From the NCBI GenBank assembly GCA_025351825.1, contig JANXVE010000072.1, forward strand, positions 1 through 40,410: a stretch of DNA of 40,410 nt, given 5' to 3'. Every line of letters starts with the position of its first letter. The stretch's first letter is position 1. Source of the DNA: Chamaesiphon sp. 341R_metabat_111 (GTDB lineage Bacteria > Cyanobacteriota > Cyanobacteriia > Cyanobacteriales > Chamaesiphonaceae). Positions 1 to 40,410 of the stretch are shown one piece after another. The notes under the pieces are model-generated. The model saw only the letters and a list, made by a program, of their open reading frames with translations, had not been told where the DNA came from and did no database searches. Made by a program: the position numbers and the translations under genes.

Positions 1-583
1 TAGGTCGCAAAATTGGTCGAATCGGCAAAGATTTACCGCCTACTTGTGACCAGTTCGTAACCTCACCCGTGAAGATTTTAGTAATTTGGTCGCTAGTTAA
101 ACCCGTTCGCAGATCGTTATTATTACCAATCACGATCGCGATCTTATCTTGGACAATCAGTATTGATGTCAAACCTTGAGCTTTTTCGTCAGTAGTTAGC
201 TCCCGCGAAATTCCGGTAATATCGATCGATCCAGCCGCGAGATCTTTTAAGCCTTGACTAGAACTAGATGCTCCATTTACCACCTGAACACCAGGAAACT
301 TTTTCTCAAACCCTATTTTTAAAGCCTGGGTAATTTGGGCCATGCTGGTGGAGCCACTGACTTTGAATGCAGTTCCAGCGGCAACTGTGGCTGGTGGATC
401 GAATGGTAATTTAATTTCTGATTTGGGTTGACCACTATTGGTGTTATTTAGACTATTAGCACTATTGAAAATTGGTATAGGTGAGTTAGATTTATTTGCA
501 AATAAAGCATATCCTCCACTAGCTAGAGCCAACACTCCAGCGATGTAAACGATCGGCGGTGGACCTTTTTTAGAACTACTCAT
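1..583 (-). CDS. Phosphate-binding-like periplasmic substrate-binding protein (partial)
   Basis: The gene starts at the ATG complementary to 581-583 and runs off the left edge, so only about 194 N-terminal residues are visible. It opens with a short charged stretch (MSSSKKGPPP), then one hydrophobic segment at about residues 11-29 that could be a signal anchor. A low-complexity Asn/Ser linker follows, then a PstS-like fold containing VSGSTSM, a run of serines (GASSSSQGL), DITGISREL and IFTGEVTNW, all typical of the phosphate-binding-like superfamily. PstS proteins deliver phosphate to an ABC transporter; stand-alone members can have other roles. It lies 7 bp downstream of the PspA-like gene and is probably co-transcribed with it. 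No pstC, pstA or pstB is in view, so classical phosphate uptake is not established. Confidence 0.8.
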   Translation of the reverse strand, partial: MSSSKKGPPPIVYIAGVLALASGGYALFANKSNSPIPIFNSANSLNNTNSGQPKSEIKLPFDPPATVAAGTAFKVSGSTSMAQITQALKIGFEKKFPGVQVVNGASSSSQGLKDLAAGSIDITGISRELTTDEKAQGLTSILIVQDKIAIVIGNNNDLRTGLTSDQITKIFTGEVTNWSQVGGKSLPIRPILRP

Positions 584-590
584 AAAATTT

Positions 591-1319
591 TTACTTGGGG
601 GATCCGTCAGAATTAATCTGCTTTAATTTCGCCAGTCGTTCGTTAACTTTAGCTTGGATTTCTGCATTACTATTTTCGTCGGTTAATTCAGACCGATTGC
701 GAGATATGTCCGCCACAAGCTTTTGCTGCATTTCATACTCAGTAGCCTGCATTTGAGCATTGTCTAAAGTGGACTTGGCGGAAGCCCCATCAAATTCATC
801 ATTAACCCGCGCAATTTCTCGCAGGGCAGTATTAACGCGGGACAAATCGCGCGTATTCTGAATTTCAGTGCGGTACCGTTTTACCTCCAACTGCTCTTGG
901 GTGAGGCGATTTTGAGAACTAATTAATAACTCTTCTACCCGATCGATTTGAGCATGAAGTTGCTCTAATAATGCTTCCTGCTGAATCACTTTGACTAGCG
1001 TCAACCGTGCATCTCGATCGCGTCCTTTTTTAGCAGAAATCGCTGCTTCTCGCATCAATCCTTGGATTTCTTGAGCTTTCTTGTCATATTCAACCTGCAA
1101 TTTCTTGTAGGAACTAGCTTGTTGTCCTACCGCAGTGGACAAACTAGCCACAGATTGGGACATCAACGCCAAAGAACGCTCGGCAATCGCCAGCGTCTCT
1201 TCTTGACTCGGCGGTGGTGCAATAGGCGGCTCTTTGCCCCATAACCAGTCCCAGACATCTGTTGTCACTTTACCTGCTCGATCGCCCATCAACCAATTCG
1301 CAAAGTTTTGACCTTTCAT
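591..1319 (-). CDS. PspA/IM30-like coiled-coil protein
   Basis: 242 residues, almost entirely charged alpha helix with coiled-coil spacing from about residue 45 to 235. There is no signal peptide or membrane span. The length, the SQSVASL/SYKKLQ/EYDKKAQEIQ helical hairpin and the later KRYRTEIQNTRDLSRVNTALREI helix suit the PspA/Vipp1 (IM30) family of membrane-associated ESCRT-III-like proteins. The family protects or remodels the inner membrane under stress, and cyanobacteria usually have both PspA and Vipp1. The N-terminus is atypical: an extra Trp-rich segment (WLMGDRAG, DVWDWLWGKEPP) and a proline-rich linker replace the usual start, so it is probably a divergent paralogue. It is followed after 7 bp by the phosphate-binding-like gene. 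The family call rests on overall character rather than a unique motif. Confidence 0.6.
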   Translation of the reverse strand: MKGQNFANWLMGDRAGKVTTDVWDWLWGKEPPIAPPPSQEETLAIAERSLALMSQSVASLSTAVGQQASSYKKLQVEYDKKAQEIQGLMREAAISAKKGRDRDARLTLVKVIQQEALLEQLHAQIDRVEELLISSQNRLTQEQLEVKRYRTEIQNTRDLSRVNTALREIARVNDEFDGASAKSTLDNAQMQATEYEMQQKLVADISRNRSELTDENSNAEIQAKVNERLAKLKQINSDGSPK

Positions 1320-1370
1320 CTGTCTAGAATTTAGAAGCTGAGTTGGTTTAGCCTGATTATAACGTAGTGT

Positions 1371-1412
1371 ATGGATGGTGAATGGTGGATGGTGGATGGT
1401 GAATGGTGGATC
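1371..1412. repeat. Seven-base short tandem repeat (GGTGGAT/GGTGAAT)
   Basis: About six imperfect heptamers alternate between GGTGGAT and GGTGAAT. They lie between the divergent PspA-like and aspartase-like genes. Heptameric short tandem repeats (STRR) are a known feature of cyanobacterial genomes; this one is in a shared promoter region. Confidence 0.8.
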
Positions 1413-1471
1413 GTAATAAGTTTCATCTGAAAGTATTGGATAATATAGGCTTGTGACGAGGATAGATCTAG

Positions 1472-2872
1472 ATGAATCAAGCTAATTACCGGACTGAAAA
1501 AGATTCGATGGGGGAACGTCAGATCCCAGCATTTGCTTATTACGGCATCCAGACTTTACGAGCGATCGAGAACTTTCCGATTAGTGGATTGAAGCCACTA
1601 GCTACCTATGTTGATGCTTGTATTTTAATCAAAAAAGCAGCCGCGATCGCCAATGGTAAATTAGGCTGTATCAATGCTGAATTGACTGGATCGATTGTTG
1701 CCGCTGCTGATGAGATTTTACAAGGCAAACTCCGCGATCAATTTGTTGTCGATGTCTATCAGGCTGGTGCGGGGACTTCCCACCACATGAATGTCAATGA
1801 GGTATTAGCCAACCGTGCGCTGGAAATCTTGGGGGACATTAAAGGTAACTATCAACGGGTAAGTCCCAACGATCATGTTAATTATGGTCAATCTACCAAT
1901 GATGTGATTCCGACAGCGATTCGGGTAGGAGGATTACTCGCGCTCAGTCATACATTATTGCCTGCGCTGGATGGTGCGATCGCAGCAATGGACAAAAAAG
2001 CGGTAGAATTTCAATCGATCGTCAAATCTGGACGGACACACATGCAGGATGCGGTGCCAGTAAGATTGGGCGATAGTTTTGGGGCGTTTGCTCAGATTTT
2101 ACGGGATCATCAGGTGCGAATTACTACCGCTTCCGGCGACTTAACCAAGCTCGGTTTAGGTGGCAGTGCGGCAGGTACCGGATTGAATACTCATCCCGAC
2201 TATCGATCGACTGTCGCCCAAGTTCTGGGAGAATTAATCGGACAACCCCTGACTGTCGCCCCTCATTTGATGGCTGCCATGCAGAGTATGGCACCATTTG
2301 TAAACGTCTCCGGCAGCCTTCGCAATCTCGCCGCAGACCTCGTTAAAATCTCCCACGACCTCCGCTTAATGGATTCGGGACCAAAGACAGGTTTAAAGGA
2401 AATTCAACTCCCTCCCGTCCAACCTGGCTCGTCAATCATGCCTGGAAAATACAATCCGGTGATGGCGGAAATGATGTCGATGGTCTGTTTTCAGGTGATG
2501 GGATTCGACAGATCGATCGAGATGGCGGCTCAAGCGGGACAATTGGAACTAAACGTCATGATGCCGTTGATTGCCTACGATCTGATTCATAGTATCGAGA
2601 TTTTGGGTAATGCGCTCAAGGCTTTGACGGAGCAATGTATCATCGGAATTACAGCCAATCCCGAACGCTGTCGAGATTATGCCGAAGGGAGTTTGGCTTT
2701 GGTGACTGCATTAAATACGCACATTGGTTATTTGAATGCGGCGAATGTGGCAAAGGAATCGTTGGCTACAGGTAAATCTTTGCGGCAGATTGTGTTGGAG
2801 CAAGGCTTGATGGAGCCGGAACTGTTGGCGCAGGTACTGGATTTGGAAGCGATGAGTGAGTTGCCCTCATAG
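1472..2872 (+). CDS. aspA: Aspartate ammonia-lyase-like enzyme (fumarase/aspartase superfamily)
   Basis: 466 residues, normal length for the superfamily. The cytosolic homotetramer would interconvert aspartate with fumarate and ammonia. The N-terminus YYGIQTLRAIENFPISG and the segment DVYQAGAGTSHHMNVNEV follow the aspartase pattern closely. NDHVNYGQSTNDV supplies the substrate-binding Thr/Asn region, SGRTHMQDA the active-site His, and GSSIMPGKYNPV at about residues 317-328 the mobile loop with the catalytic Ser. The loop has Gly where E. coli aspartase has Ala (GSSIMPAK), a form also seen in class II fumarases, so substrate preference is not certain. The N-terminal motifs favour aspartase. 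The gene stands alone on the plus strand after a divergent repeat-bearing spacer. Confidence 0.85.
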   Translation: MNQANYRTEKDSMGERQIPAFAYYGIQTLRAIENFPISGLKPLATYVDACILIKKAAAIANGKLGCINAELTGSIVAAADEILQGKLRDQFVVDVYQAGAGTSHHMNVNEVLANRALEILGDIKGNYQRVSPNDHVNYGQSTNDVIPTAIRVGGLLALSHTLLPALDGAIAAMDKKAVEFQSIVKSGRTHMQDAVPVRLGDSFGAFAQILRDHQVRITTASGDLTKLGLGGSAAGTGLNTHPDYRSTVAQVLGELIGQPLTVAPHLMAAMQSMAPFVNVSGSLRNLAADLVKISHDLRLMDSGPKTGLKEIQLPPVQPGSSIMPGKYNPVMAEMMSMVCFQVMGFDRSIEMAAQAGQLELNVMMPLIAYDLIHSIEILGNALKALTEQCIIGITANPERCRDYAEGSLALVTALNTHIGYLNAANVAKESLATGKSLRQIVLEQGLMEPELLAQVLDLEAMSELPS

Positions 2873-2941
2873 TATCTCAATCATTCTAATCACAGTTCTA
2901 CTTTTTGATACAATATTACTAATCCATCACCTTCAGCGGCA

Positions 2942-3529
2942 ATGGTTCAAACACCAACTAAATCTATTTCGATCGAAGACTTTCTCCAACTGCCAGAAAC
3001 AAAGCCTGCCAGCGAATTTGTAGATGGTCAAATTATCCAGAAACAGATGCCCCAAGGAAAACACAGCACCATCCAGCGCGATCTAGTAAATGCAATCGAT
3101 TCAATCCTCAAGCAGGATAAAATTGCTCGTGCTTATCCTGAACTCCGCTGTACTTTTGGCGGACGTTCAACTGTGCCAGATGTTACTGTATTCGACTGGA
3201 ATCGAATTCCCCGTGAGGATAACGGGAAAGTTGCCAATGTATTTGCGCTTGCACCTGACTGGACGATTGAAATCCTCTCGCCCGAACAAAACCAAACAAA
3301 AGTAGTGCGAAATATCTTGCACTGCCTGAGTCACAGCACTCAAATGGGCTGGTTAATTGACCCAGAAGAAGAACTAGTATTTGTCTATCTTGCTCACGAT
3401 CCCGCAGATAAGTTAGAGCAACCCAGGATCTCAGTCTTTGAAGTCAAGGAAGATTTACTACCAGTACCTGAATTTGCCAAATCTTTTCAACTAAGTGTCG
3501 GTCAATTATTTGGCTGGTTAGAGGATTAA
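2942..3529 (+). CDS. Uma2 family putative endonuclease (DUF820)
   Basis: 195 residues. It belongs to the Uma2/DUF820 family, which is expanded in cyanobacteria and has a PD-(D/E)xK nuclease fold. Visible core elements are an early acidic residue in ASEFVDGQII, the PDVTVFDW strand, the IEILSPEQ strand, and NILHCLSHSTQMGWLID, the usual C-terminal part of the fold. The cellular role is unknown; many members are found near mobile elements. It starts 69 bp after the aspartase-like gene, with no obvious functional link to it. Confidence 0.85.
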   Translation: MVQTPTKSISIEDFLQLPETKPASEFVDGQIIQKQMPQGKHSTIQRDLVNAIDSILKQDKIARAYPELRCTFGGRSTVPDVTVFDWNRIPREDNGKVANVFALAPDWTIEILSPEQNQTKVVRNILHCLSHSTQMGWLIDPEEELVFVYLAHDPADKLEQPRISVFEVKEDLLPVPEFAKSFQLSVGQLFGWLED

Positions 3530-3657
3530 CTGCTGTAAATAGCCCCTAACAATAACGTCTGTAAAGCAGTCTAAGACAAAAGGGTAGCTAGTTTGGTATT
3601 CTGGAGCTTGTGCCTATTAATAAAAATTGCTCGGGCGGCAGCTATATAAAATAAATT

Positions 3658-4710
3658 ATGACCGATTCAAATCAAGAACCTTTATTATTACGCGCGGCTA
3701 AAGGTGCCACTCTCGATCGACCACCCGTATGGATGATGCGCCAAGCCGGACGCTATATGAAAGTCTATCGGGATTTGCGGGACAAGCATCCTTCATTCCG
3801 CGATCGATCTGAGAAAGCCGAACTAGCGATCGAAATCTCCCTCCAACCTTGGCGGGCATTTCAGCCAGATGGCGTAATTATGTTTTCGGACATCCTCACG
3901 CCGCTACCAGGACTGGGCATTCCTTTTGACATCATCGAGAGCAAAGGGCCAATTATCGAGCCAGCAATTCGCTCTCAGGCGCAGATCGACGCACTGCACC
4001 CGCTCAATCCTGAAGAATCTCTCCCCTTCATCAAAGAGATTCTGGGTACGCTCCGGCGAGAAGTAGGTAACAAATCTACTGTCCTCGGCTTTGTCGGCGC
4101 ACCGTGGACATTAGCAGCCTATGCGATCGAAGGTAAAAGCTCGAAAGATTATTCCAACATCAAAGGGATGGCTTTCCGCGAACCCCAGATGCTGCACAGC
4201 TTGCTAGCTAAAATTGCAGATGCGATCGCCGTATACGTCCGCTACCAAATCGATTGTGGTGCCCAAGTTGTCCAAATGTTTGACTCTTGGGCAGGACAGC
4301 TTAGTCCCCAAGACTATCAAACCTTCGCTCTACCCTACCAACAACGGGTGGTGCAGCAGGTGAAAGCAACTCATCCCGATACACCACTAATTCTCTATAT
4401 CAGTGGTAGCTCTGGCGTATTAGAACTGATGGGTCAATCCGGCGTGGATATCGTCAGCCTCGACTGGACTGTAGACATGGCAGTGGGCAGACAGCGGATT
4501 GGGGCGCATTTGGGCGTTCAAGGCAACATGGATCCTTGTGCATTGTATGGTTCCAAAGATTTTATCCGCGATCGCATTGTTGATACCGTCCGCAAAGCAG
4601 GTAAAACTGGTCACATCATGAATCTCGGTCATGGTGTCCTGCCAACTGTACCAGAAGAGAACGTCGCCCACTTCTTTGAAACTGCCAAGAACGTCGATAA
4701 ATTACTGTAA
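3658..4710 (+). CDS. hemE: Uroporphyrinogen decarboxylase
   Basis: 350 residues, the usual bacterial length. HemE removes the four acetate carboxyls of uroporphyrinogen III to give coproporphyrinogen III, on the shared route to haem, chlorophyll and phycobilins. The family signature [17 protein letters not shown] at about residues 22-38 contains the substrate-binding arginines. [14 protein letters not shown] carries the conserved Asp, [16 protein letters not shown] matches the second signature, and [12 protein letters not shown] and NLGHGVLP are further conserved blocks. The start ATG at 3658 lies directly before the conserved N-terminus. It is followed by an inverted-repeat element that could act as a terminator. 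Confidence 0.97.
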
Positions 4711-4728
4711 CTGAAGATATCTTAAAGC

Positions 4729-4817
4729 ATGAAGGTAGGGGTAATGTCTTGTCGGTTTTTTATTCTGGGGGAACCCCAGAATAAAACCGCCGCTTAATGA
4801 GTTGCCCCTACCTTCAT
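4729..4817. repeat. Small inverted-repeat (MITE-like) element with inner hairpin
   Basis: Perfect 13-bp terminal inverted repeats (ATGAAGGTAGGGG at 4729-4741, complement at 4805-4817) enclose a second hairpin whose core arms are TATTCTGGGG at 4761-4770 and its complement at 4774-4783. It lies 18 bp downstream of hemE, is non-coding, and looks like a non-autonomous repeat that may also terminate hemE transcription. No target-site duplication is evident. Confidence 0.65.
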
Positions 4818-4871
4818 TTTTGAGCTAACAATGTCGATCCATATTCCACAACTAGATTATTTCAAATATTT

Positions 4872-5477
4872 ATGGGACCAGTGATTTCGCCAGAGTGGTT
4901 CGATCGATCGGCTGTAACTGTTGCACCAGAGCTGATTGGTTGCACGTTGGTGCGTCAACTTGCCGACGGTACGCAGTTGCGGGGAATTATTGTCGAGACA
5001 GAGGCTTATCAAGAAGGCGATCCGGCTTGCCATGCCTATCGCAAACAGACCAAACGCAATCAGGTGATGTTTGGCGATCCAGGCTATACCTACGTGTATT
5101 TAATCTATGGGATGTATCATTGCGTCAATGTTGTGACCGACAAAGCAGGTGCGCCGAGTGCAGTCCTGATTCGAGCATTGGAACTAGAACTAGACACCCT
5201 CGCCAGCATTCCCCGTAAGCCTAGAGAAAAGCTCGAAAAAGTAGCCGCAGGGCCAGGGAAACTATGTAGAGCAATGCAAATCGACTTAGGCTTGTATGGG
5301 ACAAAACTAGAACTCGGACAAGCACTGTGGTTGGAGCATCGCGCCCAAGATTGGCAGAGCAAAATGGGTGGGGGATCGATCGAATTGACTCAAACCACTC
5401 GAATCGGATTGACACAGGGAGTCGATTTACCCTGGCGGTGGTATGTGTCTGGCTGTCACGCAGTTTCTAAGTGGTAA
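4872..5477 (+). CDS. DNA-3-methyladenine glycosylase (Mpg/AAG family)
   Basis: 201 residues, typical of bacterial members of the alkyladenine glycosylase family. These enzymes excise alkylated purines to start base-excision repair. Key blocks are IIVETEAYQEGDPACHAY (catalytic Glu in the ETEAY motif), RNQVMFGDPGYTYVYLIYGMYHCVNVVT, AVLIRALE, and the GPGKLCRAM segment. It has no signal peptide and is a single-domain protein. It is the last gene of the plus-strand run before a 226-bp spacer in which I see nothing definite. Confidence 0.93.
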   Translation: MGPVISPEWFDRSAVTVAPELIGCTLVRQLADGTQLRGIIVETEAYQEGDPACHAYRKQTKRNQVMFGDPGYTYVYLIYGMYHCVNVVTDKAGAPSAVLIRALELELDTLASIPRKPREKLEKVAAGPGKLCRAMQIDLGLYGTKLELGQALWLEHRAQDWQSKMGGGSIELTQTTRIGLTQGVDLPWRWYVSGCHAVSKW

Positions 5478-5703
5478 TTCTTAATACATGTATTTCTAAT
5501 TTTACGGGGGAGGGCGATCGATATCATTGCAAATCTGGGTAATTTAACTATATGAGTGCATCAATTTTATACAGACCCTATCTCTAAGTAGACTAGCGGA
5601 ACTGCTATGTGACAGCTTCCGTCAAAATACTCCAAGGATTAGGTCTAAAAATCATCCACCATGCGGCGTTCAATAACGGCGCACCAGCTACCCTGATATT
5701 TTT

Positions 5704-6186
5704 ATGTACCGCAAAATTCTAGTCTGTGCCTTGGTTCTTTACACCTCAATGCTACCTGCCCGCGCCAATAGTAATGCCGAAGAAAATGAATTGACATCCC
5801 AAGACCTCAGTACGGTCGTAACTGAGGCTAGATCTTGGCGAGGCACTCGCTATCGCTATGGCGGCAAGGATAAAAATGGGATTGATTGTTCTCATTTTGT
5901 CTACGCCGTCTATAGTAAGGTTTTTGAAGGTTATGATTATCGGATGGCAGGCGAGTATCTGCGTGACTCAACTTTTGCCCCTACCAAAGCTCCTTTAGTT
6001 GGGGATATCATTGTCTTTCCGTCCGTCAGGGGTCAGTCAGAGCATGTCGGGATTATCACTGATGTTGATGCTACGAAATTCATCGGTGCCCAGACTAGCA
6101 CGGGTGTCAGAGAGGCTAGCTTCGCGCCTGGAACCTACTGGGGCAAGCGTCCTTACAAAATTGTCTCCTTGATACCAGAGGATTAA
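5704..6186 (+). CDS. NlpC/P60 family cell-wall hydrolase, secreted
   Basis: 160 residues. The N-terminus MYRKILVCALVLYTSMLPARA is a classical Sec signal peptide with likely cleavage after Ala-Arg-Ala near residue 21. The rest is one NlpC/P60 domain: WRGTRYRYGGKDKNGIDCSHFVYAVY contains the catalytic Cys (DCSHF), GDIIVF is the conserved strand, and SEHVGIIT contains the catalytic His. Family members are gamma-D-glutamyl-diamino acid endopeptidases that cut peptidoglycan stem peptides. The protein has no separate wall-binding domain, so it is a minimal periplasmic enzyme. It converges on the atp operon, and a bidirectional terminator lies between them. Confidence 0.9.
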   Translation: MYRKILVCALVLYTSMLPARANSNAEENELTSQDLSTVVTEARSWRGTRYRYGGKDKNGIDCSHFVYAVYSKVFEGYDYRMAGEYLRDSTFAPTKAPLVGDIIVFPSVRGQSEHVGIITDVDATKFIGAQTSTGVREASFAPGTYWGKRPYKIVSLIPED

Positions 6187-6213
6187 TCGGTATTTACCAA
6201 ATATTTTAGACAT

Positions 6214-6246
6214 AAAAAATGTGCCCAATCTAGGCACATTTTTTAT
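6214..6246. terminator. Bidirectional Rho-independent terminator
   Basis: The stem AATGTGCC / GGCACATT with a short AATCTA loop is flanked by an A-run on the left and a T-run on the right. It can therefore end the NlpC gene on the plus strand and the atp operon on the minus strand. Confidence 0.85.
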
Positions 6247-6275
6247 AGCCGAACTAAAAATTAAATCGAATTAGC

Positions 6276-7226
6276 CTAACCTTGAAGTGCTTCAGCACCA
6301 CCAACTACCTCAAGAATCTCTTGAGTGATCGCGGCTTGACGGGCTTTGTTGTAGCTGAGGGTGAGGGAGCCGATGAGTTGCTTGGCGTTGTCACTAGCAT
6401 TGTTCATCGCGGTCATTCGAGCGGCAAGCTCACTTGCTGCGGACTCTTGAAGTGCTCGCAGAAGTTGATTGTTTAGATAAAGTGGTAACAATGCATCCAA
6501 GATTTGGTTGGGATCTTGTTCAAAGATGGTATCGCTGGGCAGGGGTGCCGCAGATGACGCTAGTTTCTCACGCTCAACGGAGAAGTGACCACCGCGACTG
6601 GTGAGGCGGAAGACTTCATCATCAGGTACTTCTAGACCTTGGGGGGTAAGCGGTAAGAGGGTTTGAATCACTGGGCGAGAAGCAATCAGAGAGACGAATT
6701 TTGTGTAAACTAGTTCTACTCTGTCTATACCTTCGGATAAAAAGAGGGAGAGTAATTCATCACCAATGTTACCTGCTTCAGCAGCCGTAGGGATTTGTTC
6801 TAGTCCCGTATAATTTGCATGAATAGGTTGATTGCGACGTTGGAAGTATTGGGTGGCTTTGCGTCCGACGGTGATAAATTTGTAGCTCAAGCCTTGGGCT
6901 TTGAGTTCGGCGGCGCGGAGTTCGGCTTTGCGGATGATGGAGCTATTATAACCGCCACACAATCCTCGATCGCCTGTAATTACTAGTAAACCCACGCATT
7001 TTGCTTCACGGGCTTGGAGCAAGGGTGAGGTTGCGTCGGCGAAGGTGAGGCGGCTTTTGAGGCTGTAGAGGACTTGGGCTAGTCTGTCGGCGAAGGGGCG
7101 GGTGGCGACGACTTGTTGTTGGGCGCGGCGGACTTTGGCTGCTGCGACGAGGCGCATTGCTTCGGTGATCTTTTTGGTGTTTTTGACTGACTGGATTTGA
7201 TCCCGAATAACTTTTAGGTTAGCCAT
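6276..7226 (-). CDS. atpC: F0F1 ATP synthase gamma subunit
   Basis: 316 residues. This is the central rotor shaft of F1 (called atpG in E. coli). The N-terminal [37 protein letters not shown] and the C-terminal [23 protein letters not shown] helices are diagnostic. Between about residues 205 and 240 it carries the extra regulatory insert ([17 protein letters not shown] and on) typical of cyanobacterial and chloroplast gamma. It lacks the chloroplast redox cysteine pair, as expected in cyanobacteria. It is the last gene of the operon, but 480 bp of repeat-rich DNA separates it from atpA, an unusually large gap. Confidence 0.97.
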
Positions 7227-7706
7227 ATTTTATTTATAGTTTTTATTAAAAATAGGTTATTTCTTGATAATTAACTATTGCGTAGTAGAGTGGGCACTTC
7301 CGACCAGCTAGGATCTACGCATTCATCTAACTAGTGATAGCGGGTCGGCAAACTATAAGAATTTGATTAGTTTCGGCTTTCCTAGCGGAGGCAGAACCCG
7401 GACTTGGGGGGTCTGTCTTGTCTCGCTAAACCGTCGGGAGACCCGACGAGCGCGAGCCGCTGCCCCCCAACCCCCCCATTGAGGGGCGGGGTGCCGCCCC
7501 TCAAACTCCCCTGCACAAGGGATGGCTAGGGTGCTAGCTTGGAGCGGCATTCGCTCCGATTTAGATTTTAGTTTGAGTTACTAGAACTAATTTTTTGGGG
7601 CTGGAAATCCCCTCCTCGGAGGGGTGCCCGTAGGGCGGGGTGGGTAGATCTACGCAACACCCCAACCAAACCAGAGGGGAATAATTAATATTCCCCACAT
7701 ATAATC
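7227..7706. repeat. Repeat-rich spacer between atpA and the gamma gene
   Basis: I see no real gene here. The part from about 7375 to 7650 is GC-rich and made of hairpins: CGTCGGG/CCCGACG (7432-7448), GAGGGGCGG/CCGCCCCTC (7481-7502), GGAGCG/CGCTCC (7541-7557) and CCCCTCC/GGAGGGG (7609-7624). The last is followed by GCCCGTAGGGCGGGGTGGGT, wording common in cyanobacterial dispersed repeats. A short open frame on the minus strand (7353-7550) is only a by-product of this composition. Confidence 0.7.
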
Positions 7707-9233
<1,527 letters not shown>

Positions 9234-9330
9234 TTATTTACTGTTGTAAGTTTTCTATAAGTTATTAGTTGTTGGTTGTTAGTTCTCAGCAAATTGCTAT
9301 TCACTAAACCACTATCCACTAAACCACTAA

Positions 9331-9879
9331 TTAAGCAATACTCAGACCCAAACGGCGAATTTCAGCGCGTAAGCTGGAATCAATTACCTGCGAACCAACT
9401 TTGATGATGGTTCCACCCAGAATGTCTGAATCAATTTTGGTGACAATTTCCACGCCGTTGGCGTTGGTCATTGCTTTCACCTTTTCGGCTACCAGAGTCG
9501 TCTGAGCTTCAGTTAGAGCGATCGCACTAGTAACTTCAGCCAGCACAATTCCTTTGAGATCTCGCAGAGCTGCTTGATACCGCTGACATATCCCGCTCAA
9601 ATAACCAATTCGCTTACGATCGACTAAAATCATCAAGAAGTTGGACATCAGAGGATTGATTTTATCAGTCACAACCTTAGCCAAAATTGCTTTTTTGTCA
9701 GCATTTTTAACGATCGGATTCTCTAAAATCTGTGCCAATTCTGGTGAACTTTCGAGCAGTTCGATCAAATCTGCACAATTAGTGCCAAATTCATCGACCA
9801 GGTTTTGCGACTGAGCGAGGGACATTAATGCGTCTGTGTAAGGATTTAAAATTACACTACCAACTGCACTACCTTTCAT
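9331..9879 (-). CDS. atpD: F0F1 ATP synthase delta subunit
   Basis: 182 residues (atpH in E. coli naming). Delta sits on top of F1 and joins it to the peripheral stalk. The N-terminal six-helix region includes NPYTDALMSLAQSQN, and the C-terminus has the family pattern VEIVTKIDSDILGGTIIKVGSQVIDSSLR. Its ATG (9877-9879) immediately follows the stop of the b gene with no bases between. The ribosome binding site GGAGGT lies within the end of atpF, so translation is probably coupled. Confidence 0.95.
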   Translation of the reverse strand: MKGSAVGSVILNPYTDALMSLAQSQNLVDEFGTNCADLIELLESSPELAQILENPIVKNADKKAILAKVVTDKINPLMSNFLMILVDRKRIGYLSGICQRYQAALRDLKGIVLAEVTSAIALTEAQTTLVAEKVKAMTNANGVEIVTKIDSDILGGTIIKVGSQVIDSSLRAEIRRLGLSIA

Positions 9880-10404
9880 TTATTTACCTCCTACCAATGC
9901 GATACTGCGATCGACCAGCTCGGTTTGAGCAGATGCGGTCAGCAGGTCTTTGAGTTGAGCTTCAGCGCGTTCGATCGCCAGAGCTGTGACGCGGGCGCGG
10001 AGTTCGGCAATTGCTTTATCCTGCTCGCTATCGGTGCTTGCAGCAGCGAGTTGCTGCATCCGCTCGATATCGGCTGCGGCTTTAGCAGCGATTTCAGCTT
10101 TGGCATTTGCCGCACTGGTGGTTGCAGTTTGGCGAATGTTTGCAGCTTCGGCTTGAGCCTCGGCCAAGTTCTTTTTGGCTACTGTCAATGCTGATGCCGC
10201 CTGTTTTTGGCGATCTTCAGTATCTTTAATCGCGACTTCGATCGCTTCACGGCGTTCTGTGAGGATATTGTTCAAGAATTTGCCGCCAAAGACAAACAAA
10301 AATACTAGAACTAATACAAGGTTAACTAAGTTGGTTTCGATTAAATCTGGATTTAAACTGACACCACCTTCACCTGTTGTGGCGAGGAATAAGAGTCCTA
10401 TCAT
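9880..10404 (-). CDS. atpF: F0F1 ATP synthase b subunit
   Basis: 174 residues. A single membrane helix at about residues 25-45 (LVNLVLVLVFLFVFGG) is followed by the long charged helix of the peripheral stalk (ILTERREAIEVAIKDTEDRQKQ and an Ala/Gln/Glu-rich continuation). It pairs with b' to form the heterodimeric stalk typical of photosynthetic organisms. The short N-terminus MIGLLFLATTGEGG may be trimmed, as in other cyanobacterial b subunits. It abuts atpD directly. Confidence 0.95.
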   Translation of the reverse strand: MIGLLFLATTGEGGVSLNPDLIETNLVNLVLVLVFLFVFGGKFLNNILTERREAIEVAIKDTEDRQKQAASALTVAKKNLAEAQAEAANIRQTATTSAANAKAEIAAKAAADIERMQQLAAASTDSEQDKAIAELRARVTALAIERAEAQLKDLLTASAQTELVDRSIALVGGK

Positions 10405-10513
10405 ATATATGTGTGCTGCGGTTAGGTGTTTGTTATAAGTAATTCGTTGCAGTCACCTGAAAAATTATCACTAACTGTTCATCGATCACTGTTTTAATTT
10501 TGCCAATAGGCTA

Positions 10514-11017
10514 TTACTTAACTAACTCAGCTCCTAGCAACTTGGTCAGGATCTGACGGCTGAGGGCTTCAATTTGAGGTTCCAACGCTGCAAAAGCAGA
10601 TTGCTTTTGCTTGTCGATTTCCTGTTGAGCCTGTTCCCGTTGAACCTGAGCTGCTTGCTGAGTTTCGGCGATTTGTCCGGCAGCAATCTTTTGAGCATCA
10701 GCCTTGGCTGTGGCAATTACAGTGTTCGCTTCACGTCGCGTTTGGGCTAGTTCTGTCTCGTACTTGGTCTTGAGTTCTTCAGCTTCGGCGAGTCTGGCTT
10801 TAGCTTCGCCCAGACCACCGCGAATGTAGTCAGCTCGATCGTCTAATACTTTACCAAGGGGCTTGTAAAACAGTGCGTCTAGAACAAGTACCAAAACGAC
10901 GAGTTGAATCATCATCAGTGGTAATGTCGCATCAAAGTCAAACAGCTTACCCTTCTCTTCTACTTCCTCTACTACTGCTACGGCTGTCGTCAACAGTAGT
11001 GACCATTGTGAGATCAT
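10514..11017 (-). CDS. atpG: F0F1 ATP synthase b' subunit
   Basis: 167 residues from the chosen ATG at 11015-11017 (atpG in cyanobacterial naming, sometimes atpF2). The open frame continues upstream to 11119, but that extension ([12 protein letters not shown]...) is unlike the family. The chosen start gives the familiar short N-terminus [11 protein letters not shown] and has a good AAGGAAAG ribosome binding site. A membrane segment follows at about residues 37-55 ([17 protein letters not shown]), then [18 protein letters not shown], the conserved b' motif, and a long stalk helix. It forms the peripheral stalk with b. Confidence 0.94.
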
Positions 11018-11184
11018 CTTTTGTGCTTTCCTTGGAAATTTTAGGTCAGGCGGGAATCGGCAGTTTATAGAAGTCGGAATTAGGGATTCGCAGTAGGTGA
11101 CATAGGATATAACTATCAACTATCCACGATCGACTAAATTCCGATTCTTAGCTGTCCGTTCCGCTGGGTCAGTGACTGGATCGA

Positions 11185-11442
<258 letters not shown>

Positions 11443-11483
11443 TTAAAAAATTGATTGAGAGAATAGTTAGTTGAAATTTATTT

Positions 11484-11515
11484 AGTTGGGAGTTGGGAGT
11501 TGGGAGTTGGGAGTT
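11484..11515. repeat. Heptamer tandem repeat AGTTGGG
   Basis: Four full copies of AGTTGGG plus AGTT lie in the atpI-atpH spacer inside the atp operon. This is a short tandem repeat of the STRR type. Confidence 0.9.
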
Positions 11516-11526
11516 AACAGTCGTAG

Positions 11527-11565
11527 ACTATTCACTATTCACTATTCACTATTCACTATTCACTA
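11527..11565. repeat. Heptamer tandem repeat ACTATTC
   Basis: Five full copies of ACTATTC plus ACTA end just 3 bp from the stop codon of the a-subunit gene. It is a second, unrelated heptamer array in the same spacer as the AGTTGGG repeat. Confidence 0.9.
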
Positions 11566-11568
11566 AAT

Positions 11569-12327
11569 CTAGTGTTCTTCTTCGCCTTCACCATGACCTT
11601 CAAGAGCTTCATGGATGTACACACCCGCTAGTGTTGCGAACACCAGTGCTTGAATCGCACTAGTAAACAACCCTAATAGCATAACTGGGATCGGTACAAT
11701 AAACGGCACTAGTAATACTAGTACACCGACTACTAACTCATCCGCAAGAATGTTACCGAATAACCGGAAGCTCAGTGACAGCGGTTTGGTGAAGTCTTCG
11801 AGGATATTGATGGGCAGCATGAATGGTTCTGGTTCGAGATATTTAGCCATGTATCCCAAACCACGTTTGCGAAAACCTGCATAAAAATATGCGAGGGAAG
11901 TCAGCAACGCCAATGCCACAGTAGTATTGATATCATTTGTTGGCGCAGCTAGTTCACCGGATGGCAAGTGAATCAGCTTCCACGGGAGTAAGGCACCCGA
12001 CCAATTGGATAAAAAGATGAATAAAAATAAGGTACCGATAAATGGCACCCAAGGCCGATATTCCTTCTCGCCAATTTGGTCTTTAGCTAAGTTGCGGATA
12101 TACTCCAAGGCATACTCCATCAGGTTTTGGATTCCACGCGGGATGCGTTGAACATTCCGTGTTGCAGCAACTGCCGCAATCACCAGTAAGCCAATCACAA
12201 ACCAAGATGTGAGAAAAACCTGACCGTGGATTTGGAAGTTTCCCAATCGCCAATACAAATGACGACCGACTTCCAATGCCGCCAAGGGCAAGGAATTTGT
12301 GATGTTTAAACCATCTAACATGTGCAT
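11569..12327 (-). CDS. atpI: F0F1 ATP synthase a subunit
   Basis: 252 residues (atpB in E. coli). This is the stator half of the proton channel, with five to six membrane helices. It contains the conserved [36 protein letters not shown]-type block (beginning near residue 85), APTNDINTT, the essential Arg in [19 protein letters not shown], and a final helix ending in the acidic tail GEGEEEH. The first residues read MHMLDGLN; the second Met (12319-12321) is an equally plausible start. It follows atp1 after 89 bp. Confidence 0.96.
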
Positions 12328-12416
12328 CTAGGAGCTGTATTGCCGCGATTGTTTACCAATCAAAAATATGTTGCAATTGGTGGTCTATCCTAACGTCTGA
12401 CTAAAATCTATTGAAT

Positions 12417-12860
12417 TTAATCATCGATCGAGAGTATCCGCACGAGGTATACAAGTAGAGCTGCTTTGTAGGTCAAAAAACCCAGAAAGACTGGCAGAAT
12501 CTGTAACTGGTTCCACTTTGCCGCAACGAGCATCAAGACTATTACTAGGGCTTGACGATTGAAGCTCAACTTCATGGTTTCAGTACCAAGGCGATCGACA
12601 TCTCTTGCTAGCAGTCTCAAGTAAACTACTCCTGTGACCGCACCCAATAGGTAATTGCCAGCAATCTTCCAACCATAGAAATAAACTACAGCAGAAAACG
12701 CCAGAGCAGTGATTGCTAGAGTGATCAGATACAACTCTTGTTTGAGCTGTTGATACTCACCCATCGAGTTCTCTGACGACCCAACTACAGTAGATTGCTC
12801 GATTGTAGTTTCCCTGCCGACTAATTCGGTCAGGTGAGGTGTTTCATCAGTAGAGTTCAC
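12417..12860 (-). CDS. atp1: ATP synthase subunit I (Atp1/AtpI-like assembly factor)
   Basis: 147 residues. A hydrophilic N-terminus of about 40 residues is followed by four predicted membrane helices ([70 protein letters not shown]). Being first in the operon, just upstream of the a subunit, identifies it as the poorly conserved Atp1/subunit I, a helper in c-ring or Fo assembly. The 212-bp spacer upstream is shared with the divergent Ycf37-like gene and should hold the operon promoter, which I could not pinpoint. Confidence 0.85.
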
Positions 12861-13072
12861 AGTAGTTTGGTGTTGTTTGAGCCTGTCAGACCACCGTTAA
12901 TTGTATCATCGCGCGGCAACAATACTTAAACTAAATTTGCCTGGAGATTTTTTTGGGACTGGGTTAATAGTTATCAAGGGATGGGATGCTGTGATTTGAG
13001 GCAAGTTATCATAGGTAACTGGGTATTGGGTGAATCGACCCCAGCCATTAATTCACTCACAACGGCTTAATC

Positions 13073-13621
13073 ATGGACTTTTCAGACAAAAACCTCCTCA
13101 CGGCATACCTTGGCGCATTTCTACTGTTATTGAGTGTTGCGGCATTCTTCATCATCAAACAAATTCTCAAGACGCAGAAAATTGAGAATGCGCTGAGAAG
13201 ACTAGAAAAAAAACTTAAGAATGAGCGTGGTACCATCCCTGAGTATTATGAATTGGGCAGCATTTATCTCGAAAAGAAAATGTACACACAAGCGATCGCG
13301 ATGCTCAAAAAAGCAATTAAAGTTGAGGATGGTGATGAGGCTCCAGAGATGTCTCCGGTTCACAACGCTTTGGGGTATGCCTACTTCGGTCAAGAGCAAT
13401 ATGACCTAGCAATTCGGCAATACAAGGAAGCAATCAAACTCGAACCTGACTATGTGATGGCAATGAACAATCTCGGCCACGCTTACGAACAGAAGAAGCT
13501 GATGAGTCAGGCATTGGGCATCTATGAGGACGCTTTGGCACTAGAGCCAGATAATGACACAGCTAAACGTCGGAGTGAATCATTGCGTCGTCGATTGATT
13601 GTCAGCAGTAAGTCAGATTAG
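13073..13621 (+). CDS. Ycf37-like TPR protein, probable photosystem I assembly factor
   Basis: 182 residues. One membrane helix at about residues 9-28 (AYLGAFLLLLSVAAFFIIKQIL) is followed by a basic linker (ALRRLEKKLKNERG) and three TPR units: YYELGSIYLEKKMYTQAIAMLKKAIK, HNALGYAYFGQEQYDLAIRQYKEAIKLEPDY and MNNLGHAYEQKKLMSQALGIYEDALALEPDN. This single-span-plus-three-TPR design and the wording match Ycf37 (Pyg7 in plants), a thylakoid protein that supports photosystem I assembly or stability. The call rests on architecture and remembered family sequence. A generic membrane TPR protein is the alternative. Confidence 0.75.
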   Translation: MDFSDKNLLTAYLGAFLLLLSVAAFFIIKQILKTQKIENALRRLEKKLKNERGTIPEYYELGSIYLEKKMYTQAIAMLKKAIKVEDGDEAPEMSPVHNALGYAYFGQEQYDLAIRQYKEAIKLEPDYVMAMNNLGHAYEQKKLMSQALGIYEDALALEPDNDTAKRRSESLRRRLIVSSKSD

Positions 13622-13641
13622 TTGTAAATTAATGGAGTTGC

Positions 13642-13676
13642 TGCGTAGATTTTACCCCATCCCAACCCTCCCCTTT
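13642..13676. repeat. Fragment of a C-rich dispersed repeat
   Basis: The wording TGCGTAGATTTTACCCCATC, then CCAACCCTCCCC, resembles the complement of the end of the atpA-gamma spacer (7620-7657) and a stretch near 37525-37556. The three look like remnants of one dispersed repeat family. Confidence 0.45.
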
Positions 13677-13708
13677 TTAATGGAAGGAGCAAGAATGATC
13701 CTCGATAA

Positions 13709-14558
<850 letters not shown>

Positions 14559-14620
14559 CGAGATAGATTTGTTGATTTGTTGATTGGGTGGAAAAATGAA
14601 ACCCAACACACTCAAATCAA

Positions 14621-14659
14621 AAAGCCCACACTAGTTAAATTCTAGTGTGAGCTTTTTTT
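14621..14659 (+). terminator. Rho-independent terminator of fabG
   Basis: The arms AGCCCACACTAG (14623-14634) and CTAGTGTGAGCT (14642-14653) pair with one mismatch around a seven-base loop, followed by a T-run. The A-run on the left could make it weakly bidirectional for ftsH. Confidence 0.8.
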
Positions 14660-14728
14660 AACGATCGAATTAGTAGCTAGCTAAGTTCCATCTCTGTAAG
14701 AGAATTGTTTTTGAGATGAGGATTTAAA

Positions 14729-14866
14729 CTCACATTCCGCACTTCAAGTCAATCAGCGGTTAAAACCGCTGCTGATGTTGCAAAGTCCGCCTACGCGGAC
14801 TAAATTTATTAGTCCGAGTAGGCGGACTTTGCAGTATGAGCGACGATTTCAATCGTGCGGAATGTG
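14729..14866. mobile_element. MITE-like element with 12-bp inverted ends and 8-bp duplication
   Basis: Perfect terminal repeats CACATTCCGCAC (14731-14742) and GTGCGGAATGTG (14855-14866) enclose nested hairpins. One is AGCGGTT/AACCGCT. Another has 24-bp arms at about 14780-14803 and 14809-14832 with a single mismatch. The direct repeat GATTTAAA flanks the element on both sides (14721-14728 and 14867-14874), as expected for a target-site duplication. It encodes no protein, so it would be a non-autonomous transposon derivative. Confidence 0.75.
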
Positions 14867-14893
14867 GATTTAAAACCCACTCCAAAAACTTAG

Positions 14894-14932
14894 CTATCAA
14901 CTATCAACTATCAACTATCAACTAAATTAAGC
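14894..14932. repeat. Right arm of the fabG/ftsH inverted repeat
   Basis: This is the exact reverse complement of 14513-14551: four CTATCAA-type heptamers followed by the complement of the ftsH stop codon and last Ala codon. The two gene ends share last codon, stop codon and 3' flank. Confidence 0.9.
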
Positions 14933-16774
14933 GATTCCAGCCATCGTGACATCGTTGGCAGCAAGTAGATCCTGGAGTTCTTCGGAATCAACAGTTTCTT
15001 TGTCAACTAGCATGTTTGCTAACTTGTCGAGGATGAATTTGTTACCGACTAAAACGTCCTTGGCGCGACGATAAGCTTCTGCTACCAATACGCTGACTTC
15101 ATCATCAATCAGTGCCGCAGTCTCTTCGGAGAAGTCCCGCTCAGAAGCAATGTCGCGACCGAGGAACATGTTTCCTTGTTGACGACCGAGGGCGACGGGG
15201 CCGAGCTTCTCGCTCATGCCGTAGCGCATCACCATTTGACGAGCTACACGAGCGACCTGCTGGAGGTCACTGGAGGCACCTGTAGTTACTTCTTCTTCAC
15301 CAAAGATGATTTCTTCAGCAATCCGACCACCGAGGGCGACAGCCATTTGATTTTGGAGGTAGGAGCGGCTGTATAAACCAGATTCCATCCGATCTTCACT
15401 AGGGGTAAACCAAGTTAGACCACCAGCATTACCACGGGGGATGATGCTAATTTTTTGGACGGGATCGTAGTCAGGCATTAAGGCACCGACTAGGGCGTGA
15501 CCAGCTTCATGGTAAGCAACAAGGGTTTTACGTTTTTCGCTCATTACACGGTCTTTCTTCTCAGGACCAGCCAAGATCCGATCGATCGCATCGTTGACTT
15601 CATCCATCGAGATTTCGGTCAAGCTGCGACGGGCGGCGAGAATTGCCGACTCATTCAAGAGGTTGGCTAAGTCTGCACCTGTAAAGCCAGGAGTCCGACG
15701 AGAAATCCGTTCGAGATCGACATCCTTGGCGAGTGTTTTGCCACGGGCGTGAACATTGAGGATTTCGAGACGACCAGCGTAATCAGGACGATCGACTACA
15801 ACTTGGCGATCGAATCGACCTGGACGGAGTAGCGCGGAATCCAGTACGTCAGGACGGTTGGTAGCAGCGATAATAATAATCCCTGTATTGCCTTCAAATC
15901 CATCCATCTCGGTCAGTAATTGGTTGAGCGTTTGTTCCCGCTCATCGTTACCACCACCGAGTCCTGCACCACGTTGACGACCCACTGCATCAATTTCATC
16001 GATGAAGACGATACAAGGAGCTTGCGCTTTGGCTTGTTCAAACAAGTCCCGCACGCGAGATGCACCCACACCGACGAACATTTCGACGAATTCTGAACCG
16101 GAAATACTAAAGAATGGTACGCCAGCTTCGCCTGCAACTGCACGAGCCAAGAGGGTTTTACCTGTACCTGGAGGGCCAACTAACAAGACACCTTTAGGAA
16201 TTTTGGCACCTAAAGCAGTAAATCGGTCGGCATTTTTGAGGAAGTCTACAACTTCAGTCAATTCCAACTTGGCTTGTTCGATCCCGGCAACATCACCAAA
16301 GGTGATCTGGGTTTGGGGTTCCATTTGGACGCGGGCTTTGGATTTACCAAAGTTCATCGCTTGATTGCCTGGGCCGCTCTGAGCGCGACGTAGCAGGAAG
16401 AATAAACCGACTAGTAGGAGTACGGGGAAGAATAGGTTACTGAGTACGCGGAACCAGACGCTTTCGTCACTGGTAGGCAGAACATAGATGTTGCCTTTGA
16501 CGTTTTTGGTGAGAATTTCGACTAGCTGGTTGTCGTTGGGTGGTAAATTGACGATCGCTTTAGTACCGTCTTTAGCCTGAATTTGAGCCTTGCTCCGATC
16601 GGCACTCAAGCCGACATTCTCAATCTCACCACGTTTGACCTCTTGAATAAACTGACTATATTTCAGTGTTTTCTGGGCTGGGGCTGGCTTTTCAAGGAAT
16701 GTCGTCGCTAAAGCGATCGCCACAACTGCCAACAGGACATACAGTCCAGCATTTCTCCACCGCTTGTTATTCAC
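14927..16774 (-). CDS. ftsH: ATP-dependent zinc metalloprotease FtsH
   Basis: 615 residues, full length. It is a membrane-anchored AAA+ protease; in cyanobacteria the FtsH hexamers degrade damaged photosystem II D1 protein and other membrane targets. Two membrane helices lie at about residues 9-26 and 110-128. The AAA module contains GPPGTGKT (Walker A), [15 protein letters not shown] (Walker B), the second region of homology ([18 protein letters not shown]), and the pore motif [13 protein letters not shown]. The protease part has the zinc site HEAGH, and the distal Asp lies in the ATTGASSDL-like block. Which cyanobacterial paralogue (FtsH1-4) it is cannot be settled here. Confidence 0.97.
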
Positions 16775-16944
16775 TCCGATCGTTCTCCTATATGATTGAT
16801 TTGTGACTTGTAACTGTTGACAGTGCTTGATGATTACATCTTACTAACTGTCGTTTCCTCCAGTTACGCGCCGCCAATAGTCTGGCTTAATTTATCTTTA
16901 TTAACTTATGTTAACCTTTCTCTCATTTTATTGAAAGGGTTTCC

Positions 16945-16970
16945 ATTCATTTCCATTCGTTTCCATTCAA
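16945..16970. repeat. Short direct repeat TTTCCATTC
   Basis: Three near-copies of TTTCCATTC(A/G) lie in the spacer between ftsH and the PabC-like gene. They are a small tandem repeat with no evident function. Confidence 0.6.
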
Positions 16971-16979
16971 TTAGCATCC

Positions 16980-17804
16980 CTAATGAGTAGGGATAAATTT
17001 AGCTGCTAACCACTTCATCATTGAATGTTTAGCTTCATATTCTAGTTTACCCACCGGAGTGAGCACAGTATGAATCGGGATCGGGTGGATTACCGAATTG
17101 CTATAGCCGATCGAGTCCAAGTCTTTGACCCACTCTGGATTCCAGTCGATTTCAATCACCGATTTATTTTCCCGCTGGAGGAGGTTGATAATTTGCGATC
17201 GAGCAATTCCAGGTAGGATGCCAGCACTTAGTGGTGGTGTATACCAGCAGCCGTCGCGGTAGCCCCAGAGGTTGCCAGTTGTTGTTTCGAGCCATTCACC
17301 TCGATCGTTTGTTAAGATTGCTTCCTGAATATTTTGGTTCCGCGCCTGTTGGAGAGCTAGCCACGGTGCAAGATAGTTACCTGTTTTGTGTTGAGGCAGG
17401 GAGCGAGTAAATTGCCGATCTGCAATGATTGCGGTGACACCTTCTGTTTGCCAGATGGCTAAGTTTGGCGGTAAATCGCGTCCGGTAATTAATTCTCGTC
17501 CATCGGGGAAGATCGCGATCCGCAAAACGGGAAATGCTGGGGTTAGAAGCTGCACACCCGATCGAACTTGTTCCCAATTAGGTTGAATCCAGCCAAGATC
17601 CTTGATCGACAATCCTAACCTATCGCAGTGAAGATCGATCGTAGCCCCAAGAAACCCGACTTTTTGGAAAAGTCGGGTTTCTGTCCCCACAATTTCATCG
17701 GTTCTGAAAGTAGTAAATACTGTCGCCCCATATAGCAAGCCAGGATCGCTAATGTCTAGCTTGATGATTTGAGACTCGATCGATTCACCACAGTACCAAT
17801 ACAT
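16980..17804 (-). CDS. pabC: Class IV aminotransferase fold enzyme, likely aminodeoxychorismate lyase
   Basis: 274 residues. It is a PLP-dependent fold-type IV protein. The PLP lysine lies in HKTGNYLAPWLALQQA near residue 140, followed by EAILTNDRGEWLETTTGNLW and LSAGILPGIARSQIINLL, which bind the cofactor. The size and the N-terminus (DPGLLYGATVFTTFR) fit PabC, which releases 4-aminobenzoate and pyruvate for folate; branched-chain or D-amino-acid aminotransferases are alternatives. Residues 41-52 (TETRLFQKVGFL) are encoded by a 33-bp palindromic repeat sitting in frame. It is transcribed divergently from the neighbouring Uma2 gene. Confidence 0.75.
   Translation of the reverse strand: MYWYCGESIESQIIKLDISDPGLLYGATVFTTFRTDEIVGTETRLFQKVGFLGATIDLHCDRLGLSIKDLGWIQPNWEQVRSGVQLLTPAFPVLRIAIFPDGRELITGRDLPPNLAIWQTEGVTAIIADRQFTRSLPQHKTGNYLAPWLALQQARNQNIQEAILTNDRGEWLETTTGNLWGYRDGCWYTPPLSAGILPGIARSQIINLLQRENKSVIEIDWNPEWVKDLDSIGYSNSVIHPIPIHTVLTPVGKLEYEAKHSMMKWLAAKFIPTH
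17650..17682. repeat. Palindromic repeat inside the PabC-like coding region
   Basis: Perfect 15-bp arms, AGAAACCCGACTTTT and its complement, surround the loop TGG. The total is 33 bp, exactly eleven codons, so the reading frame is kept. The wording resembles AGAAACCC-type dispersed palindromes I associate with cyanobacterial intergenic DNA. Confidence 0.85.
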
Positions 17805-17848
17805 ATCAAGAACTTGCTAAAATAGTGGTGAGTTTGAGGACATCAGCG

Positions 17849-18400
17849 ATGACAGTTACTACCGCAAAGTGGACAATCGAGGAATATCATCAATTAGTCG
17901 AAACCGGAATACTAGACGATAAACGAGTAGAGTTATTACAGGGAATCATCGTCGATATGCCACCAGAGGGAATGCCTCATGCTGTTTATTGTACCGAATC
18001 AGTTAGTTATCTTCGACAACTATTAGGAAGTAGAGCAGCAGTCCGCGAAGCCCACCCGATTACGCTCCCGAATGACTCCGAGCCAGAGCCAGATATTGCT
18101 ATTGTTCGTGTACCCAGCCGTCAATATCTAGCGCACCATCCATATCCAGCCGATATCTTTTGGCTAATTGAATATGCAGACAGTACCCTAAAAAAAGATC
18201 TCAACGACAAAAAGCGGGTGTACGCTGAAGCCGGAATTCAGGAGTATTGGGTGGTGAATCTACATGCATCTGAGTTAATTGTATTTGGCGATTTGGTACA
18301 GAACGTTTATCAATCTGAAACCATTTTAGCTGCTGGGAATATTTCGCCTCGATCGTTCCCCGATCTTCAGATTGATGTCAGCAAATTATTCACTATTTAA
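17849..18400 (+). CDS. Uma2 family putative endonuclease (DUF820)
   Basis: 183 residues from the ATG at 17849, which follows a TTTGAGG ribosome-binding-like stretch; the frame could also begin with GTG at 17825. Uma2 features are WTIEEYHQLVETGILDDKRVELLQGIIVDM (with the conserved Glu), PEPDIAIVRVP (active-site Asp), FWLIEYADSTLKKDLNDKKRVYAEAGIQEYWVVNL (Glu plus Lys of the PD-(D/E)xK core), and a short C-terminal strand region. This copy keeps the complete core motif. It ends 13 bp before nadC; no functional link is known. Confidence 0.87.
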   Translation: MTVTTAKWTIEEYHQLVETGILDDKRVELLQGIIVDMPPEGMPHAVYCTESVSYLRQLLGSRAAVREAHPITLPNDSEPEPDIAIVRVPSRQYLAHHPYPADIFWLIEYADSTLKKDLNDKKRVYAEAGIQEYWVVNLHASELIVFGDLVQNVYQSETILAAGNISPRSFPDLQIDVSKLFTI

Positions 18401-18413
18401 TCGATATCTCTCA

Positions 18414-19274
18414 ATGACTTCAACCCTTCCCCCTTGGATAGTTCTAGACTCCCACCTGATTCAATGGCTCCAAGAAGATATCGGCAGAGGAGATCGAAGC
18501 ACCCAAGGTTTACCGAATATCGATCGAGTTGCCACAGCTACCTGGATCGCCAAGGAAGCGGGGATAATCGCGGCTCTACCAGTTGCCAAGCGAGTTTTTG
18601 AACTACTAAACCCCCAAGCTAAATTCGAGCTGCTAGTCGCTGAGGGAGAAACTTGTGAATCGGGACAGTCGATCGCCAAAATCACTGCCGATCTGGGTAC
18701 ACTCTTGATGGGCGAACGAACAGCCTTAAATCTAGCCATGCGCCTGAGTGGGATTGCTACAGCTACGCGCAGGTATGTAGACTGTATCGCGGATCTACCC
18801 ACTCAATTAGTTGACACCCGTAAAACGACCCCTGGTTTGCGCCTACTTGAAAAATATGCAACTACCGTCGGCGGTGGAATCAATCACCGTGTGGGTTTGG
18901 ATGATGCCGTAATGATCAAGGATAATCACATTGCCGCAGCAGGGGGAATTAGATTGGCGATCGACAGCGTTCGACTCAGTATGCCCTATCCACTGACGAT
19001 CGAAGTAGAAACCGAATCCCTAGAGCAGGTGCAAGAAGCGATCGATTGTCATGCAGATATTATCATGCTTGATAACATGCATCCAGATCTGATGCGTCAA
19101 GCAGTAGCCATGATTCGCCAATCTAATGAACGGATCGAGATTGAAGCATCGGGAAATATTACCCTAACAACTATTCGTCAAGTTGCTGAAACTGGAGTCG
19201 ATTATATCTCCACCAGCGCGCCGATTACTCGATCGCACTGGCTGGATCTAAGTATGCGAATTTCAACTTGTTAA
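18414..19274 (+). CDS. nadC: Nicotinate-nucleotide pyrophosphorylase (quinolinate phosphoribosyltransferase)
   Basis: 286 residues from the ATG at 18414; an upstream in-frame extension to 18372 overlaps the Uma2 gene and is unlikely. NadC joins quinolinate and PRPP to give nicotinate mononucleotide in de novo NAD synthesis. Landmarks are LQEDIGRGDRST, GERTALNLAMRLSGIATATRRYV, the substrate-binding DTRKTTPGLRLLEKYA, GGGINHRVGLDDAVMIKDNHI, IEVETESL, IIMLDNM and EASGNI. All are standard. The stop codon overlaps the first two bases of an inverted-repeat element. Confidence 0.96.
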   Translation: MTSTLPPWIVLDSHLIQWLQEDIGRGDRSTQGLPNIDRVATATWIAKEAGIIAALPVAKRVFELLNPQAKFELLVAEGETCESGQSIAKITADLGTLLMGERTALNLAMRLSGIATATRRYVDCIADLPTQLVDTRKTTPGLRLLEKYATTVGGGINHRVGLDDAVMIKDNHIAAAGGIRLAIDSVRLSMPYPLTIEVETESLEQVQEAIDCHADIIMLDNMHPDLMRQAVAMIRQSNERIEIEASGNITLTTIRQVAETGVDYISTSAPITRSHWLDLSMRISTC

Positions 19275-19433
19275 CTCACATCTTGCACTAGTACCGAGAT
19301 ATTGGTACTAAGCGTAGATCTTAGGGTACCCATGAAGGGCACCCCTACAAGCTACCTGTAGGGGTGCCCCTTGTGGGTACCCTAAAATCCATGCTTAGTA
19401 CTAGTCTGTACGTATTGGTTCAAGATGTGAGTT
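19273..19433. mobile_element. MITE-like inverted-repeat element after nadC
   Basis: Perfect 13-bp ends AACTCACATCTTG (19273-19285) and CAAGATGTGAGTT (19421-19433) enclose nested stems. The inner arms read TTAGGGTACCCA and AAGGGCACCCCTACA against their complements, and an outer GTACTAAGC arm also pairs. It is non-coding, about 161 bp, and most of its length can fold into one hairpin. It begins inside the nadC stop codon. No clear target duplication was found. Confidence 0.65.
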
Positions 19434-19475
19434 GATACTAGTCAGTCCTCCTACACCCCCCACACCAAAAATCAC

Positions 19476-20918
19476 CTACTGTCCCTGCATTTTCAAAACT
19501 ACTGCAAATGTGCGGAGTAAGATTTTGAAATCCAACCACGGCGACCAGTGTTTGAGGTAGTACAGATCGTATTGGAGCTTGATCAGCGCATCTTGGGTAG
19601 TGCTACCGTAGCCATAATTGATTTGCGCCCAGCCAGTGAGTCCAGGTTTAGCAGCCAGCCGTGTTCGATAAAAAGGAATTTGTTTTTGGAGTTCTTCGAT
19701 AAACTGATGACGTTCGGGGCGTGGTCCGACCATGCTCATTTCCCCGCGCAACACATTTAGCACCTGAGGTAGCTCATCCAATCGGGTCTTGCGGATAAAA
19801 TTACCGACACTGGTAATCCGAGCATCGCCTTTGACTGCCCATTGCGCTTTACCATTCCGTTCGGCATTGTTGACCATCGATCGAAACTTATACACCGTAA
19901 ATGCCGCTCCATGCTGTCCCACCCGTTCTTGCTTGTAAAATATAGCACCTGGGCTGTCTAGCTTGATGGCAAGTGCGACAAAGGGAAATACAATCGCTAA
20001 AACCAGGCCGATAATTAGGCCGCAAACTAAATCTAGACACCTTTTCCCAACCCGATTAAATGTCTCAAATGGATTTTTGCGGAACGGTAGGGCTGAATAC
20101 CATTGGCTACCAATGTGCTCGACGGCAATCTTGCCCATCAGTTCTTCATAGAGTACGGGCATAGGCGTAATCGCGACACCCCGCTCGTGAAAATCGCTCA
20201 ACATCTGGAGCAAATCATCATCAATTGGCTTGCTAATTGCCAGCACGATCTCATTGACACCATGTTGCTCGACTTCCAACAACATGTCATGACGACCACC
20301 TAAAACTCGGACATCTTGATAAATCTTCCCATGAAGCTGCTTGTCATCGTCAATAAATCCGATCGCCTGATAATAGGGATTGTGCTCAAAAGCTTCTGCT
20401 AAAATTGCTCCCGTCACTCCTGCCCCAAAAATTAGCGTGCGCTGGTTGGCATGACCCACGCCCAAGAAAGTAGCATAAGTTGCCCGCCAAATCGACAACA
20501 ACACACCAATGGCAACAATGGCCAGTGCAGGTGCAAATCGGAGCAAAAAGGAGACACCACTGAGAGGAGATGGCGCGGTCACAAAATAATAAATTGAATA
20601 AATAACCGCCGAAACAACCGCACCCAGAGCGATCCGTTGGGTAGTTTGTTTTGATTTAACCGCGACCCGCAAATCGTACAGATCGTTAATAAACATCCAA
20701 ATTAGCCAACCAACACTCATTACAACAATCCACAGCGAATGGTCATTAAAAGCCCATTCAAATGTGCGGTTGTCTTTGGATGTCCAATACCAAATCGAGC
20801 CGACAATTCCGGTGCCGATCGACAGGATGTCCACTAGGAACAGCAATAATTTACGTTCTGAAAATTCCCATGCAGGCTCGATCGCTGGTAGAAGTTGTGA
20901 AGACATTGGTAGACTCAT
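19476..20918 (-). CDS. Polyprenyl-phosphate sugar phosphotransferase (WcaJ/EpsE-like)
   Basis: 480 residues. It is a membrane enzyme that starts exopolysaccharide repeat-unit synthesis by moving a sugar-1-phosphate from a UDP-sugar to undecaprenyl phosphate. Four N-terminal membrane helices (within about 25-150) precede a cytosolic nucleotide-binding-like domain with RTLIFGAGVTGAILAEAFE near 165. The catalytic bacterial sugar transferase domain starts with KRCLDLVCGLIIGLVLAIVF at about 285. It contains DSPGAIFYKQERVG, FTVYKFRSM, the DELPQ acid motif and SMVGPRPE. The C-terminus is complete. The substrate sugar cannot be read from sequence. A 422-bp AT-rich leader lies upstream. Confidence 0.92.
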   Translation of the reverse strand: MSLPMSSQLLPAIEPAWEFSERKLLLFLVDILSIGTGIVGSIWYWTSKDNRTFEWAFNDHSLWIVVMSVGWLIWMFINDLYDLRVAVKSKQTTQRIALGAVVSAVIYSIYYFVTAPSPLSGVSFLLRFAPALAIVAIGVLLSIWRATYATFLGVGHANQRTLIFGAGVTGAILAEAFEHNPYYQAIGFIDDDKQLHGKIYQDVRVLGGRHDMLLEVEQHGVNEIVLAISKPIDDDLLQMLSDFHERGVAITPMPVLYEELMGKIAVEHIGSQWYSALPFRKNPFETFNRVGKRCLDLVCGLIIGLVLAIVFPFVALAIKLDSPGAIFYKQERVGQHGAAFTVYKFRSMVNNAERNGKAQWAVKGDARITSVGNFIRKTRLDELPQVLNVLRGEMSMVGPRPERHQFIEELQKQIPFYRTRLAAKPGLTGWAQINYGYGSTTQDALIKLQYDLYYLKHWSPWLDFKILLRTFAVVLKMQGQ

Positions 20919-21340
20919 ATCATAAATAAAATAAAGCGAATTTTAGTCTCTAATCTAATAACTACATTTACGAGCACTATAACAAAACTACCTTAAATTG
21001 GTTGTTATTTTTGTAACGATAGTGGAAAAAGATTTTTGTGACCTTGACTTCAATTAGTGTGCGTGGGTAGATCGAGATGATTGTAATAAGTAAAAATACT
21101 GAATTAAGCTACACTAAAAAGCACATTGTGTTTGCGAGTATTTTACTGAAGTAGCTACTTAATTAGTATATTTTAAATCCGTTCGTCATTACTTGATTAC
21201 ATCATAGATGACAAAAGTAAATAAATATAGCAAAAATACAGTCCTTTCAAAGAAAATAAGATTGCAAGCTAAAATATTTCGGTTCAAATGTTATGATTTA
21301 TACTTGAAATAGAGCGATTGTATGCATCACGGATGCGATC
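20919..21340. other. AT-rich spacer upstream of the sugar transferase
   Basis: 422 bp, strongly AT-rich, with no credible open frame, repeat array or RNA gene. It should contain the sugar transferase promoter on the minus strand, but I could not single out convincing -35/-10 boxes. The only structure noticed is the small hairpin GCATC/GATGC at 21323-21335. Confidence 0.5.
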
Positions 21341-22807
21341 TTATCGATCGACTACGCTGATATTTGTGAAGGTCGGATCGTTACAGCCGACCAGCTCACC
21401 ACCAAGATCGAGGATCTGCTGTAAGTAATCTAGAGCTTCCGCCGTGATGATTTCACCAGGTATTAAAACAGGAATTCCAGGTGGATAAGGACAAATTGAT
21501 TCTGCACTGATACGACCAATTGCTCGATCGAGTGAAATACTAGTTTGTGGAGATCGACTTGCTTGGCGGGGGGTAATTGCCATCACAGTTAAAATTCGGT
21601 CTTGTAGATCGACATATCCTAGATCGAGCGGTAAAGCTTGAGTAAATCTTGTTGCTAATTGGGTCAATCCCCAGACTAATCGATCGATATCTATGCGTCG
21701 ATTTCCTAAGCTGATGATAAAGGTCAAATGCCGCATTGACGGCAGTTCTGCGACGACCCCAAATTCTGAAGTTAAGATTTCATCGGCAGCAAATCCAGTA
21801 AGATTTAGACCCGTGACAGTAACAGTTAGTCGAGTTGGATCGAGATATTTACAACCAGGGATGTCTCGGTCTAATTTAACGACAGAAAGTCTATCTATTC
21901 GATCGATCTCTGCTCTGGCAATCCGCGCTAATTCGATCGTTTCAGTCATTAACTGCTCACCGTGCAATGCCATCTGCTGCCGCGCTGCATCGAGAGAAGC
22001 TAGTAATAAGTAACTAGGGCTAGTTGACTGGAGTAATCGCAGCGATCGACCGATCGCATCAACATCAATTAGACTACTGTTTAGATGCAGCATCGCTGAT
22101 TGAGTCAGGGATCCCAGTAACTTGTGCGTCGATTGTACCGTTAAGTCGGCACCCATTGTCAGAGCCGCAGGCGGTAGATCTGGATGAAACCCAAAATGTG
22201 CTCCATGAGCTTCATCCACCAACAGCGGAATTTGATAACTGTGGACGATTTCGGCAATAGCCGCCAGATCGCCACAGGCACCGTAGTAAGTGGGATAGAC
22301 AACCATCACGGCTTTAGAGTCTGGATGCTGCTCCAATGCAAGCCTTAGCGATTCAGGAGTGATGCTATGGGCGATATCGAGATCTCGATCGTACTCTGGA
22401 TCGATAAAAATCGGTACCGCACCAGCATGAATGATGCCAGCGATCGCCGAAGAGTGGATGTTGCGCGGCAAAATGATCTTGTCCCCTTCCCCACAGGTAG
22501 CCAAAATCGCCGCCATGACCCCCGTTGTCGAGCCATTGACCAAGAACCATGTTTGCTGCGCGCCAAATACCTCTGCGGCGAGAATTTGGGCTTGCTCGAT
22601 GATTCCCGTGGGTGCCTGGAGATTGTCCAATCCTGGCAATTCTGGCAAATCCCAGCCAAAAACAGCCCCACCCCACTGCTCCTTCAGAACTGAGTTCATC
22701 CCAATCCCTCGCTTGTGCCCTGGCGTATAAAAAGGCGCGTGTTTTTTGTCCACCCACTCCTGAAGTGCATTGACAATCGGAGTCTGAGCTTGATTTAAAT
22801 AATACAT
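21341..22807 (-). CDS. Orn/Lys/Arg decarboxylase family PLP enzyme (short cyanobacterial form)
   Basis: 488 residues. It is a fold-type I decarboxylase of the Orn/Lys/Arg family without the N-terminal wing domain of the long E. coli enzymes. Features are FYTPGHKRGIG near the N-terminus, FLVNGSTTGVMAAILA (PLP phosphate binding), VVYPTYYGACGD, LLVDEAHGAHFGFH (PLP-binding Asp), and STHKLLGSLTQSAMLH with the Schiff-base Lys near residue 230. The C-terminal part (CPYPPGIPVLIPGE) completes the family pattern. It would make agmatine, cadaverine or another amine; the substrate is not decidable. The ATG abuts a heptamer repeat that leaves no Shine-Dalgarno sequence. Confidence 0.9.
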   Translation of the reverse strand: MYYLNQAQTPIVNALQEWVDKKHAPFYTPGHKRGIGMNSVLKEQWGGAVFGWDLPELPGLDNLQAPTGIIEQAQILAAEVFGAQQTWFLVNGSTTGVMAAILATCGEGDKIILPRNIHSSAIAGIIHAGAVPIFIDPEYDRDLDIAHSITPESLRLALEQHPDSKAVMVVYPTYYGACGDLAAIAEIVHSYQIPLLVDEAHGAHFGFHPDLPPAALTMGADLTVQSTHKLLGSLTQSAMLHLNSSLIDVDAIGRSLRLLQSTSPSYLLLASLDAARQQMALHGEQLMTETIELARIARAEIDRIDRLSVVKLDRDIPGCKYLDPTRLTVTVTGLNLTGFAADEILTSEFGVVAELPSMRHLTFIISLGNRRIDIDRLVWGLTQLATRFTQALPLDLGYVDLQDRILTVMAITPRQASRSPQTSISLDRAIGRISAESICPYPPGIPVLIPGEIITAEALDYLQQILDLGGELVGCNDPTFTNISVVDR

Positions 22808-22863
22808 GGAGCGGGGAGCGGGGAGCGGGAAGCGGGGAGCGGGAAGCGGGGAGCAGGGAGCGG
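22808..22863. repeat. Heptamer tandem repeat GGAGCGG
   Basis: Eight units of GGAGCGG (variants GAAGCGG and GGAGCAG) begin on the base next to the decarboxylase start codon. On the coding (minus) strand the array is C-rich, so the mRNA leader would read CCGCTCC repeats. Confidence 0.92.
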
Positions 22864-22895
22864 GGGAGGTGTGGGAAGTGTGGGAACTACGATAT

Positions 22896-22943
22896 CACAA
22901 GCAACTCAATCCTGAAAATCCCGAAAATCCTCTAAATCCTGAT
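22896..22943. repeat. Dispersed repeat with AATCCTGAAAATCC wording, copy 1
   Basis: This 48-bp stretch matches, in inverted orientation, 36515-36561 with only a small indel and one or two substitutions. It lies between the decarboxylase start and the ferredoxin stop. The two copies show a dispersed repeat family about 13.6 kb apart. Confidence 0.75.
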
Positions 22944-22949
22944 AAAACA

Positions 22950-23273
22950 TTACCGCTGATGCTGACCAAATTGGATCTCATATACCTCATCTTCCTTCTC
23001 ACTGACAATTTTCAGATCGGATCGGGGATAGGCAACACACAGTAGCGCGTAACCTTTTGCCTGTAATTCAGTACTCACGCCCATCCCATCTCCCTGTTCG
23101 ACTTCACCTTCCGTGACTTGAGCCGCACAAGTGGTGCAGACTCCAGAACTACAGGAGGTGGGCAAATAAAGTCCCGCCGCACCAGCAGCGCGTAAGATAG
23201 TTTTATCCTCAGGTGCTTCGATCGTGTAGGTTTCGCCCTGATGCAGGATCTCGACAGTGTAAGTTTTCGTCAT
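22950..23273 (-). CDS. 2Fe-2S plant-type ferredoxin
   Basis: 107 residues from the ATG at 23271-23273. The open frame extends upstream to 23390, but the extension is not ferredoxin-like and overlaps the divergent protease gene. The N-terminal strand MTKTYTVEILHQGETYTIEAPEDKTIL is standard. The cluster ligands are visible as CSSGVCTTC (CX4CX2C) at about residues 41-49 and a fourth Cys in ALLCVAYPRSDL. It carries electrons from photosystem I or other donors to soluble reductases. The C-terminal tail (EDEVYEIQFGQHQR) is slightly longer than in the main photosynthetic ferredoxin PetF, suggesting one of the minor paralogues. Confidence 0.92.
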   Translation of the reverse strand: MTKTYTVEILHQGETYTIEAPEDKTILRAAGAAGLYLPTSCSSGVCTTCAAQVTEGEVEQGDGMGVSTELQAKGYALLCVAYPRSDLKIVSEKEDEVYEIQFGQHQR

Positions 23274-23351
23274 ATGTGTGATTATCTTGGCGCGTGTCAA
23301 AATGTTTGAAGAGATCTTATCCATTTTAACAAGTTCTGGTACTCGCAAATC

Positions 23352-24395
23352 ATGTCTCAAATGCAGATGCAGATTCCTTCTATCCGCCAAAATAATCGGC
23401 TGAAATCGTTGTTCAAATCTAGTTGCGGTGCTAGCTGGGGCGGATTATTGGCAATGGCTGGCTGCGGGTATTTATTAGCTGCTACTACTGTCAATGCTGC
23501 AATATTCGATCGAGCCGGACGCAAAATACCCGATCGAGAGGTCAATTCCGATCGGGTAAACTGGCAAATACTCTCTACCACCGCAGGTCGCAAATACAAT
23601 GGGATTGGCCTCATCGATGTCGGTTATGGGTTCTGTACGGGTTTCCTCTTCACTACAGGCGCATATCCAAAAGCTCCAGCCTACGTCCTCACCAATGGTC
23701 ATTGTCAGGGTAGTGCTAGCAAATTACCGAGTGAGCGAGAGATTATGGTCGATAAGTCGAGCAAGACTAAATTTATCGTCAACTACTTCCATGATTTTAA
23801 ACCCGATCGACTAACTATTCGCGTCAAACGGTTGGTCTATGGCACGATGAAAAATAATGATATTGCCATTCTCGAACTCACCAAAAATCAGCAAGAATTG
23901 ACTAGATCCGGAATTGTACCGCTGCAAATTGCCACCAAGCCCTCAGTTCTAAACGAACCTTTAATCGTTGTCGGGGTACCATCAGAGGGCATCAAAGATG
24001 AACTAAATTTCCTGCATTCAACCACTTGCAAAACTGGGGAACTAGCCAGCGTCAAAGAAGATATCTATCACTGGAAAAGATCGATCCGTCATCGTTGCAG
24101 TATTATCGGCGGGATGTCTGGCTCCCCGATGATTTCACTCAAGACAAATCGAGTCGTTGGAATTATCAACACAGGCGTAAATGACAACGCCGCAACACAA
24201 CCTCAATGCAGCCTCAATCGACCCTGCGAAGTCAGTGGTAATGGCGACATCCAGACCTTCCCCCAAGAAAACTACGGTCAATTAGTCGATCGAATTCCCA
24301 GTTGTTTCGACAAGCAAGGCATATTTAGTCTGTCCCAGCCCACCTGCCAATTAGAACGTCCTCATTCACCCAAAAACCTAAAGCCTAAAGCCTAA
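23352..24395 (+). CDS. Secreted trypsin-like serine protease
   Basis: 347 residues. After a basic N-terminus (RQNNRLKSLFK) comes a hydrophobic stretch at about 28-48 ending in VNAA, consistent with a signal peptide. The chymotrypsin/V8-type triad is visible: His in YVLTNGHCQG, Asp in KNNDIAILEL and Ser in GGMSGSPMIS. Cysteines near the active site (FCTGF, NGHC, TTCKTG, HRCSII) could form disulfides, consistent with a periplasmic location. The target is unknown. The last residues (LKPKA) are encoded by a CCTAAAG heptamer repeat that supplies the stop codon. The start shares 5' sequence with the divergent ferredoxin gene. Confidence 0.88.
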   Translation: MSQMQMQIPSIRQNNRLKSLFKSSCGASWGGLLAMAGCGYLLAATTVNAAIFDRAGRKIPDREVNSDRVNWQILSTTAGRKYNGIGLIDVGYGFCTGFLFTTGAYPKAPAYVLTNGHCQGSASKLPSEREIMVDKSSKTKFIVNYFHDFKPDRLTIRVKRLVYGTMKNNDIAILELTKNQQELTRSGIVPLQIATKPSVLNEPLIVVGVPSEGIKDELNFLHSTTCKTGELASVKEDIYHWKRSIRHRCSIIGGMSGSPMISLKTNRVVGIINTGVNDNAATQPQCSLNRPCEVSGNGDIQTFPQENYGQLVDRIPSCFDKQGIFSLSQPTCQLERPHSPKNLKPKA

Positions 24396-24404
24396 AACCC
24401 AAAG
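24377..24404. repeat. Heptamer tandem repeat CCTAAAG at the end of the protease gene
   Basis: Four units (CCTAAAG, CCTAAAG, CCTAAAA, CCCAAAG) cross the 3' end of the protease frame. Because seven is not a multiple of three, the array brings TAA into frame and ends the protein. Confidence 0.85.
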
Positions 24405-24487
24405 CCTCTAACAAACACTATTGTCAGAACTAAGCTCCTATGTAATAATAGGAGGTTTGGGTTAAGTATTAAGCACTAAGGAAATTT

Positions 24488-25096
24488 ATGTCCCGATATC
24501 GCGGACCGAGACTGAGAATTACACGTCGTTTGGGATCCTTACCAGGATTAACTCGTAAAGAGCCACGTCGTGCATATCCACCAGGTCAACACGGTCAAAA
24601 CCGGAAAAAGCGTTCTGAATACGCAATCCGCCTCGAAGAAAAGCAAAAATTGCGGATGAACTACGGTATCACCGAGAAGCAAATGCTCCGCTACGTGCGG
24701 AAAGCAAGACGCGCTACTGGTTCTACCGGATTAGTTTTACTACAATTACTCGAAATGCGGCTGGACAATACTGTCTTCCGTCTCGCTATGGGTCCCACGA
24801 TTCCAGGCGCACGTCAGCTAGTGAACCACGGACACGTCACCGTCAACGGACGTGTTGTGGATATCGCTAGCTATCAATGTCGTCCTGGTGACGTAATTGG
24901 TGTTCGCAATCGTGAAGGATCGAAGAAATTGGTAGAAGCAAATCTCCAATATCCTGGATTGGCAAACACTCCTAACCATCTAGATTTCGATAAAGCTACG
25001 CTAACTGGTAAAGTTACTGGCACGATCGAACGCGAATGGGTAGCTCTTCAAGTCAATGAGCTACTGATTGTCGAGTTCTACTCTCGCCAAGCATAA
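24488..25096 (+). CDS. rpsD: 30S ribosomal protein S4
   Basis: 202 residues, full length. S4 nucleates assembly of the 30S body by binding the 5' domain of 16S rRNA. The sequence starts [22 protein letters not shown] and includes the Lys/Arg-rich [18 protein letters not shown] segment, the S4 signature [15 protein letters not shown], and the S4 RNA-binding domain [22 protein letters not shown]. In cyanobacteria rpsD stands outside the alpha operon, as here. A short hairpin (CTCCTAT/ATAGGAG, around 24436-24456) lies about 30 bp upstream and could be a leader structure, but I cannot show it is regulatory. Confidence 0.98.
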
Positions 25097-25104
25097 AGAT
25101 TCTG

Positions 25105-25140
25105 GATTTTGGATGGCGGCTGCATCCAAAATCTACTCTT
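25105..25140 (+). terminator. Probable rpsD terminator
   Basis: A perfect 11-bp stem, GATTTTGGATG (25105-25115) against CATCCAAAATC (25123-25133), has a seven-base loop. It begins 8 bp after the rpsD stop and is followed by the moderately T-rich TACTCTTTCT. Confidence 0.65.
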
Positions 25141-25161
25141 TCTGTCTAAGTATTGAGATTT

Positions 25162-25192
25162 GTAGGTTGGGTTGAAGCATGAAACCCAACAC
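25162..25192. repeat. Inverted repeat GGTTGGGTT...AACCCAAC
   Basis: The arms TTGGGTT and AACCCAA flank GAAGCATG. Similar wording occurs at 14585-14609 and at 26663-26720, so this is a dispersed small palindrome family, here between the convergent rpsD and moaA genes. Confidence 0.6.
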
Positions 25193-25217
25193 ACTCAACC
25201 AAAATTTATTTCTGAAT

Positions 25218-26204
25218 TTATCCGCCGATTTGAGACATGGTGCGATGATAAGCGTCAGTTGTGCCTGATTCTCGACCTTTGTAATTAATTTCTGGTTTAA
25301 GATTAAGTAGTGCTTGAACTTGAGATCGAAGTTCCGCAGTAGAGACACCATTTCGCAACGCAGTTTTCAGATCTAGCTGTCCAGTTTCATTGAGCAGACA
25401 GGGACGCAACCAACCATCCGCCGACAACCGCATCCGATTGCATCTGTCGCAAAAGCATTCAGACATTTGACTAATAAATCCCAGGGTACCTTTGGCACCT
25501 GGAATTGTAAATACATCAGCAGGGCCATTTCCCGCGACATGCGCCTCAGTCAAGCCCCATTTTTCCCGAATTTGCTGGCGAATCGATGCAGATGAAATCC
25601 AACCGCGATCGTCAAATAATCGATCGTTACCAATTGGCATAAACTCAATAAAGCGGACGTGCCATTCTTTATCGATACTCAGAGCTGCTAAATCTAACAC
25701 TTCAGTATCATTCACACCTGGAATCACCACCACATTCAACTTGAGTGGCGTAAATCCAGCACGATCGGCTGCTAAAATCCCTTCCCACACCTGTTGCCAG
25801 CGCGATCGACCTGCATTCCCGACAATTCGATCGAAGGTAGCTTCAACGAGCGAATCGAGGCTGATATTCACCCGTCGTAGTCCGGCTTGATATAAATCCT
25901 CTGCCATTCCTGCGAGCAGAAAAGCATTGGTAGTGAGGGATAGATCTTGAGTTTCTGGTAAACTCGCGATCGATCTGACAATTTCGACAACTCCCTTGCG
26001 TAGTAGGGGTTCGCCGCCAGTCAGCCGAAAGCAATTGAAACCGACAGGGATAAATACTTCTCGAACTAGCGTCAGCAGCTCGTCATCAGTCAAAAGCTGT
26101 TGGCGATGGAGATACTCTAATTCCTCACCCTCCGGCATACAATACTGGCACCGAAAGTTGCAGCGATCGATCAGACTAATTCGTAAGTAATTTACCTGGT
26201 TCAT
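25218..26204 (-). CDS. moaA: GTP 3',8-cyclase MoaA (molybdenum cofactor biosynthesis)
   Basis: 328 residues, full length. It is a radical SAM enzyme that rearranges GTP to 3',8-cyclo-GTP in the first step of molybdopterin synthesis. The SAM cluster motif is [10 protein letters not shown] (CX3CX2C) near residue 14, and the GEPLLRKGV region contacts SAM. The second 4Fe-4S cluster uses [21 protein letters not shown] near residue 245, which binds GTP. The protein ends in the conserved Gly-Gly tail (MSQIGG) that the family needs for activity. Molybdenum cofactor would serve nitrate reductase. No other moa/moe gene is in the window. Confidence 0.97.
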
Positions 26205-26239
26205 CTTTCCATTTTGCCCGATTTAGCTGTTAAATACTA

Positions 26240-26620
26240 TTATTTTTCAGCCGCTACTAATGTTAGCTCGATCGCATTCCCGTCAGGATCTTGGGTAAAT
26301 AATGCCGCTCGGCCAGAATTACTCATTTTCACGACACAATTAGCCGCTAGTAAATGTTGCTTGGCTACGTCTAGATCCCGAACTCCCATAGCGATATGTG
26401 GATTGCGCGTTGATTTCAACAGATCTATTTCAACATTGGGCTGATAGTCGAGATCTTCGATCAGATGAATTTGCAAATCACCAATTTGATACCAAATTCC
26501 AGGATATTTCAGATCTCGATCGACTTTTTTTAGTCCTAGAATATTGCTGTAGAATTCGATCGCTCTATTTAGATTCGATACCATAATCGCAACATGGAGA
26601 CAGCTAGTAACTTCAATCAT
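26240..26620 (-). CDS. VOC/glyoxalase family protein
   Basis: 126 residues, a single vicinal-oxygen-chelate unit pair. LHVAIMVSNLNRAIEFYSNILGLKKV is the first beta-alpha-beta module with a candidate metal-binding His, and HIAMGVRDLDVAKQHLLAANC is the second. FTQDPDGNAIELTLV provides the C-terminal Glu ligand. The family includes glyoxalases, dioxygenases and antibiotic resistance proteins, and the sequence does not reveal which. It lies 35 bp upstream of moaA on the same strand and may share its transcript. Confidence 0.85.
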   Translation of the reverse strand: MIEVTSCLHVAIMVSNLNRAIEFYSNILGLKKVDRDLKYPGIWYQIGDLQIHLIEDLDYQPNVEIDLLKSTRNPHIAMGVRDLDVAKQHLLAANCVVKMSNSGRAALFTQDPDGNAIELTLVAAEK

Positions 26621-26662
26621 TGGTATTAAGCTTTGGGCAGATTGATGAATAAATCTTTTAGG

Positions 26663-26818
26663 GTAGGTTGGGTTGAAGAATGTTGGCGTAGTCTTTCGGA
26701 ACGAAACAACCCAACATTTCTAGGGTGTTGCGATGGCTGTTGGGTTATCTCCTGACGGAGATGCTATTGCAAGGGCAAACGCTCCGCTACCGCAAGTGCT
26801 CCGCGCAAACCAACCTAC
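26663..26818. mobile_element. Repeat-composed element with GTAGGTTGG ends
   Basis: The 9-bp ends GTAGGTTGG (26663-26671) and CCAACCTAC (26810-26818) are perfect inverted repeats. Inside are TTGGGTT/AACCCAA arms and TGGCGTAGTCTTTCGGAACG and CTCCTGACGGAGATGC stretches resembling the GGCGTAGCCTCTCCGTAGGA repeat found at 27815-27944. It is non-coding and looks like a mosaic of dispersed repeats between the cysteine synthase-like and VOC genes. Confidence 0.5.
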
Positions 26819-26822
26819 AGAT

Positions 26823-27800
26823 CTATCCATTAATTACCAATCCTTTTGTTGCTAACCATTCAGCATTAAAAATTCGTGATTGATATCTGGCTCCACCATC
26901 GCAGAGGATGGTAACGATCGTATGTCCTGGCCCCATCTGCTTTGCCACTCTCACCGCCGCAGCTACGTTAATTCCAACCGAACCACCCATGAACAAGCCA
27001 TCTTTTCGTAAGAGTTGATAGACGACATCGATACATTCTTGGTCGTGAATTTGGATCGCATCATCGATCGGGACACCTTCCATATTACCAGTGACGCGAC
27101 TATTACCAATTCCCTCGGCAATCGAACTACCCTCTAGGTGAATTTCGCCAGTTTTCACATAACTATATAAGCCGCTGCCCATTGGATCTGCTAGCACAGT
27201 TTTAATTTGTGGGTTCTGTTCTTTCAGAAATAAAGATACCCCTGCAAAAGTGCCCCCCGTACCTGTCGATGCTACCCAGCCATCGATTTTACCGTCTGTT
27301 TGCACCCACATTTCGGGGCCAGTAGTTTCATAGTGAGCTAGTCTATTTGCCAGATTCTCAAACTGATTTGCCCAGACGGCATTCTCCATTTCTGCCGCTA
27401 CTCGCCCCGATAATTTCACATAATTATTCGGATCTTTGTAGGGCACTGCTGGTACGGTGCGGACTTCGGCACCGAGGGTTCGCAATGCTTCAATTTTTTC
27501 GGCTGATTGAGTTTCTGGGATGATAATCAGACATTTGTAGCCCTTGGCATTGCAAATATGCGCCAACCCAATTCCGGTATTGCCAGCGGTACCTTCAACG
27601 ACGGTGCCACCTGGTTTGAGGGTGCCATCCCGCTCGGCAGCTTCGATGATATACAGTGCGGCGCGATCTTTGACGGAGCCACCAGGATTGAGGAATTCTG
27701 CCTTGCCCAGGATTTCACAGCCAGTCTCATCGCTAAAACTATTGAGCCGAATTAATGGTGTATTCCCAATTGCCTCGACAAAGCCGCGTTTAATATCCAT
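26823..27800 (-). CDS. cysK: Cysteine synthase-like PLP enzyme (beta family)
   Basis: 325 residues. It is a fold-type II PLP enzyme that in the standard case makes cysteine from O-acetylserine and sulfide. The N-terminus GNTPLIRLNSFSDETGCEILGKAEFLNPGGSVKDRAALYII includes the Schiff-base Lys in GSVKDRAA. STGTGGTFAGV is the phosphate-binding loop, and GGSVGINVAAA and LCDGGARYQS close the site. The substrate loop reads EGTAGNTGIGLA rather than the TSGNTGI of typical CysK. It therefore belongs to a distinct subgroup, and another beta-replacement activity is possible. Its ATG is only 14 bp from a composite repeat array occupying the leader. Confidence 0.82.
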   Translation of the reverse strand: MDIKRGFVEAIGNTPLIRLNSFSDETGCEILGKAEFLNPGGSVKDRAALYIIEAAERDGTLKPGGTVVEGTAGNTGIGLAHICNAKGYKCLIIIPETQSAEKIEALRTLGAEVRTVPAVPYKDPNNYVKLSGRVAAEMENAVWANQFENLANRLAHYETTGPEMWVQTDGKIDGWVASTGTGGTFAGVSLFLKEQNPQIKTVLADPMGSGLYSYVKTGEIHLEGSSIAEGIGNSRVTGNMEGVPIDDAIQIHDQECIDVVYQLLRKDGLFMGGSVGINVAAAVRVAKQMGPGHTIVTILCDGGARYQSRIFNAEWLATKGLVING

Positions 27801-28118
27801 TTGAATTAGTTGATAGTTGTTGGCGTAGCCTCTCCGTAGGAGAATAGTTGATAGTTGATAGCTGGTAGTTGTTGGCGTAGCCTCTCCGTAGGAGAATAGT
27901 TGATAGTTGTTGGCGTAGCCTCTCCGTAGGAGAATAGTTGATAGCGCGACAATTTAATGATTGGCGATGCTCATAGCATTACTATAATAGGCTAGGACAA
28001 ATTTCAGTCTGCTCGTACTGCTACACCATTCAATCGCTTTTAAGCAATTCGTTGAATGAACGCCCGATCGATCTAGGGATAGGGTACGATCGGATACTGA
28101 CTATTTTCTCACATCTTC
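27801..28118. other. Divergent promoter region filled with repeats
   Basis: 318 bp between the divergent cysteine synthase-like gene and ispF. The left half is the composite repeat array at 27815-27944. The right half (27945-28118) is unique sequence that should hold the ispF promoter and perhaps the displaced promoter of the other gene. I could not identify promoter boxes with confidence. Confidence 0.6.
27815..27944. repeat. Three copies of a 40-bp repeat with TAGTTGATAG junctions
   Basis: Copies lie at 27815-27854, 27867-27906 and 27905-27944. Each contains TTGGCGTAGCCTCTCCGTAG followed by GAGAATAG, and heptameric TAGTTGATAG sequence joins them. The unit looks like a dispersed cyanobacterial repeat that entered a TAGTTGA short tandem repeat and was then amplified. 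Confidence 0.88.
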
Positions 28119-28598
28119 ATGAATATCCGGATCGGTAATGGTTACGACATTCATCAACTCGTTGCAAATCGCCCCCTAATTTTAGGCGGTGTCAGAATCG
28201 AGCATGAGTTGGGTTTATTGGGGCACAGTGACGCAGATGTCCTGACTCATGCGATTATGGATGCGATGCTGGGGGCGTTGAGCCTGGGAGATATCGGCCA
28301 TTTTTTCCCACCCACGGAGGAGAAATGGGCGGGTGCAGATAGCATCGAACTATTAAAACAAGTCAATCAATTAATTCTCGATCGAGGCTGGCAAATTGGC
28401 AATCTCGATACAGTAGTGGTTGCCGAACGTCCGAAGCTCAAGCCCCATATCCAGGCGATGCGAGATCGATTGGCCCAGGCACTACAGCTATCACCAGAGC
28501 AAGTTGGTGTCAAAGCTACCACCAATGAAAAATTGGATGCGACTGGCAAGGAACAAGGCATCTGTGCTCATGCTGTTGTTTTGTTAACTAAACTCTAA
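28119..28598 (+). CDS. ispF: 2-C-methyl-D-erythritol 2,4-cyclodiphosphate synthase
   Basis: 159 residues, full length. IspF cyclises CDP-methylerythritol phosphate in the MEP pathway, which in cyanobacteria supplies carotenoids, the phytyl chain and quinones. It is a trimer with zinc at subunit interfaces. Visible are [12 protein letters not shown] (zinc ligands Asp and His), the signature [21 protein letters not shown] (further His ligand), [19 protein letters not shown], and the C-terminal [28 protein letters not shown]. All are as expected. Confidence 0.98.
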
Positions 28599-28975
28599 AC
28601 TTCGCTCAATAGCTAGCCACAAATATTTGTCACATAAAAATTATCAACTCTGGATTACTTTTTGGCTGATAATTATTGTATCGATTAGCTAGAGCTACTT
28701 TCTGGTCTTCAATACGCTATTTGGCCAATGACTAAAGTAACAGAAATTAATTGTATGCTTTTATACATTCGATCGATCCAATTGTGTGGTTAAACTTTAA
28801 TTGAGGTTTAATTCCAGTGTTTGAGTGACTAGCTTTGCTCTATACTCACGGGTGTGAGGGGTCAAAATAGGGCGTGTAAAATGAAAGTGCCAGGATGAAA
28901 GATGTAAGCCAATTGTCTGATTGATGTTTTGCGGACGTTGTGTAAGTGTGAGGAAGGTCTCTACTACAGTTTCTT
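28599..28975. other. Spacer upstream of the AraC-family regulator
   Basis: 377 bp, AT-rich in its first half, with no credible gene. It should carry the promoter of the peptide-export locus. A TATACT box at 28843-28848 has only weak, badly spaced -35 candidates. GAGGAAGG at about 28950 is too far from the ATG at 28976 to be its ribosome binding site, so the regulator may start further downstream or use a weak site. Confidence 0.45.
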
Positions 28976-30229
28976 ATGCAACAACACAAGATTAGAGTGG
29001 AATCATTGCCGCTGCTGTACCCTACCAAAGCTGCAATTCTGAACCAGGGGACGATTGAAATCGATTTGCAGTCTGCAACGCTACGCGATCGAACACCAGT
29101 CGAAGATCGCCACAATAGTAGAAATGTGTCAGGGTCTGGCGATCGAGTAGCGTCCAATTCTAGTCAGCCGAGAATGCCGGAAGTAGCAAAAAACTACATG
29201 GACACACACCGAATCATTCCACAAGATCCGCTTGCTAATTATCGTTTTGATACAAATCGGCTCAGTACAGGTAATTTCGATCTAGTCAATGTCCAATGGC
29301 AAGGCGCATTTAAGCTCGAAGAAGAAGCAATAGCAGATCGCTACACCATTTATATTGCCCTCTCAGGTTCATTAGACCAAAAGATTGGTCTAGATCGGTC
29401 ATATTGTTGTTCGCTCGATACAGCCACGATTATTAGTCCAGGTCAAAAATTGGAGAGTATCACTAGCGATACAGGGGAAGCATTATTGATTTCGATCGAT
29501 CTTAAGTCGATCGAATCCGCTGCTTGTAAGTTGTTTGGTCGATCGTTGAAGCACCCAGTCGTGTTTATTCCCAGCATCGATCTGACTCAGGAGTTGGGAC
29601 TGAGCTTGAAAAAGTTTATCCAATTTCTGTGGGAAGCAGCAGCACAAAGCAGTTTAGCGGATTTTTCCGCATTAGTATTGAGGCAGTTAGAAAAGGCTTT
29701 CTTGTCTTGTTTGGTGGAGGGGGTGCTGAGTAACTATTCCGAGGAGCTGCGATATCAACATGATGGTGCATTAGCCTGTCATGTTCGCAAAGCGCAAGCG
29801 TTCATCGATGCTCATCTTCAAGAAGATATCAATCTCGGGGATATCGCCGCAGCCACGGGAGTCTGTTCTCGGTTGCTCCAGAAGGCTTTTGCCCAGCATT
29901 GCGGCTGTTCGCCGATGCGGTTTGTCACTCATGCACGGTTACAGCAGATTCGACAGGTATTGGAAGCAGCAACCAGCGATCGCAAAATTGTCGATGTGAT
30001 GATGGATTATGGTTTTACTCAGGGTGGCAAGTTTGCGCGGGAGTACCAGCAGTTATTTGGCGAGAAACCATCAGAGACTTTGAAGCGAGCTAGTCAGCTC
30101 AACCGCCAGCATTCTCCACTGTGGCAATCGATCGATGATGCCCAATCCGATCGAGTCGTAGGTGGTGCTTGGTATCGTCAGATCCCCTTCTTTAAATATT
30201 CTAAAAACGAATTTTTTTATTTATACTAA
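28976..30229 (+). CDS. AraC-family regulator with a precursor-leader-like C-terminal tail
   Basis: 417 residues. Residues 1-70 are polar and unrecognised. About 75-250 form an AraC-type sensor domain with no clear ligand residues. About 268-371 form a complete AraC DNA-binding domain (FIDAHLQEDINLGDIAAATGVCSRLLQKAFAQHCG-type first helix-turn-helix, then VMMDYGFTQGGKFAREYQQLFGEKPSETLKR). The chain should end near 372. Instead there is a 45-residue tail whose part 382-397, LWQSIDDAQSDRVVGG, aligns without gaps to the leaders of the four following peptide genes (for example LWTELTETQTEAINGG). Twenty aromatic-rich residues follow the Gly-Gly. It is 86 bp upstream of the first peptide gene on the same strand and is the likely regulator of the locus. 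Confidence 0.88.
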   Translation: MQQHKIRVESLPLLYPTKAAILNQGTIEIDLQSATLRDRTPVEDRHNSRNVSGSGDRVASNSSQPRMPEVAKNYMDTHRIIPQDPLANYRFDTNRLSTGNFDLVNVQWQGAFKLEEEAIADRYTIYIALSGSLDQKIGLDRSYCCSLDTATIISPGQKLESITSDTGEALLISIDLKSIESAACKLFGRSLKHPVVFIPSIDLTQELGLSLKKFIQFLWEAAAQSSLADFSALVLRQLEKAFLSCLVEGVLSNYSEELRYQHDGALACHVRKAQAFIDAHLQEDINLGDIAAATGVCSRLLQKAFAQHCGCSPMRFVTHARLQQIRQVLEAATSDRKIVDVMMDYGFTQGGKFAREYQQLFGEKPSETLKRASQLNRQHSPLWQSIDDAQSDRVVGGAWYRQIPFFKYSKNEFFYLY

Positions 30230-30278
30230 GTCGCAAATCGAATATACACCATTTAATAAGTCTCATATATTGATTGTA

Positions 30279-30291
30279 TTGCTTCAAGCAA
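30279..30291. promoter_or_regulatory. Small palindrome upstream of the first peptide gene
   Basis: TTGCTT C AAGCAA is a perfect 6-bp inverted repeat lying 24 bp before the first peptide ATG, in the only spacer between regulator and peptides. It is a possible operator or a weak hairpin; there is no further support. Confidence 0.25.
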
Positions 30292-30315
30292 ATCACTTTA
30301 ATTTAGGAAAAAACA

Positions 30316-30522
30316 ATGACTAACAATACATCTGTTAAATTCTGGAACGATCTAACTGAAGCTCAATCAGAATCGATCAACGGTGGCGTAGTAATCGGAA
30401 ATTTTGCGGCTTTCTCTAAATTAACTAGCCAAAATAATGGTGCAATTGTTGCATTTAGTGGCAACGCAGTTGGCATTTTCAATGCTGGCGGTGTCGTAGT
30501 CGCTCAAACTAACGTAGCTTAA
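30316..30522 (+). CDS. Double-glycine leader peptide precursor 1
   Basis: 68 residues, preceded by an AGGA ribosome binding site. Residues 1-24 are the leader, with FWNDLTEAQSESINGG at 9-24 ending in the Gly-Gly cut site for a C39 peptidase. The predicted 44-residue core is uncharged apart from one Lys and has no Cys. It is rich in Val, Ala, Gly and Asn: SKLTSQNNG, then SGNAVGIFNAGG, ending AQTNVA. Leader style and the neighbouring C39 transporter place it among cyanobacterial bacteriocin-like exported peptides. It is the most divergent of the three 68-residue paralogues. No modification enzyme is nearby, so it is probably exported unmodified. Its biological activity is unknown. Confidence 0.85.
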   Translation: MTNNTSVKFWNDLTEAQSESINGGVVIGNFAAFSKLTSQNNGAIVAFSGNAVGIFNAGGVVVAQTNVA

Positions 30523-30611
30523 CTAAAAGAGTCTAGCTACGAAATCTAGGTTGCTACATCTACAGCGTTAAATGCGATCGATGAATTTAGCACTTTAGAC
30601 TAAATATTGAT

Positions 30612-30657
30612 TTTCAAATATCTACCTGTAGATAGTAATCGAAGATTTCAAATATCT
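30612..30657. promoter_or_regulatory. Direct repeat TTTCAAATATCT upstream of peptide gene 2
   Basis: Two identical 12-mers lie at 30612-30623 and 30646-30657, 34 bp apart, the second ending 32 bp before the ATG of peptide 2. AraC-family proteins often bind direct repeats, so this is a candidate site, but it is not seen before the other peptide genes. Confidence 0.3.
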
Positions 30658-30689
30658 CAACAAAATATAAACTCTAGGAGCCAAGCGCA

Positions 30690-30896
30690 ATGAAATCTTA
30701 TAATTCTCAACATCTCTGGACTGAGCTAACTGAAACTCAAACAGAAGCTATCAATGGTGGTTTGATTGCCTTTAACATTGCGATCGCTTCTAAACTGACT
30801 TACCAAGAGAATGGTGCCCTCGTGATTGCGAGTGGCAATGCAATTGGTTTTGGCAATCAGGCTGGAGTAGCAATAGTTCAAACCAACTTAGCTTAA
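30690..30896 (+). CDS. Double-glycine leader peptide precursor 2
   Basis: 68 residues with a strong TAGGAG ribosome binding site. The leader (1-24) contains LWTELTETQTEAINGG. The 44-residue core begins LIAFNIAIASKLTYQENG and continues with ASGNAIGFGNQAGVAIVQTN, ending in LA. No cysteine is present and there is only one Lys and one Glu, so it is a neutral, Gly/Asn/Ala-rich hydrophobic peptide. It is highly similar to precursor 3, including the bases around the ribosome binding site (TAGGAGCCAAG), pointing to tandem duplication. The C39 transporter downstream would remove the leader after Gly24 during export. Confidence 0.87.
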   Translation: MKSYNSQHLWTELTETQTEAINGGLIAFNIAIASKLTYQENGALVIASGNAIGFGNQAGVAIVQTNLA

Positions 30897-31076
30897 TTAC
30901 AACTTGTCAGAGGATGTTTTGGAACTTGAAATTGCTAGATTTAGAGGCTTAGACTTCAATAGTCAATTGAGCGAATGAGCGATAATTTGATTATTAAATA
31001 ACTAGCTTTAGATTGCAGTTGAATGTTTCACGACATCCCCATTCATAACATCAATATAATTTAGGAGCCAAGTACA

Positions 31077-31283
31077 ATGAGATCTGATAATTCCCAAAAT
31101 CTCTGGATCGAACTAACCGAAACTCAAACAGAAACTATTAATGGTGGTGTAATTGCCTTTAATGCTGCATTCTTCTCCAAACTGACTTACCAAAATAATG
31201 GTGCCATTGTAATTGCTAGCGGCAATGCAATTGGTATTGGCAATCAGGCTGGGGTCGCAATCGTTCAAACTAACATAGCTTAA
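31077..31283 (+). CDS. Double-glycine leader peptide precursor 3
   Basis: 68 residues, starting exactly 387 bp after precursor 2 and with the same TAGGAGCCAAG ribosome binding context. The leader contains LWIELTETQTETINGG. The core begins VIAFNAAFFSKLTYQNNG and continues with ASGNAIGIGNQAGVAIVQTN, ending in IA. It differs from precursor 2 at few positions, mostly conservative ones. Like its paralogues it lacks Cys and has very few charges. It is probably secreted without modification by the adjacent PCAT/HlyD pair. Confidence 0.87.
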   Translation: MRSDNSQNLWIELTETQTETINGGVIAFNAAFFSKLTYQNNGAIVIASGNAIGIGNQAGVAIVQTNIA

Positions 31284-31452
31284 TTGCAACTTTCAAGAGG
31301 ATATTTTAAAATTTTAGATTGCTACAGCTAGAATGTTAAATTTTAACCAATAACAATGTCTGCGGACTGAAGCTTATTTATTAATTAGCTAGGATGCAGC
31401 AATCGATGGTTTTAAAATATCCTTTAAAACAATATAATTTTGGAATAAAATC

Positions 31453-31668
31453 ATGAGCATAAATCATCAACTCGAACTAAATAAACCTCATCAGGAATTA
31501 TGGATCGAATTAAACGATCGGCAATCAGGTGAAATTAATGGTGGTGGCACACAGATAAATACGAATGTAAACATCAATGTACTCACCAATATCGCAGTAC
31601 AAACAAATATCGCTACCATCATTGGTGCTAGTGGCTCGATCGATCAGTACAATTATTTCCGCAGGTAG
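31453..31668 (+). CDS. Double-glycine leader peptide precursor 4 (divergent core)
   Basis: 71 residues. The leader is longer at the N-terminus (1-31) but ends in the same 16-residue motif, LWIELNDRQSGEINGG. The 40-residue core is different: GTQINTNVNINVLTNIAVQT, then NIATIIGASGSI and an aromatic, basic end QYNYFRR. It is rich in Asn and Thr, has no Cys, and shares only the VQTNIA and ASG fragments with the other three. It may be a partner peptide in a two-component system, an immunity-like decoy, or a structural subunit; none of these is shown by the sequence. The start has a weak TTGGA site. Confidence 0.83.
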   Translation: MSINHQLELNKPHQELWIELNDRQSGEINGGGTQINTNVNINVLTNIAVQTNIATIIGASGSIDQYNYFRR

Positions 31669-31721
31669 AGCGCGATTGGATTAGATCGAATCGCTAATTA
31701 CAGATCTACTCAATCCCAACG

Positions 31722-31752
31722 AGCGGCTATTTTTGATTTAAAAATAGCCGCT
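31722..31752. other. Stem-loop between the peptide genes and the transporter
   Basis: A perfect 13-bp stem, AGCGGCTATTTTT (31722-31734) against AAAAATAGCCGCT (31740-31752), has a five-base loop. No T-run follows it on the plus strand, so it is not a standard terminator. It could stabilise the upstream peptide mRNA or partly block transcription into the transporter gene. Confidence 0.7.
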
Positions 31753-31794
31753 GGCGATCCTTGATATTTTTAATAAAGCCGTGCGGTGAATTTT

Positions 31795-33936
31795 ATGAAA
31801 TATGCAATTGTCCGTCAACACAGCGAAGAAGACTGTGGGGCAGCTTGTCTGGCGACCATCGCCAAACATCATGGACGCACTTTTTCCATCAGTCGTGGAC
31901 GATCTGCCGTTGGGACAGGGACACGGGGTACGACTCTATTGGGATTGCGACGGGGCGCGGAAGCATTGGGATTTAATGCGCGTCCAGTTAAGGCGACACC
32001 CGAACTACTCGACAATATTCAGGCGGCTCCGCTCCCAGCGATCATTCACTGGCAAGGCAATCATTGGGTTGTATTATATGGTCGGCAGCGGAAAAAATAT
32101 ATCATCGGCGATCCAGGCAATGGCATTCGCTACATCACCCATCAGGAGCTAATTACAAATTGGCCGAATGGGGTTTTGCTATTGTTGGAACCCGATCCCG
32201 TTCGGTTTAACGAACAGCCAGAGGACAAAATTGGTGGGTTTGGGATGTTTTTCAAGCGGGTATTGCCGTATAAGGGGATTATCATCCAAGCGATCGCAAT
32301 TAATATCGTGGTAGGACTGTTGGCGTTGACGCTACCGATCGTCATGCAGATTCTCACCGATGATGTCTTGGTGCGCAGCGATCGTCAGTTATTGATGACG
32401 GTAGGCATCGGCGTAATTGCGCTCAATGTATTTCGGAGCGTGATTACCCTGATCCAATCAAATCTGATCGCTCACTTTGGACAGCGGCTGAAATTGGGAT
32501 TGAATCTCGATTATGGTTTCAAACTGTTACGGTTGCCGATGAGCTATTTTGATGCCCATCGAAGTGGGGAAGTAGTCAGTCGGCTCGGCGATATCCGCCA
32601 GCTTCATAATCTGATCTCCCAATTAGTGCTCGGCTTGCCCAGTCAGTTTTTTATTGCTGTTGTCTCCCTGGGCTTGATGCTGACTTATAGCCCTCAGCTC
32701 ACTCTCGCGGCACTTGCCGCTTTTATCACGATTATCATCATTAATCTGCTATTTTTTCCCAGCTTACAAAATAAAACCCGCCGCCTGATTACTGAAGGGG
32801 CTGAAAATCAGGGCTTTTTGATCGAAACATTTCGGGGGGCGATCGTCCTCAAGACTAGTCAAGCTACACCTCAAGCCTGGTCGGAGTATCAGCGCAATTT
32901 TGGTCGGCTGGCAAATCTGGAATGGGGCGCAATTCAACTGGAGATCTATACTAGTACAATTACCCAATCGATCGGTAGTATTACCTCGATCGGGCTATTG
33001 TGGTTGGGTAGCGAGCTGGTAATCGATCGCACTCTCAGCATTGGACAACTGATCGCTTTTACGGGGATGAGTGGTAATTTATTTGGATTTCTAAGTATGG
33101 TAGTTGGCTTAGTAGACCAATTTACCACTGCCCAAATCGTAGTAGAACGACTCGGTGAAGTCCTAGAGAGTCCAATAGAAGAGGGTTACGGCAAACCCAA
33201 ACCGAGAGTGAGAATTAGCGCAGCAAGGGATATTACTTGTAATAATCTCAATTTTCACCATACGGGCAGAGTTGCCCTCCTGAAAGATTTTAACCTGACT
33301 ATTCCTGGTGGGAGTGTGACTGCCCTAATTGGTGAATCGGGTTGTGGTAAAAGTACCCTCGCCAAACTAATTACCGGATTGTATCCGCTCCAATCGGGAA
33401 ATATCCGCTATGGCAAATATAGTCAGTCGGATATCTCCCTCGACTCATTGCGGCAACAAGTAGTCCTCGTCCCCCAAACGCCGCATTTCTGGAGTCGATC
33501 GATTGTCGAAAATTTTCAGTTTACCAATCCTGAAGTTACTTTTGAAGACACGGTGACGGCTTGTGAAATTGCCTGCGCGAATGAATTTATCACTGAATTA
33601 CCCGATAAATATCAGACGGTTTTAGGTGAATTTGGGGCGAATATTTCCGGTGGACAACTCCAGCGATTGGCAATTGCGCGGGCGATCGTCACCAATCCAC
33701 CAATCCTAATTTTGGATGAGTCTACAGGTGCCCTCGATCCGGCACTAGAAGCCGAAGTACTCGATCGGATTCTCGACTATCGTCAGGGGAAAATTACGAT
33801 TTTGATTACTCACCGCCCCGCTGTGATTAGGCGAGCCGATCTGATTATTTATCTCGATCGGGGTGAGTTAAAACTTACGGGTACACCAGTCGAATTGGAT
33901 CGAATTCCAGGTGAACATCTCAATTTTTTAAATTAG
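31795..33936 (+). CDS. C39 peptidase-containing ABC transporter (PCAT) for double-glycine peptides
   Basis: 713 residues from the ATG at 31795; a GTG at 31786 would add three residues. The N-terminal C39 peptidase starts KYAIVRQHSEEDCGAACLATI, with oxyanion Gln8, catalytic Cys14, His90 (GNHWVVLYG) and Asp106 (IIGDPGNG) all present. Six membrane helices span about 150-430. The ATPase has Walker A GESGCGKST near 513, signature ISGGQLQRLAIARA near 617, and Walker B ILILDEST. PCATs cut leaders after Gly-Gly and export the core. The gene follows the four precursors and precedes an HlyD adaptor, so its cargo is almost certainly those peptides. Confidence 0.96.
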   Translation: MKYAIVRQHSEEDCGAACLATIAKHHGRTFSISRGRSAVGTGTRGTTLLGLRRGAEALGFNARPVKATPELLDNIQAAPLPAIIHWQGNHWVVLYGRQRKKYIIGDPGNGIRYITHQELITNWPNGVLLLLEPDPVRFNEQPEDKIGGFGMFFKRVLPYKGIIIQAIAINIVVGLLALTLPIVMQILTDDVLVRSDRQLLMTVGIGVIALNVFRSVITLIQSNLIAHFGQRLKLGLNLDYGFKLLRLPMSYFDAHRSGEVVSRLGDIRQLHNLISQLVLGLPSQFFIAVVSLGLMLTYSPQLTLAALAAFITIIIINLLFFPSLQNKTRRLITEGAENQGFLIETFRGAIVLKTSQATPQAWSEYQRNFGRLANLEWGAIQLEIYTSTITQSIGSITSIGLLWLGSELVIDRTLSIGQLIAFTGMSGNLFGFLSMVVGLVDQFTTAQIVVERLGEVLESPIEEGYGKPKPRVRISAARDITCNNLNFHHTGRVALLKDFNLTIPGGSVTALIGESGCGKSTLAKLITGLYPLQSGNIRYGKYSQSDISLDSLRQQVVLVPQTPHFWSRSIVENFQFTNPEVTFEDTVTACEIACANEFITELPDKYQTVLGEFGANISGGQLQRLAIARAIVTNPPILILDESTGALDPALEAEVLDRILDYRQGKITILITHRPAVIRRADLIIYLDRGELKLTGTPVELDRIPGEHLNFLN

Positions 33937-34005
33937 CAGCATTAGTTAATAGTTGACTGTTGTCAGCGAAATCACAGCCTAAAACTTAATACTTATTAAA
34001 TAGTC

Positions 34006-35628
34006 ATGGATGATTCTAATTTTACATCGGGAGAAGTTCTGCCGATGAATGTTCATAAAAATGTTCGTCATCTAGTCCCGATCGAGCGAGAGCTGATGCC
34101 CGAACGATCCGATCCGATCGTTCATTTTCCCCAGGAAGCCGACTACGCGATCGTCGAGCCAATTACCCCAGCAGAATTTTTACCGCCAATCGGTCGCTGG
34201 TTATCGGTGGGTGGGGTGGTGATGGTGGCTAGTTTTGGTGCGGCGATCGCTCTAAGTACGGTGCTTAAATATAAAGTCACCGTTCAAGCTCCCGCCAGCA
34301 TTCGTCCGGTGGGGGAACTGCGAGTGGTACAATCGACGATCGAAGGCTCGGTACTGAATATTTCGGTCAAAGAAAATCAAACTGTCCAGAAGGGCGATCG
34401 GATCGCCACTGTCAAAGATTTGCGGCTCGAAAGTAAACTCCAAACCAAGCGCAATCAATTAATCGGCAGTATTCAGAAAGCTAAGTACCAAATTCTGGCA
34501 ATCGATGCTCAGATCGGTGCCAGCGATCGTCAGGGGATCGCCGAAATCGAGCAGGGCAATCGCTCGATCGCCGGAATCCAAGCCGAACTCAGTCGCGCCG
34601 AACGAGATTATCGCGACAAGCGGATCGTCAGCCAAGCAGAAGTCGCTGAAGCTGAAGCCAACTGGAGAACTGCCCAGAAAGAACAGCAAGTCGCCGAAGT
34701 GGATCTACAAGTCGCTGCTGCTAACCTCAAATCACTCCAAGCGGGACACAAATCTGCGATGGCGAGATCGGAACGCTATCAGAGTGTCGCTACAGATGGA
34801 GCAATTTCTACCAACCAGCTCGAAGAAGCCCAATTAGCTGCCGAACAACAGGCGCAATCGATCGCCGCCCACCAAGCGACGATCCTCAAGCAAAAACAGA
34901 TCGTCGCCCGCGTCGCCGAAACAGTCGGGGCTGCTCAAGCCAGAGTCCGTCGCACCCAAGCCGCCCTCAATCCCAGTCGCGCCGAATCAGCCGCGATCGT
35001 CCAAAAGATCGCCCGCGAACAAGCAATCGGTAAAGCTGCGATCGCCAGACTCCAGCAAGAGCGGCAGAAACTGCTCCAGCAGCGATTGGAAATCATCAAC
35101 CAGATCGCCACTAGCGATCGCGAGATCGCCCAAATCGCCACCGAACTCCAGCCCACCCAAATCCTTGCGCCAGTATCGGGGACAATTCAAACACTAAATC
35201 TCCGCAATCCGGCTCAGGTGCTCCAACCTGGCGATCGACTCGCCCAGATTGTGCCGACGGGTACACCGCTAAATATCAAAGCCTACGTCGCCATCTCCGA
35301 TGTCAGCAATATTAAAGTCGGGCAACTAGTTCAGATGCGGGTATCAGCTTGTCCCTATACTGACTATGGGGTAGGATTGGGCAGAGTAATTGAGATATCT
35401 GCCGATGCCAAAGCGATCGAGCAGAATGGGGGCAAAAATGCTGCTCAACAGCCCCAAGCACCAACCAGCACGTATGAGGTGACGATCGAGCCAGACACTC
35501 TCAAGCTGACTCGCGGTAGTAGTAAGTGTCAGATTCGATCGGGAATGGATGGTCGCGCCGACATTATTTCTAAGGAAGAAACCGTTTTCCAATTTCTGCT
35601 CAAAAAAGCCCGATTGGACAGCATCTAG
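34006..35628 (+). CDS. HlyD-family secretion adaptor (membrane fusion protein)
   Basis: 540 residues. A cytoplasmic N-terminus of about 64 residues is followed by one membrane helix (WLSVGGVVMVASFGAAIALSTVL, 65-87) and a biotinyl-lipoyl half motif (GSVLNISVKENQTVQKGDRIATV). A very long Ala/Gln/Glu/Arg-rich coiled-coil hairpin covers about 145-380. The second lipoyl half is APVSGTIQTLNLRNPAQVLQPGDRLAQIVPTG, followed by the beta-barrel region. Such adaptors join an inner-membrane ABC exporter to a TolC-like outer-membrane channel. It lies 69 bp after the PCAT and is clearly part of the same export unit. No TolC gene is in the window. Confidence 0.93.
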   Translation: MDDSNFTSGEVLPMNVHKNVRHLVPIERELMPERSDPIVHFPQEADYAIVEPITPAEFLPPIGRWLSVGGVVMVASFGAAIALSTVLKYKVTVQAPASIRPVGELRVVQSTIEGSVLNISVKENQTVQKGDRIATVKDLRLESKLQTKRNQLIGSIQKAKYQILAIDAQIGASDRQGIAEIEQGNRSIAGIQAELSRAERDYRDKRIVSQAEVAEAEANWRTAQKEQQVAEVDLQVAAANLKSLQAGHKSAMARSERYQSVATDGAISTNQLEEAQLAAEQQAQSIAAHQATILKQKQIVARVAETVGAAQARVRRTQAALNPSRAESAAIVQKIAREQAIGKAAIARLQQERQKLLQQRLEIINQIATSDREIAQIATELQPTQILAPVSGTIQTLNLRNPAQVLQPGDRLAQIVPTGTPLNIKAYVAISDVSNIKVGQLVQMRVSACPYTDYGVGLGRVIEISADAKAIEQNGGKNAAQQPQAPTSTYEVTIEPDTLKLTRGSSKCQIRSGMDGRADIISKEETVFQFLLKKARLDSI

Positions 35629-35709
35629 TAACTATTTGCCCGCATCCAGGCTCTCATCCCAATTTTTCGGGAGCATTTTGTCTGAAAAATAACTAAGACC
35701 CTCGATCGA

Positions 35710-36447
35710 TTAGTCCCATTCCGAGATAGCTCGATCCTCAGATTCGCGGATCTGTTGGTGAAGATTTTGCCAATCGACTGATGCGCTGGACTTGTCAATT
35801 AATAATTTACCATCATGTAGATATAATAATCGATCGCTAAATCGTGCGGCTAATTCTAACTGATGATTAACCACAATCATTCCGATATTTTGCGATCGAC
35901 AGATAGTATTAATAGTGGTTAGAACTCGCTCTGCTGCGATAGTATCTAGACTAGCGATCGGCTCATCTAGTAGCAAAACTTGTGGCTGAGTAATCACACC
36001 TCTGGCGATCGAGACTAGCTGTTTTTGTCCGACTGATAGCTGTAGATGATTGCGATCGAACCAATCAGTCGGAATCTCAAATTGGTCGGCAACTGTCAAG
36101 ACTCGCTGTTTGATTTCTGCCGCACCTAACGATCTCAATTGCAACGGATAAGCCAACGCTTCCCGCACATTCATTCCCAATAGTTGTGGAGTCTGACTGA
36201 CTAGCATCACTCGCTGACGAAGGGTAACTGGTGAGATCGATCGATAGTCGTCACCATTGAGCAAGATCTGGCCACTTGTCGGCTCACTCAGGCGATTTAG
36301 CAACCGCAGCAGGGTACTTTTTCCCGCCCCAGTAATTCCAGTCAAAGTAACACATTCACCCGCCGCTAGACTGAAAGAAATATCAGTTAGTAATCGGTGC
36401 GTAAAATTAGGCGGAGTGTAATCGATCGACTTAAGTTGAAGTAACAA
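35710..36447 (-). CDS. Stand-alone ABC transporter ATP-binding protein (FetA/YbbL-like)
   Basis: 245 residues, a single ATPase domain: Walker A GITGAGKST near residue 39, Q-loop VSQTPQLLGMNV, signature LSVGQKQLVSIARG, Walker B VLLLDEP, and switch His in VVNHQLE. The signature has Val in place of the first Gly of LSGGQ. The VSQTPQLLG segment resembles E. coli FetA (YbbL), which works with permease FetB. No permease is adjacent: the convergent neighbour is the HlyD gene and the upstream gene is dapF. Its partner must be encoded elsewhere, or it acts outside transport. Involvement with the peptide exporter is unlikely because the strand is opposite. Confidence 0.85.
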   Translation of the reverse strand: MLLQLKSIDYTPPNFTHRLLTDISFSLAAGECVTLTGITGAGKSTLLRLLNRLSEPTSGQILLNGDDYRSISPVTLRQRVMLVSQTPQLLGMNVREALAYPLQLRSLGAAEIKQRVLTVADQFEIPTDWFDRNHLQLSVGQKQLVSIARGVITQPQVLLLDEPIASLDTIAAERVLTTINTICRSQNIGMIVVNHQLELAARFSDRLLYLHDGKLLIDKSSASVDWQNLHQQIRESEDRAISEWD

Positions 36448-36514
36448 TTAGTAATTGGTGAATAGTGAATAGCAAGTTTAACTTAATTCAAGTCTCCCCA
36501 TTCCCCCCGCTTTA

Positions 36515-36561
36515 ATCAGGATTTAGAGGATTTACGGATTTTCAGGATTGAGTTGCTTGTG
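36515..36561. repeat. Dispersed repeat with AATCCTGAAAATCC wording, copy 2 (inverted)
   Basis: This is the reverse complement of the 22896-22943 repeat with small differences. It lies in the 145-bp spacer between dapF and the ABC ATPase gene. Confidence 0.75.
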
Positions 36562-36592
36562 CTATTTCAGTCCCCCCATCTCCCAGTCCCCA

Positions 36593-37438
36593 CTACTCCG
36601 CAACTTCCCCTTTAAATACTAACTCCGCAGGGCCAGTCATATAGACGCGGTTATCAGCTAGTGACCAGTGAATTTGGAGACAGCCGCCTGGAAGTTCTAC
36701 CGTGCAGGTGCGATCGGATTTTCCAGTCAATACTCCCGCTACGACCGTTGCACAGGCACCTGTACCGCAGGCGAGGGTGATTCCGGCACCGCGTTCCCAC
36801 ACGCGCATTCTCAGATAGTCAGGGCGGATCGCCTGCACAAATTCGGTATTAGTACGTTGGGGAAATGCAGGATGATGTTCAAATTTGGGGCCAATTGCGG
36901 CTAGCTCGATCGCATTGGCATCCTCTACAAACGTCATACAATGAGGATTGCCCATACTGACACAGGTAACGATCCAATTTTTGCCATCAACTTCGATCGA
37001 TTGATTCACGACTTGGTTATCCACCATCCCCAGACTAGTCGGGATTTCGGCGGCGGATAGACGGGGTTCACCCATATCAACCTGAACGTCACCGTCGATC
37101 GTTACCTCAGGTACGATCGTCCCTGCTAGAGTATGAATCTGATAGGTAACTTCCGTATCAACTTTGCCTTCCAACTCGGCAATAAACTTTGCCATACAGC
37201 GGATCCCATTGCCGCACATTTCTGGCTCCGAACCATCGGAATTGAAAATCCGCATGGTGTAATCAGCCCCTGCCTGTCCAGGCAACACAAAAATTATCCC
37301 ATCAGCACCGATCCCAAAATGTCGATCGCACCAAATAACTGCCTCCTCTGGGTCAATAATGGGAGTATCACTGTGACGATTGTCAATTAATATAAAATCG
37401 TTACCTAAGCCTTGATATTTGCTAAATGCGATCGACAT
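36593..37438 (-). CDS. dapF: Diaminopimelate epimerase
   Basis: 281 residues, full length. DapF converts LL- to meso-diaminopimelate, the precursor of lysine and of the peptidoglycan cross-link residue. It is a PLP-independent racemase using two cysteines, both visible: the first in [15 protein letters not shown] and the second in [15 protein letters not shown]. The N-terminus [20 protein letters not shown] and the segment [10 protein letters not shown] are standard. The reading frame begins directly at the conserved Met-Ser-Ile-Ala. The next gene upstream on this strand is the TPR-CHAT gene, 166 bp away across a repeat element. Confidence 0.97.
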
Positions 37439-37563
37439 AAATTAGGGGGTGGAGGGTAGGGGTCAGAAAGAATCTTGCTTCTTCCTCTTTGAGCTAGCGT
37501 GTATGCAGAAGTCTATTAGAGATGATGCGGAGATCTTTACCCCACCCAACCTCCCCTTAGAAA

Positions 37564-37729
37564 GCTACCGTGTATACACAAGTTTTATTTGCTTCGTTTC
37601 TAGGTTAATTGCCCCCTAAATCCCCCAATTCTGGGGGACTTTCCAGAGATTGGCTCCCCCAGAATTGGGGGCTGGGGGGCGAATCGATCGAGTATTCACC
37701 AGATTCTCGACTTGTGTATACACGGTAGC
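37564..37729. mobile_element. Inverted-repeat element that forms the end of the TPR-CHAT gene
   Basis: Perfect 20-bp ends, GCTACCGTGTATACACAAGT (37564-37583) and its complement (37710-37729), enclose a second stem of TCCCCCAATTCTGGGGG type. The length is 166 bp. The element supplies the last 40 codons and the stop of the minus-strand CHAT gene. No clear target-site duplication is seen, though C-rich repeat remnants flank both sides (37525-37560 and 37730-37745). Confidence 0.75.
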
Positions 37730-40082
37730 CTCCGAGGAGGGGATTTTCACTGGCTTCGGTTTGGGTGGGATTTATAGGGAGGGGGACGAAGGGGATTTGG
37801 TGGAGGAGTAAATGCGGTACCAAAACTAGTTCTTGGATGTCGTGGAGGTGATTGGCAATAAGCTGGGAGAGTTGCAGCCGATCGGCGATCTCTGCGAGTA
37901 CTAATGGCATTCGATCGCGCCATGCAGAATTATCTTTTTGTCTGTAAGGGTTGAGCCAGTTTTCGATTAGCCATTGCTGAAATTCATTCCAGCCTTGTCC
38001 GGTGCAGGTAAATAGCTCAGGCTCTTGGTTTTGTTTGAGGATGAAGATGTGGGTATGGTTGTTGGTGCTGTAACAGGTCAAAATCGCGGTGTGGGCGTTG
38101 GTAATTAGCTTTTCAATTTCTTTGTGAGAAATGGGCGAGATCGCAATCTGTCCGGCAAGTACGGGGTCGTGGGTGCGGATTTTGTTGTAGAGAATTTGTT
38201 TACGATCGGCTAGCGAACTGATTTTCTCATTATCTGCTCGTAAGGCTTGGCTATCTCGGCTAGTTTTGGCAACGGACATGGCTCGATCGCCATCTTCTCG
38301 GAGGTTGTCGATGTCCTCGTTGAGCTGTTGATATTCGGTCAAATAAGCTTGAATCTCATCGGGGACTTGAGCATTACCGTACAAATCTTTGCTAGCCATT
38401 AGTTCTACGAGTTGACGGCTACGAACGCGCTCGGTGTATTCGATCGCTCTTCGATAGTCTTTCAGATTAACGGCGCACTGAATGGCGTTTTCATAAACGC
38501 TGAGAGCTTCTTGTAAGACCCGCTGGCGTTCGGTGTCATCTACCGACCAACTGCGGGAGGTTTCGGTGGCTTGCATGGCGATTTCATAGGCATCGATCGC
38601 GAGTTGCCATTTGCTTTGCTGTAGGTAAGTACCACCTAGATTTCGAGTTGATCTGAAACAATCAATCGGCAATGCTTGATGGGCAAAAATCTCCAGTGAT
38701 AGTTTGTGACCCATGATTGCTAGTTCGAGATTCTCAGATTTATTTCCTTTAATCCTCTCTTGGTAGGTGTTAGCAAGGTTATTCTGGGTCGCTGCCCAGT
38801 CAATAGGAAAATTCTGCTTGGTTCTAATCTCCAGTGATAGTTTATGACCCACGATCGCTAGTTCGAGATTCTCAGATTTATTTCCTTTAATCCTCTCTTG
38901 GTATGCAGTCGCAATGTTATGCTGTATCCTTGCCCATTCAATCGGGAATTTCTCGCGAGTATATATTTTAAGTGATAGTTTATGACCCACGATCGCTAGT
39001 TCGATATTCTCAGATTTATTTCCTTTAATCCTCTCTTGGTATGCACTAGCAAGACTATCTTGAGTCCATGCCCACTCGACAGGAAAATCATCGATCGTAA
39101 AAATCTCCAGTGATAGTTTATGACCCACGATTGCTAGTTCGAGATTCTCAGATTGGTTTCCTCTAATCTTCTCTGTATATGAACTTGCAAGATCATGCTG
39201 AGTCATTGCCCAGTCAAAAGGAAAATTCTGCTTGGTTCTAATCTCCAGAGCTAATTTATAACACGCAATTGCCAGTTCGAGATTCTCAGATCTATCTCCT
39301 CTAATCCTATAACTGTAAGCAGTCGCAAGATTGTGCTGAGTCCTCGCCCAGTCAACGGGAAATTTTTCGCGAGTATATATTTCCAGCACAGCTTCAAAAC
39401 CCACAATCGCCAGTTCGAGATTCTTCGCGCGATCTCCTCTAATGCGTTTTAAGTAGGAATTGGCAAGATTATTCTGATTCGTAACCCACTCGGCAGAAAA
39501 ATTATTGATGGTGTAAATCTTCTGTGCTGATTTATAACTAGAAATCGCCAGTTCTATATTTTCAGCTTTATCTCCTCTAATTCTTTCTGAGTAACCATTG
39601 GCAAGACTACCTTGAATGAAAGCCCATGTTTCTGGATATTCTGTAACTGTAAATATTACTAGAATTACCTCATAGCAAGCAATAAATAAATCAATATTCA
39701 CAGCATTATTTCCCAGTGGAAATTCTTGAATCAGACTTCCAAATCTAAGAATGTTTGCGGCAGTCATTATTTGTGAAAATTCCGATATTTTCTCACTTGC
39801 CCAACCCTTCATGTCATCGATTATCTTACCTATTGGAGATTGCTGAATTAGAATGCCAAAAGCACTTATATCCTCTGCAATGGACTTTGGATTATCTCGG
39901 ATTCCTGAAAATTCAGCACTCGCTAGACCTCTCAATACATCAATCATTCGAGCATCTAGAAATGCTAAGTTTTGCTGTAGAAGTGGATAAATGACATCAG
40001 GATTCCCCTTACTCTCATCGATTGACTGTAGTACTCTCTTCAAAAACTCTAGTTGTTTCCCTGAATCCTGTATGTCCGTCAT
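37605..40082 (-). CDS. TPR-CHAT domain protein with disrupted C-terminus
   Basis: 825 residues. The N-terminal helical region (FLKRVLQSIDESKGNPDVIYPLLQQNL) is common in cyanobacterial CHAT proteins. Seven TPR-like repeats of exactly 46 residues occupy 145-466 (pattern FPxxWAxTQxNLAxxYxxRIxGxxxENLELAI). Next come an eighth degenerate repeat, a coiled region, and the start of a caspase-like CHAT domain from about 640 (AILTCYSTNNHTHIFIL, DIQELVLVPHLLLHQIPFVPLP). CHAT proteases cut partner proteins, often in stress or immune signalling. Here the chain passes into an inverted-repeat element at about residue 786, and the part that should hold the catalytic His and Cys is absent. The product is probably not a working protease. 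Confidence 0.85.
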   Translation of the reverse strand: MTDIQDSGKQLEFLKRVLQSIDESKGNPDVIYPLLQQNLAFLDARMIDVLRGLASAEFSGIRDNPKSIAEDISAFGILIQQSPIGKIIDDMKGWASEKISEFSQIMTAANILRFGSLIQEFPLGNNAVNIDLFIACYEVILVIFTVTEYPETWAFIQGSLANGYSERIRGDKAENIELAISSYKSAQKIYTINNFSAEWVTNQNNLANSYLKRIRGDRAKNLELAIVGFEAVLEIYTREKFPVDWARTQHNLATAYSYRIRGDRSENLELAIACYKLALEIRTKQNFPFDWAMTQHDLASSYTEKIRGNQSENLELAIVGHKLSLEIFTIDDFPVEWAWTQDSLASAYQERIKGNKSENIELAIVGHKLSLKIYTREKFPIEWARIQHNIATAYQERIKGNKSENLELAIVGHKLSLEIRTKQNFPIDWAATQNNLANTYQERIKGNKSENLELAIMGHKLSLEIFAHQALPIDCFRSTRNLGGTYLQQSKWQLAIDAYEIAMQATETSRSWSVDDTERQRVLQEALSVYENAIQCAVNLKDYRRAIEYTERVRSRQLVELMASKDLYGNAQVPDEIQAYLTEYQQLNEDIDNLREDGDRAMSVAKTSRDSQALRADNEKISSLADRKQILYNKIRTHDPVLAGQIAISPISHKEIEKLITNAHTAILTCYSTNNHTHIFILKQNQEPELFTCTGQGWNEFQQWLIENWLNPYRQKDNSAWRDRMPLVLAEIADRLQLSQLIANHLHDIQELVLVPHLLLHQIPFVPLPINPTQTEASENPLLGGYRVYTSRESGEYSIDSPPSPQFWGSQSLESPPELGDLGGN
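38685..39650. repeat. Seven tandem 138-bp repeats inside the TPR-CHAT gene
   Basis: The repeats encode the seven 46-residue TPR-like units. DNA identity is highest among the three units nearest the C-terminal side (38685-39098), where TTCTCAGATTTATTTCCTTT recurs at intervals of exactly 138 bp. This indicates recent unit duplication or gene conversion. Confidence 0.88.
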
Positions 40083-40410
40083 CTTCCTTATCTCTAATCT
40101 CTAAGTAGTAAAAAACTATACAAACACAATAGACTTATATTTCTGCATATATTTATAACTCCCCTGTCAGTATCAATTAAGAACAAAAATATCTCAACTA
40201 TCTCATCAATCTGCCGCGAGTCAACGATTTATCTCTTAAATCCCAATAATCAAGAAGCGATTCCCGATTCCAGTCCGTTCGCTGATTTTGGAAGAGAAAA
40301 AAGAATTAAGTCTTACAAGGCTTGAGATCTAGCTGATACAGAGATGCAGGCAAATTCATCAATGAAAGAATCCTTCTCTGAAGCTCGGACAGAGGCGTAA
40401 TGAAAAAAGT
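40083..40410. other. Spacer upstream of the TPR-CHAT gene
   Basis: 328 bp, AT-rich, with no supported gene. A plus-strand ATG at 40400 preceded by GAGG, giving Met-Lys-Lys, could begin a gene that continues outside the window, but only three full codons are visible. Confidence 0.4.

Follow-up and report, generated by a model that had tools for sequence, protein, structure and literature searches.

The matching of exported-peptide production to export capacity is known mostly from two-component and peptide-pheromone circuits. Transcription regulators of the AraC/XylS family usually, though not strictly, end at or just past their DNA-binding domain. If the reading developed below is true, a regulator bearing the recognition signal of the exporter itself would connect exporter occupancy directly to gene expression through a single protein, and both in vitro testing and engineering of that link would be easy.

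The leaders handled by C39-peptidase ABC exporters (PCATs), as presented in the accessible portions of the reports on PCAT1/CtA (PMC6959990) and LahT150 (PMC6363468), share with the regulator tail described here hydrophobic residues at -12 and -4, a Gly-Gly, a flexible segment able to form a short helix on the C39 domain, and divergent sequence behind it. Those leaders are N-terminal on small precursors, whereas the tail is C-terminal on a 400-residue regulator (275-462 aa in the proteins that carry it), with Ser at -7 and a Trp-Asp-Asp signature. Another parallel is MalT/MalK, described in the available part of PMC10427625, in which an idle ABC transporter keeps a transcription regulator at the membrane, much like the mechanism we propose. 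MalT differs in belonging outside the AraC family and in its partner, an importer whose ATPase subunit binds the NBD and sensor domains of MalT and leaves it uncleaved (PMC10427625, same part).

Two cyanobacterial systems also come close. The model for HetC of Nostoc, according to the accessible text of PMC10986499, is that the N-terminal part of a substrate cut by a C39 exporter could stay inside the cell and interact with a transcription regulator. HetC has no known substrate and is of the long type with a cNMP domain, whereas in our case the regulator would itself be the candidate substrate. HetP-like proteins encoded near cyanobacterial bacteriocin clusters are likewise of a regulatory type with a conserved Gly-Gly motif, but in the available portion of PMC3140520 they are short, are not DNA-binding AraC proteins, and carry the motif KIXDLXYLEX10GG, connected by the authors with an M16 peptidase. 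As far as the accessible parts of two further papers go, the AraC genes in PMC3610870 concern iron uptake, and the Chamaesiphon minutus cluster in PMC3951391 is a LanM lantibiotic cluster. Within the full-text literature covered, which leaves out most subscription journals, we came across no report of a transcription factor carrying a double-glycine leader at its C-terminus; this does not prove absence.

Gene order and regulator architecture

The window, meaning the whole 40,410-nucleotide stretch of DNA that was analysed, is contig C115 of the 4.06 Mb draft genome of Chamaesiphon sp. 341R_metabat_111 (G000). On its plus strand an AraC-family regulator gene (28976..30229) is followed by four small double-glycine precursors (30316..30522, 30690..30896, 31077..31283 and 31453..31668), a C39-peptidase ABC exporter (31786..33936), and an HlyD-type membrane fusion protein recognized by profile match (34006..35628). 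The C39 domain of the exporter (31798-32196) keeps the catalytic Cys (Cys14 when numbered from the ATG at 31795), His and Asp, and it aligns with PDB chains of PCAT1, ComA and LahT (best E 4.9e-22, 1.3e-19 and 1.7e-12, respectively); the exporter also has the ABC membrane and ATPase domains.

Precursors 1 and 4 (leaders FWNDLTEAQSESINGG and LWIELNDRQSGEINGG) gave no match to the CTB family of bacteriocins (NF038167). Precursors 2 and 3 match this family weakly, at 14.3 and 21.5 bits (E 2e-4 for precursor 3), below the curated cut-off of 32, and precursor 2 has a further weak, sub-cut-off match to the cerein 7B family. The first three precursors are tandem copies (30341-31346), with a 182-base unit that is 66-72% identical among them and a 293-base unit that is 80% identical between precursors 2 and 3.

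The regulator has 417 residues. An AraC-type N-terminal sensor domain is indicated by AraC_binding_2 at residues 71-246 (56.2 bits against a Pfam cut-off of 27), a region in which the AlphaFold model places strands at 78-175. The two-helix-turn-helix AraC DNA-binding domain is matched by HTH_18 (59.5 bits, cut-off 33.6; residues 290-371, 29843..30088) and HTH_AraC (35.8 bits, cut-off 26.6). Past the HTH_18 match there are 46 more residues, and the leader-like segment that the earlier note placed beyond the normal AraC end is indeed there, as residues 382-397, LWQSIDDAQSDRVVGG (30119..30166). The span first reported, 30104-30226, takes in a linker, this tail, and the 20 residues after the Gly-Gly (residues 398-417, 30167..30226), which are divergent among relatives. 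In an AlphaFold2 model computed from a shallow alignment of 11 sequences (mean pLDDT 69.9, pTM 0.47), residues 379-417 have pLDDT below 50, and for this reason we read the tail as flexible and predicted to be disordered.

Conservation and distribution of the leader-like tail

A long orthologue of the regulator occurs in seven of the nine genomes of the genus, with only general AraC matches in G006 and G007, and the tail is retained in six of these seven. It reads LWQSIDDAQSDRVVGG in both G000 and G001, LWQQLDDDRSERVTGG in G002, LWHQIDDAHSEQIVGG in G005, MWQEIDDPLSARVAGG in G003 and NWQNIDDTQSERVAGG in G004; the evidence on the tail comes from these six copies in one genus, several of them in incomplete draft genomes. 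Trp at -15, Asp at -11 and -10, Ser at -7 and Gly at -2 and -1 are invariant, -12 is Ile or Leu, -4 is Val or Ile, and the remaining eight of 16 positions vary. The tail has its own signature, which is in effect Trp, then [IL], then DDxxSxx[VI]xGG.

The four downstream leaders are as the earlier note quoted them, and Trp (-15), Gln (-8) and the Gly-Gly are common to them and the window's tail. Extended to the six regulators, the conservation it had claimed for these residues applies to the Trp and the Gly-Gly and fails for Gln (Q, Q, R, H, L, Q). Variation at -8 fits the tolerance reported for this leader position in the accessible parts of the published C39-leader structure work, where contacts lie at -12, -7, -4 and the Gly-Gly, the last in a narrow cleft (PMC6363468, PMC6959990). 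The tail keeps every one of these contact positions (-12, -7, -4, -2 and -1), a point in favour of the earlier note's interpretation. All five fall within the eight kept of 16 (p 0.013, with the kept set defined post hoc, and the contacts taken from the same accessible parts). The pattern expected of PCAT substrates, a Gly-Gly with hydrophobic residues at -4 (V/I) and -12 (I/L), is present in six of six tails. At -7 all six have Ser, and Ser or Thr is likewise found there in the four precursors of the window; the substrates of LahT and PCAT1 have Leu, unlike the tail, in the sections available (PMC6363468, PMC6959990).

We scored the tails against a general leader profile made from 38 leaders at exporter loci outside the genus (4 of 59 automatically picked leaders were dropped by eye as non-precursors, both here and in the core comparison given below). 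The six tails reach 2.7 to 10.1 bits, compared with 18.4 to 25.5 for the four true leaders of the window. The window's tail scores 4.1 bits, a value attained by 23 of 195,653 distinct 18-mers from 544 ORFs of at least 200 aa, regulator tails included, and matched or exceeded by 476 of 100,000 shuffles of its 16 non-GG residues; the top scorer among all the 18-mers is the tail of G002. Taken singly, a tail is a suggestive, modest match to a leader and not a compelling one, and the case for the tail therefore rests on its conservation, on constraint, and on its absence outside the genus.

Constraint was measured on three pairs with non-overlapping paths on the tree (G000/G001, G002/G004 and G005/G003). 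Pooled over these, 18.8 of 34.4 synonymous and 19.2 of 109.6 nonsynonymous tail sites have changed (Fisher p 4.5e-5), so that synonymous sites changed about three times as often; G000 and G001 differ by six synonymous and zero nonsynonymous changes. An alternative pairing gives p 2e-6, but its tree paths overlap. The same test detects no significant constraint in the stretch after the Gly-Gly (p 0.21, 0.10 and 0.70 in the three pairs). Judged by these substitution counts, the tail is under purifying selection up to the Gly-Gly. The stretches behind it are 20, 20, 67, 31, 42 and 27 residues long in the six tailed regulators, and they do not align convincingly except for G000 with G001.

Whether such tails always sit beside C39 transporters was a question raised at the outset, and the association holds in part. 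In four genomes (G000, G001, G002 and G003), precursors and an intact C39 exporter gene lie downstream of the tailed regulator. In G005 the 11,098-base contig of the regulator has no C39 match, and four C39 matches lie elsewhere in the genome. In G004 the regulator (L029, contig C18, 10085-10912) has its DNA-binding domain deleted and its tail retained, and it has neighbouring transporters with no C39 match on that contig. The state of the G004 locus may reflect decay or an assembly error, and we gave it zero weight for function.

The earlier note held that orthologues without the tail would count against its proposal, and one such copy exists, set against the six of seven genomes that keep the tail. 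G008 has two regulator loci, of which one (contig C151) ends at the contig edge before the tail would begin. The other (contig C175, L028 6921-8111), near a contig end, has no tail and terminates in LKKSSQ; its GExPS motif, elsewhere conserved, is altered, and this copy is possibly decaying. On the tree it falls within the tailed group, next to G004 (weakly supported, 0.31), and the tail loss thus looks derived. A further expectation, that the tail would track the local precursor leaders, was not borne out. Trp at -15 is present in both the leaders and the tail of G000 and G001, but the tails of G002 and G003 keep it where the three precursor leaders found at each locus lack it, and for these two genomes we reject the idea.

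Beyond the genus, all 45 distinct AraC ORFs in the fetched loci have at most 14 residues past the domain profile and no such tail, which rules it out as a general AraC feature. Nor are AraC genes usual partners of such exporters: none of 40 exporter loci of other cyanobacteria, chosen from a longer list of matches and in some cases short at contig ends, had an AraC ORF. With a profile of domain plus tail, and at most 10 candidates scored per genome, 79 of 388 genomes of the class gave a regulator-domain match at 1e-12. Among these 388, a draw that did not include other members of the genus, the match runs through the tail without a stop only in the window's genome. The furthest-running other matches, in G116 and G132, contain a stop, and the AraC ORFs there end 4 to 7 residues past the domain. 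Given that the class genomes, the 45 AraC ORFs and the 40 exporter loci yielded no tailed regulator outside the genus, it is, in this sample, peculiar to one genus of freshwater cyanobacteria.

A proposed link between regulator and exporter

We favour, with a probability of roughly 0.55, the reading that the tail is a selected docking signal for the C39 domain, and probably a cleavage signal, that couples the regulator to the exporter. What follows on binding, cleavage, target genes and the direction of feedback is inferred. The AraC-family regulator would presumably control the cluster of precursors and exporter. Its flexible tail would place the Ile or Leu at -12, the Ser at -7 and the Val or Ile at -4 along the C39 groove, with the Gly-Gly in the narrow active-site cleft, and the 20-67 residues after the Gly-Gly would trail behind and be dispensable. 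While idle, the exporter would retain the regulator or trim it. Plentiful precursors, which have better leaders, would displace it, and since their leaders would outcompete the tail, release of the regulator would follow precursor supply. Exporter occupancy could in this way set the amount or the place of active regulator. Several observations weigh against this reading: the low profile scores of the tails, the Ser at -7, the tails' independence of the local leader type, the G005 contig lacking a C39 gene, the tail-less G008 copy, and the tail persisting in G004 with neither a DNA-binding domain in the regulator nor a C39 match on that contig.

Docking alone could suffice to keep the regulator at the membrane, in the manner of MalK and MalT as the available part of PMC10427625 describes them. 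The conservation of the Gly-Gly, together with the fact that none of the six regulators has fewer than 20 residues behind it, hints at cutting (the shuffle-probability product over five extensions is 0.0018 for at least 20 codons, a threshold chosen afterwards). We also put forward, tentatively and as a possibility well short of even odds, that the regulator is a substrate of the exporter: the C39 domain would cut after the Gly-Gly, the C-terminal piece would pass into the channel, and the trimmed regulator would be released or altered, such that an export event is read out as expression.

Other explanations for the tail

The tail could be conserved for some other reason, such as contact with RNA polymerase, dimerisation of the regulator, or another protease or partner, its likeness to leaders being convergent. 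That the tails score well below true leaders speaks for this, as do the tail kept in G005 with no exporter nearby and the Trp and Asp-Asp, which are stronger in the G002 and G003 tails than in the local leaders. However, the constraint spans the Gly-Gly and the C39-contact positions and becomes undetectable right after them, the tail belongs to a regulator in a C39 cluster and to 0/45 other AraC ORFs, and the region is predicted to be disordered, all of which makes this explanation unlikely in our view.

We are more doubtful about a dual role for the 3' end of the regulator gene, in which an internal start would make it a precursor gene as well and its free peptide would be exported like the other precursors, or about a full-length regulator-precursor fusion that has its C-terminal piece exported. 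A start at the TTG codon of Leu369 (30080..30082) would yield, in the window, a precursor of 49 residues, comprising a leader of 29 and a core of 20 (27-67 core residues in G002 to G005). Every one of the six tailed regulators has TTG here, whereas the G008 copy without a tail has CTA, all six extensions after the Gly-Gly have at least 20 codons, and the cores of real precursors diverge as well. The invariant TTG is weak evidence, however, because a single codon is used throughout in two of 20 invariant Leu columns and in 34 of 120 invariant columns overall, and by eye no well-placed Shine-Dalgarno sequence was found at the codons inspected. The pieces after the Gly-Gly are also mostly poor in Gly compared with 55 precursor cores, none of which is as low as G000 and G001, three as low as G002 and five as low as G003 (12 for G005 and 16 for G004), and the piece as a bacteriocin core accordingly finds little support.

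A further point against a precursor role for this piece is that in G000 and G001 it overlaps a DNA element that occurs outside the regulator in G004. The element is 55 bases long (30194..30248, plus strand, over the last regulator codons), and its two G004 copies (L029; 78-80% identity) lie outside the regulator gene, the first preceding a precursor and the second a transporter gene. We regard it as a candidate operator. Because the stretch after the Gly-Gly overlaps it, part of the likeness between G000 and G001 in that stretch may be at the DNA level.

A precursor leader that became fused to the regulator gene long ago and is functionless today was the alternative that the earlier note itself offered. 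It would account for a likeness confined to the leader, for the copy that has lost its tail (G008, contig C175), and for a tail persisting at the G004 locus despite its decay. The purifying selection seen in the tail (p 4.5e-5) disfavours it, and at E 0.01 or better the tail's DNA resembles none of the precursors in the window, from which it follows that any leader fusion would predate the divergence of these species; we consider a functionless relic very unlikely. Meaningless chance likeness, for which one could cite the 23 18-mers that reach the score of the window's tail, can practically be dismissed given six genomes with the tail in the identical place, with identical positions kept and under selection.

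Two further observations concern the same genome. On contig C19 of G000 (L060), the features at 2958-3089 and 8161-10377 comprise a further C39 exporter of this type and, roughly 5 kb from it, a short AraC-like remnant. Within the window, the minus strand at 37605-40082 carries a long, repeat-rich ORF whose terminal residues, inspected by eye only, resemble a translated repeat; it is perhaps a truncated protein.
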